Assembly (NCBI GenBank): GCA_947259645.1
Contig: CAMYND010000007.1
Location: 1-64,000, forward strand
Reading direction: 5' to 3'
Length of the DNA stretch: 64,000 nt
Source of the DNA: Thermodesulfovibrionia bacterium
Lineage (GTDB): Bacteria > Nitrospirota > Thermodesulfovibrionia > UBA6902
In this document: positions 1 to 64,000 of the stretch, in pieces
How positions within the stretch are numbered: the stretch's first letter is position 1
Layout of the letters: every line of letters begins with the position of its first letter
The notes under the pieces: model-generated
Databases searched by the model: none
Told to the model about the DNA's origin: nothing
Seen by the model: the letters and a program-made list of their open reading frames with translations, nothing else
Translations under genes and position numbers: made by a program

Positions 1-99
1 AAGGCATATGTAAAGGAAAAGTTCGACTGCAGCACTTGTGACTGTGAGGATGCCGTAAATATCTGCCCGGTAGAGGCAATAACAATGGAAGACGAATAA
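1..99 (+). CDS. Ferredoxin, C-terminal fragment (5' end outside window)
   Basis: Frame 1 reads KAYVKEKFDCSTCDCEDAVNICPVEAITMEDE-stop; closely resembles the C-terminus of the ferredoxin at 637-828. Confidence 0.75.
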   Translation, partial: KAYVKEKFDCSTCDCEDAVNICPVEAITMEDE

Positions 100-149
100 G
101 AGCTTGTTTATACAGTAGTTAACGATGAATCATAAAAAGGGAGGGAAAC

Positions 150-464
150 ATGGATGTTCTCGACTTAAAAAAACTGATTAAATTTCAGCCGGAAAAAATT
201 ACACGGGAAATGCTTGATGACAAACCCGAGATGCGGATAGCCCTGATGTGTCTTGAGCCGGGCCAGAAACTGACCCCTCATAAAGCCCCCATGAGACTTC
301 TCATGTATGTTGTAGAAGGGAAAGGGTCCTTTACTGTCGGCGAAGAAACTTTTGAGGCAGACGAAAAGACCGGCATCCCCTGTGATCCGATGGTGGAACA
401 TGGCTTTGCAGCAGACAAGGGGGAGCGGCTTGTTGTTATGGCAATCGTAACACCTGTTGAATAA
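150..464 (+). CDS. Small cupin-domain protein
   Basis: 104 aa; PGQKLTPHKAPMRLLMYVVEGKGSFTVGEETF cupin-like pattern; ggaggg RBS upstream. Confidence 0.75.
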   Translation: MDVLDLKKLIKFQPEKITREMLDDKPEMRIALMCLEPGQKLTPHKAPMRLLMYVVEGKGSFTVGEETFEADEKTGIPCDPMVEHGFAADKGERLVVMAIVTPVE

Positions 465-636
465 AGCAGGAAAGCATGAATTAGTGCAGCAATGGTAATT
501 ATTTTTTCCGGGAATAATTTAACTGGAAAAGATCTGCACCAGTATATGATAATATAGAGTAAACCAGCACGAATGTGTTCAAAAAAAACTGCCTGAATGC
601 AGGCAAATAACATTAAACAAAATTGAGGAGGTGCTC

Positions 637-828
637 ATGAAAAAGCCGGTAGTAGATTATGATGCCTGTACGGGATGTGCTACATGCGTTGAGATGTGTC
701 CTGAGGTTTTCGAAATGGGAGACGATGAAAAGGCCTTTGTGAAGGCTGAGGACAAATGTGATACCTGTGATTGTGAAGAAGCCGCTGACACATGTCCGTC
801 TGAAGCAATAACGTTTGAAGAAGGATAG
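637..828 (+). CDS. 4Fe-4S ferredoxin
   Basis: CTGCATCVEMCP plus CDTCDCEEAADTCP; RBS gaggagg before ATG at 637 (ORF track starts at GTG 631). Confidence 0.85.
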   Translation: MKKPVVDYDACTGCATCVEMCPEVFEMGDDEKAFVKAEDKCDTCDCEEAADTCPSEAITFEEG

Positions 829-850
829 AGAATGCGCTGAAAGCGCCGAG

Positions 851-891
851 AAAACGCTCCCGTCATCTGATTTTGGCGGGAGCGTTTTCTT
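851..891 (+). terminator. Rho-independent terminator after ferredoxin gene
   Basis: aaaacgctcccg...cgggagcgtttt stem followed by T-rich tract. Confidence 0.75.
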
Positions 892-974
892 TGTGGCTGA
901 TTCTTTCTTTTTTGAGGTACAATAGGAGCAGGGCACTCACGAGTGCAGATTTAACTGTTAGATTTGAGAGGAAC

Positions 975-1364
975 ATGAACAACCAGAATCAGAAAAACAT
1001 TCCCATGGCCATGCTCTACTGGGGGCTTGCGGTAAGCTATATGGCGCTCCTGTTCTTTCTCTCGTCACAGGGCGGCCACTCCCTCCCTCAAATGGCTCAC
1101 GGAACGGATAAACTGGTTCATTTGCTTGCATATATTCCTCTTGCAGCATTCTTTTATCACGCTTTTCACAAGAGCGGCATAAGAAAATATAAGTTCATTA
1201 TGGTCTTCCTTATTGTCTGCCTTTACGGGTTATCCGATGAAATCCATCAATACTTTGTTCCGGGCAGAGATGCATCATTTGGTGATGTCGTGGCAGACTC
1301 TTTGGGGGCATTAATCGGCTGTACTGGAGCGGGTTACGCGGAATTGAAAACCAGGTTTACTTGA
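975..1364 (+). CDS. VanZ-like family membrane protein
   Basis: Multi-TM; DKLVHLLAYIPLAAFFYHAF and YGLSDEIHQYFVPGRDASFGDVVADSLGALIG are VanZ-like; start likely ATG 975. Confidence 0.8.
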   Translation: MNNQNQKNIPMAMLYWGLAVSYMALLFFLSSQGGHSLPQMAHGTDKLVHLLAYIPLAAFFYHAFHKSGIRKYKFIMVFLIVCLYGLSDEIHQYFVPGRDASFGDVVADSLGALIGCTGAGYAELKTRFT

Positions 1365-3858
1365 TCGTGATAGGGATAAAGGGTCCCTTTCTTTTTTCTA
1401 CTCTCTCCTCAGGATTATGGTAGTATTTAAACCTGAACAGCGCGTCCATACCATGGCAGTCTATGCAGAGCAGGCTGTAAGTCTGCGCCCTGAGAAAGCT
1501 GTTTGAGGCGTTTCCTTCCAGATTTTCTCCGGTCCCAGCTCTTTTAAATATGGGGCTCCACTGATGAACATTATGACATGAGGGGCAGGAGATATTTCCA
1601 ACTGAAGCATATTCGCCGCTCCAGGGTTCATAGAGGGGGAAATAGTTAGGCTCACTCTTTATGTTTCTGCCCATGTTGTTTATAAGCTGATCTTTGGGGT
1701 GGGTGTCAATTTCAGGTATTTTGGCAGCAGCTGAGCCGTTTTTTGAATGACAGGAGTTGCACATCATGTCCATCATGCTCGTCCCCTCTCCAAGCCCCTG
1801 TGACCAGAGCTTGATTTTGTTTTTATTGTTGTGGACCACATGGCAGACGCCGCACGTTCCGGATTCGGCAGGTACCTGGCCAAGAATGTTTTTCTGATCA
1901 GGTGCTGTTACAATCAGATCATGGTCTGTTTTTTCAACGAGTGATTGCTTTGGGTGGCAGTTGGCACAGAGGACCGGTGAGGGTGAATTTTCAAGCCTCA
2001 AGAAACTGTTTTGAGAATTGCCTTCTGTTTCATAATGGTTGCCGCCTACGACATTTACCGGGTCCCACCTATGGGGATCATGGCACGTCTCACAGGTCAT
2101 GATCCCGTCCTTTGAGAGCTTCCCTAACTTGTCAAAGAGCGGCAGGGTTGTGGAAAGGCCTTTTTCAGAGGGGACGATGTTTACCGGGTGCGAATGGTCT
2201 TTAATGACTTTTTTCTTTGCCAATCCTTCTTCATTATGGCAGCTTATGCAAAGGTCCTGCATAAGGATTCCGCTTTCTGAGGTTATTTCCCTGGCCCATA
2301 AGTAACGTTCCTGGCCGCCATGTACGATGTGACAAACACCGCAAAGTCCGTATTCAGAAGCCGGCTGATCCAGAAAATTTTTCTCTTCAGGGGCAAATTT
2401 GTTTATGTCATGTTTTGAATTAACAATGTTGAACTTATTGCTGTGGCACTCTTCACATAAGGCCGGTGATGCTTTCCGCAGAAAGGAAGTTTTGCTGTTG
2501 CCTTTTACCTCTTTCCCTATTTCACCTTTAACAGAATCTGCCCGCCACCTGTGCGGGTCATGGCATGAAGAGCAGGTGATTTTACCGTTTCTGTCCTGAA
2601 TTCCTATTTTGTTAAAAAGCGGAAGTTTCAAGTTCTCTTTTTTAACCCCGATTGCCTGCAGGAGTTCATCAGAGTTGCTATGCTCAAAGGGGTTCACATC
2701 AACGGGGTGCCTGTAATCGGGAGGTATGGATTTTTCCGCGATCTGATTTTTGCTGTGACAGCTCATACAGAGCTGCATTGTGTAGTCAAGCCCTTCTCCC
2801 GGTTCTCTGGCTACCTTGTGGGGAAGGTGACAGGCAGAGCATACCCCGGCCTCTGCAACAGTTTTGCCATCAAGGTTTTTTTCCTCCGGAGCTGAATGAA
2901 TGAGGTTATGCTTTGTGTCAGCAATATATCTTTTATCAGTGTGGCATGTCAGGCAGAGGGAGGATTTATCATCATTTTTTATCAAGAGCAGATGATCTTC
3001 TATGGTATTGTTATGTACTTTGTGGCAGGTCTGGCAGATGATTTCTCCGTTAAATCCCAGTTTTGCCCCCTTTTTGATCAGATCATCAGGAACAGTGACC
3101 TTTGCGGGCTTTACGTTAATTACATGATAGTGGTTTCTTTCACCGTCTTTCGTGAATATATTCTTGTCTCCATGGCATTCAAGGCAGAGCCCGGAATTGC
3201 GGGACGCTTCCACGAGGAAGCTCTCATTTGGCGAACCATGTACGGTGTGGCAGGTTTCACAGATGATATGATTTTTGCCTTCACCAGCCAGCCCTCCCCG
3301 TAAAAGCAGTGATGCAGGGATTTCCCGTTTCATGTTCCCCATGGGGTGGTTTCCTGAATGTTCCCCACCGTCCTTGTCAGTGTGACAGAGACGGCACATT
3401 CCGGAATCTTTGTCTGAAGTTCGTAAGAAAATCGTTTTTTCAATGCCCATTTCACTTGAGACGCCATGTGCTGTATGACATGTTGCACACTGCATATTCC
3501 CCTTTTCATCAAGAGGAAATATTTTTGGGATTTTCATCTGTTCAGGCGGCTTTTCATTAATTTTGTGCCTCAGGTCGTTGTACACCCGTGACCGGGAATC
3601 AACTACACTGCCGTCATGGCAGCTGAAACATATTTCGGGTTTTGCCACAACTTTTTCCGCCTGATAATCAACAAGGTCTGATCCCCTGCCATCTATAAAA
3701 AAAGTGTCGATCCAGCGATAGTGACAGATTGCGCATTCCTTTGCTGAATCAGGATTTCTCGGTGCAGTGACTTCTGCTTTGGCAGAGCCGATTTCCAGAA
3801 CAAATGAGAGTATGAGGGTAAAGAGTAACCGTGCTGTTATCTTTGTGAAAATATTCAT
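1357..3858 (-). CDS. Secreted 20-heme c-type cytochrome (cassette 1)
   Basis: 833 aa, signal peptide, 20 CXXCH counted; tandem 4-heme repeats; paralog of 7934-10213. Confidence 0.92.
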   Translation of the reverse strand: MNIFTKITARLLFTLILSFVLEIGSAKAEVTAPRNPDSAKECAICHYRWIDTFFIDGRGSDLVDYQAEKVVAKPEICFSCHDGSVVDSRSRVYNDLRHKINEKPPEQMKIPKIFPLDEKGNMQCATCHTAHGVSSEMGIEKTIFLRTSDKDSGMCRLCHTDKDGGEHSGNHPMGNMKREIPASLLLRGGLAGEGKNHIICETCHTVHGSPNESFLVEASRNSGLCLECHGDKNIFTKDGERNHYHVINVKPAKVTVPDDLIKKGAKLGFNGEIICQTCHKVHNNTIEDHLLLIKNDDKSSLCLTCHTDKRYIADTKHNLIHSAPEEKNLDGKTVAEAGVCSACHLPHKVAREPGEGLDYTMQLCMSCHSKNQIAEKSIPPDYRHPVDVNPFEHSNSDELLQAIGVKKENLKLPLFNKIGIQDRNGKITCSSCHDPHRWRADSVKGEIGKEVKGNSKTSFLRKASPALCEECHSNKFNIVNSKHDINKFAPEEKNFLDQPASEYGLCGVCHIVHGGQERYLWAREITSESGILMQDLCISCHNEEGLAKKKVIKDHSHPVNIVPSEKGLSTTLPLFDKLGKLSKDGIMTCETCHDPHRWDPVNVVGGNHYETEGNSQNSFLRLENSPSPVLCANCHPKQSLVEKTDHDLIVTAPDQKNILGQVPAESGTCGVCHVVHNNKNKIKLWSQGLGEGTSMMDMMCNSCHSKNGSAAAKIPEIDTHPKDQLINNMGRNIKSEPNYFPLYEPWSGEYASVGNISCPSCHNVHQWSPIFKRAGTGENLEGNASNSFLRAQTYSLLCIDCHGMDALFRFKYYHNPEERVEKRKGPFIPITIK

Positions 3859-3925
3859 TCCTGTTTCCGGTTTATCGGACCTGGCGGCTTATCTCAAACC
3901 TGAGATGCAGCACCTGGTTTAAAGA

Positions 3926-4903
3926 CTACCGTTTTTGTTTCTCAATATGGTAAACGCTCACTCGTTCAGCAAACATTTCAACAACATACAATCTGTCCTT
4001 TTTATCAATAAAGATGCCAACAGGGGAGATGAACTTCTTTACAGACCTGCTGAGTGGGTCACCTATGACAGAGTTGAATTCACCGCTTGTTTCAAAGACC
4101 TGGATTACATTTAAATAACTGTCGCTGACATATACCCGGTTCCCGCTGTCCAGTGCTATGCCCTTTGGCCTGAAAAAATTCCCCTTTTCAACGCCCCAGC
4201 CGCCGATAATCATCACGAATTTGCCGTCAGGATTCAGTACCTGTACCCGTGTGTTAATGACATCGACAATATACAGGTATCCGTCACTGTCCATAGACAT
4301 CAGAAAGGGGTAGCGGAATTCATGCTTTTCCGCGCCAGGAGACCCATGTGACGAGAGTAAAAGGTTTGATGAGAGGTCATACATATGAATCTGGTGATTA
4401 TCATTGTCAGCAACGAAGAGCCTGTTCAGCCTGTTATTTACCGCAACATCAGTCGGGTCAGGCGTCATCACACCCGTTGATGGCAGTTTTATTTGAGAGA
4501 GGTACTCACCGGATGGAGTGAAAATCTGTATTCGGCTGTTGCCTGAATCAGCCACATAAACTTTATCATTAGAGTCTGTATGAATACCCATGGGGAAGCT
4601 GAACTGACCGTTCCCCCGGCCTTTCTTCCCGAAGGCAAAGAGAAACTCCCCTTTCTGGTTAAATACCTTGATCTTGTTGTTTACGCCATCTACAACATAT
4701 ATCAATCCCTGATCTGAGACTGAAATATCACTTGGCTGCCTGAAGCTTGCAGTAATATCAAATAAATGGGTCACGAAAGTCAGTTTCACGGCATGGGACG
4801 ATGCAACAGAGGATAGAAAAAATATTATTAAAAAAAGCAGGATAAAAGGTACCGGGAAAAAGGTGCGGGACGCAGTTGTTTTATATGCCTGATATGTCCT
4901 CAA
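3926..4903 (-). CDS. NHL-repeat beta-propeller protein (cassette 1)
   Basis: Repeated F..P.GI..D..(.)VYVADS.N.RIQ(I/V)F motifs; hydrophobic N-terminus. Confidence 0.88.
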   Translation of the reverse strand: MRTYQAYKTTASRTFFPVPFILLFLIIFFLSSVASSHAVKLTFVTHLFDITASFRQPSDISVSDQGLIYVVDGVNNKIKVFNQKGEFLFAFGKKGRGNGQFSFPMGIHTDSNDKVYVADSGNSRIQIFTPSGEYLSQIKLPSTGVMTPDPTDVAVNNRLNRLFVADNDNHQIHMYDLSSNLLLSSHGSPGAEKHEFRYPFLMSMDSDGYLYIVDVINTRVQVLNPDGKFVMIIGGWGVEKGNFFRPKGIALDSGNRVYVSDSYLNVIQVFETSGEFNSVIGDPLSRSVKKFISPVGIFIDKKDRLYVVEMFAERVSVYHIEKQKR

Positions 4904-5028
4904 GATCTTCAGAGGTTCCCTTTTGTATTAAATGCGACAGCATGTTTATCTGATCAGCGCTGACCAGGCATGCTTCCCGGCCAGCGCTGAAATTTTCTGT
5001 ATTGTACACTATGCACACTCCGGCCTGC

Positions 5029-5889
5029 TCAGGGTTTCTTAATCTGTCCGGGCTGCAGCATTTTCGGCATATAAAATTTTGTGTAGTTTTTGATCATGCC
5101 GACGACCTCTGAGCCGGTTATTGAATCTATCCTCTCCTTTGAATACCCTATCGATTCAAGCGGCAGCAAAGGATTTTCCTCTTGATGGCAATCCTCACAT
5201 AGGTAGGGTTGTTTGCTCACTACTTTATGTATGATTTTTTTGGCCCTTGATTTCTGTGCTTCTGTGAGGTCTTTCTCTCTTGTCTTGTATTCAGTAGCAA
5301 ATGCTTTTCTCTCCTGAGAATCAATAGGCTGCAGTTTTCCATTGCTCTTTTCAAAGGGGATGATTTTTGCCTTGTATGTCCCGGGCGTTTCTGTTTTAAC
5401 CGGACTTTCTACAATCTCTCCCGAGTTTCTATCGTACCACTTGTAAACACCGGTTCTGTCCGTACCCTCAAGTCTGACATGACAGGTCTGGCAGGCGACA
5501 AAGAATGCGTGCATATTTAAAAAAGCGCGCAAGTCCTTGACCGCGTCATGGGGCATGTCACCGTGGCATTTAACGCAATATGACCGATTGTCCGGACCGA
5601 TATCAAAACCTATATGGTGAAAATGCCCTTTTATCCGGGTTTCCTCCAGTATGCGGAAGCCGAGATAATGTTTTACCCGTTCTTCCCCTTCAAGTATAAT
5701 TTTTTCAAATGGTGTTTTCTTTGATTTTAACTCCTGTTCCTCTTTGTACTCTGCTATTTCCTCCGCCTCCTGCCGGCCGTGGTACTCCTCGACTATATGG
5801 GCAAAGGTCACTTTCCATATAATTACGATGAAGAAAACAGTTAACGCCATGAATCCGAGCATATATATCTTGAACAAGAAATTTTTCAT
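5029..5889 (-). CDS. Membrane-anchored triheme c-type cytochrome (cassette 1)
   Basis: N-terminal TM; CVKCH, CQTCH, CEDCH; paralog of 11303-12136. Confidence 0.85.
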   Translation of the reverse strand: MKNFLFKIYMLGFMALTVFFIVIIWKVTFAHIVEEYHGRQEAEEIAEYKEEQELKSKKTPFEKIILEGEERVKHYLGFRILEETRIKGHFHHIGFDIGPDNRSYCVKCHGDMPHDAVKDLRAFLNMHAFFVACQTCHVRLEGTDRTGVYKWYDRNSGEIVESPVKTETPGTYKAKIIPFEKSNGKLQPIDSQERKAFATEYKTREKDLTEAQKSRAKKIIHKVVSKQPYLCEDCHQEENPLLPLESIGYSKERIDSITGSEVVGMIKNYTKFYMPKMLQPGQIKKP

Positions 5890-6722
5890 GATGATGCCTC
5901 CCCTTCTTCGGCTGATTCATGAGTGTGTCCGCCATGAGGTGGAAGGATTTCCTTTTCCAGGCCCGCTTCTTTCATCACCTTGACGTAATGTTCATAGTGC
6001 TCTTCCACCATAAGCTCTTCAGAAAGGTAACCTGTTATAAAAACTTTCCCCATAGGAAATACTGAAATTGAAAAATGAACATTGTACCAGTGCCAGATAA
6101 ACAGGAACAATGCTGCCAGAAGCGCCTCATCACTGTGTGCTATGATTGAAAAATTAAGCAGCTCGCCGGGCAATAGATATGTGGCAATCTCTTTGTTCCA
6201 TATGATCAGTCCTGAAAAACCGATGATAACCATACCCCAGAACGGTGCCCAGTAATCAAACTTTTCTTTCCAGGTAAAATTGTCCCCGTTCGGGCGCACG
6301 TTTGTAATAAACAGCAGGTACTTTAAAAGGTCCCTGATGTCCCTGGCATCTTTCAGGTTTGGAACGAGAGACTGCGTTGCCAGCACTTTCAGGATTTTGA
6401 CGGATGTTACTTTTTCTTTCTTTTTCATCGGAACTATCTGGTATTTGTATATGACATAGATTAAATAACCTATATGGTAGAAGAACAATGCCATTAATAT
6501 TGCGCCTGATACCTTATGGATCATTGGTGCTATCTGAATCCCGCCAAACATCGCATAGAGGAAAGGTGCCCATGAGGCGCTATGAAATTTAAGGGGCATT
6601 CCTGTTAATACCAGGACGACCACACTCACGGCCAGGATTATATGCTGTATCCTCTGGTTCATGGTAAACCGGTAAAAATGTTTTTCTCCGTTGATGACTT
6701 TTATCAATGGATGTTTTTCCAT
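5886..6722 (-). CDS. Diheme-type integral membrane cytochrome b (cassette 1)
   Basis: Four to five TM segments with conserved His (IQHIIL, HKVSGAIL, AHSDEALLA, WHWYNVHF); 4-bp overlap with next gene; paralog of 12152-13027. Confidence 0.85.
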   Translation of the reverse strand: MEKHPLIKVINGEKHFYRFTMNQRIQHIILAVSVVVLVLTGMPLKFHSASWAPFLYAMFGGIQIAPMIHKVSGAILMALFFYHIGYLIYVIYKYQIVPMKKKEKVTSVKILKVLATQSLVPNLKDARDIRDLLKYLLFITNVRPNGDNFTWKEKFDYWAPFWGMVIIGFSGLIIWNKEIATYLLPGELLNFSIIAHSDEALLAALFLFIWHWYNVHFSISVFPMGKVFITGYLSEELMVEEHYEHYVKVMKEAGLEKEILPPHGGHTHESAEEGEASS

Positions 6723-6724
6723 GG

Positions 6725-7783
6725 CTATTTCTTCCTCCCTATCATTGCGTGCGGAGCAAATCTTCTGATTATATCGAGTAAAATAATAAACATCAGGGGC
6801 AGCAATGTCCCTCCCGTCAGTATGATAAAGAAAACGGTAAAGTAGTACTGAGCCGGGCTTTGGTCCAGGTTAAACTCAGAGTGAACAGCGTAGGTCGCAA
6901 GTTTTGGAGATGCATTGGGGTGACAGTCAATGTTAGTGCAGATTTTCCCCCTGTTCTTGTCATTAATTGATGAATCAGGGTTTTCCTTGCTTAACATCTG
7001 ATGCACGGACTCGCCCTTGTTGACGTGACAGTCCAGACAGTCCGGGACCCTTTCGTCAAGGTACTGGGCGGCTTTACCATGGAATGTCTCTCCGTAAGAA
7101 AAGACAGCCTTTGTCGACATTTCGTGCCTGGCAACTATTCCGGGATCATCATGGCACCGGGCACAGACCTCGGCGATATTCAGGGGGCTTCTGCTCTTAT
7201 GGAGCCTCGTTGTGATATGGTTATAAAACCTGTAGATAAATTCATCTTTCTTGTGGCAGACCCTGCACCTCCCCAAAGAAGCTTCGGAGATACCGGGGCG
7301 GACTTTCTTGAAAAAAGAAAGAGGCCTGTAGAGGGGGTTATCGTGACAGTCCTTACATTCCGGGAAGTCTTCAATGTACTTTTTCTCAGTTCCCTTTTCA
7401 TCAATTTTGCCGTGTACGCTTTTTGCGATAAATGTTTCAACATCCTTGTGGGAGAACTTCTTTTCACTCGATGGTTCTACAATGTGGCACTCTACCAGGC
7501 AGTCAACCTTCTTGGCAGGTTCATGAGGGATTTTTGTGATGTCTGTGTGGCAGCCTTCACATTTGACCTTGGTATGAACACTGTTGGTGAAAATGCTTTC
7601 GTTCACATAGAAGAGTTTCATTTTTCCGTCTTCATCTACCCTGCTGATACCGGGATATTTGTGACACAAAAGGCAGTTACCCACATCTGACGCAAAGGAT
7701 GAAGCCGGTATAAAACTGATTATCAAAAAGATGGCAAGCGAGGGCAACAGACAGTACCCGAAGGCTCTCGTTAAGAATTTCAT
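6725..7783 (-). CDS. Octaheme membrane c-type cytochrome (cassette 1)
   Basis: 6 CX2CH plus one CX3CH (CLVECH) and one CX4CH (CTNIDCH); C-terminal TM; start likely MKFLTRAF with gagg RBS (ORF track start 7816). Confidence 0.85.
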   Translation of the reverse strand: MKFLTRAFGYCLLPSLAIFLIISFIPASSFASDVGNCLLCHKYPGISRVDEDGKMKLFYVNESIFTNSVHTKVKCEGCHTDITKIPHEPAKKVDCLVECHIVEPSSEKKFSHKDVETFIAKSVHGKIDEKGTEKKYIEDFPECKDCHDNPLYRPLSFFKKVRPGISEASLGRCRVCHKKDEFIYRFYNHITTRLHKSRSPLNIAEVCARCHDDPGIVARHEMSTKAVFSYGETFHGKAAQYLDERVPDCLDCHVNKGESVHQMLSKENPDSSINDKNRGKICTNIDCHPNASPKLATYAVHSEFNLDQSPAQYYFTVFFIILTGGTLLPLMFIILLDIIRRFAPHAMIGRKK

Positions 7784-7933
7784 TTTTTCTCTCCTCTGTA
7801 AGAGGTTCTTATTCATTATGTAAAGAATAGAAATGACCGAGCTATAAATCTAACAGTACACCATGTAAATAGCTTTGTAAAATAATTAATTGTTATAAAA
7901 TTATAAAGCAGGTTAAAAGGCGTTGAATGGAGG

Positions 7934-10213
7934 CTATCTGACTATATTAACTCCGGATGGCCGGGGTTCAACTCTCTCCACAGGGTCGTGAAAATACTTG
8001 TATCTGAAGAGGGCGTCAAGGCCGTGGCAGTCTATACAGATGTTGTCATAACTGACATTACGAAGGAAACTGGTCGTTGCGTTTCCCTCCAGGTTCTGAT
8101 TAATTCCCTTTGATTTAACGAGGGGGCTCCACTGGTGAGCATTGTGACAGGAGGGACAGGATATGTTGCCGACATGTACTTCTTCTCCAGTTTTCCTGTC
8201 GTAAATTGGCGCGTAGTCTATCTGGGACCTGTCGCTGCGCATGATATTATTTATCAGCTTATCTTCCGGGTGTGTTGCTATGAGCGGAATTTTTGATTCT
8301 GCAGGATTTCCTTTTGAGTGGCAGCTGTTGCACAGCGCATCTGCGATGTCTTCGTGCCGTGATATTTTTCCATATTCCCGGGCCCACAGTTTGATCTTAT
8401 TGGGGCTGTTGTGCACTAAATGACATACCCCGCACTGTCCTGATTCTTTGACGGTCTGACCCAGGAGATTTTTTGCCTCCATATTGGTGATATTCAGGTC
8501 ATGATCTGTCCCGTCAACAAATGCCTTGTCTTCATGGCAGGCCTTGCACAGGTCCGATGACGGGGAATTTGTTTTTCTGAGAAAACTGTTCCTTGCGTCC
8601 CCTTCTACATTTTTGCCAGGGTAATCTTTTATGGGGTTGTTCGGGTCCCAAACGTGGGGATCATGGCAGGTTATACAGACAACTTTTCCGTCAGGTATGA
8701 CATTCCCCTCGCTGTCGTATAGGGGCAGCGTGGTTGTTATATTGAATTTTTTTAATGTAACATCCACAGCATGAAAGTTAATGCCGAGAAGTTTTTCTCT
8801 GGCAGCTCCGTTTTCATTATGGCAGGCGGTGCATAACTGTGTTACAAAATCTTTATCCCCAAAAGGTTCCTTTGCCCATAAGTGGTCGGAATTGGCATTG
8901 TGCGGTATATGGCAGACGCCGCAGGGTCCTGAGACTGACGGGGTGACTCCCTGAATATTTTTTTCTTTCGGCGCTGTAACCTCAAGATTGTGGTCAGATG
9001 TAACTATCTGTTTTTTATCAGTATGGCACTTCAGGCAGAGGCTTGATGAAAAGTTGTTGGATATTCGCAAGAAACTGTTTGATGAATCACCCTCGACGCT
9101 TTTACCGCCCCTGTTGTCAGCAGAATCAGGGTCCCACCTGTGAATATCATGGCAGGTGAAACACTGCACCTTGCCCTTCGGGCTCTTGGAACCGTCTTCT
9201 GCAAAGAGGGGAAGAGCATCAGCTGCGTTCTCTTTGGATATGGGATCAACATTTATGGGGTGGGAATGCTTCCCTGTCCCTTTGATTTCGTATCCTGTAT
9301 CCTCTCCATGGCATGTCAGACAGAGTTGCGTTGCGGGGTTGCCTTTCTTGAGAGGCCGTGCCCATAATTTTTTACCTGCTGCCCTATGGGGGGTGTGGCA
9401 GGCACTGCAGGGTCCGGATTCAGCGGCAGACTGGTCTTTAACATTCTTTTCATCAGGAAGGGTCAGCCGAAGGTCATGCTTTGTTTCAGCGATAGCGCCT
9501 TGTTCCTTGTGGCATAACATGCAAAGACTGGAATCACCATTATCAACGATTAATATTTTCTTCCCCTTTGCGCCATGTATTTTATGGCATGACTGGCAGG
9601 TTACCTGCTTGCGGTTGATCTCCAGTTTGCTTCCCGGCTCAAACAGCTCATCTGGAAACTTCAATGATGTCGTTGTGTGGAGAGGGTGGCTGTTTGAATT
9701 TTTGTAAGAGGCTTCGTTCCTATGGCATTTTTCACAGAGACTTGAATCAACATTTACCTCCCTGAAGAGCGAGGTCCTTCCCATCGGGTCGCCATGAGAA
9801 GAGGCGCCCTTGCCGTGAGCCGAGTGGCATGTACCGCAGTAGAGTTCACCTTTTACGCTCAGGGGGAGTTCCATCGGAACATTGATGTTGTTCGATGGCT
9901 TGACAAAGGTTGGGTGACTGTTGAAGTTCCAGGTAATATGGCGTGAGTCCTGTATATACCCGTCATGGCAGCTGTAGCACATCCCTTCGGAGCTTACTAC
10001 ACCCTGTGTGTCTTTCATAAGTACATTCCCCGGCTCGAAATCTATCAGTGACTCCTTGTCTGTTCTGAAGTCATCAAGCCACATGACATGGCAGACAACA
10101 CAATCCCGCTTGGAAGACATGTCCAGGGCAAAAGCTGACTGGCAGATCATTACGGTAAGAAGTATTAAGCTTCCGAAAGCTGCGTATTTTTTTATTCTGG
10201 ATATATGCGGCAT
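7934..10213 (-). CDS. Secreted 18-heme c-type cytochrome (cassette 2)
   Basis: 759 aa, signal peptide, 18 CXXCH counted; homologous to 1357-3858 throughout. Confidence 0.92.
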   Translation of the reverse strand: MPHISRIKKYAAFGSLILLTVMICQSAFALDMSSKRDCVVCHVMWLDDFRTDKESLIDFEPGNVLMKDTQGVVSSEGMCYSCHDGYIQDSRHITWNFNSHPTFVKPSNNINVPMELPLSVKGELYCGTCHSAHGKGASSHGDPMGRTSLFREVNVDSSLCEKCHRNEASYKNSNSHPLHTTTSLKFPDELFEPGSKLEINRKQVTCQSCHKIHGAKGKKILIVDNGDSSLCMLCHKEQGAIAETKHDLRLTLPDEKNVKDQSAAESGPCSACHTPHRAAGKKLWARPLKKGNPATQLCLTCHGEDTGYEIKGTGKHSHPINVDPISKENAADALPLFAEDGSKSPKGKVQCFTCHDIHRWDPDSADNRGGKSVEGDSSNSFLRISNNFSSSLCLKCHTDKKQIVTSDHNLEVTAPKEKNIQGVTPSVSGPCGVCHIPHNANSDHLWAKEPFGDKDFVTQLCTACHNENGAAREKLLGINFHAVDVTLKKFNITTTLPLYDSEGNVIPDGKVVCITCHDPHVWDPNNPIKDYPGKNVEGDARNSFLRKTNSPSSDLCKACHEDKAFVDGTDHDLNITNMEAKNLLGQTVKESGQCGVCHLVHNSPNKIKLWAREYGKISRHEDIADALCNSCHSKGNPAESKIPLIATHPEDKLINNIMRSDRSQIDYAPIYDRKTGEEVHVGNISCPSCHNAHQWSPLVKSKGINQNLEGNATTSFLRNVSYDNICIDCHGLDALFRYKYFHDPVERVEPRPSGVNIVR

Positions 10214-10293
10214 AGTGGACTGTTGACCTCAGGGCAGCAGCCATTAATAATGCTGATACCCCCCATTCACTCCATGGTTATATGAACGACGTA

Positions 10294-11250
10294 TTATTCC
10301 AATAATTTAAGTACGGTTATTTTGTTTGCCCTCATCTCCACGACAAGAAGCCTGTTATCTTTGTCGATTATAATTCCGACAGGAGTGTTGAAGGCCCTCT
10401 TTTGATTTTTATTGCAGATCACCCCGGCGTACCGGCCGAGATCAGTAAAGCCCTGAATAACACCCATGTAGCTGTCACTGACAAATATTCTGCCGCTGGT
10501 GTCCAGGGCGACCCCCTTGGGCCTGAAAAAGCTGCCCTCCAGCACTCCCCATGATCCAATGTCAGTAATATATTCACCGAAGGGATCAAATTTCTGGACC
10601 CTCGTATTGAGCACGTCAACAACAAAAACTTCATTAAAGTCATTCAGTACCATCATCCCGGGATACCTGAATGCACCGTAATTTTCTCCAAACTTTCCCC
10701 ACTCGAACTCAAGTGCCCCGCCCTGCCTGTATACCCTGATCTTGTGGTTATCATTATCAGAGACATACAAATAGTTCTTGAGTTTTGATACAACAATGTC
10801 TACAGGATCAGACTTTGACTTTGATCCGGTTTTTACCGGAAACATATAGAGGAACTTGCCTGTCAGGTCGAAGACCTGTATTCTGTGATTTCCTGTATCA
10901 GCAATGAAGACCTTTCCGTTGTCTGAGATATCGATTCCAAGGGGTATCCGAAACTGACCATTGTCTGAACCCTTGCTGCCGAAGGAGAATTTCCAGCGGC
11001 CATTACTGTCGACGCTGATAACCCTGTTATTTACCCCGTCAACCAGATAAATATCGCCGTTTGGTGCTATGGCCATATCACTTGGCTGGTTGGCACTGGG
11101 CTTAATATCAAAAAGAAATTTGGTGTTTATACACTCAAGAGCAAATAGGTTTGCCGGTATGCAAAGGGAGGAAAATGCAGTCAGTATTATGAGGTATATA
11201 TATATGCGCCGCACATCAACGTTGGTGTGTTTAATAGTATTTTTAAACAT
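10294..11250 (-). CDS. NHL-repeat beta-propeller protein (cassette 2)
   Basis: NQPSDMAIAPNGDIYLVDGVNNRV... parallels the 3926-4903 product. Confidence 0.88.
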   Translation of the reverse strand: MFKNTIKHTNVDVRRIYIYLIILTAFSSLCIPANLFALECINTKFLFDIKPSANQPSDMAIAPNGDIYLVDGVNNRVISVDSNGRWKFSFGSKGSDNGQFRIPLGIDISDNGKVFIADTGNHRIQVFDLTGKFLYMFPVKTGSKSKSDPVDIVVSKLKNYLYVSDNDNHKIRVYRQGGALEFEWGKFGENYGAFRYPGMMVLNDFNEVFVVDVLNTRVQKFDPFGEYITDIGSWGVLEGSFFRPKGVALDTSGRIFVSDSYMGVIQGFTDLGRYAGVICNKNQKRAFNTPVGIIIDKDNRLLVVEMRANKITVLKLLE

Positions 11251-11302
11251 TATAACAGAGATTTCTGAATTAATCAGAAATCTCTGTTAGTGCTCTTGCG
11301 GA

Positions 11303-12136
11303 TTAGTCAGAAAACAGATTCGGTATGTAAAATTTTTCGTACTTGGTTACCATGCCTTTTATATTGAGCTGCTCAAGGTCAATAGCCCTGTTTGGAGAAA
11401 AGGCAAGCTTCTTGAAATCAAGGATGCCTTTCTTTGAATGGCACTTGTCGCACTCATGCCCTTTGGGCTTAATGTTTACATGGAATTTCTTTTTTACATT
11501 ATCCCTCTGTTCCGGGGTGAGTTTGTCTCTTACTTTCATATAATCCTGTGCCAGAGGCGCATCCGATATTTTAAGAGCTGTCTCACTCTTGCCATCAGCA
11601 AACTCAAAATAGGGAGCAATCTTTGAAAACAGGTCTTCAACCTCTACAAGGTTGCCGGTATCAGGATCATAGCTGGTGCCGAAAAAAGGGCCCTCGGGGT
11701 TGCCATCATAGGGGTTATACCACTTATATGCCACAGTTGCATCCTTTTTCTCTTCAATATGGCAGGTCTCACAGACAAAAAACTGGGTATGCATGTTTAA
11801 CATGGCCCTGACTTTTTTGCTTTTACTGTGCGGGTAGTCAGAGTGGCATATGTAGCAGACAGGCCGCAGGTTTTCAGGGAGTTCGGGATACTCCACAACA
11901 TTATGGAAATGCCTGTGTTTCTCATACTCTTCCTGTCGCCTCACCTCGTCAAGGATTGCTGATCTCTGACTTTCCTCCATCTTCTTTTGAATGGGGACCA
12001 GGACCGCAGGACCGTGGGGAGAAAGTGTAACCTGGTACACAACTCCTATTAACACGGTAAGGGTGATTATCTTAAAAATAAAACCTATTACATAAACAGA
12101 TTTTGGATGTTCCAATCGTTTTGGTTCGCCTGCCAC
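11303..12136 (-). CDS. Membrane-anchored triheme c-type cytochrome (cassette 2)
   Basis: CYICH, CETCH, CDKCH; shared block HFHN...KVRAMLNMHTQFFVCETCHIE...AYKWYNP. Confidence 0.85.
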   Translation of the reverse strand: MAGEPKRLEHPKSVYVIGFIFKIITLTVLIGVVYQVTLSPHGPAVLVPIQKKMEESQRSAILDEVRRQEEYEKHRHFHNVVEYPELPENLRPVCYICHSDYPHSKSKKVRAMLNMHTQFFVCETCHIEEKKDATVAYKWYNPYDGNPEGPFFGTSYDPDTGNLVEVEDLFSKIAPYFEFADGKSETALKISDAPLAQDYMKVRDKLTPEQRDNVKKKFHVNIKPKGHECDKCHSKKGILDFKKLAFSPNRAIDLEQLNIKGMVTKYEKFYIPNLFSD

Positions 12137-12151
12137 TTGAAGGTCACCTCC

Positions 12152-13027
12152 TTATTTCGTCTCAAAACCTTTATCTTTTAAGAGCTTTTTCATATATTCT
12201 TTTTCTTCCGGAATCTCTTCAAGGTTGTGAAGATATTCCATGAAGTGTTCTTCTAACTGGTGTTCCCGTGTTATTTTTCCGGTAATAAATGACCACTGAA
12301 GCGGGAATCTCCCCGGCACCAAGTGTACATTCGACCAGTGCCAGAAGACAATGACCGTAATCGCCATTATTGCTTCATCAGCATGCATCAGTCGGGCAAG
12401 GTCCTGGGCAAACTGGGGGTTTGGCCATATTGTTGCCATCATTTCAGGATATAAGAGGGTTGTTCCTGCTGTTATCAGAACAAAAGTCCCCCAAATTATC
12501 GCAAAGTAATGGAGTTTCTGTTTGTACATGAACTTGTTCATTTTCGGCCGATAGGGTTCTTTGCCGAGAAAATACCTTATATCATGGGTTATGTCCTGAA
12601 TATCCTTCAGTATGGGAATTTGTGTCCTGCTGATGTTGAACTGCTTTTTCATTATTTTTTGGACAGTACCCGCAATCAAGGTAATGACGTGATACACGCT
12701 TGCAAGAACCATCAGGGCTGCTGCAAAGCGGTGGATCAGTCTCGCAAGGTCAGGGCCTCCAAAGAGTGACATGACATAGGGTGCCCACCAGAGGTCTGCA
12801 AAATGCAGCGTCAGTCCGGTAGATGCGAGAATGAGAAAGGTCAGGAATGTGAGAAAGTGCTGAGCAACAATATGTAGCGAATACCTGGGCAGATCTCCGA
12901 GGGGGTCAGACTTTACATATTTGTAAATGTCCCGCGGTATATTGCCGACATCCTCTACGTAGGTATAATCTCTCTCAGGCTCAGTGGCCTCCGGAGTGAT
13001 AGCTATGTTTTCAGTAGTTGTTGCCAT
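12152..13027 (-). CDS. Integral membrane cytochrome b (cassette 2)
   Basis: Paralog of 5886-6722: LMHADEAIMA, FWHWSNVHLVPGRFP, FITGKITREHQLEEHF. Confidence 0.85.
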   Translation of the reverse strand: MATTTENIAITPEATEPERDYTYVEDVGNIPRDIYKYVKSDPLGDLPRYSLHIVAQHFLTFLTFLILASTGLTLHFADLWWAPYVMSLFGGPDLARLIHRFAAALMVLASVYHVITLIAGTVQKIMKKQFNISRTQIPILKDIQDITHDIRYFLGKEPYRPKMNKFMYKQKLHYFAIIWGTFVLITAGTTLLYPEMMATIWPNPQFAQDLARLMHADEAIMAITVIVFWHWSNVHLVPGRFPLQWSFITGKITREHQLEEHFMEYLHNLEEIPEEKEYMKKLLKDKGFETK

Positions 13028-13060
13028 TGTACCTCCTTGATCTATCTAAAATAAATATTT

Positions 13061-14212
13061 TTATTTCCGTTTTGAGCGTCCGCGCCATGATGTGCCTTTT
13101 TTGATCTGCCAAAGGATGCCGTCTTTCTTTCTCCCTTTTGTCTCGAGCAGCATGAGGCCAACCAGCCCGAGAACTGAAGCGTAGAAAACAACTTGCAGGC
13201 CCAGGTTAACAAAATACAGAAGCGGCTTTTCTTCACGGCCGAGACCTGAGTGCACATCAATCTGGACAAAACGTTCGTTGACGTTTTCATGGCACTGGTT
13301 GCAGGTATTGATACGGTTAGCATCATTGACCGTTGACAGTTTGTGGTCTTTTTTGTACACGTCATGAATTGAACTCGATGCGTGGCAGCTGATGCAGTCA
13401 GCAGCTTTCTGCGAACCGAGTGCAACCGCTTTTCCGTGAATTGACTCATTATAGGTCTCTACTGACTCAAGACTTTCTGGAGATACCTTCAAACTTTCCA
13501 TTAACGGCATATTCGCATGGCAGTTTTTTGAACAGAGCTGTACCACTTCCTGCGGTGAGCGGGAGGTTTTGTTTCTCAGTCGATGCGTGATGTGCTTGTA
13601 CGCCTGCGTTACTCCCTTTCTCTCATGGCAGTTTAGACAGCGGCTGAGGGTCTGTTCAAAGGCGATCCTCTTTTCATCGACCCTCGTGTAAATGGGATTC
13701 AGATGGCAGTACTTGCAGTAAGGTTTCGCCTGCTTCAACTCTTCAGAGTCATCTTTGTGGACCCCATGAACGCTCTCGTTGTAGACCTTGATAATATTTT
13801 TATGTGAAAAATTTTCCTTTGCAAAGGGAGGCTTGACATGGCACTCATTGGCGCAGTTGACTTCCTCAGTAACCTCATCATGGGGAAGCTTGTCAATATA
13901 ACTATGGCAATCTCTGCACGGGACATTCCTGTGCGTGGTGTTCCCATAGATATTTTCATTCACATAGTAGCTTCTCTTCCTGCCCTGTTCATCGATTCTG
14001 CCGATCTGCTTGTATTTATGACACATCAGACAGTTTTCCTTATCAGCGGCATCTGCTTCCGAGCCGGACAAGGTGAAGGTGAAAAATGCGGCAATGCAGA
14101 GTATTGCGGTTATTAGGATTTTGGGTAGTTCCAAGATAATATCCTCCTTAAAACACCTGATAGTGAGTTGATTCATAATTTTGCGGCCTTTTAATAGTGG
14201 TTTATTGCCCAT
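13061..14212 (-). CDS. Octaheme membrane c-type cytochrome (cassette 2)
   Basis: 6 CX2CH plus two CX3CH (CANECH, CSKNCH); C-terminal TM; paralog of 6725-7783. Confidence 0.85.
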   Translation of the reverse strand: MGNKPLLKGRKIMNQLTIRCFKEDIILELPKILITAILCIAAFFTFTLSGSEADAADKENCLMCHKYKQIGRIDEQGRKRSYYVNENIYGNTTHRNVPCRDCHSYIDKLPHDEVTEEVNCANECHVKPPFAKENFSHKNIIKVYNESVHGVHKDDSEELKQAKPYCKYCHLNPIYTRVDEKRIAFEQTLSRCLNCHERKGVTQAYKHITHRLRNKTSRSPQEVVQLCSKNCHANMPLMESLKVSPESLESVETYNESIHGKAVALGSQKAADCISCHASSSIHDVYKKDHKLSTVNDANRINTCNQCHENVNERFVQIDVHSGLGREEKPLLYFVNLGLQVVFYASVLGLVGLMLLETKGRKKDGILWQIKKGTSWRGRSKRK

Positions 14213-14496
14213 TATTATATCCTCGTAATTTCCCAGTCTTAATCTCTCTTAAGAAGAACTCCTAAAGTTTTGCTTATAGTGTAATAAGTATCTCTTTTAA
14301 TGAGGAAAACTAAGCAAACATGTATTAATAACATTTAATAATTGGCATGTCAACAATAAATCGCGTTCCCTTATGAGGGTATTATTTTTAAAAATATATC
14401 CCCTTCATTTAATGGATTTGAGGCCTAAATTAGCGGCCCTATTTAAGAAAAAGAGGGTTTTGCACGTTGATATAGTAAGGATAGTTATGAGGCAAT

Positions 14497-16101
14497 ATGT
14501 TTAACAGCATTAAATTTAAAATAAGTGTTGCAACGTTTCTGATCATTTCGATCATAATGCTTTTCTCCACTTTGCGCGACATTAGGCTGACAGAGCGGAA
14601 ATTTCTCGAGGGAGAAATGGAAAAAGCTGTGATTCTTTCAGAGAGAATTACTCACGGGATTATGGTGCTCATGCTCAAGAACAGGTGGCAGGACCTCAGG
14701 GCTTTTATGGCAAGTCTCACAAAAGATTCAAAAGAATTGAGTGTGATAAGAATTTTTTCGCCGGAGAAGGAGACGATTGTTTCTTCATCTGAACCTGCTG
14801 AAATAGGACAGAAGGCCTTTCAGAGAGACCTTGACGCTTATCGAAAGAACAGCTCGCAGAATGAGGCCTTTCTTGTGGATCGGGGAGGACAGCGTTACGC
14901 CTCAAAGCTGACGAAGATAGAGAATCAGCCAGAATGCCACCGGTGCCACGGAGCTGAGAAAAAGGTGCTCGGTGTCCTCGGTATAGAGTTATCTCTTGAC
15001 AGGGTGGAGCGATCTATCCGGCAGTATGAGAAAGAGCACTTTCTCGATACGCTCATTGGTTTTCTTCTCATGGGATTTGGAATTATCATTCTTGTATCAC
15101 TACTCATAGACCGGCCGATTAAAAAAATGATCCGGGTTATCAGGAGAATTGAAGAGGGTGATGTTTCATCCAGAATGGAAGAGGGGACAAATGATGAGTT
15201 TGGCGTTATGGCAAAAAGCTTTAACTGCATGCTCACGTCTCTGGGTTCAGCCCAAAAGGAGATAGAGGTCTGTCATGCGGAACAGATGCAGCGGGCCGCA
15301 AAACTGGCCTCCCTGGGAGAGATCATTGCCGGCATTGCCCATGAAATAAAAAATCCCCTGACCGGAATAAGCTGCGCAGTTCAGGTGTTTCAGGCTGAAA
15401 TGCCAGCTGGTGACAGCAGGAGGGAGGTCACTGCCGAGATTCTCAACCATGTCAAACGCCTCGACAGAACAGTGAAGGACCTGTTGAATTACGCAAAGCC
15501 CAAACCTCCACGATTCATGCCGTTAAAGATATCGGAAATCATGGACAAGGCGGTCTTTTTTGTTTATCCTGAAGCGAAGAAACATAATGTGCAAATCGAG
15601 ACGGAAATAAACGGGGAAATCCGCGATGTCATGGTGGACCCTGATGAGATACAGCAGGTGTTTCTGAATCTCATCATTAATGCTGTTCAGGCAATGCCCG
15701 GTGGCGGGAACCTAAAGATTTCTGTTAATGAAGCCGACTTAAAGAATGAAACAATAGATCAGAGACTGCAAGACCAGTTGAGTGAAGAACGGGCGGTAAC
15801 CGTAGATTTTGAGGACACCGGTACAGGCATTGAAGAAGAGTATATGGAAAGCATATTCGATCCATTTTTTACAAAAAAGTCAAAGGGTACCGGTCTTGGC
15901 CTTGCGATCAGTCAAAGGATAATCCAGGAGCATGGAGGCGAGATTACAGTAAGAAGCGAAGTCAGTAAAGGGAGTGTTTTTACCCTGTACCTGCCGGTTT
16001 CGACCGGGGGGGAGCCAGCTGACTTCGAAGCGAACGAATGTGTAGATACGGAACTTGAATATCGGAGGGATTGTGACACAAAGCAAGATCCTTGTCATTG
16101 A
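14497..16101 (+). CDS. Membrane sensor histidine kinase with periplasmic heme-c motif (HAMP, HisKA, HATPase)
   Basis: Two TM, CHRCH at 14935-14949 before TM2, HAMP, IAHEIKNPLTGI H-box, N and G boxes (GTGLGLAI). Confidence 0.92.
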   Translation: MFNSIKFKISVATFLIISIIMLFSTLRDIRLTERKFLEGEMEKAVILSERITHGIMVLMLKNRWQDLRAFMASLTKDSKELSVIRIFSPEKETIVSSSEPAEIGQKAFQRDLDAYRKNSSQNEAFLVDRGGQRYASKLTKIENQPECHRCHGAEKKVLGVLGIELSLDRVERSIRQYEKEHFLDTLIGFLLMGFGIIILVSLLIDRPIKKMIRVIRRIEEGDVSSRMEEGTNDEFGVMAKSFNCMLTSLGSAQKEIEVCHAEQMQRAAKLASLGEIIAGIAHEIKNPLTGISCAVQVFQAEMPAGDSRREVTAEILNHVKRLDRTVKDLLNYAKPKPPRFMPLKISEIMDKAVFFVYPEAKKHNVQIETEINGEIRDVMVDPDEIQQVFLNLIINAVQAMPGGGNLKISVNEADLKNETIDQRLQDQLSEERAVTVDFEDTGTGIEEEYMESIFDPFFTKKSKGTGLGLAISQRIIQEHGGEITVRSEVSKGSVFTLYLPVSTGGEPADFEANECVDTELEYRRDCDTKQDPCH

Positions 16102-17446
16102 TGACGAGGAATTCATTACCAAAAGCCTGAAACAGCATCTGGAAAAAGAAGACTGTGAGGTGTTAACCGCCGGTTCAGGTGAGGAAGGGCTGGAAATCTT
16201 CAGGACTGATGTGCCTGATATCGTTATTCTTGATCTTAATATGCCGGGAATGGGCGGTATAGAAGCGCTAAGGTCGTTGAAAAAGATCAATAATGACATT
16301 ATTGTCATCATTATTACTGCCCATGGAGACATTGAAACAGCTGTATCAGCTATCAAGCTGGGGGCCTATGATTTTGTGGAAAAGCCCTTTGAACTGGACA
16401 GGATCTCAGTCCTTATCCGAAAAGCAAATGAAACAGTACATCTGAAACGAGAGGTCAGCTACTTCAGGGGCGAAAAATATGATACCTATAATTTCAGCAA
16501 TATAGTGGGTGAGTCTGGACCCATGACAGAGGTGCTGACTCTTGCCAGAAAAGTGGCGGAGAGTGATGCCAACACGATATTTATCCAGGGAGAAAGCGGC
16601 ACCGGGAAAAGCCTGCTTGCCCGGGCAATTCACTACAACAGCAAGAGAGCATCAGAGCCCTTTGTGGAAGTTACCTGTACAGCTATTCCTGAGGCACTGA
16701 TAGAAAGTGAACTGTTTGGCCATGAACGGGGCGCGTTTACCGATGCCAAGGTAGCAAAAAAAGGTCTCTTTGAATTTGCCAGCGGAGGAACTATATACCT
16801 TGATGAAATAGGGGACATCAAGATGACTACCCAGGCTAAATTGCTGCGGGCCCTTGAGGAAAAGACATTTAAAAGAGTTGGTGGTTTAAAGGATATAAAA
16901 GTCAATGTCAGAATAGTAGCGACAACCAACAAAAAGAACCTGGAAGGTGCGGTCCAAGATGGCAGTTTCAGAGCTGACCTCTATTACAGGTTAAAAGTTT
17001 TCCCCATTTACATTCCTCCCCTGCGGGAACGGAGAGGCGATATAATTCCTCTCGCACTGCATCATATTGATAAGTTTAACAAGGAGTTCAGAAAGAACGT
17101 CAAGAGTATATCTAAAGGCGCTGAAGCCCTCTTGTATAAATATCCCTGGCACGGCAACGCCCGGGAACTCAGAAATGTTGTCGAGAGGATTTGCATCCTT
17201 GAAAACACCGAGACGATATACCCCGAGCACCTGCCTACGGAAGTAATCAAGTACATTGATGAACATGTTGATGCCCGCGATGCAATAGAGCTCCCAAATG
17301 AGGGGCTCTCTCTTAAAGGTGTTGAGAGAGACCTGATTGCCCAGGCGCTGAAAAGGGCTGACAATAACCAGACCAAAGCTGCCAAACTGCTTGGCATTTC
17401 CCGTGATGCTCTCAGATACAAAATGCAGAAATCCGGACTTCTCTAG
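16073..17446 (+). CDS. NtrC-family sigma54-dependent response regulator
   Basis: Receiver domain, GESGTGKS Walker A, ELFGHERGAFTDA (GAFTGA-like), C-terminal Fis-type HTH; GTG 16073 preceded by ggaggg. Confidence 0.93.
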   Translation: MTQSKILVIDDEEFITKSLKQHLEKEDCEVLTAGSGEEGLEIFRTDVPDIVILDLNMPGMGGIEALRSLKKINNDIIVIIITAHGDIETAVSAIKLGAYDFVEKPFELDRISVLIRKANETVHLKREVSYFRGEKYDTYNFSNIVGESGPMTEVLTLARKVAESDANTIFIQGESGTGKSLLARAIHYNSKRASEPFVEVTCTAIPEALIESELFGHERGAFTDAKVAKKGLFEFASGGTIYLDEIGDIKMTTQAKLLRALEEKTFKRVGGLKDIKVNVRIVATTNKKNLEGAVQDGSFRADLYYRLKVFPIYIPPLRERRGDIIPLALHHIDKFNKEFRKNVKSISKGAEALLYKYPWHGNARELRNVVERICILENTETIYPEHLPTEVIKYIDEHVDARDAIELPNEGLSLKGVERDLIAQALKRADNNQTKAAKLLGISRDALRYKMQKSGLL

Positions 17447-17760
17447 GGAATAGAAACAGGCATTGCCGCGGCATCTGTCATTGACCCGTAACTCACCTTA
17501 AATCCTCAATATAGTATTTTATTATGTTTCTATAAAATGCTGTAGTTTTTCACCCTTATCAGATATAATAAGAACATAATGAACAGGGCTAGACAGGAAA
17601 GTGTGGAATGTTCAGCAGGTGAGTAAAATTTCACAATTGTGTAAAATAACCCAGAGAAAAATAGAGCTTATTATACTTCAACCCGATCTTCGTAAAAAAT
17701 AAACTTAAAAAAAGTAAGTATTTATACGAATTAGCATCTGACATAGGTATTTTATGGATC

Positions 17761-17776
17761 TGGCACGGGAATTGCT
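17761..17776 (+). promoter_or_regulatory. Sigma54 -24/-12 promoter
   Basis: TGGCACG-GGAA-TTGCT exactly fits consensus TGGCACG-N4-TTGCW; about 100 bp upstream of ATG 17873. Confidence 0.85.
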
Positions 17777-17872
17777 GTATAATAGGGAAGGGCAAAATGA
17801 AAACAAGAGAGCAGAATTTTAGGAATAATGATGCTATATAAAATAGATAAAATATTTGAGGAGGTAAGAAAA

Positions 17873-18859
17873 ATGAGGAAATTAGTGATTGTTCTGTTTT
17901 TTGTTTCACTGTCTGTTTTTATGATGTACGGAATGGCTGATGCCATATCCGGTGTATGCTCCGGCTGCCATACCATGCATAACAGCCAGGACGGAACCGC
18001 TGTTGATGCTGCCGGACCGAACAGCCTGCTTCTTAAGGCCTCCGGTTGTCCGGGATGTCACACCGGAGCAGGTGTACCCGATGCACCACTCGTTGACAAG
18101 ACAACAAATTTATCAGCAGGCGGATCTTTTGACATTACAACGATTGCCACCGATGACAGCATGCGTCATGATGTCCAGGACATTTCATTGACGGAAAGTG
18201 CCATTACAACCACACCGGGTAATGCAGGCGACTCTGTTATTACGCTGAACCCCAACGAACTCACATGCGCAGGCGCGAAAGGGTGCCACGGTAAACATGT
18301 GACCGGCATGGACTCCAATGCGGGTATCAGAGGATCGCATCATGCCCCGAATGCAACATACAGGTTTTTGTGGATAGGTACAACAGCCTCTCCAACTGCG
18401 GTGCTTGGTGAAGGCGACGCTGATTTTGAGGTAACAGTATCCAATACAGACCATAATGTATACAGTGCCCATGCAACAGAGGGTATCAGTAGTTTCTGTA
18501 ATCAGTGCCACGGAGAATTCCACGGTACACTGGCAACTGAAACAGGTGGTACCGTAGGTCCCTGGAAGAGGCATCCTACTGACTATAAGCTCTTTGTTGG
18601 CGGTGCAGCCTGGGATGAAACTCAGACGAATCTTCAGGCAGATGAGGCTCCGATCGGGCTGGTAGCCATCGGCGCCAACACAACAACCAGTAATTATTAT
18701 CAGGATGGTACGATTGACACTACGAACAGTGCGGTCATTTGCCTGTCCTGCCATCGAGCTCATGGTACAGCGAATGCTGACCTGCTGAGATGGACGATCA
18801 GTTCTGCTGGAAGTTCTGCTGATACAGGCTGTCTCTCCTGCCATTATCTGCAGAGGTAG
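17873..18859 (+). CDS. Secreted OmcS-like multiheme c-type cytochrome (5 CX2CH plus one CX5CH)
   Basis: Signal peptide then ISGVCSGCHTMHNSQDG, ...VICLSCHRAHG..., terminal GCLSCHYLQR; RBS gaggaggtaag; ORF track start 17828 is upstream of the RBS. Confidence 0.85.
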   Translation: MRKLVIVLFFVSLSVFMMYGMADAISGVCSGCHTMHNSQDGTAVDAAGPNSLLLKASGCPGCHTGAGVPDAPLVDKTTNLSAGGSFDITTIATDDSMRHDVQDISLTESAITTTPGNAGDSVITLNPNELTCAGAKGCHGKHVTGMDSNAGIRGSHHAPNATYRFLWIGTTASPTAVLGEGDADFEVTVSNTDHNVYSAHATEGISSFCNQCHGEFHGTLATETGGTVGPWKRHPTDYKLFVGGAAWDETQTNLQADEAPIGLVAIGANTTTSNYYQDGTIDTTNSAVICLSCHRAHGTANADLLRWTISSAGSSADTGCLSCHYLQR

Positions 18860-18884
18860 TTATTTATTACAGCAACAAGACATG

Positions 18885-18918
18885 GCCCGGCTGATAGAGT
18901 TCAGCCGGGCTTTTTTTT
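18885..18918 (+). terminator. Rho-independent terminator
   Basis: Perfect 10-bp stem gcccggctga/tcagccgggc, 6-nt loop, T8 tail. Confidence 0.9.
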
Positions 18919-19465
18919 AAACAACAGTAATTCACCTCTCCTTTACATGTGCCTAGTTTCATCGAAGTTTCCTCCCATTCTGTTCAAAATCCGAATATTA
19001 TTGTCACAGTAAAAAAACTAAATCAGATTAACTACTGAAATGGGGATGTTTTGCTCTGTTAGTAAGGAATTATTCATTTAATCAATGGGTTGCGACACAT
19101 CTCTTTTTATGAGATATTCTCATTGACAGCATCCGCTTAATCTGACCTCTCGAAATACCGTAGATATATGTATATAAAGAGAGAAGGGGTACCTCCTGAG
19201 CTACAACAGGCAGGTATGAACTTGAACAGAGAAGTCACACGGCCCAGTCTGGTTGTTATGAAGGACTTCCTTTTATTAAAAAAAGAACCGATGTTTATCT
19301 GTTATGGTGAATCCTCTCAGGAAAGAGAAATCAGAGACCGTCTCCGGAAAAACAGCGGAACAACCGACACTATAAGCTAATAAACATATTAATACATTGA
19401 ATTCAAGGACGCTTAACTGATATTATTTAAGTCAAAAAAACATATATTGGCCATACCTTTTTCTG

Positions 19466-20467
19466 TTGCCCTGCACAGGGTATGGCTTTGGAATGAAGAT
19501 TATGAATAGCCGGATAAATAAGAAGATTTCCAGGGGTGAACAGAGCCGAAGGCTTGTTGCTATTTTGTTATTTCTGTTCTTCATCCCAACGGTAATATAT
19601 TCCCAGCAGCTTGGCACTGTTGTCACGTTTGACCAGAGCGTTACCATTGATGAGGATGGCGGTGTATTGTCATTCCCTTCGTTTGTGACATCAGACCCAT
19701 TAACCGATGAAATTTACATAATTGACGGCAAGTCAAGAATCGTCATTTATACCCCTGATTTTTTTCCCATACTCACCCTTGATAAAAAAGATGGGGTCGA
19801 TGCACCCCAGAGTGTTGCCATTGACAGAAAAGGGAATATTTTTATTATCCAGTCAGCCACTGAGGTAAACCCGAGAAGCAGAATATCTGTTTTCAGCTCA
19901 TGTCTCAAATGGGAGCGTGATATATATCCCCATGGCTTTGCTGGGGCGGAGTCCTTTGAACCCTATAGAATAGCGGTTGACAGTAACGGGAACCTTTACA
20001 TAGCGGCAAACTATTATCCCGGGGTCCTTCAGATTAATACAAAGGGCCGGCTGCTGGGCATTATGTCACCTGAGAAGGACGGGAAAAAAGTTCAGATCAA
20101 CAATGTCACAACTGACAAAGAGGGCAGGGTATATCTCGTCAGTGAAGAGGAAAGCCATATATATGTTTACGATAAGAACAGGTCGCTGCTCATGAAGTTT
20201 GGCGAAAAGGGCGGAAGTACCGGTAAATTGAGCAGGCCCCGCGGTGTCGGTGTAGATATGAAGAGCGGCAGAATGTATGTTTCTGATTATATGCGCCACA
20301 CCATAACAGTATATGACAAGGAGGGGAACTACCTCTTTGAATTCGGTGGTATGGGCTGGAGTGAAGGATGGTTTCAGCACCCTTCGTATCTGACAATCGA
20401 CGACAATGGGAGAATTCTTGTCGCGGACACCTTCAATCAGCGGGTGCAGGTATTCAATTCATGGTGA
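19466..20467 (+). CDS. NHL-repeat beta-propeller protein
   Basis: Signal-like N-terminus; LSRPRGVGVDMKSGRMYVSDYMRHTITVYD, LVADTFNQRVQVF. Confidence 0.85.
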   Translation: MPCTGYGFGMKIMNSRINKKISRGEQSRRLVAILLFLFFIPTVIYSQQLGTVVTFDQSVTIDEDGGVLSFPSFVTSDPLTDEIYIIDGKSRIVIYTPDFFPILTLDKKDGVDAPQSVAIDRKGNIFIIQSATEVNPRSRISVFSSCLKWERDIYPHGFAGAESFEPYRIAVDSNGNLYIAANYYPGVLQINTKGRLLGIMSPEKDGKKVQINNVTTDKEGRVYLVSEEESHIYVYDKNRSLLMKFGEKGGSTGKLSRPRGVGVDMKSGRMYVSDYMRHTITVYDKEGNYLFEFGGMGWSEGWFQHPSYLTIDDNGRILVADTFNQRVQVFNSW

Positions 20468-20492
20468 TTTGTATTATGACAGGAAAAATTGT

Positions 20493-22064
20493 ATGAGATC
20501 TGACCAGAGAGCGGGCAAAACATTGCGATATCTCGCCTGTTGTCTGGTTCTGCTTGCCCTTGTTTCCTGTGCTGCAACAGGAGACAGAATGGAGACGAGC
20601 ACTGTCTATAAAGGCCAGATATCTCTGTACCTGAATGGACCTGACCGGCCTTCCCGTGACATAACCTTTGATCTTTCAGCCCTTGTTATCACAGATGATG
20701 ATGGCATTACCACGGAAATTCCTGTTACCTCTTTGAAAATTAATTCTATTGATATGGAGGGGCGTCAAATTATGCTCGGCACCGGGACAGTTCCTGAAGG
20801 CCATTATACGTCTCTCCGTTTCGTTGTCACAGAGGCATCGCTGAAAAATATGGACAGGGAGGCCAGCCTTGCTCTGCCACCTGAAGGGATTGAAACCAGC
20901 ATCAATATATTGATCAGGAGAAATAAGAATACAACGCTTTTTTTAAACTGGGACGCGGACGCCTCTGTTGAGGAGGGGTATCTCTTTAAACCTGTATTTA
21001 TGGCAAAAGGAAAGTCCTCTGAGCTGGGTTCACTCCTCATATATGTAACAAACGAAGATGGAGATAATGTCTCTGTTATCAACAGACAGAGAGGAGAGAT
21101 CGTGGCGACTGTTATGGTCGGGAATAAACCCAGGGGAATTACTGTTTCACAAGGTAAAGTCCGTCCAAAAGTGTATGTTGCAAACTCCGGTTCCGGGAGC
21201 ATTTCTGTTATTGACCCAACGACAAACCGCGTAGATAATGAAATCCCTATCAGGTTTGGAAGTCAGCCTGTTGATGTTGCAGTTGCGAAAGTAGGGCCTG
21301 ACAGGGAACTTATATTCGTCGCGAACTATGGTTCCGATACAGTTTCGATGGTGGACGCTGAAACCTTTCAGGAGATTGAGAGAATTAATGTGGGCCGTGG
21401 TCCGATAGCCATAAAAGCCGACCCTCCGGCAGAAACCCTTGTGGGCTCCCAATTTCTCAGCTTTGAGGATGAGAGTTTTTTGAGAAGTTACCGTGACAGA
21501 TATCTCAATGTCTATGTTGCAAATTACGACGCAAAAAATGTTTCAGTAATCCGGATCGACCGGGTCGGCCTGAAGAGTGAAGAAGTTATTACTCTTAATG
21601 TGGAGTGGAGGCCGATTGCCCTTGATGTGGATTATCGAAAGGGCAAGGTTTATGTGGCTAACTATGGTTCGGACAAGGTGTCAGTGATAGATATTATTCA
21701 GTTGATCAAAGGTAATCCTGCTGTCAGCACCATACACAATCTGGGAACAGGCATAGTAGGGGTAATATCTGATCCGGCTTTTGACAGGATTTATCTTTTA
21801 AAAGAGATGCAGGGCGAAATAATGATCATACGACCCTTTTCCGAGGGCTTTGCAAGTCTCAAAACCGTAATGCCCCCTGTCATGGGAGTTGTCTCTGTTG
21901 GAAAGTCTCCTCGGTCCTTTATCCTCGATCCTGAGAGCAGAAAAATATATACCGTTAACAGAGGGTCAGACACCATATCTGTTATTGACAAAACGACAAA
22001 AAAGGAGGAGCAGCTTATCCCAGTGGGCAGGCGGCCCTACGGCATAACAGTATTTCGGCGGTAG
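20493..22064 (+). CDS. Lipoprotein with YVTN-type beta-propeller
   Basis: Lipobox LVSC; repeats VYVANYGSDKVSVID, VYVANSGSGSISVIDPTTNRV; DUF4382-like N-terminal region (tentative); start likely ATG 20493. Confidence 0.83.
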   Translation: MRSDQRAGKTLRYLACCLVLLALVSCAATGDRMETSTVYKGQISLYLNGPDRPSRDITFDLSALVITDDDGITTEIPVTSLKINSIDMEGRQIMLGTGTVPEGHYTSLRFVVTEASLKNMDREASLALPPEGIETSINILIRRNKNTTLFLNWDADASVEEGYLFKPVFMAKGKSSELGSLLIYVTNEDGDNVSVINRQRGEIVATVMVGNKPRGITVSQGKVRPKVYVANSGSGSISVIDPTTNRVDNEIPIRFGSQPVDVAVAKVGPDRELIFVANYGSDTVSMVDAETFQEIERINVGRGPIAIKADPPAETLVGSQFLSFEDESFLRSYRDRYLNVYVANYDAKNVSVIRIDRVGLKSEEVITLNVEWRPIALDVDYRKGKVYVANYGSDKVSVIDIIQLIKGNPAVSTIHNLGTGIVGVISDPAFDRIYLLKEMQGEIMIIRPFSEGFASLKTVMPPVMGVVSVGKSPRSFILDPESRKIYTVNRGSDTISVIDKTTKKEEQLIPVGRRPYGITVFRR

Positions 22065-22168
22065 CCGGAGATGGCAGGGGAAAGCGGACTGCTGATCCTG
22101 TTATTAAGATTTGAGGTAATGGCACACCTGTTATCTCGAAGCGGTTACTGAAGGCATTGCAATGATTT

Positions 22169-24412
22169 ATGAGGAAAATCCTATGGACAGGCACAGTTTT
22201 GATCGCGGTTCTCCTGATATGGGAATCCTCAGCACACCCCCAGGGACTAAAAGGGTGGTTTGATGTAACAAAGGGAAACATCAAGGAGCGTGAAGATGGT
22301 GCTGTTACGTCTGAAGTTGAGACCTTTGACCGAATTATGTACCTGAGCTATACCGATGCTATCACACCGCGGGTGTCTTACCTGTTAAACCTGAGGGCAA
22401 ATCTGCTGGACACCACAACAACAGACGTGGAAAATACGAATGAGAAAGAGTACCAGAGAACAGTGGAACCGGCCCTTGACCTGTATATGAGGGACCAGAT
22501 CTATGATGTCAATGCGGGATACAGGCGCCGGGAACAGTGGTCAACAGCCAATTTTGTTGATGACGGCAGGGAGACAACAGAGTTTTACTATTCCAGGCTG
22601 GGAGTTTCTCCCGAGGACCTGCCCTCTCTGAGCTTTGAGTTTGACCGGCAGAAAAGATTTGACTACCTGTCTCAAAGTGCAGTGGACGACACGACAACCA
22701 TGTACATAGTAAACTCTGCCTATGAACTGCCTTCCCGGGACCTGCAGATGAGGTATAACTTCAATTTTACCCATACGATTAATGATACGCCTCTGAAGAT
22801 AACGCACAAGTCTGAACAGGATAATTTTAACGGCTACCTCAGTGTGGGTTATTCCCGCCGCTTCTGGAATAATAAGGCACGTTACTATACGGGTTACCAG
22901 GGCAATTATACACGGAACAAGAACACCCAGTTTGTGACGCAGACAGGCCTGTTTGTCAATCAGCGCTTATCTCTTGCGGGACTATCCGCTGTTGGTTCTT
23001 TTCCTTTTCCTCAACAGACTGGTCTTGGCAATACTCCGGCTCTGGCTGACGGTAACCTGACGGCTGCTACTACAATTAATCTAAGAACAGTCCAGTACAA
23101 TAATATCGGTATTTCTGTTCCCACGACACAGACTGTTGACAGGCTCTATATTTATGTAAACAAAGATGTAACTGGAGATGCAAAACTGAAGGACATCAGT
23201 AACTGGGAAGTATATAAGAATACAAATGCTACCTTAACTACCGGGTGGACAGCTGTTCTTATTAACAGTGTTACTGTCGTGGAAGTTGAGACCAATGTCT
23301 ACCGTTATGAGCTTATGTTTGTCACAGCGCAGAAGGAGTCTTTTTTCAAGGCCATTAATATGGATGTATCCGATGTAACCGGGGTGCTTGTAACTGAGAT
23401 CGAGGCCTATGGTGAAGACATTATTAATGAGGATACTTTTGTGAATACGGTGAACACATTCAATCAGCAGTTAACCTTCTCCGTTGACGTGCAGCCTACC
23501 AGTAAATGGGGATTTCTCTTTGCGTATACGATAGACAGGGCGGATGAAAATGCCGACTCACCGATGAGTTCCGTGGAAGGTCTCGTGGACAATATATTCA
23601 GCGACTCTGAAAAGAGTGACAGGGAAGCCTTTGAAAGTAATGTGTCGAGAAACTACAGCCTGACCTCAACGTGGCTTACGCACAGACTGCTGACCACTGT
23701 TTTCCGCATACAAAGGAATGAATCTTTTGACAACAAAGAAGAAATAGACATCGACTCCAACACCTATAGCCTGACCTTTACATCTGACCCTCTTCCGACT
23801 CTTGACGCAACGCTCAGTCTCATCAAGAATGACACCTTTAATTTCGATCAGAAATCAACAACGAACAACTCTGTTGTGCTGAGCATAGGGTCCAGGCCAT
23901 ACCGCGATGTTAACATGATAAATGATTTTGCATATATTCAGTCAAAGTCCTTTGAGTCCGGTACTACATCAACCACATACCGCTTCAATGGAACGATTGA
24001 CGCTCTTCTTTCCAGAAAGCTCTCGGGTACTTTTAACTATGACTTTAACTGGAATGATTCAGATGGGACTTCAACACAAAACAATGATAATACCCTGACA
24101 GTATCATACCGGCCAGGACGGTTTATCAATGTAACCGGGGTGCTTGGCTATGCCAATGCAGATGGTGATCTGACAACATCAGAGGGGTTGCTCGTTGACT
24201 GGCTCGTAATCCCGGCTATACGCGTGAATGCAAACTACCTGCACAGCGATTCTGAACCGGGTCCGGTAAAGACAGACACCTTTAATGGTTTCATAACATG
24301 GTATATCACAAAATTTGCCGATCTGCGTACAACCTATGGGTATATCCAGACTGTTGAGACCCAGAAGACAATAAGCACGAATCTGAAAACCACGTTAAAT
24401 TGCAGATTCTGA
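22169..24412 (+). CDS. Outer-membrane beta-barrel protein
   Basis: 747 aa, signal-like N-terminus, alternating amphipathic strands, C-terminal Phe (LNCRF), position in cytochrome/propeller operon. Confidence 0.7.
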   Translation: MRKILWTGTVLIAVLLIWESSAHPQGLKGWFDVTKGNIKEREDGAVTSEVETFDRIMYLSYTDAITPRVSYLLNLRANLLDTTTTDVENTNEKEYQRTVEPALDLYMRDQIYDVNAGYRRREQWSTANFVDDGRETTEFYYSRLGVSPEDLPSLSFEFDRQKRFDYLSQSAVDDTTTMYIVNSAYELPSRDLQMRYNFNFTHTINDTPLKITHKSEQDNFNGYLSVGYSRRFWNNKARYYTGYQGNYTRNKNTQFVTQTGLFVNQRLSLAGLSAVGSFPFPQQTGLGNTPALADGNLTAATTINLRTVQYNNIGISVPTTQTVDRLYIYVNKDVTGDAKLKDISNWEVYKNTNATLTTGWTAVLINSVTVVEVETNVYRYELMFVTAQKESFFKAINMDVSDVTGVLVTEIEAYGEDIINEDTFVNTVNTFNQQLTFSVDVQPTSKWGFLFAYTIDRADENADSPMSSVEGLVDNIFSDSEKSDREAFESNVSRNYSLTSTWLTHRLLTTVFRIQRNESFDNKEEIDIDSNTYSLTFTSDPLPTLDATLSLIKNDTFNFDQKSTTNNSVVLSIGSRPYRDVNMINDFAYIQSKSFESGTTSTTYRFNGTIDALLSRKLSGTFNYDFNWNDSDGTSTQNNDNTLTVSYRPGRFINVTGVLGYANADGDLTTSEGLLVDWLVIPAIRVNANYLHSDSEPGPVKTDTFNGFITWYITKFADLRTTYGYIQTVETQKTISTNLKTTLNCRF

Positions 24413-24463
24413 TTGCGAATCATATAATAACTATGAATTTCATAAAAATATCACGAAATAACT

Positions 24464-25141
24464 ATGCTGAGTGTAACATCAAAGGAAAAGGGTCTTATGG
24501 TTACTATTAACAGGCAGAAAAGGCAGGGCCTCATCAGTGTTCTGATTATGTTTATGCTCTGCTTCCTTGTGCTGGTAGTGTCAGGATGCAGCTCCAGTGG
24601 GGTGAAGCATTTTATGCGTCCCGGTGCTGATGTAAGCAGCGTCAGTAAAGTTGCTGTTCTCCCCTTTGATAACCATACGTCAGATATCTACGCCGGGGAA
24701 AAGGTGCGGGGCATAGTAATTATTGAACTCCTTTCACGGGGCATGGAAGTCGTTGAACCGGGGGAAGTGAACAGGGCGTTAATAAAATTAAAAATACGGT
24801 CGCTGGCGAGGGCTTCCCGTGAAGACTACAAGAGTATAGCTGAGGAGCTTGAAATCGATGGCATGATAACAGGTTCTGTTGAAACCTATGGAATTAGCAG
24901 GGGTATTTCTGTCTCCTACCCGGAGGTATCCATTGGGTTAAGCCTTATCGGTTCCGGCAATGGCTCAGTCCTGTGGTCGACATGGCACACAGGGGGCGGC
25001 GCGGATTTCTGGACCAGACATTTTGGAGTTGAGGGCCGGACCCTGGATCAGGCCTCCAGAGATGTTGTGGGAGAGGCTTTTGAGCCGTTATTCAGTCAGA
25101 TGAAAAAAGGGACGATGTTATTAATAGATGATAGCAAGTGA
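24464..25141 (+). CDS. CsgG/GNA1162-like lipoprotein
   Basis: Lipobox VSGC; SVSKVAVLPFDNHTSDIYAGEKVRGIVIIELLSRGMEVVEPGEVN. Confidence 0.7.
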   Translation: MLSVTSKEKGLMVTINRQKRQGLISVLIMFMLCFLVLVVSGCSSSGVKHFMRPGADVSSVSKVAVLPFDNHTSDIYAGEKVRGIVIIELLSRGMEVVEPGEVNRALIKLKIRSLARASREDYKSIAEELEIDGMITGSVETYGISRGISVSYPEVSIGLSLIGSGNGSVLWSTWHTGGGADFWTRHFGVEGRTLDQASRDVVGEAFEPLFSQMKKGTMLLIDDSK

Positions 25142-25159
25142 TTAAAGGAGATAACTGAT

Positions 25160-25741
25160 ATGATTTTGAAGAAGAAATATTTTCTGTCTTTTATTCTATT
25201 AACGCTGCTCACTGTTTCGGGGTGCCGTAGCGGGGGGCTGCCTACATACTATATCAGTGAGGATATCGATTTCGGCTTTTATAAGAAGGTGGCTGTGATG
25301 CCGCTGGATAATTTGACGAAAGAAAAATATGCCGGGGAAATTGTAAAGCAGGTGGTGATCAGTGAATTGCTGGCATCAGGCCTTCTTGATGTAATGGTGC
25401 CGGGTGAGGTTATGAGTGCTGTTAATGAACTGGGTATTAAGTCAGTTTCAGCCATGAATACCAGTGATATCAACTCGCTGGGCACAGCACTTGGTGTTGA
25501 GGCGGTAATTATGGGCTCTGTTGAGGAGTATGGTGAAGTGAAGACAGGTTCTTTTTCTACGCCTCAGGTGACTATTACGCTTATGATGGCAGATACATCA
25601 ACCGGTTCAATCGTATGGTCAATAACAAAAACCCGTGGAGGTGCCAGTTTCATGGCCAGACATTTTGGAGCACGGCATGAAACCATCAGCGAAACAGTAC
25701 TCATGCTGGTGCGAGAGGCGATAGATACTCTGTCATATTGA
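25160..25741 (+). CDS. CsgG/GNA1162-like lipoprotein, paralog of preceding gene
   Basis: Lipobox VSGC; KKVAVMPLDNLTKEKYAGEIVKQVVISELLASG. Confidence 0.7.
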   Translation: MILKKKYFLSFILLTLLTVSGCRSGGLPTYYISEDIDFGFYKKVAVMPLDNLTKEKYAGEIVKQVVISELLASGLLDVMVPGEVMSAVNELGIKSVSAMNTSDINSLGTALGVEAVIMGSVEEYGEVKTGSFSTPQVTITLMMADTSTGSIVWSITKTRGGASFMARHFGARHETISETVLMLVREAIDTLSY

Positions 25742-25861
25742 TTTCACTGTATCAGTATTTTGTAAGGATAAAAACATTATGTATATGAAATCCGCTTGCA
25801 GCTTTCAGACTGCAAAACTCATGATTGACGGAGGAAGTGAATTCAGTCCACTAGTGAATGA

Positions 25862-27715
25862 ATGAAGAAAATAATTATCCTCTTCATAGTCATTATCTCT
25901 TTATTTATTTATGTTGCCTGGGATCTTTCCAGGGTGAACCTGGAGGACAGTAAGATCGCGGAGACCAGGATGGAAAGAGACCTCGTTACGGAAGCTCCCT
26001 TCATGATTCCTGAAGAAGAGCCTATAGAAGAAAAATTCCCTTCCTCTGTCCCTGAAGAAGCCCCGGCTGATCTCCCTGAAGAACTGCCTGTGGTTGAAGA
26101 GCTGGAAACAGTCAGCGCGGAAATTGCTGAGGCTGAGATAGCTGATATGGAGGCATTACCTGAAGAAGAATTTGTTGAAGTAGAAGCCCCGGCTGATCTT
26201 CCTGAAGAACTGCCCCTGCTTGAGGAGGTGGAAACAGTCAGAGCGGAGGTCGTAGAGGCTGAACAAGAGGCTGAGATAGCTGATACGGAGGCATTACCTG
26301 AAGAAGAACTATTAGAAGCAGAAGCTTTAGTTGATCTCCCTGAAGAACTGCCTGTGGTTGAAGAGGTGACAACAGTTGAGCCCGTAATTGTGGCGGTGTT
26401 ACCCGCAGTTGAGAGCGCCGGTGCAATGGCATTACCTGTAGAAGAACTCATTGAAACAGCAGTCCCTGCAGATATCCCTGAAGAATTACCTCTGATTGAA
26501 GAGGTTGAGGAAGTCAAGCCGTTGATCGTCAAGGCCGAACCTCCTGTTGAAAGCGCCGACAGTCTGGCATTGCCTGAAGAAGAACTGACAGAGGGGGAAG
26601 TCTCCTCCGTAGTTCCTGAAGAGAAACCGCCAGTTGATGAGCCAGTATCACTACCCCTGGTGGAAGAGTCATTAGTACCTGTTATGCCGCCACCTGTGGT
26701 TATCGCGAAACTTCCGTCTCCGGACGCGGGTGAGGAGCCTGAACTGGCTGCAGATAAACCTTCCATGGAGGGCAGGGAAAGAATCGCTTTACTGCCGTTG
26801 GAGAATCTCACAGAAGAAACTGTTGTGGTGGAGCCGGTCATGCCGGTATTGATATCTCACCTGGAGAAAAAGGGATTCGCAGTTGTTTACGGCGGTCCTC
26901 TCGATGATTATACCTGCAAAGAAAGAGTGCGGACCACAGGGTTTGTATCGAGAACATTTGCCGCGAAACTAAAAGAAAAGTTTAATGTTAAGGCGATAAT
27001 GACCGGGTCAATAGTTGCTTTTTCACCGGGTGAAAATCCGGGATTTAGTCTCTTTCTCCGCTTGATTGATTCTGCTACCGGCACGATAATATGGGCGGAT
27101 TTCGTAGCTGCCAAAGGCACTGATTTTGCAAAAATCCTGGGGCTCGGAGGAATAAAGAATATTTATGAGCTGATTCCCCGGGTCATGGAGAAGTTGTTTG
27201 TCTCTTTAAATAATGAAAACCTGCACAGAAAGATACAGTCTGACCGCAGGGTCGCGGTAATGCCCTTTCTGAACAACAGCGGTGTCAAAAACGCGGGGAA
27301 GATCGCCATGTATCTGTTTCTCGTTGAGCTGCTCAAGAATAATGATATGGAACCGATTGAATATGGAGACACAAGGAATGAGATCATAAAATTGCGCCTG
27401 AAAAAGAGAGGCGAGCTGGACTACGGTAATGCAAGGGCCCTTGCTGAGCCCCTGGGGGCTAAAGGGGTATTGCTGGGAGTAGTCGGCAGTTATTCTGATG
27501 GCGTCAATGTATTATCCACTCCTTCGGTATCTATCAGCGCGAGGCTTATAGACAGCGGGAAGAGCAAGATCGTATGGTACAATAGCCAGCAGCGCAACGG
27601 TAAAAATGATGAAATTAAGCTGGACTGGGGAAAAGAAAAATCAGCCCACGCTGTAGCTCATAATATTGTTGAGCAGCTCGTTAATGATATGGGTTCGGTA
27701 ACCTGGATTGATTGA
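25862..27715 (+). CDS. Membrane-anchored protein with Glu/Pro repeat linker and two CsgG/GNA1162-like domains
   Basis: N-terminal TM, PEELP repeat region, then RIALLPLENLTEE... and RVAVMPFLNNSGV... domains. Confidence 0.75.
   Translation: MKKIIILFIVIISLFIYVAWDLSRVNLEDSKIAETRMERDLVTEAPFMIPEEEPIEEKFPSSVPEEAPADLPEELPVVEELETVSAEIAEAEIADMEALPEEEFVEVEAPADLPEELPLLEEVETVRAEVVEAEQEAEIADTEALPEEELLEAEALVDLPEELPVVEEVTTVEPVIVAVLPAVESAGAMALPVEELIETAVPADIPEELPLIEEVEEVKPLIVKAEPPVESADSLALPEEELTEGEVSSVVPEEKPPVDEPVSLPLVEESLVPVMPPPVVIAKLPSPDAGEEPELAADKPSMEGRERIALLPLENLTEETVVVEPVMPVLISHLEKKGFAVVYGGPLDDYTCKERVRTTGFVSRTFAAKLKEKFNVKAIMTGSIVAFSPGENPGFSLFLRLIDSATGTIIWADFVAAKGTDFAKILGLGGIKNIYELIPRVMEKLFVSLNNENLHRKIQSDRRVAVMPFLNNSGVKNAGKIAMYLFLVELLKNNDMEPIEYGDTRNEIIKLRLKKRGELDYGNARALAEPLGAKGVLLGVVGSYSDGVNVLSTPSVSISARLIDSGKSKIVWYNSQQRNGKNDEIKLDWGKEKSAHAVAHNIVEQLVNDMGSVTWID
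26045..26660 (+). repeat. In-frame approximately 46-aa Glu/Pro-rich tandem repeat (about 4-5 units)
   Basis: (E)APADLPEELPxxEEVETV...ALPEEELxE repeated with divergence. Confidence 0.75.
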
Positions 27716-29394
27716 TGCTGAACTGCTCGCTTTCATATTCAATCGTGAATAACCATAATGTATCACATAGAAAAACCTCACGAATAGTATGCAGCTCCCT
27801 CTTTTTCCTGCTATCATGCCTGCTGTTGCTGTCAGGGTGCGCTTCAGTCCCGATGCAGGAGGATATTATCGCGATCGTTGAGGGTGATCCAGTAACGAGA
27901 GGTGACCTTGAGTATTCACTGGAAATAGCCCATCGCAGGGAAGATCTTTCAACCGCCCAGGGCCTGGATATTACTCATTATATAAACAAAATTATTGGTG
28001 AACGCCTGGTGGTACATGAAGCCTCCCGTATGGGACTGGATACTACCCCTGAATTCCGGGAAAAAATGATGGCGTTCCTCACAAGGGAATCCGTTGTGAG
28101 GCTTCATGATGAAGAAATAGTTCAAAAGGTCGTTGTGACTGATGATGATATTGCTCATTCCTACAGGGAAAGCTATGCCGTCTATACGATAGACGTTATT
28201 GAAACAAGTTCAAGGGTAGATGCTGAGACAGCACTGAAGGAGCTTCAGGCTGGTAAGAGCTTTGACGCACTTTCCGAAGCCTATCCATCAACAATGCCGG
28301 GCAAACGTGATGAGGGATATGAAATTGAAGGCGCTTCGCTGACCCCTCAGATAAGGGGTATTGTTTCAGCGATGAATAAGGGTGAGGTCTCCGGTATTAT
28401 CGAGAGTGGCAACAGGTTTATTATCATCAAGCTGCTTGAAAAGCTCGATGCACCCCCTGATCACCTGGACCGGGTAAAAGATGATCTGAAACGGAGGGTG
28501 AGAAACAAAAAGATCAAGATCCGGGAAGATGAATATCTGGCGGAGCTTCATGACAGAGCCGCAGTAGAAATAGAGAGAGAGATCCTGTCTGCGATTTCAT
28601 TTGAGGGCGGAGAAGAGGCCCGTAACAGGTGGATAAATGACAACAGGCCCCTTGCTGATATTAACGGTGATGTATTAACGGTCGGTGATTTTGCAAAGAT
28701 GCTTTCATCTTCTTCCGAAGAGGTAAAGGAAAAAAACCTGACTGCCTGGATTGACCGGAAAATAGTTGATCAGGAGGCCCTCAGTAGGCATTATGAGAAA
28801 AAACCAGATCTGGCAGAAAGTCTGAGAAGTTATGAAAATGAGCTGCTCCAGAGAGAGTTTGTGAGGAAAGTCATTATACCTGAAATCAGCGTAAGTGAGA
28901 GTGAAGCACAAGCTTATTACCGGGAGAACATGGAGAGCTACCGTAAACCTGCCAGACACAAGATTCAGCAGATTACGGTAAACACAGAGAAAGAGGCCAT
29001 GGATATTCTGACCAGTCTTCAGGGTGGGGCAGCGTTTTCCTGGCTTGCAAGAGAGAAGTCAACTGACAGCTACGCTGCCAAAGGAGGATCCCTGGGCTGG
29101 AAGACTCTGGGCGAGCTTGAAAAACCGGTAGTGAAGAGCATAGGAAATATGAAGCCCGGTGAGACAAGTGAAGTGCTGAAGATCAATTCATTCTATAAAA
29201 TAATCCGGCTTCAGGAAACAGGGGCGGACCGGCATGAGGAGTATGAAAGGGTGCAGACATCAATAAAGAAGAGCCTCTTCAATGACAAATACCAGGCTCT
29301 CTATGACGAGTATGTACAAGAATTAAAAAAAGAGGCTACAATAACAATTGATGAAAAAATAGTAAATTCCTATGAAGAGATATTCCATAAATAA
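27712..29394 (+). CDS. SurA-like peptidyl-prolyl isomerase lipoprotein with two parvulin-like domains
   Basis: LLSGC lipobox; SurA N-type helices; KIQQITVNTEKEAMDI...STDSYAAKGGSLGW parvulin block. Confidence 0.82.
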   Translation: MMLNCSLSYSIVNNHNVSHRKTSRIVCSSLFFLLSCLLLLSGCASVPMQEDIIAIVEGDPVTRGDLEYSLEIAHRREDLSTAQGLDITHYINKIIGERLVVHEASRMGLDTTPEFREKMMAFLTRESVVRLHDEEIVQKVVVTDDDIAHSYRESYAVYTIDVIETSSRVDAETALKELQAGKSFDALSEAYPSTMPGKRDEGYEIEGASLTPQIRGIVSAMNKGEVSGIIESGNRFIIIKLLEKLDAPPDHLDRVKDDLKRRVRNKKIKIREDEYLAELHDRAAVEIEREILSAISFEGGEEARNRWINDNRPLADINGDVLTVGDFAKMLSSSSEEVKEKNLTAWIDRKIVDQEALSRHYEKKPDLAESLRSYENELLQREFVRKVIIPEISVSESEAQAYYRENMESYRKPARHKIQQITVNTEKEAMDILTSLQGGAAFSWLAREKSTDSYAAKGGSLGWKTLGELEKPVVKSIGNMKPGETSEVLKINSFYKIIRLQETGADRHEEYERVQTSIKKSLFNDKYQALYDEYVQELKKEATITIDEKIVNSYEEIFHK

Positions 29395-29399
29395 GTTAT

Positions 29400-31388
29400 A
29401 TGAGGGGCCATAAGCACAAAATGTCCAGCGCAAAAGCCTATGCTTTCAGGGCGGTGATTTTGCTCATGGCTGCCGGAATTTTTGTCACCTGCGCGGCGCA
29501 GCCCGAAAGAAAGCAGAAGCGCAAAGGGTTTGTACCAAAGCCATGTATGGAATGCCATACAGAACTGAGAGACAAGTTTACCAGTGAATTTGTTCATGAT
29601 CCGGTGGTAAAAGAGGATTGCGAAGCATGTCATCTGCGTCATGGAAGGCTTGCGGTTAAAGCCTTTGTGGAGAGGGAAGAGAGAAAACTCTGTCTGAACT
29701 GCCACCTGAAAATGGCATCTGAACTTGAGGCAATGGCCTCTGTTCACACGGTTGTCAAGCAGGGTAAGTGTCTCCCCTGCCATGATGCCCACGCATCGGA
29801 TAATGCATCACTCCAGACGAATACCGGCAAAGAGCAGTGTTATTCCTGCCACGACAGGGCTCCCTTTGAAAGAAATACGATACATAAGCCTCTTGGTGAC
29901 GGGTGCCTCATATGTCACCTGCCCCATGGGTCTGGGTATGAATATAATCTCTCGATGGATGAGGTTGAGCTTTGCCGCTCCTGTCATGCTTTTGATGACG
30001 CCTCATTCAGGACTGCTCATGAAAATTATCCTGTGGAGCAGGCAAAATGCTCGGGTTGTCACTCGGCCCACAGCTCAACAAATGACAAGTTGCTCAGGGA
30101 GTCGGTCCACAAACCGCTCATTGATGACCATTGTAACTCATGTCACAAACCTGAGACGGATGAAACCCCCCTTGCAGTTACAGCGGTTGACAGCAAGCTT
30201 TGTTACAAGTGCCATAAAGAATCAGAGCAGAAGTTTCAGGCTGCCTTTCGCCATCCTGTGACTGATGAAGGCCGGTGTTTAAGCTGCCACAGTCCCCATG
30301 CATCGGACTATCCTGACATCACGCTCAAAGACAACCTGAGCCTCTGCATGGAGTGTCATACTGAGCAGCCTCAGCTGAATGTCTCAAAAATACATAAACC
30401 GATAGAGGAGAAGGGGTGTACTGTCTGTCACGACCCGCATGCTTCCGAACACAGATATAATCTGCAGAAATCGGAAAAAACCATATGCTTTTCCTGTCAT
30501 CCCGCTGTTGAAGAAACACTGAAACAGGAAGCCCATACCCATAAACCGGTCGCAGATATAGAGTGCTCAAAGTGCCATGATTCGCATGGTTCTAATTACA
30601 ACGCGCTGATGATCGTGCCGTTGAAGGACCTCTGCTACACATGCCATACTGAAGAGGCTGAACGGTTTTACAAAACATATACACATAAGCCTGTGGCAGA
30701 CAGAGCATGCGAATCCTGCCATAATTCCCATGCCTCATCATTTGATAACCTCTTGACAGAAGCATATACTGATCTCTGCATGAAATGCCATGACAGTATG
30801 TACCTGGAGGTTGAGGAGGAGGGGACTCACCCGCTCTTTAAGAGCAGAGACTGCAAAACCTGTCATGACTCCCACGCGAGTGACAACCCGGGTGCTTCAG
30901 TACTGCCCGTTAAAGACCTGTGCCTCAATTGCCATGAGCCGGTTAAAAAAGGGATAGAGGAGAGCACTGTTGGCCACCTTCCGGTTGAGGTGGGAGAGTG
31001 TACCAAGTGTCACAGCCCCCATGGGTCCCGGTTAAAGTATCAGCTTCTGAATCGTCCCAATGAGCTCTGTCTTTCATGTCACGAGCGGCTGGTTGTCACA
31101 ACGGAAAGAACGGGCCACATAAAAATGGACGAGGGAGACTGCTTAAGTTGCCACCTGTCGCACTATTCTGATCGGTCCTCTTTGCTCAATAACAGCGATC
31201 CCGCCCTTTGTACACAGTGCCATTCAACTGATACGGAGCGATTGTTAAAAGGCCACCGGGAGCAGCTGTCGAACATTAACCATTGCACGACCTGTCATGA
31301 CCCGCACGTTACAGAACAGGCCGGCTTACTGAGAGAAATAAAGCATGAACCATTTGCTAAAGGGGACTGTGAGGCCTGCCATGAATAA
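29400..31388 (+). CDS. 26-heme c-type cytochrome, probable lipoprotein
   Basis: 26 CXXCH counted; repeating two-heme unit of about 48 aa (HKPV...C..CH..HAS...LC..CH); lipobox-like FVTC. Confidence 0.92.
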   Translation: MRGHKHKMSSAKAYAFRAVILLMAAGIFVTCAAQPERKQKRKGFVPKPCMECHTELRDKFTSEFVHDPVVKEDCEACHLRHGRLAVKAFVEREERKLCLNCHLKMASELEAMASVHTVVKQGKCLPCHDAHASDNASLQTNTGKEQCYSCHDRAPFERNTIHKPLGDGCLICHLPHGSGYEYNLSMDEVELCRSCHAFDDASFRTAHENYPVEQAKCSGCHSAHSSTNDKLLRESVHKPLIDDHCNSCHKPETDETPLAVTAVDSKLCYKCHKESEQKFQAAFRHPVTDEGRCLSCHSPHASDYPDITLKDNLSLCMECHTEQPQLNVSKIHKPIEEKGCTVCHDPHASEHRYNLQKSEKTICFSCHPAVEETLKQEAHTHKPVADIECSKCHDSHGSNYNALMIVPLKDLCYTCHTEEAERFYKTYTHKPVADRACESCHNSHASSFDNLLTEAYTDLCMKCHDSMYLEVEEEGTHPLFKSRDCKTCHDSHASDNPGASVLPVKDLCLNCHEPVKKGIEESTVGHLPVEVGECTKCHSPHGSRLKYQLLNRPNELCLSCHERLVVTTERTGHIKMDEGDCLSCHLSHYSDRSSLLNNSDPALCTQCHSTDTERLLKGHREQLSNINHCTTCHDPHVTEQAGLLREIKHEPFAKGDCEACHE

Positions 31389-32712
31389 CAGGAAAGCGAC
31401 TATTAAAAAGTGTACGAAGAACCTGTTCAGCCTTTTTAAATCTTTTATTCCTGGACTATGCGGTGTTTTGTTACTACTTGTTTTTCTGGCGGGTTTGACA
31501 ATTATATGGCATGAAGAAGCCTCTGCAGGAGCAAAATTAAAATCCAAAATGCCTGATGTCTGTTATAGCTGTCATAAAGAACTGAAAGAAGGTCTGAAAG
31601 ACAATTACGTTCATTTTTTATTTAAACAGGGGAAGTGTATTACCTGCCACAATTCTCATGTAAGCAGTGTCAAAGGACTCATGATTAATGAGGTTGACGC
31701 CCTCTGTCTCGGCTGTCATGAGAAGTTGAAGCGTCTCATTGACAGCGGCACCGTGCATAGCGCGCTGAGGGATAATGACTGCACTGAATGCCACTTTGCC
31801 CATAGCGGAGAAAATAAAGATCTTCTGGTTGTTAAAGAGAAAGACCTTTGCATGAAATGTCATGAAGGACTCTTGGAAAAGATGAGCCAGCCAGTCACCT
31901 GTGCCCCCTTTTCAGAAGGGAAATGTTCGGCCTGCCACAACTCTCATGCATCAGAAGAAATGAACCTCCTGAGCGAAGAGCCCGTAAAACTCTGTAATGA
32001 ATGTCACGCGCCAAAGTGTCGGGCCGGCACTGTTTCGATCGCTTCTGTTGTCGCTGATAAAGATTGTACGACCTGCCACTCAGGGCATAGTTCACTGGAA
32101 AAAGGACTGCTTGGTCCCTACGGTCACAAGGCTTTTCTTGAGAAAAAATGTGAGGAATGCCATGGCCCGATAACAGCGAAAACTATTACAAAGACCAAAC
32201 TGCCGGGCGCTGCCCTTTGTGTTAGCTGCCACGACAAAAAAGAGGCTAAGTATCAATATTTCGAAGATGATATCCATCTGAAGACCGCTCAAAATCCCTG
32301 TATCATCTGCCATGATTATCATGCTTCAGACAATAAAAATATGACGATGAGTGAGTTGAGACTCTGCATATCATGTCACGAAAATACTGAGAAAAGGACT
32401 GAGGCCATGGAAAAAGTCCTCAAGTCTGATGTCTGTGAGCCGATTAAAGAAAGAAAGTGCTTTGAATGTCATATTCCGGCGCACTCTGACCGTCCCCTGA
32501 ACTACAGGTCAGATGAAATATCCCTCTGTTCGAGATGTCACGCGTCAGAGCATAAAACAAGCCACCCGCAGGGTGAAAATGTCCTGGATCCGCGCACCGG
32601 TGAAATGGTGACCTGCAACAGCTGTCATAGCATGCATTCATCGAAGGACGAATTTATGCTTACGCATGACAGAAAGAGGGCGCTCTGCATTCAATGCCAC
32701 ATAATGAAGTAA
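31381..32712 (+). CDS. 16-heme membrane-anchored c-type cytochrome
   Basis: 16 CXXCH counted; N-terminal TM; ATG 31381 overlaps stop of previous gene (ATGAATAA). Confidence 0.9.
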   Translation: MNNRKATIKKCTKNLFSLFKSFIPGLCGVLLLLVFLAGLTIIWHEEASAGAKLKSKMPDVCYSCHKELKEGLKDNYVHFLFKQGKCITCHNSHVSSVKGLMINEVDALCLGCHEKLKRLIDSGTVHSALRDNDCTECHFAHSGENKDLLVVKEKDLCMKCHEGLLEKMSQPVTCAPFSEGKCSACHNSHASEEMNLLSEEPVKLCNECHAPKCRAGTVSIASVVADKDCTTCHSGHSSLEKGLLGPYGHKAFLEKKCEECHGPITAKTITKTKLPGAALCVSCHDKKEAKYQYFEDDIHLKTAQNPCIICHDYHASDNKNMTMSELRLCISCHENTEKRTEAMEKVLKSDVCEPIKERKCFECHIPAHSDRPLNYRSDEISLCSRCHASEHKTSHPQGENVLDPRTGEMVTCNSCHSMHSSKDEFMLTHDRKRALCIQCHIMK

Positions 32713-32766
32713 GGTGAACCCTATTCTCTGAGCGTCAATTAACTGACGTATCAGGGGCTGAAAATC

Positions 32767-32782
32767 GGGCACCAATATTGCT
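32767..32782 (+). promoter_or_regulatory. Possible second sigma54 promoter
   Basis: GGGCACC-AATA-TTGCT: correct GG/GC spacing, two mismatches in the -24 element. Confidence 0.35.
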
Positions 32783-32797
32783 AATATATAACATGCT

Positions 32798-33832
32798 ATG
32801 GTAAATGGTAGATATCTAAATTTCTCACTGTACCGGATAATTTTCATTGTATTTTTATGGGGTTTTGTTCTGCCCGGACAGGGCCAGGCAGTTGTCAGCA
32901 GCGGTACCTGCAGCGACTGTCATACGATTCACAACAGCCAGGGAGGGGCCGCTGTTGCATTCAAAATGAACGCGTCGTACACAGGATATGATACTGATGC
33001 AACGCCGAATGAAATGCTCCTGGTGAGTGATTGTATCGGCTGTCATTCGTCAACAGGCAGCGCAACGATCGTGGATAACGTCCCCATTGTGTTTAGTACC
33101 GGAGCCTTCAGCAACCCCCTTGCCGGAGGCAATTTTTCCTATGTCAGAACTGATGATACCTATGGGCATAATGTAACAGGCATCAAGGCCCAGGACGGCA
33201 CCCTGGGTTTGACACCGCCGGGCGGATCTGCCATGACTTCTCAGTTGACCTGCGCAGGAGAATTCGGCTGCCACGGAGACCGGACCTCCGGGAAAACCAA
33301 CTTTTCCGGAATGAATAAATCTCACCATATTGACGATTCAGGCGGGACAACCGGGGCATCGACAGGCCTGAGTTACCGCTTTCTCGATGGGGTCCTCGGC
33401 AAAGAGGACGCTGACTGGGAACAGGACAACGTAAACACGAGCCACAATGAATACAAGGGTTCAACCGGCAGTTCAACAGAAACTGTCAGCTACCTGTGCG
33501 CCCAGTGCCACAATGATTTTCATACATGGGAGGGCGGCCCTCTGGAGGTTGGTACAGCGTCACCGTGGCTCAGACATCCCACAGATGTTGCGCTTAAAAA
33601 CACGGGTGAGTATGCCAATTATACGACGTACAGCATGACAGCCCCTGTTGCAAGGCCTAATCCTGATGCGGTCCCGAGCACTTCTCAGGTAACGCCGGGA
33701 ACAGACATCGTCATGTGTCTGTCATGTCACCGTTCTCATGGTTCGCCATATTACAAAGCCATGAGGTGGGACATTAAGACCCTTGGGACGGCAGTGTCGG
33801 GGTGCGGTGTATGCCATACGTCAAAAAATTGA
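32798..33832 (+). CDS. Secreted OmcS-like multiheme c-type cytochrome (5 CX2CH plus one CX5CH)
   Basis: Paralog of 17873-18859: CSDCHTIHNSQGG, LTCAGEFGCHG, CLSCHRSHG, terminal CGVCHTSKN; exact start uncertain. Confidence 0.85.
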   Translation: MVNGRYLNFSLYRIIFIVFLWGFVLPGQGQAVVSSGTCSDCHTIHNSQGGAAVAFKMNASYTGYDTDATPNEMLLVSDCIGCHSSTGSATIVDNVPIVFSTGAFSNPLAGGNFSYVRTDDTYGHNVTGIKAQDGTLGLTPPGGSAMTSQLTCAGEFGCHGDRTSGKTNFSGMNKSHHIDDSGGTTGASTGLSYRFLDGVLGKEDADWEQDNVNTSHNEYKGSTGSSTETVSYLCAQCHNDFHTWEGGPLEVGTASPWLRHPTDVALKNTGEYANYTTYSMTAPVARPNPDAVPSTSQVTPGTDIVMCLSCHRSHGSPYYKAMRWDIKTLGTAVSGCGVCHTSKN

Positions 33833-33873
33833 TGGTTATAAAGAACAAGGCAGATAATGTGGAGGATAACTAA

Positions 33874-35154
33874 TTGAGAAATAAGGGTGCAATTCTGGCG
33901 GTGCTTCTCATTGGAGTACTGTTAATGATCATCAGCTCAGCCAGGGCCGGTGTGTATTTAAACTCTGCCCATGGGAATTCTTCGTATGGTGTTCAGCGAA
34001 GCGCGGCAGGTCCTGCCGGTTACCCCCAAGGGCATTGCGCTCACTGCCATGAGCAGCATGCCAGTATGGGTGGTTCAGAGCCGTCGCCAACAGGCGGGCC
34101 TTCCGACTACTCACTCTTTTCAACAAACTATGTCAGCCAGTCATCGGGCGTTTGCTACAATTGTCATATAGATGCGGGGTCTTATCAGACCGGCGGCAGC
34201 ATTTTCAACCGGAGTTACAGTTACCGCGCAGGAGGCTGGACTGCGGACACGGTCAATGATGTACAGGAATCATTCTCATACACATCACCTGATTCACGCC
34301 ATGGTCTTGACGATATATTGACGTTTATTACGGGAAGATGGGGGTTTACTGCAGACTCAAACCCCTGCGTTGCCTGCCATAACCCTCACGCTGTCCAGGG
34401 TGATCCGGCCAACTCCCCAAGTACTGCGAAAACATCCGGCACGAGGGGCTACGCTGTTTCACGGCCGAGTCAGCACAGCTCTGACAGCAGCGTCTGGGGA
34501 GTGTGGGGCGATGGAGCAGGAGAAAAAATGAGTGACTATGCTGGTACCTACCAGGCGCCGTACCGCTTTAGTTCTACAACACTCTATGAGCCTGATGGCT
34601 CAACCACTACCGACGGCTCAAATCTGGCTGATTTTGCGACATTCTGCACTGACTGCCATAATAACTCAAACATAATAAACAGCACCGCCCTCGGGAGAAA
34701 TCTCTACACCTTTAACTGGAGCAATGAGAAGCATGGAGGAGGAGCAGCGAGTGATGCCTGTGCCGACATTATTTTGCCCTATCAGTCCGGGACGTGTGGG
34801 ACATATGCCCTTGCCTGCACAGACTGTCATGAGCCCCACGGCTCTCCCAATGTCTACCTCATAAGAAAAGTTGTGAACAGCGCTGTTGTTACTATTGACA
34901 CCTTGACAAGCACAGCCGTAGGTCCTGACGGCAAGGACAACAAGGAATGGGTGTACCTCTGTCAAAAGTGCCACGATGGCCTTATTTCGCCTGATGGAAA
35001 ACATCCTCATCCTGATTTTGTACCGCCTGATGTGAGTGGATGCTCAGCATGCGCATGCCATGACTGTGCTGCGGATTACCGGCCCTGCGGTGAGTGCCAT
35101 TTTCACGGGAACAACTTGATTGACGGGGTTTCCTATGGAGAGCAACTATTTTAG
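33874..35154 (+). CDS. Secreted multiheme c-type cytochrome (7 CX2CH plus Cys-rich C-terminus)
   Basis: Signal peptide; CAHCH, CYNCH, CVACH, CTDCH, CTDCH, CQKCH, CGECH; CSACACHDC; TTG start. Confidence 0.85.
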   Translation: MRNKGAILAVLLIGVLLMIISSARAGVYLNSAHGNSSYGVQRSAAGPAGYPQGHCAHCHEQHASMGGSEPSPTGGPSDYSLFSTNYVSQSSGVCYNCHIDAGSYQTGGSIFNRSYSYRAGGWTADTVNDVQESFSYTSPDSRHGLDDILTFITGRWGFTADSNPCVACHNPHAVQGDPANSPSTAKTSGTRGYAVSRPSQHSSDSSVWGVWGDGAGEKMSDYAGTYQAPYRFSSTTLYEPDGSTTTDGSNLADFATFCTDCHNNSNIINSTALGRNLYTFNWSNEKHGGGAASDACADIILPYQSGTCGTYALACTDCHEPHGSPNVYLIRKVVNSAVVTIDTLTSTAVGPDGKDNKEWVYLCQKCHDGLISPDGKHPHPDFVPPDVSGCSACACHDCAADYRPCGECHFHGNNLIDGVSYGEQLF

Positions 35155-35169
35155 TCGGAGGTATGATGA

Positions 35170-35424
35170 ATGAACAATAAATTTATGAAATTTGCGGTAG
35201 TTATCCTTGTACTTGCTTTTATTTATATGCCGGCAGCCGGCGCTGAGACGCTTCAGCAGAAACGCATGCAAAAGCATGTTGACAAGGTGAAGATAACCCA
35301 TCCAAAGGAATATCAGGATATGGTGGATAAGGCCAATGGCATTATAAGTGGTTGCCTGAGCTGTCATAAAGATATGAACAGAAAGAAAGACAGCTCGTCA
35401 TTCAGGCCTAAATATCCGAAGTAG
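35170..35424 (+). CDS. Small secreted monoheme c-type cytochrome
   Basis: 84 aa; signal peptide ending AGA; single CLSCH. Confidence 0.7.
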   Translation: MNNKFMKFAVVILVLAFIYMPAAGAETLQQKRMQKHVDKVKITHPKEYQDMVDKANGIISGCLSCHKDMNRKKDSSSFRPKYPK

Positions 35425-35435
35425 CCCCCGGGATG

Positions 35436-36344
35436 TTATTCAAAGCCTGAGAATTTTTCTTTATGGCAGGCAACGCATATCTGCAGTTTGGTTTCGGACA
35501 TCCTGAGCCGGTACTTTTCACTCGCGCCTTTGGAGCTGTCCTTTTCTTTCGGAATTACTCCTCGTTCGTGGGGGTTGTGGCAGGTAGGACAGGTAATCTT
35601 CCCGTCATAGTTCAGCGGCAGGATAATACCGTATTTATCTTTCGCATCTTCCATGTTTGCAATAATCCTGTCACTGGGTTTTACCAGATGATTGGCGTTT
35701 ATCGGATGAAACTGGCTCTGTTTATAGTGGCAGCGAAAGCAGAGCACCTCAAGGTTTCCGATAAGCTTAACCTCTTTGAATGTTGATTTTTTTTCATCCG
35801 GCTTTTCTTCATGGCAGTACAGGCACTTGACCTCGACTATTTCGCCTGACTCGGTTAACTGGTTGTGCGGGTCAAGCATTGTATACTGTTTTTCATCATG
35901 GCACTTAAAGCAGAGATCAGTCCGGCTGACGTAGGGGGCACCTCTGAGAAATCTCCTGTTCAGCTTTTCATACCGGGGGTTAACCTGACACTGCATATAC
36001 ATGTCATGGCAGGTGACGCAGGATATCTTGTTGTCAACAAGGGGGAAATCATCAGGAATGAGAGGTCTTTTCTCTTCAGACGGAACAATATCAACGGGGT
36101 GTATATAGGACCCCGGTGTATAGCCATGACACCTGCAGAGATAGGCATAGTCCCCGTTATTTTTCAGTAACGGGTTTTCTCCCTTTTGTGGTGTTTTTTC
36201 GTGGCATTCAGTACAGTATTTCCCGGTAAAGTGAACATTGGTAGTTTCCGGCAAGGTGTTTTCAGCCGTAGATTTGTCCTGAGCGTATATCAGAACAGCC
36301 GGTGAGAGAATGAGAAGTAATATAACGATAACTAGCTTTTTCAT
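35436..36344 (-). CDS. Secreted multiheme c-type cytochrome (7 CX2CH plus CRCH)
   Basis: Signal peptide; CTECH, CVTCH, CFKCH, CLYCH, CFRCH, CPTCH, CVACH. Confidence 0.88.
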   Translation of the reverse strand: MKKLVIVILLLILSPAVLIYAQDKSTAENTLPETTNVHFTGKYCTECHEKTPQKGENPLLKNNGDYAYLCRCHGYTPGSYIHPVDIVPSEEKRPLIPDDFPLVDNKISCVTCHDMYMQCQVNPRYEKLNRRFLRGAPYVSRTDLCFKCHDEKQYTMLDPHNQLTESGEIVEVKCLYCHEEKPDEKKSTFKEVKLIGNLEVLCFRCHYKQSQFHPINANHLVKPSDRIIANMEDAKDKYGIILPLNYDGKITCPTCHNPHERGVIPKEKDSSKGASEKYRLRMSETKLQICVACHKEKFSGFE

Positions 36345-36596
36345 GCCCTCATAATTATTACATGTGATGTGAGATTTTTACAAGAATTTTGTATAAAATG
36401 GGTTAATAGTGATATGACACCAGCTATTACGCTGTTCTGGGTGAAATTCCTCACGGTATACGCTATATCCCTCGAAGAGAGCCCTCTGATCATGCATCAG
36501 GCGTCAAAAATATGACTGTTTCCCAAAACTTAGATATATATAAAAATGAGGGGGTTATCAGGACAGCCTTTCTTGCTGGGAAGTATGTATGAAGAC

Positions 36597-37271
36597 TTAG
36601 GTGATGAGATCTTTATTGACAGTAATGTCCAACATTCTTTTCATACTGTCGATATAGGCTTTTACTGCCTGGTTGCTTTTACTTGTCCGGAAGACACGCG
36701 ACAGCTGCTCTTTGTTGCCTCCCTCAATTGACTCTATGATCTTCATCTCTTCCGCGGTAAGCTCTGTTGCTTCCCCGATTAACCTGCTCATTTTCCCGAT
36801 TACCATGTCATTCATCAGGCTTTCTTCATAAATGGAAGGAGAGAGGCGGTTCAGTTTCAGGGCCCGCTCGTATATCCCCTTGTCAAAAACCCCGTTTCTC
36901 TGGAAATATTCAGTATTCATGATGGCATTCTGGAGCTCAGTCTCTGAAACGGTAATCCCGGCCTTTTCAGCTGTAACGCGAAGTACTTTTCTGTCAATCA
37001 ACCTGGTAAGTATCCTGTCCGAAAGGTTGAGCTTATCAATATCTTCCGGTGAAGTGTTCTGATCCGTGAGCCTCTTCTTCTCATTGTCATAGGCCCTCCA
37101 GTACTGCTCAAGTGTTATCCCTTCATCTTCAACCTGGGCCACAAACTGAACAGCTGTGCCGGAATCATTAGGCCCGATGCCCCAGAAAACAAAAGCGACG
37201 GTAATCATGAGCGTGATCGCAGAGAGGGTAAAGACCGAGAAAAACTTATGGGTGCGCATTATCTTCAGCAT
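36597..37271 (-). CDS. SurA/PpiD N-terminal-like membrane-anchored protein without a parvulin domain
   Basis: N-terminal TM; EGITLEQYWRAYDNEKKR... LTRLIDRKVLRVTAEKAGITVSETEL. Confidence 0.7.
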   Translation of the reverse strand: MLKIMRTHKFFSVFTLSAITLMITVAFVFWGIGPNDSGTAVQFVAQVEDEGITLEQYWRAYDNEKKRLTDQNTSPEDIDKLNLSDRILTRLIDRKVLRVTAEKAGITVSETELQNAIMNTEYFQRNGVFDKGIYERALKLNRLSPSIYEESLMNDMVIGKMSRLIGEATELTAEEMKIIESIEGGNKEQLSRVFRTSKSNQAVKAYIDSMKRMLDITVNKDLIT

Positions 37272-37356
37272 TTAAATAATATAGCTTAAGAAAGGTTTAA
37301 AGAGCAAGGGATGGCAGGAAGTAAGAGCTTTCATTGACTGCCTTGTTGTATCCTTC

Positions 37357-38340
37357 TTATGGGCTGTTCCCGTACACCTCATCGAGGATCTCTTTTGCGC
37401 CGCCTGCAAGGAGTTTTTCAGCAAGTGCTGTACCCAGTGCCTCAGCTTCTTCAGGCTTCCCTTCAACGTTATCCTTGATCAGGGTTTTGCCGTCGATGCT
37501 ACCTACAAGGCCTTTGATAACAAGCGTGCCGTTTTTTAATTGCGCATATGCCCCGATCGGTACCTGGCAGCCGCCTTCGAGTTTCTTGAGGGCGGCTCGT
37601 TCAGCCCTGACGCATATGGAGGTTTCTTCATGGTTCAGTTTTTTGAGCAGATCATTAATAAACGGATCAGCGATCCTGCACTCGATCCCCACGGCGCCCT
37701 GTCCGATAGCAGGGAGGCTGATCTCAGGCGAAAGCCTTTCTGTTATCCTGTCTTCATGACCGAGCCTCTTGACTCCTGCCGTTGCAAGAATAATCGCATC
37801 AAACTGTCTTTCATCAAGTTTCCTTAGGCGCGTATCAACATTGCCACGGAGCTGAACAATCTTGAGATCAGGCCGCTTGTTCAGCAGCTGGCAGGTCCTC
37901 CGGAGACTGCTCGTCCCCACTGTTGCGCCCTGCGGCAGATCCATAAAGCTTCTTATCTGTTTGTCTTTGCTGACCGCTGAAGGCTGACCGCTGACAGCTG
38001 GTGTAATGAATGCATCCCTCGGGTCTTCTCTTTTCGTTATCGTGGGAAGGTGAAGCCCTTCGGGCAGTTCCGTTGGAACATCTTTCATGCTGTGAACAGC
38101 GAGGTCTGCTTCACCCCTCAACATGGCCTCTTCGATCTCCTTCACAAAAAGGCCTTTCCCGCCAACCTGGGCAAGCGGAACATCAAGGATCTTGTCGCCC
38201 GTGGTTTTTATCTTATTGAGCTCTATCCTGAAATCAGGGTCAATCTGTTCAAACTGGCTTTTAATCCATTCCGCCTGCCAGAGGGCAAGCTTGCTCTGCC
38301 GCGTTGCAATTACTATCTTACGTTTTGTCATTTTCATCAC
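37357..38340 (-). CDS. hemC: Porphobilinogen deaminase
   Basis: [61 protein letters not shown]. Confidence 0.97.
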
Positions 38341-39601
38341 TTTCTATATTTAATTTAAATAATCTCTGGACAACATCCAGCATCTGCTCCCTGTCCTCGT
38401 CATCTGATTTCAATGCCGCGGTAGGAGGGTGAATAATTTTATTTACAATTGAAGTTGTGAGCTGTTCTATTGAGCGGATGGTCTTTTCCTCTACAGGGCC
38501 GAGGCCTTTTAATGTTTTCTCCAGCTCTGCCTTTCTGATGCCCTCTGCCTTGTTCCTTAACGCCACGATCACCGGGGTGGCGGATAATGATTCGTGCCAT
38601 TTGAGAAAAGAACCTATTTCTTCATTGACTATTTTTTCGGCTTTTTCCGCTTCCTTTGCCCTCTCTCCAATGTTGGTGTCAACAATTCCTTTTAAATCAT
38701 CTACTGTATAGAGATAAACATTATCAAGATTATTTATTTCAGGATCAATATTTCTGGGTACGGATATATCGATGATAAATATCGGCTTTTGCTTTCTGTC
38801 TTTCATAACCTTTCGAGCCTGGTCCTTCATCAAAATGTAGTCGGGAGCCCCGGTTGAGCATATTACAATATCGTTGTAGTGAAGCTCATGCACAAAGTTA
38901 TGGAACAATACCACGTTTCCGTTGAACTCCCTGGCAAGCTCTTCTGCCCTGCACTGGGTGCGGTTTGTCACGTACACCTCTTTCACGCCATTATTCATCA
39001 GGTGCCGGGCCGCGAGTTCCGCCATTTCGCCTGCGCCGATAAGCATAACCGCTTTTGTTGACAGGTTGTCGAAGATTTTCTTTGCAAGCTCTACAGCGGC
39101 AAAGCTGATACTGACAGCGCTTTCAGCTATTTTTGTTTCTGTTCGAATGCGTTTTGCAACAGACACGGACTTTCTCATTAACTTGTTCAGGAAAACGCCG
39201 GTACTTTTATTCTTAAGGGCAGAATCATAGGCGTCTTTTAACTGGCCAAGGATCTGGGGCTCTCCAACTACCATGGAATCAAGGCTTGCGGCAACTCTGT
39301 ACATATGTTTCACCGCATCAGAACCTCTGTGGATGTACAGGGACTTGTCAAGAAGATTTCTGGGAACATCGTGAAACCGGGAGATAAAGTCCTTAATGCT
39401 TTCTATTCCCGCATCCATATTGCTCACGCCTGCATATATTTCAACGCGGTTGCAGGTTGAAAGCACGATGTTTTCCTTTACCTCTCCCGATTTCATCAGA
39501 GTGTTGATGGCCTCTTCAAGCTTGGGCCCGTCAAAAGCGACCTTTTCTCTGACCTCTATCGGCGCGGTTTTATGATTAAGTCCTACGACTAAAATGTTCA
39601 T
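38318..39601 (-). CDS. hemA: Glutamyl-tRNA reductase
   Basis: [48 protein letters not shown]; overlaps hemC. Confidence 0.97.
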
Positions 39602-39695
39602 ACGAGAGAATCAAGGCTTACGGATTCGAGGCGGGGGCCTTTGAATGTTGTGCTATCCGGTGCTCCCGATATTCCCTGGCTCCATTGACCTTTTT

Positions 39696-40523
39696 TTACA
39701 TAAACGTGTGGCGTCCTTTCAGGATTAGAGTAACTCCAAAAAAAGCAAAAATAACTACTGCGAATCCGACGATTGACAGGATAGCGGCTTTTTTACCCCG
39801 CCAGCCCACGGTAAGCCGTAAATGCAGGACAAGGGCATAAATCAACCATGTGATGAGGGACCAGACTTCTTTGGGGTCCCAGCGCCAGTACGTTCCCCAG
39901 GCACTGTTTGCCCAGATAACTCCTGTAATCATGGCAAGTGTCAAGAGAGGAAATCCCAGGGTGATGAGATGGTAATTTATCTCATCCAGAGTCTGCAGGC
40001 TCGGCAGTTTAAGAAACAGAGGGCTGACCTTTTTGGATTTGACGTACCATTCCTGGAGGAGATACATAATGCCGATTCCACATGCCATGGCAAAAGCAGC
40101 ATCTCCCAGAAAGGCCAGGATCACATGTATCCCGAACCAGTAACTCTGCAGTGCGGGGCTTAATACCTTTATTTCCCGCGGGAAAATCGCTGATGAGAAC
40201 ATGAGAACAAAAACGATTGGCATGATAAAGGAGCTGAGAAGCCCGAGCTTATATTTAAACTCATGGAAAAAGAACAAAATGAGGACACACCATGAGAAAA
40301 ATGATGTTGCTTCATGCATATTAGAAACAGGTATATGCCCCCCCTGAATATATCTGGTGACAATGCTGCCGGTATGAAGTATAAATCCAAGGACTGACAA
40401 ATAGAGCGCTATCCTGGATGTAGATTTTTTCCTTTTGAAAAGCTCAACAAGGCCGGCAATGGTTGCCAGGGCGTAACATGTCAGGGCCAGCTCAAAAAAG
40501 AGCACATTAATTTCAAGACTCAA
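39696..40523 (-). CDS. ccsA: Cytochrome c biogenesis protein CcsA/CcsB-like (heme handling)
   Basis: Multi-TM; WGTYWRWDPKEVWSLITWLIYALVLHLR tryptophan-rich WWD-type signature. Confidence 0.92.
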   Translation of the reverse strand: MSLEINVLFFELALTCYALATIAGLVELFKRKKSTSRIALYLSVLGFILHTGSIVTRYIQGGHIPVSNMHEATSFFSWCVLILFFFHEFKYKLGLLSSFIMPIVFVLMFSSAIFPREIKVLSPALQSYWFGIHVILAFLGDAAFAMACGIGIMYLLQEWYVKSKKVSPLFLKLPSLQTLDEINYHLITLGFPLLTLAMITGVIWANSAWGTYWRWDPKEVWSLITWLIYALVLHLRLTVGWRGKKAAILSIVGFAVVIFAFFGVTLILKGRHTFM

Positions 40524-40626
40524 GATATTTACTCCTTCTGGATCACTGTTATATTATACGGAATTTTCTTAATTAAACATTAGAGTTACATGAAATATTC
40601 CGGTCTCTGCGCATACAGCGCACTCT

Positions 40627-41205
40627 TTACTGTAATGTACTGATATATTGTTTTGTATAGGCAAGAAATTTGTCAATATCACCTGTTCTGTTTATGAGAT
40701 CTATCCAGAAGGTTTGTCTGTTTTTGTCCTGCGCGGTCTCTGATATGAATGGATTCTGGGTGTGATCTGCAGAATTAACTATTATTATATCTGCTTTTTC
40801 ACGTACTTTCTGTGCTGTAGGTTTGATCTGTCCGTCTTGTCCAACGATGAATATTACCAGGTGGGGATTTATAAAATCCACAGGGCTGTTCCCTTCAATA
40901 ACGACTCCCCGGAGGCCTGACATTTTGCTCATTGCAATAGCCAGAGGGTCTTCAAGTTCGCTGGTCTGGGTCTGGATCCATACAACTTTCTCTGCGCCGG
41001 ACCGGGCCATAACAGCGGTATCTTTGCCGTTCTCCATGATAACACCGGTTTCGTCTGTCACTGAAGTATACAGGGGTGTCTTGGTAAATTTTATCGCGCC
41101 AAACCCTTCAAGACGTTCCAGGAGGATTGAAGCAAGTGTGGTCTTGCCAACACTACTGTGTGCTCCGGTTATGGAAATGATGGTGAAAATTCCATTATCA
41201 GACAT
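40627..41205 (-). CDS. MobB-like P-loop protein
   Basis: TGAHSSVGKTTL Walker A; VVIEGNSPVDFINPHLVIFI. Confidence 0.55.
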   Translation of the reverse strand: MSDNGIFTIISITGAHSSVGKTTLASILLERLEGFGAIKFTKTPLYTSVTDETGVIMENGKDTAVMARSGAEKVVWIQTQTSELEDPLAIAMSKMSGLRGVVIEGNSPVDFINPHLVIFIVGQDGQIKPTAQKVREKADIIIVNSADHTQNPFISETAQDKNRQTFWIDLINRTGDIDKFLAYTKQYISTLQ

Positions 41206-41478
41206 AACTACAGGATACTGGATATGAGGAGAAGATACAACTCCTTATAAAGATTAAATAAATGGTTGCTTTGCCCCTGACATTTCAGAATCAACTGTCA
41301 ACGGGAAATTCAGACGTTGTGATTGTGCAGCCAGCCTTAAAACACTCTCCTGGTGAAGGGTAATGCATACAACGGAGTCAAAAGGGTCAGCTTCAGTTTC
41401 CTGAAAAATTAATGACTTCTTCAATGGCAACATTATTGCAATCGTACAGGGCAGATAATCATTCTGTGGAGGTAAAAG

Positions 41479-41637
41479 ATGAGCATTTTGGAATATGGCA
41501 TCCTGTCATCAATAAGAAATATTATTTTAAGAAACTACAGCAAGCTGTCAATCCATTTTAAGGAAAAGAGGACCAGGAAAGAGAAAGACCTGCTGCAGGC
41601 GGCTTTGATGTCAGGAAGCGTCAGAAGAGTAAAATAA
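41479..41637 (+). CDS. Possible 52-aa small protein
   Basis: MSILEYGILSSIRNIILRNYSKLSIHFKEKRTRKEKDLLQAALMSGSVRRVK; ggaggt RBS. Confidence 0.3.
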   Translation: MSILEYGILSSIRNIILRNYSKLSIHFKEKRTRKEKDLLQAALMSGSVRRVK

Positions 41638-41691
41638 GCCATGTCAAAGATTGACGGCGGTAGTTATTTGGTTGGTTAGCATTAATCATTT

Positions 41692-41799
41692 ATAACCACA
41701 GAGACACAGAGGCACGGAGAATAAAAAAATATTAATAAGATTCGTTTTTTCATAAGGCCATTATGCTGTTCTCCGTGCCTCTGTGCCTCCGTGTTAAAA
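41692..41799. repeat. Dispersed inverted-repeat element (CACAGAGGCACGGAGA family), copy 1
   Basis: Left arm accacagagacacagaggcacggaga; right arm tctccgtgcctctgtgcctccgtgtt. Confidence 0.85.
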
Positions 41800-41821
41800 C
41801 AGGCTGTAACAGGGAACCGAA

Positions 41822-42049
41822 TCAATACTCTTTTATACGGAACCCGAGCCTGTTAATGCTGTCTTTCACTATCTGCTCGAATTTCTTTTCATCAAATTCC
41901 AGCTCAGATGGCTCGTACTCAATTACAGCGCTCTCATTGTTTATTACGTTGACGGACTGAACGCCTTTCATTTTTCCTATGAACTTTCCGACGGCCTTAA
42001 CACAGTCATAGCAATAGACATGTCCAACCTTAAATGAAAGTTTTGCCAT
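41822..42049 (-). CDS. Heavy-metal-associated (HMA) domain protein
   Basis: 75 aa, ferredoxin-like betaalphabeta pattern; GHVYCYDCVKAVGKFIGKMKGVQSVNVINNESAVIEYEPSE. Confidence 0.75.
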   Translation of the reverse strand: MAKLSFKVGHVYCYDCVKAVGKFIGKMKGVQSVNVINNESAVIEYEPSELEFDEKKFEQIVKDSINRLGFRIKEY

Positions 42050-42368
42050 CAGTCCTCCTTTAACATATGAAACCCCTTGAAGGGATGTATAAGCGGTTTT
42101 TTAGCTCCTTTTATTAATTAGTATTTATACTCTTTTTTTCATGAAGATAGCAAGGCGGGCTCTTCGGGGCTTATGGGGCCATTCCTGATATCTTATACCT
42201 GTCTTACGTGCCGGAGAAAGCGTGGCAATCACGGGTTAAAATGTCGTACAATAATGTGCTGTTAATCTGTATCGCAAAATATCGTGTGCATAACCATGGG
42301 GTTTACAGCGAGATCAGGATCAGATTTTCCGGTATATAAACTACAGAATAGATGGGAGGAGACATTAG

Positions 42369-42647
42369 ATGAAAAAACTTATGCATATTGTTGCGAGTAT
42401 GGCAGTTGCCCTCATTATCAGCTGCAGTGGAGGCACACCCCAGGACCAGCTCAAGGATATCTCAGAGCTTCAGGCGAAAAAATATCCCATGGCAGCTGAA
42501 GAGACTGAAAGCATGAACGCTTTTATTGCTGAAGGAAAAAAACTTCTTGAGGAAGGAAAACTAAAAGAGTCATCAGAGTCACTGAAAAAAGCCCTTGCCT
42601 TGTTAAAGCAGGCAGAGGATGCATACATTTTCAATAAGGCAGATTAA
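42369..42647 (+). CDS. Small lipoprotein
   Basis: IISCSGGTP lipobox; helical Lys/Glu-rich remainder. Confidence 0.7.
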   Translation: MKKLMHIVASMAVALIISCSGGTPQDQLKDISELQAKKYPMAAEETESMNAFIAEGKKLLEEGKLKESSESLKKALALLKQAEDAYIFNKAD

Positions 42648-42737
42648 TAGCATAAGAGCTTGTTTTCTGTTCTGAGCGCAAAAAAATAACGTAACGTATT
42701 AACGCCTGTCCGGTGGACCACTATCCGCGAGGTCCCT

Positions 42738-43985
42738 GTGCTACTATACCCAATGGTCCTCAACTACATCTGGACAGGATTCTTTTTGATCTCATTTATC
42801 ATCGGTCTCGGGAAGCTCCTTTTTTTCCATGACCTCGATGTTTTCCCGCAGATGATGAATGCCACCTTTGAGTACGCGAAAACCGGTTTTGATATTTCCC
42901 TGGGGCTGACAGGTGTTTTAACGCTCTGGCTGGGAATAATGAAAATAGGCGAGAGAGGAGGAGTAGTAAAGATATTTTCCCGCGCTGTCGGGCCCTTCTT
43001 TCACCGTCTCTTTCCTGATCTGGAAAAAGACCATCCCGCGATTGGTTCCATGATGATGAACATTTCCGCCAACATGCTTGGACTGGATAACGCGGCAACA
43101 CCGCTGGGCCTGAAAGCGATGAAGGAGATGCAGGCCACAAACAGGGATAAAGATTCAGCTTCCGATGCCATGATCATGTTTCTCGTGTTAAATACATCGG
43201 GACTTACCCTGATTCCGGTGACGATCATGGTGTACCGATTTCAGCTCGGAGCTGCTGACCCCTCTGATATTTTTATTCCCATTTTACTGGCGACCTCTTT
43301 TTCCACATTGGCAGGCCTTATATCTGTTTCCCTGTATCAGAAAATAAACCTGATTGATAAAGTAATCCTTTCTTATATTGGCGGATTTATTGCTGTTGCG
43401 GGCATCCTGATATTCCTGCTTTCGGGGATGAGCCGAGATGAAATAACCGCCTTTTCAACAGTTGCTGCAAACCTGCTTCTCTTTTCAGTTATTACCCTGT
43501 TTATCCTTCTTGCGGCAATTAAACGGGTGAATGTTTACGAGTCATTTATTGAAGGGGCCAAAGACGGTTTTCATGTTGCCATTACCATTATCCCCTATCT
43601 CATCGCCATTCTTGTTGCTGTCGGTGTGTTCCGTGCATCAGGGGCAATGGATATGGTTGTGGGCCTGATAAAAAGCGTATGTGTGTCCCTCAACATAGAT
43701 GCGGATTTTACCGGGGCGCTTCCAACAGCGTTCATGAAACCCCTGAGCGGAAGCGGCGCGAGAGGCATGATGGTGGATGCAATGAATACTTACGGGGCGG
43801 ATTCATTTGTGGGAAGGGTTGCCTCTGTAGTGCAGGGAGCGACTGATACCACCTTTTATATCATCGCGGTTTATTTCGGCTCAGTTGGGATAAAAAATAC
43901 CCGGTATGCTGTAACATGCGGCCTCATCGCTGACTTCACCGGCATTATCGCGGCAATTGTTATTGCCTATCTGTTTTTCCATTAA
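42738..43985 (+). CDS. SpmA/SpmB-like fused nucleoside-recognition (Gate) domain protein
   Basis: MNISANMLGLDNAATPLGLKAM, FMKPLSGSGARGMMVD, VQGATDTTFYIIAVYFGSVG; GTG start. Confidence 0.85.
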   Translation: MLLYPMVLNYIWTGFFLISFIIGLGKLLFFHDLDVFPQMMNATFEYAKTGFDISLGLTGVLTLWLGIMKIGERGGVVKIFSRAVGPFFHRLFPDLEKDHPAIGSMMMNISANMLGLDNAATPLGLKAMKEMQATNRDKDSASDAMIMFLVLNTSGLTLIPVTIMVYRFQLGAADPSDIFIPILLATSFSTLAGLISVSLYQKINLIDKVILSYIGGFIAVAGILIFLLSGMSRDEITAFSTVAANLLLFSVITLFILLAAIKRVNVYESFIEGAKDGFHVAITIIPYLIAILVAVGVFRASGAMDMVVGLIKSVCVSLNIDADFTGALPTAFMKPLSGSGARGMMVDAMNTYGADSFVGRVASVVQGATDTTFYIIAVYFGSVGIKNTRYAVTCGLIADFTGIIAAIVIAYLFFH

Positions 43986-44041
43986 TCTGTTTTTGTCGGA
44001 AGTCATCGAGGTTCAACCTCGATATGAAATTGGAATGCCGC

Positions 44042-44881
44042 TCATAACTGATATTTTTCCTGCAGCACTGTTAATTCTGACAAATAGCGCTCTTTATGAA
44101 TGAATCCTGTCTGGCTGCTGATTTCGTTTATTAAGGTTTTTATGTGAGGCCGTATATCAATTCCCATTGAATTCAGCAGGGAGTCATTGGCTTTGTCGAC
44201 AATGAGGGCGCAATAGTAGGTGGTAAGGATTCTGATCTTCGGAGCTCTTCGCAATAAATAGCTTCTTCCTGAGAGGGTGGTCAAAAAATATGCTGAATAG
44301 TCATAGAGCATCTTAAGGGATGGCCGGTCTCCCACACCTGTCCCGTCAGTTGCTGTAAACCAGGCGTAAAAGGTGTCCATAACTGACTCTATGATTTCAT
44401 ATTCATTTCTCAGTATGTCCCGTATCAGATATACCTTCTTTTTTCCCAGTGTCCGAAAGAAGTGGGACATATTGCTGTAGAGGGTATAGAGAGCTTCTGT
44501 TTCTCCGCTGATGACAGGAGGGTTTGCTGACAAGGTGCGGACTGCCTGCTGAAACTGCTCGAACGTGCCGCCCTCTGAAATGTATGCAGAAACATATTCC
44601 TGTGAATCAAGGTAAGAAAAAAATGCCATGATTTTTCGATGCACGTCTTCTTGGCTTGCCTGGCTGTCTTCGCGGGCGGCTTCCTGGCGAGGTTCCCCAA
44701 AGGCCTGAATGAGCTTTTCCTGCGGAATGTCCGTTTCGTCAGGCGATTTTAATTCTTCACGCACCTCATTGCGCACCGTCTCCAGCTCGCTGTTGTGCCA
44801 GTCCTGTATGAAGGTATAAGAGAAATAACCGATGATTCCAATGATGATTAATATGATTAATGTTTTGATCGCTCGACTCAT
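44042..44881 (-). CDS. Hypothetical membrane-anchored protein
   Basis: 279 aa with N-terminal TM, no family recognised. Confidence 0.7.
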   Translation of the reverse strand: MSRAIKTLIILIIIGIIGYFSYTFIQDWHNSELETVRNEVREELKSPDETDIPQEKLIQAFGEPRQEAAREDSQASQEDVHRKIMAFFSYLDSQEYVSAYISEGGTFEQFQQAVRTLSANPPVISGETEALYTLYSNMSHFFRTLGKKKVYLIRDILRNEYEIIESVMDTFYAWFTATDGTGVGDRPSLKMLYDYSAYFLTTLSGRSYLLRRAPKIRILTTYYCALIVDKANDSLLNSMGIDIRPHIKTLINEISSQTGFIHKERYLSELTVLQEKYQL

Positions 44882-44976
44882 CTTAAAATCCCTGTCTATA
44901 ATCAGGTGGCCTGGCTATCTTTTCTTCCTTTGTAATAAACAAGCGTTACTCCCGGCTTCGCCCCGGCACAAAACAG

Positions 44977-45726
44977 TTATTTCTGTATGCTTGCGTCTTC
45001 TATGATCACACTATATTTATAACCGCTGCCGAAATCTTTATCTTTCGAGAGAGTCCCTTTCAGCGTCACTATGTCACCCACCGAAAGAGCTTCCTGGGAT
45101 GTTACCAGCATATCATTTGTGCCTGCTGCCGGGTTCCCGCTCCCATCCTGAATATGTGCCCAGTTCATTTTCATGATATTAGGTGAAAATTTCACTATCT
45201 GACCCCTGACAGCGATGATTTTTGTATCAAGCTCAGTGCTTTTTTGATAAAGCTCGGCAACTGTATATGCATCAGGGTCATCGGCTTTTTCAATATTTGT
45301 TGCCTCCGGGGCGGTAGAAGTGGCTTTGGTTTCTGGATGTGAAAATGGTTTTTCTCCACCCTGCGCCTCCACGATTCCAGCAGAAAAAACAATGGCATCA
45401 AAGGTACGGTTCAGGGTTTTGCTGGTAAAATTGTTCATGACCATCCCTGGTTGAAATGTTGCGTTCTGCCCGACAGTAACATCTGCTCGCGGTGCTGCTA
45501 TCCATGATGACCTGCCCTCATTTTCAATATTGATATACGTATAACCACCGCTGTCAAAGCTCTCAACAACGGTGCCTGAAAGGATGGGCTGACCCTCCTG
45601 CGGTGCGCTGACAGGGCTTTTCTTCGGCTCTTCAGCTGGTTTTTTTGATAAGGCCGATGAACTGTTTGAAGATAATATCAGCACGAACGCTGCAAGCGCT
45701 GCAGATAACACTAAAGATTTTTTCAT
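44977..45726 (-). CDS. Periplasmic OB-fold/NrfJ-like protein
   Basis: Signal peptide; GTVVESFDSGGYTYINIENEGRSSWIAAPRADVTVGQ. Confidence 0.65.
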   Translation of the reverse strand: MKKSLVLSAALAAFVLILSSNSSSALSKKPAEEPKKSPVSAPQEGQPILSGTVVESFDSGGYTYINIENEGRSSWIAAPRADVTVGQNATFQPGMVMNNFTSKTLNRTFDAIVFSAGIVEAQGGEKPFSHPETKATSTAPEATNIEKADDPDAYTVAELYQKSTELDTKIIAVRGQIVKFSPNIMKMNWAHIQDGSGNPAAGTNDMLVTSQEALSVGDIVTLKGTLSKDKDFGSGYKYSVIIEDASIQK

Positions 45727-45909
45727 GGTATGTCTCTCCTTTATATCTAAAAGTAATCTTATCAGATTTATTTAATACTTATATCATACTTATTTTGCAA
45801 AAAAAAATAACGGACGGCTTGATTGGATTCCCGGTTCCGGCTTTGATCCGGTCCAAAAACATCTGCGTTCCCTTTAAGTATCAGTGGTGCTTAAGGTATA
45901 GTAGGTGTA

Positions 45910-47307
45910 GTGAAATTCGAAGAACTCAATATTCATGATAAAATTCTTGAAGGAATAAGGGCCGCGGGCTTCAGTGAGTGTACGCCTGTTCAGGCCCGGA
46001 CCTTGCCGGCCGCGCTGGAGGGCCGGGACATAGCGGCCCAGTCCCAGACAGGTACGGGTAAGACAGCGGCCTTCCTCATTACAGTATTTTCACGAATGCT
46101 TGAGCAGCCTGAATTCAAGCGGGGCACGTCACCCCGTGTGCTCATTATAGCCCCGACGCGGGAACTGGTAGTACAGATAGAAGCAGAGGCAAAACTTATT
46201 GGCGGTCCGGCCGGTTTTAAAATAATGCCTGTTTTTGGGGGCATTGACTATATGAAGCAGCGCGAGGAACTTACCAAAGGAGTTGATGTTCTCATCGGCA
46301 CACCGGGGCGGCTTATCGATTATCTCAAACAGAGGGTATACAACCTCAGAAAAACCCAGTTCCTCGTTATTGACGAGGCTGACCGACTCTTTGACATGGG
46401 TTTTATCAGTGACCTCCGCTTTATGCTCAATAGGATGTCTACCTATGACAAGCGGCAGTCTCTCCTCTTTTCCGCGACCCTTTCCAATCGCGTGCTTGAA
46501 CTCTGCTATGAGCATATGAATATGCCTGAACGCTTTATATTAACGCCTGATAACATAACAGTGGAACAGATTGAGCAGGAGCTTTATCATGTAGGAAGTT
46601 CTGAGAAATTTGGCCTGCTTCTTGGTATCCTGCGGCGTGAGCCTGACGGCCGTTACCTGATTTTTTGCAACACAAAGGCCGCCACGGAGCGGCTTGAGCT
46701 CTACCTGAATGCAAATAATTTCGAGACAGCCGGAATAACAGGAGACCTGCCCCAGAAAAAGAGAATGAAGGTCCTCACCCGGTTTAAAGACGGGACACTC
46801 CCCATACTTGTGGCTACAGCTGTGGCAAGCCGGGGCCTTCATATCGACGCAGTATCTCATGTGATTAACTATGACCTCCCGGAAGACCCGGAGGATTATG
46901 TCCATCGGATCGGCCGGACTGCCCGTGCCGGTGCAGGTGGAAAGGCGATTTGTCTTGCCTGCGAAAAATATGTGCATTCACTCTCTGAGATCGAAGAATA
47001 CATCAAACAGGCAATCCCGACCATGCCGGTTACTGATGAACTCATTGTTACAGACTATCGTAAAGTGCGTTTCTATCCGAAAAAGAAAGGTTCTTCGCAT
47101 GACAAGCGAAGCCACGGCACGAAAACAAAACGCTTTGCTTCGGGACAGGGTTCGCAGCAACAAGATGCCCGAAATCACGGGGGGGCAGGCAAGTCAGCAG
47201 GGTCAGGCCCGGCCTCTCATGGGTCTGAAAAGCCGGCTCAACCCCGCCGCATCATGAAAAAATCCCATTCAATCCGACAGCCTGTCGCAGGAAAAAGCAA
47301 ACACTAA
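45910..47307 (+). CDS. DEAD-box RNA helicase (RhlE/RhlB-like)
   Basis: AQSQTGTGKTAAF, PTRELVVQ, DEAD, SATL, HRIGRTARAG. Confidence 0.95.
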   Translation: MKFEELNIHDKILEGIRAAGFSECTPVQARTLPAALEGRDIAAQSQTGTGKTAAFLITVFSRMLEQPEFKRGTSPRVLIIAPTRELVVQIEAEAKLIGGPAGFKIMPVFGGIDYMKQREELTKGVDVLIGTPGRLIDYLKQRVYNLRKTQFLVIDEADRLFDMGFISDLRFMLNRMSTYDKRQSLLFSATLSNRVLELCYEHMNMPERFILTPDNITVEQIEQELYHVGSSEKFGLLLGILRREPDGRYLIFCNTKAATERLELYLNANNFETAGITGDLPQKKRMKVLTRFKDGTLPILVATAVASRGLHIDAVSHVINYDLPEDPEDYVHRIGRTARAGAGGKAICLACEKYVHSLSEIEEYIKQAIPTMPVTDELIVTDYRKVRFYPKKKGSSHDKRSHGTKTKRFASGQGSQQQDARNHGGAGKSAGSGPASHGSEKPAQPRRIMKKSHSIRQPVAGKSKH

Positions 47308-47410
47308 TATTCAGGCATTAACTGTGATGATGAGAATCGATTCCTTCATAATTTACTATCCGCAGCAAGATTTGTACGTTACAGACCACTATTAACATTT
47401 GAGGAGAATT

Positions 47411-49723
47411 ATGAACGAGCTACATATCAGCACAATAGCAGCAGAACTGAGCGTTACCGTGTCGCAGGTCAGGGCCGCAGCCCTGTTGCTTGATGAAGGT
47501 GCGACAGTCCCTTTTATATCGCGATACCGGAAAGAGGCGACAGGAAGCCTTGATGAAGTAGCGGTGGCTGCTGTCAGGGACAGGCTGGAGAGGTTGAGGG
47601 AACTGGACAAACGGCGTGAGGCCATTATGATTTCATTGATTGACCGGGAACTGCTTACCGATGAATTAAAGCAAAAGATTGAGTCTGCACAATCCATAAC
47701 CGTTCTTGAGGATTTATATCTCCCCTTTCGCCCCAAGCGGCGAACGAGGGCGACCACAGCGAAGGAGAAGGGGCTTGAGCCTCTGGCAGTCAGCATTTTT
47801 AAACAGGACATATCAGATCCTGAAGCGGAAGCTGAACTGTTTGTTGATGCTGAAAAAGGGGTAGAAACTATTGATGAGGCTCTCGCGGGGGCGCGGGACA
47901 TTATTGCTGAATGGGTGAGCGAGGACCAGGTGGCCCGGGAAAAGATGAGAGCACTATTTTCTTCAAAAGGCATTATGCGGTCAAAGGTTATCTCAGGCAA
48001 GGAGGAGAAAGGAGTTAAATATAAAGACTACTATGAGTGGGAAGAGCCGATTTCAAAAGCACCGTCTCACAGGGTCCTGGCAATCCGGCGCGCTGAGAAA
48101 GAGGGGTACCTGATGCTTCGTATAACCCCGCCTGAAGATGAGGCGCTGGAGCTTCTCGAATCGTTGTTTGTAAAGGGTAAAGGCCTGTCAACAGATCAGG
48201 TACGAACAGCTGTCCAAAACGGTTACAAGAGGCTGCTCTCCCCCTCAATGGAGACAGAGATTCGCCTTGTTGCTAAAAAACGTGCTGATGAGGAGGCAAT
48301 AACTGTCTTTGTTGACAATCTGAAGCAGCTGCTCCTTGCCCCTCCCCTTGGGAGAAAGAATATACTTGCTATTGATCCGGGTTTCAGGACCGGGTGCAAA
48401 GCTGTTTGTCTTGACAGGCAGGGAAAGCTGCTCCACAATGATACAATTTATCCCGGCTTGTCTGACAGACAAACCGCGGAGGCGGCACAAAAGGTCAGGG
48501 ATTTGTGCAGCCGCTTTAATACAGAGGCGATAGCAATTGGCAATGGTACTGCCGGAAGAGAGACGGAGTCGTTTATCAGAAGTCTTGACCTTCCGGGGAA
48601 TATGGATGTTGTGATGGTGAACGAGAGCGGAGCATCAATTTATTCAGCATCAGACATAGCACGGGAGGAGTTTCCTGACCGCGATGTGACAGTCCGCGGT
48701 TCTGTTTCTATTGGACGGCGCCTCATGGACCCCCTTGCCGAGCTTGTGAAAATAGATCCGAAATCAATCGGCGTTGGACAGTATCAGCATGATGTGGACC
48801 AGCCAGCGCTCAGAAAGAGTCTTGATGATGTGGTAACAAGCTGTGTAAACAGGGTGGGGGTAGAGGTGAATACAGCAAGCCGGCAGCTTTTGGCATATGT
48901 GTCCGGCCTTGGTCAGCAGCTTGCAAAGAATATTGTGGAATACAGGGATGAACAGGGCCCGTTACAATCGAGAGAGGAACTCAATAACATACCCCGCCTG
49001 GGCCCAAAAGCCTTTGAGCAGGCAGCAGGATTTCTCAGGATAGGAGATAGCAAGAACCCTCTTGACAGGTCTGCGGTCCACCCTGAAAGTTATCATGTTG
49101 TTGATACCATGGCACGGGACAGGGGCTGCTCCCTCTCTGAATTGATGAACAACGGGGAACTGAGAAAGAGCATTGATCTTTCCCGCTATGTAACCGACAA
49201 GATAGGGGTTCCGACACTGAACGATATAATGCAGGAACTTGCCCGGCCGGGACGCGATCCGAGAGAAGGATTTCAGTCATTCAGTTTCACCGATGGAATT
49301 GAGAAAATTGAAGATCTGAAACCAGGGATGAAGCTTGCAGGAATTATAACCAACATAACTGCCTTCGGAGCTTTTGTAGATGTCGGGGTTCATCAGGATG
49401 GGCTCGTTCACATAAGCGAGCTCTCTGACAGCTATGTAAAAAATCCCTCTGATGTTGTGAAGGTCCATCAGAAGGTCGCGGTAAATGTCCTTGAGGTAGA
49501 CCTCCAGAGAAAGCGGATTACCCTCTCGATGAGGAGCGAAAAGGCTGTTAACAGGAAACCTGAGAGCGCGACAGAGAACAAGAGAAAAAAGAGCACTAAG
49601 CGTAATGGGGCAAAAGGGGCACGGAGAAAAGCTGTTCAGGTTGAGGACAAATCTTCACGCTACGCGGGCAACCCTTTTTATGAAGCCTTTGCGAAAAAAA
49701 AGGCTGAAGAGCAAAATCGATAA
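47411..49723 (+). CDS. tex: Tex family transcription accessory/S1 RNA-binding protein
   Basis: ATVPFISRYRKEATGSLDE, LAIDPGFRTGCK, C-terminal S1 domain GIITNITAFGAFVDVGVHQDGLVHISELS. Confidence 0.95.
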   Translation: MNELHISTIAAELSVTVSQVRAAALLLDEGATVPFISRYRKEATGSLDEVAVAAVRDRLERLRELDKRREAIMISLIDRELLTDELKQKIESAQSITVLEDLYLPFRPKRRTRATTAKEKGLEPLAVSIFKQDISDPEAEAELFVDAEKGVETIDEALAGARDIIAEWVSEDQVAREKMRALFSSKGIMRSKVISGKEEKGVKYKDYYEWEEPISKAPSHRVLAIRRAEKEGYLMLRITPPEDEALELLESLFVKGKGLSTDQVRTAVQNGYKRLLSPSMETEIRLVAKKRADEEAITVFVDNLKQLLLAPPLGRKNILAIDPGFRTGCKAVCLDRQGKLLHNDTIYPGLSDRQTAEAAQKVRDLCSRFNTEAIAIGNGTAGRETESFIRSLDLPGNMDVVMVNESGASIYSASDIAREEFPDRDVTVRGSVSIGRRLMDPLAELVKIDPKSIGVGQYQHDVDQPALRKSLDDVVTSCVNRVGVEVNTASRQLLAYVSGLGQQLAKNIVEYRDEQGPLQSREELNNIPRLGPKAFEQAAGFLRIGDSKNPLDRSAVHPESYHVVDTMARDRGCSLSELMNNGELRKSIDLSRYVTDKIGVPTLNDIMQELARPGRDPREGFQSFSFTDGIEKIEDLKPGMKLAGIITNITAFGAFVDVGVHQDGLVHISELSDSYVKNPSDVVKVHQKVAVNVLEVDLQRKRITLSMRSEKAVNRKPESATENKRKKSTKRNGAKGARRKAVQVEDKSSRYAGNPFYEAFAKKKAEEQNR

Positions 49724-49779
49724 GAGATGAAACAAAATAAGATAACCACGATTCATGAGCACTGAAAATCATTGTCAGA

Positions 49780-50307
49780 TCATTTGTCAGGCTGTTCAGA
49801 CCTGATAGTTCTGAGGTAGCGGAACAATGCCCGGGAGGACCTGGGCGGCTTATTCTGTTCCTTTTCTTTGCGGGCGTTTCTCACAAGTTGAGTTAATTGC
49901 TGGCGATCTGCGACCGGGTACTTTCCCAGTAATTCTGTCACTAGAGCGGTGTCTCCCGAGATCAGTCTGTCCCGCCACGTTTCTGTTTCCTTAAACTCCA
50001 TGGCCTTCATATAGTTTCCCTGCTCTATGTTTTCAATAGCCTCCTGTATTGGTTCAGGATCAATTTTCCGCATTAAGGTCCCGATGTACTGTAGCTGCCT
50101 GCGCAGGGCAATCCGCTGTTTTATTGACTTTGCAAAGGTGATGGCCCTGTCTATTTCTTCAGGCAGCCTGATTTCTTTGAGCTGATCAGAGGAGAGCTTC
50201 AACAGTTTTTCCCCAAGCACCTGTAATGATTCAGCCTCTCTTTTCTTATATGTTTTGCTTTTGTAATCCATGAAATAAAAACCTTCAGCTATTCCCTTTG
50301 TTTTCAA
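49780..50307 (-). CDS. DUF615 / YjgA (DarP)-like ribosome-associated protein
   Basis: KSKTYKKREAESLQVLGEKLLKLSSDQL...IALRRQLQYIGTLMRKID. Confidence 0.8.
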   Translation of the reverse strand: MKTKGIAEGFYFMDYKSKTYKKREAESLQVLGEKLLKLSSDQLKEIRLPEEIDRAITFAKSIKQRIALRRQLQYIGTLMRKIDPEPIQEAIENIEQGNYMKAMEFKETETWRDRLISGDTALVTELLGKYPVADRQQLTQLVRNARKEKEQNKPPRSSRALFRYLRTIRSEQPDK

Positions 50308-50336
50308 GGCAAGAGTCCTGTGACTCTCCGGTCATA

Positions 50337-51476
50337 TTAAAATAATTCATATTTCACCAGCCTGCCGTCAAGCCCTCCTGTTTTTAATGGCTTTTTCCAG
50401 GCTGCTTTCAGGCCGATTTTTTTTATGAGCTCCCTCTCACCGAAATAAATGTACGCTGTCGATCCTGTGCATTTTTGTTTCAAATAATCTCCGAAAGATT
50501 TATAGATCATATCGAGCTGCTGCCTGTTTCCCATTCTGATCCCATAGGGGGGATTTGTTATAATAACACTGTTCTTTATACCGGAAGTATCCCGAAAGTC
50601 ACGGGCTTCAAGTTTTATCCTGTTGCCATGGGGCAAAGAAAGAAGATTGTTTTCTGTTATTTTAACAGCTTTCAATGATATATCGCTCCCGGTAATGAGG
50701 TCTGCCGGGGCCTCCCTGATGTTCTGATCAAGGGTTTTTCTCACGTTTTCCCACAGTGCCTTATCATAGTCAGGCAGGTATTGAAAGCCGAACTGTTTCC
50801 TGAAAATCCCCGGGGGTATTCTGCAGTAGTGCATCAGTGCCTCACTGAGTATGGTCCCGGACCCGCACATCGGGTCGTTGAGCGGCACTGAACCGTCCCA
50901 CTCCGCATACCTGATAAGCGCAGCTGCGACCGTTTCCTGCATTGGCGCTGCTATAGACTCTTTTCTGTATCCACGGCGATGCAGTGACCCTCCTGATGTG
51001 TCGAGGCTGATGACAGCCCCGTCAGAGTGTATATGAATATTCAACCAGATGTCCGGGTTTCTTGGGTCAACATCAGGCCTTTTTCCAACGGCTTCCTGGA
51101 ATGTATCAGCGACCCCGTCTTTTAACCGCAGTGATGCATAATGTGAGTTGGTGATTTTGCTTTTCGATACATTACTAAAGACCGCGAAGGTATTCTTGAG
51201 GGAAATAATGTCAGCCCAGTTAATCTCTCTGGCATGCCGGTACAGCTGGTCTGTTGATGTGCAGGTAAATGATGCCAGCGGGGCCAGTATTCTTGAAACC
51301 AGGCTTGACGCGTAGTTTATTCTATAAAGTGTTTTTTTGTCAGCATTAAAATATACTCCCCCATATGATAGGGTTACGTTTCGGGCTCCGAGTCCTGAGA
51401 GTTCCCGGCATGCCAGGTCTGTTATCGTCGTGGCAACCTGAGCAAAATAACGGTTATTTTTTTGGTATTCATACAT
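50337..51476 (-). CDS. THUMP-domain class I SAM-dependent RNA methyltransferase (RlmL-like)
   Basis: DPMCGSGTILSEAL, GSDIS, ITNPPYGIRMG. Confidence 0.92.
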   Translation of the reverse strand: MYEYQKNNRYFAQVATTITDLACRELSGLGARNVTLSYGGVYFNADKKTLYRINYASSLVSRILAPLASFTCTSTDQLYRHAREINWADIISLKNTFAVFSNVSKSKITNSHYASLRLKDGVADTFQEAVGKRPDVDPRNPDIWLNIHIHSDGAVISLDTSGGSLHRRGYRKESIAAPMQETVAAALIRYAEWDGSVPLNDPMCGSGTILSEALMHYCRIPPGIFRKQFGFQYLPDYDKALWENVRKTLDQNIREAPADLITGSDISLKAVKITENNLLSLPHGNRIKLEARDFRDTSGIKNSVIITNPPYGIRMGNRQQLDMIYKSFGDYLKQKCTGSTAYIYFGERELIKKIGLKAAWKKPLKTGGLDGRLVKYELF

Positions 51477-51557
51477 GAATTATGTTCCCTGAGTAAGCGT
51501 ACATTTTTATTTGATGCTATCTAGTATATATAATATATGGGGTTTCGGCCCCAAACG

Positions 51558-51956
51558 ACGAGTTCATTCTTTTTTACGCAAAAAAGAACGAACCAAGAAA
51601 AAGCGCCCGAAGAGATTTCTTAACGGTTCTTCAGTCAGCCTGCGGGGAATTGATTTAACTCGCTCCGCTCAGACAGAAATCAATTCTATTCCCTTCAGCC
51701 TCCTTCATCACCTGAAATCGCTTAATGGGGAGGTCAAAACCCCCTGACCCCCTTTTCTAAAGGGGGAAATGCTGCTTTTAATACCCCCCTTGATTGCTTC
51801 CGGGATATGGAGGGCTGGACGCGTTAAAAATTAAAAACTGTCTGAGGTCGAAACGACCGAGTTTTTTTAATTTAGCGGCCAGGCCGGAATATTTCGGAAA
51901 TTAAGCAATCACGCGGGCACTTTCTTTGGTTACTTTCTTTTGTGGAAAAGAAAGTC
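51558..51956. repeat. MITE-like intergenic repeat with imperfect terminal inverted repeats
   Basis: Left gttcattcttttttacgcaaaaaagaacgaaccaagaaaaagcgcccg; right cgcgggcactttctttggttactttcttttgtggaaaagaaag. Confidence 0.6.
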
Positions 51957-52111
51957 ACTCCGCCGGAAGGGCTCCCGGGGTTTGGGGCAGAGCCCCATAG
52001 CAATGAATAAAAACAAAAGTCATTCGTCATGGATTGACATTGAAAAATAAAATTATACGTTATAAATATTCGTATGCTACTATTAATGTAAAATTCAAAA
52101 AGGGGCTTAAT

Positions 52112-52531
52112 ATGATTTATCTGAAAGAGTATGAAGATGTGCTGGCAAAGCTTGGCAATGACTATTTTATCGGGGAGCTGCAATACGTACCCGATATTAC
52201 ATCATGGGCTCAGGAACAAAATCTGGAACTCAGTGAACCCCATAATCTGATGAAACTTGTGGTCAACTCTGAAGACAGTCTGACCATGGTTTTGCAGGAG
52301 AACTTCAAAGAAGAGATTCTTGATGATGTGATAAAGGGCCTGAGTGTCAGGTGGTCACTGAAAGACAATGTGACTAATATTGATGATAAGTTCAACAGTA
52401 TTAAAAAGAGACTGGTATTCTCATTTCTCAAAGAATATGCCAGGGCGCTGAATAAAACCGATGGCGATGAGTTAAACGAAGATATGTGGGTTGTTGACGA
52501 AATGGAATTTCTCGGTTTTTTTAATGAGTGA
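52112..52531 (+). CDS. Hypothetical protein
   Basis: 139 aa from MIYLKEYEDVL; aggggctta upstream; no family recognised. Confidence 0.6.
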   Translation: MIYLKEYEDVLAKLGNDYFIGELQYVPDITSWAQEQNLELSEPHNLMKLVVNSEDSLTMVLQENFKEEILDDVIKGLSVRWSLKDNVTNIDDKFNSIKKRLVFSFLKEYARALNKTDGDELNEDMWVVDEMEFLGFFNE

Positions 52532-52544
52532 CAATTTATGCTGC

Positions 52545-52979
52545 TTACAACTTCAGCAGGGGCATACCAACGGCAGGGTCGATTTCTCGCCGTGCATTGA
52601 TGCCTTCCATTTCAATAATGATCGCCTCAAGCACCAGAAATGTCTCTGATTTTTCTCTCAAACACCCGACTTTGACCGAATCCTTTTTTCCAAAAGCGCC
52701 GTGAAAGTGAATTTTCGGCTCATCTCCCTGCCAGAAGATCGTTCCCAGTCCGATGATTTCATGGCTTTCACCGAGCTCTTTCCAGACAGGTTTTGGCGGC
52801 AAATCCTCTGTTTCAGGGCCGACAACGATTTTCCCTTCTCTCATCCCCCCGACGAGATAGAAGACCCCCGCTTTTATCTGTTCCTTTTTAGCAATATCTA
52901 CAAGGTTTCCGAGTACATCGTCATGATCATCAAATTTACCCACAATCATCCGGCCCGGCTTTCCGACCTGGTATTTCAT
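52545..52979 (-). CDS. PPC/DUF296 domain protein
   Basis: DDVLGNLVDIAKKEQIKAGVFYLVGGMREGK; EIIGLGTIFWQGDEPKIHFHGAFG. Confidence 0.88.
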   Translation of the reverse strand: MKYQVGKPGRMIVGKFDDHDDVLGNLVDIAKKEQIKAGVFYLVGGMREGKIVVGPETEDLPPKPVWKELGESHEIIGLGTIFWQGDEPKIHFHGAFGKKDSVKVGCLREKSETFLVLEAIIIEMEGINARREIDPAVGMPLLKL

Positions 52980-53046
52980 AGTTCCTCCTCAATAGTGAAT
53001 TATTGATAAATTATATCCTTTTTTTGTTTTCTTATCCAATAAGTAT

Positions 53047-53131
53047 AAAACCACAGAGGCACGGAGACACAGAGAAAGACATAAAGAGAGGAAAGGAACA
53101 TATTTATGCTCCGTGCCTCTGTGGTTTATCG
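53047..53131. repeat. Dispersed inverted-repeat element (CACAGAGGCACGGAGA family), copy 2
   Basis: Left aaaccacagaggcacggag; right ctccgtgcctctgtggttt, perfect complement. Confidence 0.85.
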
Positions 53132-53285
53132 GTATTTTATCGGCATAATTTATTAAATATCCTTATTTATGTATCTAAATTTGATTTCTCTATCTTAATT
53201 TCGATAAAATAAACGTCCATTTTATATTGGTGCTGATCTGATTCTAAAAGCCGGTTGATAAAATTCTGTAAAAAAAGGTGATTAC

Positions 53286-53759
53286 ATGTTAGAGACAAAG
53301 TGTCAGAAAATCCTGGACAACTACTATGAAAACAGGGGGAGTGTTGTTTCAATCCTCCAGGAAATGCAGGAAGTCTTCGGTTACATCCGCGAGGATGCAA
53401 TTGAATGGTTTGCAAAAAAAATCAATGTTCCCTCAAGCAATTTTTTTGGGGTGGCAACTTTTTATTCACAGTTTTACCTGAAGCCGCGGGGGAAAAATAT
53501 TGTCACAGCCTGCTGCGGAACAGCATGCCATGTGAAAGGTGCTGAAGCTATTATAAACAGAATCAGAGCAGACCTTGCGCTTGCAGAAGGTGAGGACACA
53601 ACACCGGACGGGCAGTTCACAATGGAAAATGTCGCCTGCGTAGGCGCCTGCAGCATCGCTCCGGTCGTTCTGGTGAACAAGAAGGTGTTCGGGGGAGTAT
53701 CAGCTGAAAAAGCATCCGATATGCTCAAAGACTATCAAAGAAATGGTAAAGGTAAATAG
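53286..53759 (+). CDS. NuoE/HoxE-like 2Fe-2S subunit
   Basis: GVATFYSQFYLKPRGKNIVTACCGTACHVKGA...CVGACSIAPVV. Confidence 0.93.
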   Translation: MLETKCQKILDNYYENRGSVVSILQEMQEVFGYIREDAIEWFAKKINVPSSNFFGVATFYSQFYLKPRGKNIVTACCGTACHVKGAEAIINRIRADLALAEGEDTTPDGQFTMENVACVGACSIAPVVLVNKKVFGGVSAEKASDMLKDYQRNGKGK

Positions 53760-53760
53760 A

Positions 53761-55623
53761 ATGGCACTCAAGAAAAAAGCAGCATCGCAGGCAGGGAAAA
53801 AGGTTAAACCAAAAACATCAGCCAGAACAAAAACAGTTGCCAGGGGCAAAGGTCCTGCTGCAAAAAACCTTACGATTAAGGTTTGCGTCGGAACAGGCGG
53901 GCTTGCAGCAGGCAGCCAGGATGTAATCGATGAGTTTGGCAAGCAGCTCAAGGCCCATGGTATAAAGGCTGAAATTGCGAAGAAATGTGTCAACAAGACT
54001 GGCTGCCGCGGTTTCTGCGCCAAGGACGTTATCGTTGAAATTAATCAGAACGGGAGCACTGAAGTTTACCAGCTTGTAACCGCGGACAAGGTAAGCAGGA
54101 TCGTTGAGGAACATATTATCGGCGGTGATCCAGTAGACCAGTGGCTTGTCGGTCCTGACTATCATGCCTTTCATGACAAACAGACAAAGATCCTTCTCAA
54201 GCAGTGCGGGCAGATAGACCCCGAAAATATTCAAGCCTACCTGGACATAGACGGTTACAAGGGCCTGAAGAAGACCCTGTCACAGACCCCCTTTGAGGTA
54301 ATAGAGGAGGTCAAGGCATCAGGCCTTCGCGGACGGGGCGGGGCTGGCTTCCCGGCAGGACTGAAATGGGAGTTCTGCAGTATGTCTGACAGTCCTGAAA
54401 AATATATAATCTGCAATGCAGACGAGGGTGACCCCGGGGCGTTTATGGACCGGGCCATTATTGAGGGTAACCCCCATTCAGTCCTTGAAGGCATGATAAT
54501 CGGAGGGTACTCGATAGGTGCCAAAGAGGGATACATATATATACGGGCGGAATATCCCCTTGCTATCCAGAGGCTGGAAATAGCCATAACGCAAGCCAGG
54601 AAAAGAGGTTTTCTCGGGAAGAATATTCTCAAGAGCGGGTTTGATTTTGATCTGATTATAAAGCAGGGTGCAGGAGCCTTTGTCTGTGGAGAGGCCTCCG
54701 CTCTTATGCGCTCGATCGAGGGCAAACGGGGAATGCCGAGGGCCAAACTCTGGCGCTCAGCTGTGAAGGGCCTCTGGGACAAACCAACGGTCCTGAACAA
54801 TGTCGAGACCTTTGCAAATATCCCACTTATCATTGAAAAGGGGGCGGACTGGTATAAAGGATTTGGTACGGAAAACAGCACCGGAACAAAAGTCTTTGCC
54901 CTCACCGGCAAAATGAAAAACACCGGCCTCATTGAAGTGCCCATGGGTATGACGCTCAGGGAGATGATTTATGATATAGGCGGCGGCATGACCGGCAAGA
55001 AAAATCTGAAGGCGATCCAGACCGGAGGACCTTCCGGGGGCTGCATTCCTGCTGAGCATCTTGACATTCCGGTTGATTTTGACTCCCTTGCCTCTGTTGG
55101 TTCAATGATGGGGTCGGGCAGCATGGTTGTCGTTGATGAAGATACATGCATGGTCGATCTGGCAAAATTTTTTATATCCTTTACGCAGCATGAGTCCTGC
55201 GGAAAATGTGTTCCCTGCAGGATAGGAACGAAGAGGATGCTTGAGATACTGACGAGGATAACCGAAGGCAACGGGAAAGAAGATGATATTGACCTTCTCC
55301 TGGAACTGGGGAATGACATAAAGCACGCGTCCCTCTGCGGCCTCGGGCAGTCAGCTCCCAACCCGATTCTTTCCACGATCCGTTTTTTCAGGGATGAGTA
55401 CGAGGCCCACATTAAGTACGGGCGCTGTCCTGCAAATGCCTGTAAATCACTGCGCCAGTATCTTGTCAATGCAGAGACATGTAAAATGTGCGGAAAGTGC
55501 AGCCGGGTATGTCCTTCCGGCGCCATAATATGGGAGCCACGGCATAAAGCCGAGCTTGATAAAGTGAATTGTGTAAAATGCGGGGCATGCTACGATGCCT
55601 GCCCGTTTAATGCCATTTTGTAA
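53761..55623 (+). CDS. NuoF/HoxF-like NAD(P)-binding FMN/FeS subunit with C-terminal ferredoxin domain
   Basis: GLRGRGGAGFPAGLKWEF, CNADEGDPGAFMDR, ESCGKCVPCRIGTKRM, CKMCGKCSRVCPSGAI. Confidence 0.95.
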   Translation: MALKKKAASQAGKKVKPKTSARTKTVARGKGPAAKNLTIKVCVGTGGLAAGSQDVIDEFGKQLKAHGIKAEIAKKCVNKTGCRGFCAKDVIVEINQNGSTEVYQLVTADKVSRIVEEHIIGGDPVDQWLVGPDYHAFHDKQTKILLKQCGQIDPENIQAYLDIDGYKGLKKTLSQTPFEVIEEVKASGLRGRGGAGFPAGLKWEFCSMSDSPEKYIICNADEGDPGAFMDRAIIEGNPHSVLEGMIIGGYSIGAKEGYIYIRAEYPLAIQRLEIAITQARKRGFLGKNILKSGFDFDLIIKQGAGAFVCGEASALMRSIEGKRGMPRAKLWRSAVKGLWDKPTVLNNVETFANIPLIIEKGADWYKGFGTENSTGTKVFALTGKMKNTGLIEVPMGMTLREMIYDIGGGMTGKKNLKAIQTGGPSGGCIPAEHLDIPVDFDSLASVGSMMGSGSMVVVDEDTCMVDLAKFFISFTQHESCGKCVPCRIGTKRMLEILTRITEGNGKEDDIDLLLELGNDIKHASLCGLGQSAPNPILSTIRFFRDEYEAHIKYGRCPANACKSLRQYLVNAETCKMCGKCSRVCPSGAIIWEPRHKAELDKVNCVKCGACYDACPFNAIL

Positions 55624-55645
55624 TGAATGGTCAGGAGGAATAACT

Positions 55646-56119
55646 ATGCTAAGCAAAGAGCGGCTCAAGGAAATTAAACTCTTTAAGGGGCTTTCAGATG
55701 ATGAGATCGGAATAGTCGCGAATGTGCTGGATGAATCCCTGTATAAGAAAGGGGCCATAATCTGGGAAGAAGGCGCTCCGGAACAGGGCCTTCAGATTAT
55801 TGACCATGGTAAAGTGCGGATTACCAGAAAGACGAGTGAAAATCACCGGCAGGTCCTTGCGGTTTTAAAAGATGATAACTTTTTTGGAGAGCTGTCTTTG
55901 CTTGACGGCAGGTCTCATTCTGCATCGGCTGAAGCCCTTGAGGACACAAAAGTTTATATCCTGCACCGGAGCAAGATGGAAACGCTTCTGAAGGAGAGTC
56001 CTCTGACCGCCTATAACATCATGCGGGTATTGGCCATTGAGATCTGTGAGCTGCTTCGTCAGATGAATGCCAAGTTCATGGATATGGTTAATTATGTATG
56101 GGAAGCACGAGATGTATAA
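55646..56119 (+). CDS. Cyclic-nucleotide-binding domain protein without recognisable HTH
   Basis: LFKGLSDDEIGIVANVL...FFGELSLLDGRSHSASAEALEDTKVYIL; RBS aggagg. Confidence 0.88.
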   Translation: MLSKERLKEIKLFKGLSDDEIGIVANVLDESLYKKGAIIWEEGAPEQGLQIIDHGKVRITRKTSENHRQVLAVLKDDNFFGELSLLDGRSHSASAEALEDTKVYILHRSKMETLLKESPLTAYNIMRVLAIEICELLRQMNAKFMDMVNYVWEARDV

Positions 56120-56133
56120 CAGGAGGAAATGCT

Positions 56134-58824
56134 GTGACTGAAAATAACCTGAAAGTTACGATAAACGGCAGAGAGGTCTTATGCAGCAGGAATGAGACCA
56201 TTCTTGATGCTGCCAGAAAAGCGGATGTGAACATACCAACTCTCTGCTATGATGACCGCCTTGAGCCCTACGGCGGATGCCGGCTCTGTATTGTTGAGAT
56301 AAAAGACGTTCCGCGGCCGGTTCCTGCATGTACCACCCGTGTGAAAGACGGCTGGGAGGTCTTAACAGAAACTGTTGAAGTGCGAAGGATGAGAAAGAAC
56401 ATCCTGTCCCTGCTGCTTTCCAATCACCCCAATGACTGCATGAGATGTGAAGCCACCGGCAACTGCGCACTGCAGACCTACTCGTACGAATATGGAGTGG
56501 ACGGGGACCGTTTTGCCGGAGAGTCATGGAACCTCCCGATAAAAGATGACAACCCCTTTATTGTTTATGATCCCAACAAATGCATTCTCTGCGGACGGTG
56601 CGTGAGAATATGCAATGACGTGGTAATGGCCGGGACCATTGAGATGACCGGAAGAGGGTTTGATTCAAAACCTGATACCTCCTTTGGCAAGCCCCGTACT
56701 CTGGACAACTGCGAATTCTGCGGCCAGTGCGTATCCACCTGCCCCACCGGAGCGCTTATCGACAAGAAGGGGTGCGGTAAGGGACGTGCCTATGAAATGA
56801 AAAAGGTAAAAACTACCTGCTCCTACTGCGGAACAGGGTGCAGCTATTACCTCAATGTAAAAGAGGGAGAAGTGATAAAGGTCACCTCTGATTATGAAGG
56901 CCCGGTGAACAAGGGCAACCTCTGCATCAAGGGACGCTATGGATATGATTTTATCCACAGCCCCGAGAGGATCACGACCCCGATTATCAGAAAGGGAGAT
57001 AAACAGGTTGAGGCAACGTGGGACGAGGCGCTCGACCTGATCGCAAAGAGGTTCGGTGAGATCCTTGAGAAGTCCGGCCCAAGCGCATTAGGTGGTTTCT
57101 CATCGGCACGCTGTTCAAATGAAGAAAATTATCTTCTTTCAAAACTGGTAAGGACGGTGTTCAAGAGCAACAATGTAGACTGTTGCGCCCGTGTCTGACA
57201 CGCTCCTACTGTGGCCGGTCTGGCCACCAGTCTGGGAGCAGGTGCTGCTACCAATTCATTATCGCAGATGCCGGACATTGATACACTGTTTCTCTTTGGC
57301 TCAAACCCGACGGAAGCCCATCCTATTGTGTCGATCTATCTGAAGCAGGCCCTTCGCAAGGGTGCCAAACTTGTGGTCGGTGACCCGAGACAGACATGGA
57401 TGGCGAGGCGGGCCGATGTATGGCTGAACCTCAACCCCGGAAGCAACATCGCTCTTCTTAACGGTATCATTCATGTGATACTGAAAAAGGGTTGGGAAAA
57501 CAAAGAGTTTATCAAAAACAGGACAGAAGGGTTTAATGAGCTCAAAAAGAAGGTAAAGGAATATACGCCTGAAAAGGTTGAGAAAATTACGGGTGTCTCA
57601 AAAGAGAGGATAATTGAGGCTGCCCGCCTGTACTCGCAGGCAGACAAGGCGATGATCGTATACGGCCTCGGCGTTACAGAGCACCAGACCGGCACGGAAA
57701 ACTCCATGGCTATCGCCAATCTTGCTCTGGTCTGCGGCCACATTGGACGTCCTTCAACGGGTATCATGGCGCTGCGGGGACAGAACAATGTGCAGGGGTC
57801 ATCAGACCTTGGCCCATTGCCGGCGACGCTTCCGGGTTATCAGTCGGTTACCGATCCGAAACTGCGGGCGAAATTTGAACAGGCATGGGGCGTATCACTT
57901 TCCCCGGAGATTGGGCTCAAATCAGTTGAGATGCTGGACAAGGCAATTGAAAAACGGTTCAAGGGCCTTTTCATTCTCGGCGAGGACCCGGCACAGACAG
58001 ACCCCAATGCCCATGAGGTGAGGAAAGCGCTTGAGTCCCTTGAATTTCTTGTAGTCCAGGACATTTTTCATACAGAGACATCGAAATACGCTCACGTAAT
58101 TTTGCCGGGTGCCAGCTATGCTGAAAAAGACGGGACCTTTACAAACGGGGAGCGGAGGGTCCAGCGTATTAGAAAGGCCATCGAGCCTGTTGCCGGAATG
58201 GCGGAGTGGCAGGTCATCTGTGAAATAGCCACACGTATGGGTTACTCGATGCACTATGAACACCCATCCGAGATTATGGATGAGATCGCGAGTCTTGTCC
58301 CGATCTATGGCGGGATCAGCTATGAGCGACTGGAAAATGAAAGCCTTCAGTGGCCCTGTCCGGACAAGGACCACCCAGGGACTACAACGTTGTATACGGA
58401 CCTGTTCTCAAGACCGGGCGGGCTTGCAAAATTCATGGCCCTTGACCATAAAGGCCCGGGAGAAAAGACGAACAGAGAATATCCCTTAACGCTTATAACC
58501 GGAAGAGTTCGTGAGCATTACAACAATGGCTCAATGACGCGAAGAGTTCCGGAAATACTGGAAGTCCGTCCTGAGGAACTGCTCGAAATGAGCTCGGAGG
58601 ATGCGAAAAAATTAAAGATCAGCAATGGGGACATGGTTAAGGTGCTTTCGAAGCGCGGGAAGATCAAGGTGCGGGTGAAAATAACAGACCGTTCACAAAA
58701 GGGCAACGTCTTCCTCACCTTCCATTTTCCCGATGCACTGACGAACCTGCTGACATCTGAACACAGAGACCCTATAACCGGAACACCGGAGTACAAGGCC
58801 TGCGCGGTAAAAGTAGAAAAGTAG
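56134..58824 (+). CDS. fdhA: Selenocysteine-containing formate dehydrogenase catalytic subunit with NuoG-like N-terminal FeS domains
   Basis: NVDCCARV-(TGA 57196-57198)-HAPTVAG: reading frame continues across TGA into the 57211-58824 ORF; 2Fe-2S and 4Fe-4S motifs; TTCSYCGTGC; GTG start with aggagg. Confidence 0.95.
57196..57239 (+). promoter_or_regulatory. Bacterial SECIS element downstream of UGA
   Basis: gctcc...gtggcc-ggtct-ggccac...ggagc hairpin; GGUCU apical loop. Confidence 0.88.
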
Positions 58825-58884
58825 GGGTATGCTGCAGCACGCCCTATACAATAGCTGAGCACAAAAGAACAGTAGTTTCAGCAG

Positions 58885-58920
58885 AAAAAATCCTCCTTTT
58901 GATAAAGGGGGATTTTTTTT
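58885..58920 (+). terminator. Rho-independent terminator after fdh operon
   Basis: aaatcctccttttgataaagggggatttttttt. Confidence 0.75.
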
Positions 58921-59078
58921 ATTGAAAATATCATCCTTCTTCAAGGGAGAGATGTTTCACCTATGCCCGGAAGGCCATTAAATTATCCTTTCATAATTTC
59001 AGGTTTTGCACTATCATTGTATTAACCCGAATAGAAACTGAGTACAACAAGGATGTCAGATAATTTCAAGGAGGCTTC

Positions 59079-59441
59079 ATGTCACGTAAACTCATCAGCC
59101 TGTTTCTTCTTATGATTGCCATTTCATTTCTGTCCTGCTCATCGGAAAATGCAAAACTGATGAAAGGCAAGTGGGTACTTGCAAATCAGATTATCGGAAG
59201 ATCGCCCACCTCGTACTGGTTTCAGAAATATGGAAAGGTCATAGCCCCCTGGGAAGACCGCGAAATATCGCGTCAATCATCAGGACGATATGAGTTTATT
59301 GAAGACACACATATCAAGATTGTAATGAACAAAGGGTTCTACAAAGAGATCACGTTTTTTTTCGAGATAGTGAAGGTTGATAAAGAAGAGCTGATCCTTC
59401 GAGGCAGTATTCAGGATATCCGAATGAGAAGGGTAGAGTAA
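59079..59441 (+). CDS. Hypothetical lipoprotein
   Basis: FLSCSSEN lipobox; caaggagg RBS. Confidence 0.75.
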   Translation: MSRKLISLFLLMIAISFLSCSSENAKLMKGKWVLANQIIGRSPTSYWFQKYGKVIAPWEDREISRQSSGRYEFIEDTHIKIVMNKGFYKEITFFFEIVKVDKEELILRGSIQDIRMRRVE

Positions 59442-59461
59442 CTCCTGCTGAAAGACAGGAC

Positions 59462-60418
59462 TTACTGTTTTAATTTTTGAAGGCCAAGAAATGCAGAGCC
59501 CCAGAGCCCTGAGTTCTGATCTGTTATGAGGAAAACAGGGATCAAAGAGAGGATGTCTGAAAGTGTGTCTGACCTGCAGAATTCTTCAGCGAATGCCCTG
59601 TGTCTGATAAGTCTGGGATTTCTGGCAGCTACGCCGCCGGAGACATAGACACCACCAAGAGCAAGAGTTTCAAGAGCGAAGTCACGACAGGCCCTCCCGT
59701 AAAAACCTGACACCCATTTATGTGTCTCACTCTCTGGTGAGATCCTGTTTATAACATCTTCCGGAGTAAGCTCTTCGCCAGTCAGAAATTCGTGAACATA
59801 ACTGAGGCCCCTTCCGGATACGACTTTGTTCCAGGTTATGTAGCTGTCACCCAGTTTAGTAATGAGAAATTTCTCAAACTTGGACTCTTTTTCAGTCTGG
59901 AAGGGAAAACTTGCATGTCCGCCCTCTGATGGAACTGCCAGGAACATTCCCTGCTCACCAGGCAGAATTACAGCTTTTCCTAAAGCAGTGCCGGCTCCTA
60001 TGACCGCGGCAGCAGCGCTCTCAACAACAGTTCCCTCTTTTATAACCTGGGCTGCCCTGCCGATGCTGGACCGGCAGGCATAGGCTTGGGCAACAAAATC
60101 ATTTATCAGATACGCGCGTTTCAGGCCGTAATCTCTTTGCGCGTTTGAGATGTCAATACCCCATGAAATGAAAGGTGGTTTGCTCTTTACCCCCTTTTCA
60201 ACAGGGCCAGCAATGGCGAGCACCGATATATCTGCATCCTCCGGTTGCAGCGGAAATTGATTCTTCTTCAGGCCCTGAAGCAGCTCCCCAAAAGAGGATG
60301 ATTCCGTTGTTTTGAGCCATATCTGATCTGCCAGAACCAGGTTATCATCTTTGTCTGACTTAAAATATGCAAACCTGCTGTTTGTGCCGCCGATATCTGC
60401 TGTAAGAATATTTATCAT
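59462..60418 (-). CDS. glk: Glucokinase (ROK-independent GlK family)
   Basis: LTADIGGTNSRFAYF, AIAGPVEKG, LINDFVAQAYA, VIGAGTALGKA, PSEGGHASF, GGVYVSGGVAARN. Confidence 0.92.
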   Translation of the reverse strand: MINILTADIGGTNSRFAYFKSDKDDNLVLADQIWLKTTESSSFGELLQGLKKNQFPLQPEDADISVLAIAGPVEKGVKSKPPFISWGIDISNAQRDYGLKRAYLINDFVAQAYACRSSIGRAAQVIKEGTVVESAAAAVIGAGTALGKAVILPGEQGMFLAVPSEGGHASFPFQTEKESKFEKFLITKLGDSYITWNKVVSGRGLSYVHEFLTGEELTPEDVINRISPESETHKWVSGFYGRACRDFALETLALGGVYVSGGVAARNPRLIRHRAFAEEFCRSDTLSDILSLIPVFLITDQNSGLWGSAFLGLQKLKQ

Positions 60419-60700
60419 TTAACTATTGAAAAATTATTGCGCTTATTACTAACACGGTAACGAAAATATCCTGATATGTCAAGGCAGTTCAAATGATTCT
60501 TAATTCTGAATATGTTAAGGAGTTTTACATCTGGGTCTGCCTGTCATCAGGGGAGTAAATTTTCCTGAAGCAATAGTGACCTGAGAGCAAAAAAAAAATT
60601 AAAGAAATTTTTTGAAATGCCGAATAATATATATCAAAGATATTTACCCGACAATAGATACGCAGCATTCAATCCAAACCTGAAAAGCAGGAGGGATGCA

Positions 60701-61588
60701 ATGAAAAAAAATACGAAGACAGAACAGTCAAAGCAGAACCATGCTATTTACGAAGACATTGTCGTTTCAACGAACACGCTGATATGGCGAACAGATACTG
60801 AGGGCAGATTTACCTTTCTTAATCCGGCATGGGAAAAATACGGCTACACAGTTGATGAAATGCTTTCACGGCCTTTTTCCGAATTTCAGATATCAGAGGC
60901 TGCAGCTCACTATGTGAACGCGTTCAGAAACTGCCTGATAGGCGAGCAGATCATCGGGCATGAGACAACATATTACTCTAAGAAAGGTGATGAGGTGTAT
61001 CTGGCGATCAATATGATCCCCCTGTATGACAGCAGCGGTGCAATCGCCGGGACGCAGGGAACCGCCTTCGATATTACCGAGCGCAAGCATGCTGATGAAC
61101 TGCTCCAGTACATCAGTGCCAAAGATGAGCTCACGGGCCTGTATAACCTCCACACATTTATAAGTATGACAGAGCAGCAGATAAAGTCAGCTCACCGGGA
61201 AAAAATGCAGATGCTTATTATATATGCCGGAGTTGATGATATGCAGAAAGTAAATGAAGAATACGGCCAGGAGGCAGGCGACCAGTTAATGATCGATATC
61301 GCAAATATTCTCAGGAAGACCTTTCGCGAGGCTGATGTTTTTGCCAGGACCGGCGGTGATGAATTTGTAATATCAACGCTGGTGACTTCAGAGGATATTG
61401 AAGCTATGATTATGGAACGTCTGAACATTACTATTGAAGAATACAATAGTGACAATGACGGTTCAATTCAGCTCTCCATGAGTTTCGGAACCGCTTTTTA
61501 CGATCCTGAGAATCCTGTGGCAATAGATGATGTTCTTTCAACTGCTGATGATAGAATGCATGATAACAAGAACCTGAAAAAGAGCTGA
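60701..61588 (+). CDS. PAS-GGDEF protein (putative diguanylate cyclase)
   Basis: PAS domain (WRTDTEGRFTFLNPAWEKYGYT), GGDEF signature RTGGDEFVIS. Confidence 0.9.
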   Translation: MKKNTKTEQSKQNHAIYEDIVVSTNTLIWRTDTEGRFTFLNPAWEKYGYTVDEMLSRPFSEFQISEAAAHYVNAFRNCLIGEQIIGHETTYYSKKGDEVYLAINMIPLYDSSGAIAGTQGTAFDITERKHADELLQYISAKDELTGLYNLHTFISMTEQQIKSAHREKMQMLIIYAGVDDMQKVNEEYGQEAGDQLMIDIANILRKTFREADVFARTGGDEFVISTLVTSEDIEAMIMERLNITIEEYNSDNDGSIQLSMSFGTAFYDPENPVAIDDVLSTADDRMHDNKNLKKS

Positions 61589-61668
61589 TAATCTGCTGCC
61601 TGAGCTGGGGCAGTGATCAGGTTTGCGCGCGTCGTGGCCGAAATAGTTGGTTTGCCGCTGATACGTCT

Positions 61669-61902
61669 TTAAGCGGGCTTGAAGATGAACACCTGGTTGC
61701 ACTTATCACAGAAATTTGCCTTGTCCTCTGTAATGCCGGCTTCTTTAAAATATTCGACTTCGATAAGCTTTATCTGCTTTGTTTCATTAGTTTTTTCACA
61801 GGCATGTGATATTACGTCTGTCTCACAGTTGATATATGCGTAACTTTCATCAGGATTGGATAGCAATGCAATTATTTCCATTTCTCTTTCATATTCATCC
61901 AT
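61669..61902 (-). CDS. Small hypothetical protein with CDKC motif
   Basis: 77 aa; NFCDKCNQVFIF near C-terminus. Confidence 0.55.
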   Translation of the reverse strand: MDEYEREMEIIALLSNPDESYAYINCETDVISHACEKTNETKQIKLIEVEYFKEAGITEDKANFCDKCNQVFIFKPA

Positions 61903-62074
61903 GCGTTATTCCTCCATCAAGAACACGTTCTAAATATCTGCCATAGTATATCATGGTTGTTATTAATTTGAGAAATTAACGACTTATAGCCTCTCTGTAT
62001 TCGAGCGCCGCCTTAAGGGAAATCGCAGGAGAGCAGATGAACACGACTGAGAGAAATTAAAGGTATAATAAAAT

Positions 62075-62548
62075 ATGAGTGAAAAAAATGATGACTCAGT
62101 ATTTAAAAACCTGACTGTTGCCTTTGTCATATTGATCATCCATGTTGTTTTAATAGGCGCCATTGCGGTCATGGGCATTTTTTTCGGCTGGATTGCGAAC
62201 AATGCTGGATGGATCATTCTCGGAGTATCATGCCTGATAATAGTCGCGGGATATCTGTTTTACCGGCGTATGAAATCAGATGCCGGATTAGTGAAGGAAA
62301 TTCTGCGTGATCCGGCCCTGCAGGGCAAGACAGTGGAAATAAGTTTCCTGGGGGGAATGGCAAATGTTAAGGTCGGTGATGCACATCCTGATCAAGCTAT
62401 TGCCATTGACTCATCACCACGAATTAAACAATTAGATGCTCCGCAATCTGAAACTGGGGAAACCCTCACCGCGCTGGCCTCTTTATACGAGAAAAAGCTG
62501 ATTTCGCTGGAGGAGTTTAATAAAGCCAAGCAGAAGATCCTGAAATAG
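62075..62548 (+). CDS. Membrane protein with C-terminal SHOCT-like domain
   Basis: Two TM; LTALASLYEKKLISLEEFNKAKQKILK. Confidence 0.75.
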   Translation: MSEKNDDSVFKNLTVAFVILIIHVVLIGAIAVMGIFFGWIANNAGWIILGVSCLIIVAGYLFYRRMKSDAGLVKEILRDPALQGKTVEISFLGGMANVKVGDAHPDQAIAIDSSPRIKQLDAPQSETGETLTALASLYEKKLISLEEFNKAKQKILK

Positions 62549-62623
62549 CTCCCAGCATCTGAGCGGGACGAGAACTCCGGTCACCGGCATTTATCCCGGT
62601 TGCTCCTGATCAGCTCAGTACTC

Positions 62624-62707
62624 TTAAACCAGGTGTGGATTCTGCATCTGGCACTCTTCAAAATAGGGACAGACTTTACATCTGCCGATACAATATGGAA
62701 CTGTCAC
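62624..62707 (-). CDS. Possible 27-aa Cys-rich microprotein
   Basis: GTG start, agggagg upstream; MTVPYCIGRCKVCPYFEECQMQNPHLV. Confidence 0.35.
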   Translation of the reverse strand: MTVPYCIGRCKVCPYFEECQMQNPHLV

Positions 62708-62903
62708 TGGCACCTCCCTGTCTTTGTATAGCGGATTCTTTTTCTGAATACTTTAGTACAAAATTCCGCTCACAGTAGTTTTCTTGCTGTTTTGCTCATA
62801 TTCGGTGCGGTATAGGCAGCGGGAAGGGGCAGAGAGTTTTTCGCTGCATGCCTCGGAGGCACAGAGAGAAGGCCTTTTACGGGTGAGTAGTTTATAATTA
62901 TCC

Positions 62904-64000
62904 ATGCATGACCTTGAAGAGAAACTGTACCAGCTGATTATCCCCAGGCTGAATGGGTATGAGCTCTCTTCCCCGTCCTACCGGCAGGGCCTCCTTGAAC
63001 TTGTACGAAAAGGGATCGGGGGTTTTATTGTATTTGGAGGGAGAAAGGATGAACTGAAAAATACTCTTGAGATGCTCCAGAGAGAATCAAAGAAGGGCCT
63101 GATCATTGCTTCAGATATCGAGCGGGGAGCAGGTCAGCAGATTGAGGGTGCCACTAGATTCCCCCCGCAGATGGCTGTAGCTGCTGCGTTGAGAAAAGAC
63201 AGGCCAGAGGATGTAGGGCTTCTTGCCCGGATGATAAATGCTGTTGCCGCAGAAGCTCATGAATCAGGAATAAACATGCCTCTCATACCTGTTCTGGATG
63301 TGAACCAGAACCCACTGAATCCGATAATTTGTACACGGGCATTTTCCGACATTCCTGAAGAGGTTGTGTGGTATGGACGCGAGTATATACATATCCTTGA
63401 AGAATCGGGCCTGATAAGCTGCGCCAAACATTTTCCCGGCCATGGTGACACGAGCGCTGACTCGCATATCAGATTGCCGGTTATTTCAAAGTCCCTCGAA
63501 GAGTTACTGAATACTGACATTTTGCCGTTCAGGGAAATTATACATTCTGGGGTCAGCAGTATTATGATCGGGCATCTGAGTGTTCCGGCACTTGATTCAT
63601 TACCGTCATCCCTTTCAGAAAAAGTTATCTCCGGGCTGTTAAGAAAAGAGCTCGGCTATGAAGGGCTTGTTCTTACAGACGCCCTGAATATGCATGCTCT
63701 CAACAGTTATGACAATGTGCCTGTTCTCTGCATGAACGCGGGGGTTGACATCCTTCTTCACCCTGAAGACCCTGACGCTGTTGTAAGGCAGCTGCTGCGG
63801 GCAGTCCAATCCGGAGATTTGGATGAAGAAAAGATTGATTGTGCAGGGGCGAGGATTGAGAACTGCAAATCCGGCATAAGAAACCACCGTGAGAGCCGGG
63901 TGGATATGGAAAATCATGAAATGCTTTCAAGCCAGATATTTGATAAATCAATCACCTATGTAAAAGGTTCTGCAGAGCCGATCCTGAATGGTGAAATAAA
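62904..64000 (+). CDS. GH3 family NagZ-like beta-N-acetylhexosaminidase (3' end outside window)
   Basis: GGFIVFGG, ASDIERGAGQQIEGATRFPPQMA, CAKHFPGHGDTSADSH, LVLTDALNMHA. Confidence 0.9.
   Translation, partial: MHDLEEKLYQLIIPRLNGYELSSPSYRQGLLELVRKGIGGFIVFGGRKDELKNTLEMLQRESKKGLIIASDIERGAGQQIEGATRFPPQMAVAAALRKDRPEDVGLLARMINAVAAEAHESGINMPLIPVLDVNQNPLNPIICTRAFSDIPEEVVWYGREYIHILEESGLISCAKHFPGHGDTSADSHIRLPVISKSLEELLNTDILPFREIIHSGVSSIMIGHLSVPALDSLPSSLSEKVISGLLRKELGYEGLVLTDALNMHALNSYDNVPVLCMNAGVDILLHPEDPDAVVRQLLRAVQSGDLDEEKIDCAGARIENCKSGIRNHRESRVDMENHEMLSSQIFDKSITYVKGSAEPILNGEI

Follow-up and report, generated by a model that had tools for sequence, protein, structure and literature searches.

The gene fdhA, which encodes a formate dehydrogenase alpha subunit, occupies positions 56134–58824 on the forward strand of the window, the 64,000-nucleotide stretch of contig CAMYND010000007.1 that was analysed. 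Three genes precede it on the same strand, in the order nuoE–nuoF (HydB/BfuB-type)–cNMP–fdhA. The first (53286–53759) encodes a NuoE/HydC (BfuC)-like [2Fe-2S] subunit with a PF01257 match of 149 bits, and is conserved 5′ of fdhA. The second (53743–55623) encodes a NuoF/HydB (BfuB)-like FMN/NAD and Fe-S subunit, recognised from its Pfam domains, and its best PDB matches are bifurcating HydB-type proteins. The third (55595–56119) encodes a 174-residue cyclic-nucleotide-binding (cNMP) domain protein that is conserved in the cluster. A Shine–Dalgarno-like CAGGAGG (56120–56126) lies 5′ of the GTG start codon of fdhA, its AGGAGG being 7 nt ahead of GTG 56134. A near-perfect long hairpin is also found 5′ of the nuoE-like gene, at window positions 53049–53125, with arms around GAGGCACGGAG; a weak match of this hairpin to a plant microRNA in Rfam was taken as chance.

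Under the standard bacterial code (table 11), fdhA appears as two ORFs in the same frame, one ending at 57198 and the other listed at 57211–58824. When TGA is translated as selenocysteine (Sec, U), the frame is open from 56134 to 58824, with a single recoded codon, U355 at 57196–57198, in the context CARV-U-HAPTV. No further stop codon or frameshift was found in this frame. A preliminary description of this DNA had named TGA 57196 as an in-frame Sec codon in that context and had proposed one protein of about 896 residues in place of the two ORFs; coordinates, codon and context proved right, and the joined frame has exactly 896 residues.

The joined protein matches TIGR01591 (formate dehydrogenase alpha subunit) at 898.4 bits, against a cut-off of 666.25, over positions 1–672 of the 672 in the model. 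It carries an N-terminal [2Fe-2S] domain, a NuoG-type [4Fe-4S] region, further [4Fe-4S] motifs and molybdopterin domains. Residues 7–894 align, in the same domain order, with 6tg9_A, the alpha subunit in the solved structure of an FdsABG-type, NAD-dependent formate dehydrogenase, and Sec355 faces a Cys in that protein. The motif UHxP, listed as the Sec motif of the FdhA family (PMC13188914), is present as VUHAP, and the TGA also stands opposite Cys in 10 Cys homologues. FdhA is 78–85% identical to its nearest named relatives, from Nitrospiraceae and Thermodesulfovibrionia genomes; in a search of plasmids for relatives, all matches fell below 60% identity. The GTG codon at 57211, only 12 nt past the stop, could in principle start a second, separate subunit. 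The ORF break, however, coincides with the catalytic residue, within the molybdopterin domain, and the Cys homologues are unbroken single chains, so that two subunits are highly improbable, a reading that was rejected on conservation.

A SECIS hairpin (57202–57239, forward strand) follows the UGA, supported by its fold, inverted repeat, covariation, synonymous constraint and comparison with Escherichia coli fdhF. Its upper stem (57211–57216 paired with 57222–57227) encloses the loop GGUCU (57217–57221) in the sequence GUGGCC-GGUCU-GGCCAC, with additional pairing beneath. Published criteria for bacterial SECIS elements give a loop of 3–9 nt with G in the first two positions, an upper stem of 4–16 bp, a distance of 16–37 nt from the UGA and a minimum free energy (MFE) of at most −7.5 kcal/mol (PMC13188914). 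The element in fdhA has a 5-nt GGUCU loop, a 6-bp upper stem and a spacing of 18 nt, and the MFE of −25.8 kcal/mol for a 61-nt stretch is within the published limit. Rfam returned only SECIS_3, below its gathering score (E 0.31); this sub-threshold match was not counted against the element, because bacterial SECIS elements vary (PMC13188914).

The two strands of the window contain 3,016 TGA trinucleotides, of which 22 are followed by a perfect 6-bp hairpin of bacterial SECIS geometry, and only TGA 57196 among those 22 has the loop GGTCT at 18 nt; the hairpin is therefore not a chance occurrence. The preliminary description had likened its GGUCU apical loop to that of E. coli fdhF, and the K-12 sequence does carry this loop, likewise 18 nt past the UGA and in the same frame. 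The two genes also share the context CCARV-U-H, whereas the base pairs of the stem mostly differ in sequence. The E. coli element has a bulged U on its 5′ side; the corresponding U is not unpaired in the fold predicted for fdhA.

The folding energy of the single hairpin gives a z-score of −1.33, which is weak evidence by itself, and it is the comparative evidence that carries the case for a SECIS element. The loop GGUCU is present in all 65 Sec genes with more than 60% identity, and all six stem pairs are formed in 62 of the 65. In ten of these genes, the third pair is U-A for G-C, a two-sided change that possibly reflects shared ancestry. Among the Cys genes above the same identity threshold (n = 6), three keep the loop and two keep the pairs. 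When synonymous variation was scaled by amino acid and compared between windows along the gene, those over the hairpin varied least among Sec orthologues (ranks 1–6 of 523 windows), and GCC-GGT-CTG at codons 361–363 was invariant in 57/57 sequences. Among Cys orthologues, the windows over the hairpin were mid-range (ranks 181–291 of 362), and with six such sequences the direction of the contrast is clear but its size is not.

At the site, TGA, TGT or TGC was tallied in 83 aligned genes. Three of these (L022, L025 and L026), distant molybdopterin paralogues from the same genome for which alignment at the site is unreliable, were left out. In the remaining 80 genes, the codon is TGA in 70, a count that takes in the window fdhA and its second genomic copy, and Cys in 10. 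Similarly, when 60 relatives were searched, the best match had exactly one internal TGA in nearly every case. The second Sec-type fdhA (L020; contig 18, 16401–19082) has a TGA in the same place and the same hairpin, and is about 73% identical; it lies directly 3′ of a nuoF-like gene, with no intervening cNMP gene. The close orthologues that encode Cys at the Sec position are L060, L064, L066, L072, L079 and L096. In L064 the stem is still present, suggestive of a recent change from Sec to Cys.

Standard gene calling does yield two ORFs, as would be expected if the TGA were a true stop that arose by mutation or sequencing error and left a pseudogene or two fragments. Such an origin is very unlikely, and was already refuted by conservation of the TGA: the same codon recurs in many genomes and in the second copy of this one, in a frame that is otherwise uninterrupted and is followed by a constrained SECIS element.

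The preliminary description had named absence of the Sec machinery as grounds for abandoning its reading. This ground does not apply, for family searches of the genome (3.41 Mb in 131 contigs, 99.55% complete) found the complete set: SelB (369 bits, cut-off 242), SelA (615 bits, cut-off 268) encoded directly 5′ of SelB on contig 11, SelD (323 bits, cut-off 125) and tRNA-Sec (72 bits, gathering score 47), with anticodon TCA as assigned by ARAGORN. The gene for this tRNA, selC (L011), is on contig 83, apart from selA–selB; in some Nitrospirae, selC is embedded in or overlaps selB (PMC13188914). The selD gene (L008, contig 94) likewise contains an in-frame TGA, in the active-site loop GGUAAKLGP; this fits UxxK, the motif given for SelD of the Sec type (PMC13188914). 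SelD is itself a selenoprotein, and so is likely to be mis-annotated too.

A genome-wide reassignment of UGA, to Trp for instance, would also explain one in-frame TGA that is read through, but can be dismissed almost outright and was rejected on conservation: the 896-residue frame holds just one TGA, the neighbouring and paralogous genes that were searched mostly lack internal stops, the exceptions (FdhA twice, and SelD) belong to selenoprotein families already known to carry Sec at these sites, tRNA-Sec(UCA) is present, and residue 355 aligns with Cys rather than Trp. The earlier observations of split ORFs, TGA and hairpin are confirmed, and their interpretation as a Sec-type formate dehydrogenase is supported. 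It is almost certain that the locus encodes one selenoprotein, FdhA, in which UGA is read as selenocysteine.

By analogy with E. coli FdhF (formate dehydrogenase H), SelB-dependent recoding is expected. SelB, carrying Sec-tRNA-Sec(UCA) and GTP, would bind the hairpin in the mRNA, with its GGUCU loop starting 18 nt 3′ of the UGA, and UGA 57196 would then be decoded by the ribosome as selenocysteine, inserted in the cell at residue 355. Sec355 would ligate the metal of a bis-pyranopterin cofactor, which we infer to be Mo or W, and may help to oxidise formate or reduce CO2, the direction of catalysis being likewise inferred. Unlike FdhA, FdhF lacks NuoG-like N-terminal Fe-S domains, and it acts in formate hydrogenlyase. 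From the N-terminal Fe-S clusters of FdhA, electrons would pass to the co-encoded HydB/HydC-like (BfuBC) module.

These neighbours extend the earlier identification of a Sec-type FdhA, in that together with them it would form a formate dehydrogenase of HydB/BfuB type linked to NAD and ferredoxin, FdhA being the alpha subunit. In the NuoF-like protein, residues 41–625 match HydB-type proteins (728 bits to 7q4v_B). Its C-terminal ferredoxin-like cysteines are invariant in 40/40 relatives. The BfuABC family is defined by extra Fe-S clusters that are tied to bifurcation, and in Type 1 Fdh-Bfu the pterin site is fused to BfuA (PMC9304861). The criterion for BfuB is five Fe-S clusters (an N-terminal [2Fe-2S], an FMN-proximal [4Fe-4S] and C-terminal extras), together with the [2Fe-2S] cluster of BfuC. 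By this extra-cluster rule and the HydB-type match of the NuoF-like protein, the complex is probably a Type 1 Fdh-Bfu, and most likely works as a soluble formate dehydrogenase linked to NAD(H) and ferredoxin.

Two sets of known enzymes offer close parallels. As in the Type 1 Fdh-Bfu of Carboxydothermus hydrogenoformans (BfuABC, PMC9304861), the pterin active site is fused to a BfuA-like N-terminus and the partner genes are BfuB- and BfuC-like. The cluster described here differs in that bfuB and fdhA are separated by an additional cNMP-binding gene, and in an altered cysteine pattern in the N-terminal domain of BfuB, and its bifurcation is predicted from genes. In the selenium-containing bifurcating formate dehydrogenases of Gottschalkia acidurici and Clostridium aceticum (PMC7911925), a Sec-FdhA is likewise encoded with HydB/HydC-like subunits; HylA is a separate protein in G. 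acidurici, but the corresponding part is fused to FdhA both in C. aceticum and at this locus.

The altered pattern lies in the N-terminal [2Fe-2S] domain of the NuoF-like protein (residues 48–92; 53884–54018), which has CVGTGG where HydB has CxGTxC. An extra cysteine, Cys82, is conserved in 35/40 relatives, and a change of cluster ligand is possible. The apparent change of one N-terminal [2Fe-2S] ligand in this BfuB-like subunit, and the best alignment of the alpha subunit with the NAD-dependent FdsA type, would be consistent with a Sec-FdhA complex that depends purely on NAD and does not bifurcate electrons. This is the less probable assignment, though a serious one. The beta subunit scores 728 bits against the bifurcating HydB type but at most 396 bits against non-bifurcating formate dehydrogenase beta subunits and NuoF, and the beta subunit of the 6tg9-type enzyme lacks the C-terminal 2×[4Fe-4S] extension whose cysteines are present here; such additional Fe-S clusters are linked to bifurcation (PMC9304861). 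On this beta-subunit homology, the enzyme probably bifurcates electrons.

Of the 39 loci in the genome collection that retain the nuoF neighbour, 27 have the cNMP gene placed between it and fdhA. PF00027 was the only domain found in its 174-residue product, and a DNA-binding domain was not found. It is conceivable, if rather unlikely, that this protein, which most clusters of Nitrospirota type share at this place, is a dedicated regulator or extra subunit through which a nucleotide signal gates a selenium-dependent bifurcating formate dehydrogenase; no description of such a role was found in a small sample of the Fdh-Bfu literature.

FdhA is the most widely distributed bacterial selenoprotein family and was among the earliest in which a Sec-encoding UGA was recognised (PMC13188914). 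Recoding of fdhA at this locus is a textbook case, among the best-known examples, that mainly needs correct annotation, and it leaves the understanding of selenocysteine decoding unchanged. The corrected annotation has a single catalytic selenoprotein where two fragments stood, and the genome holds two FdhA copies of this kind. Across Nitrospirota-type genomes, FdhA of the Sec type is documented together with partners of the bifurcating type, a combination on which little was found in the literature.
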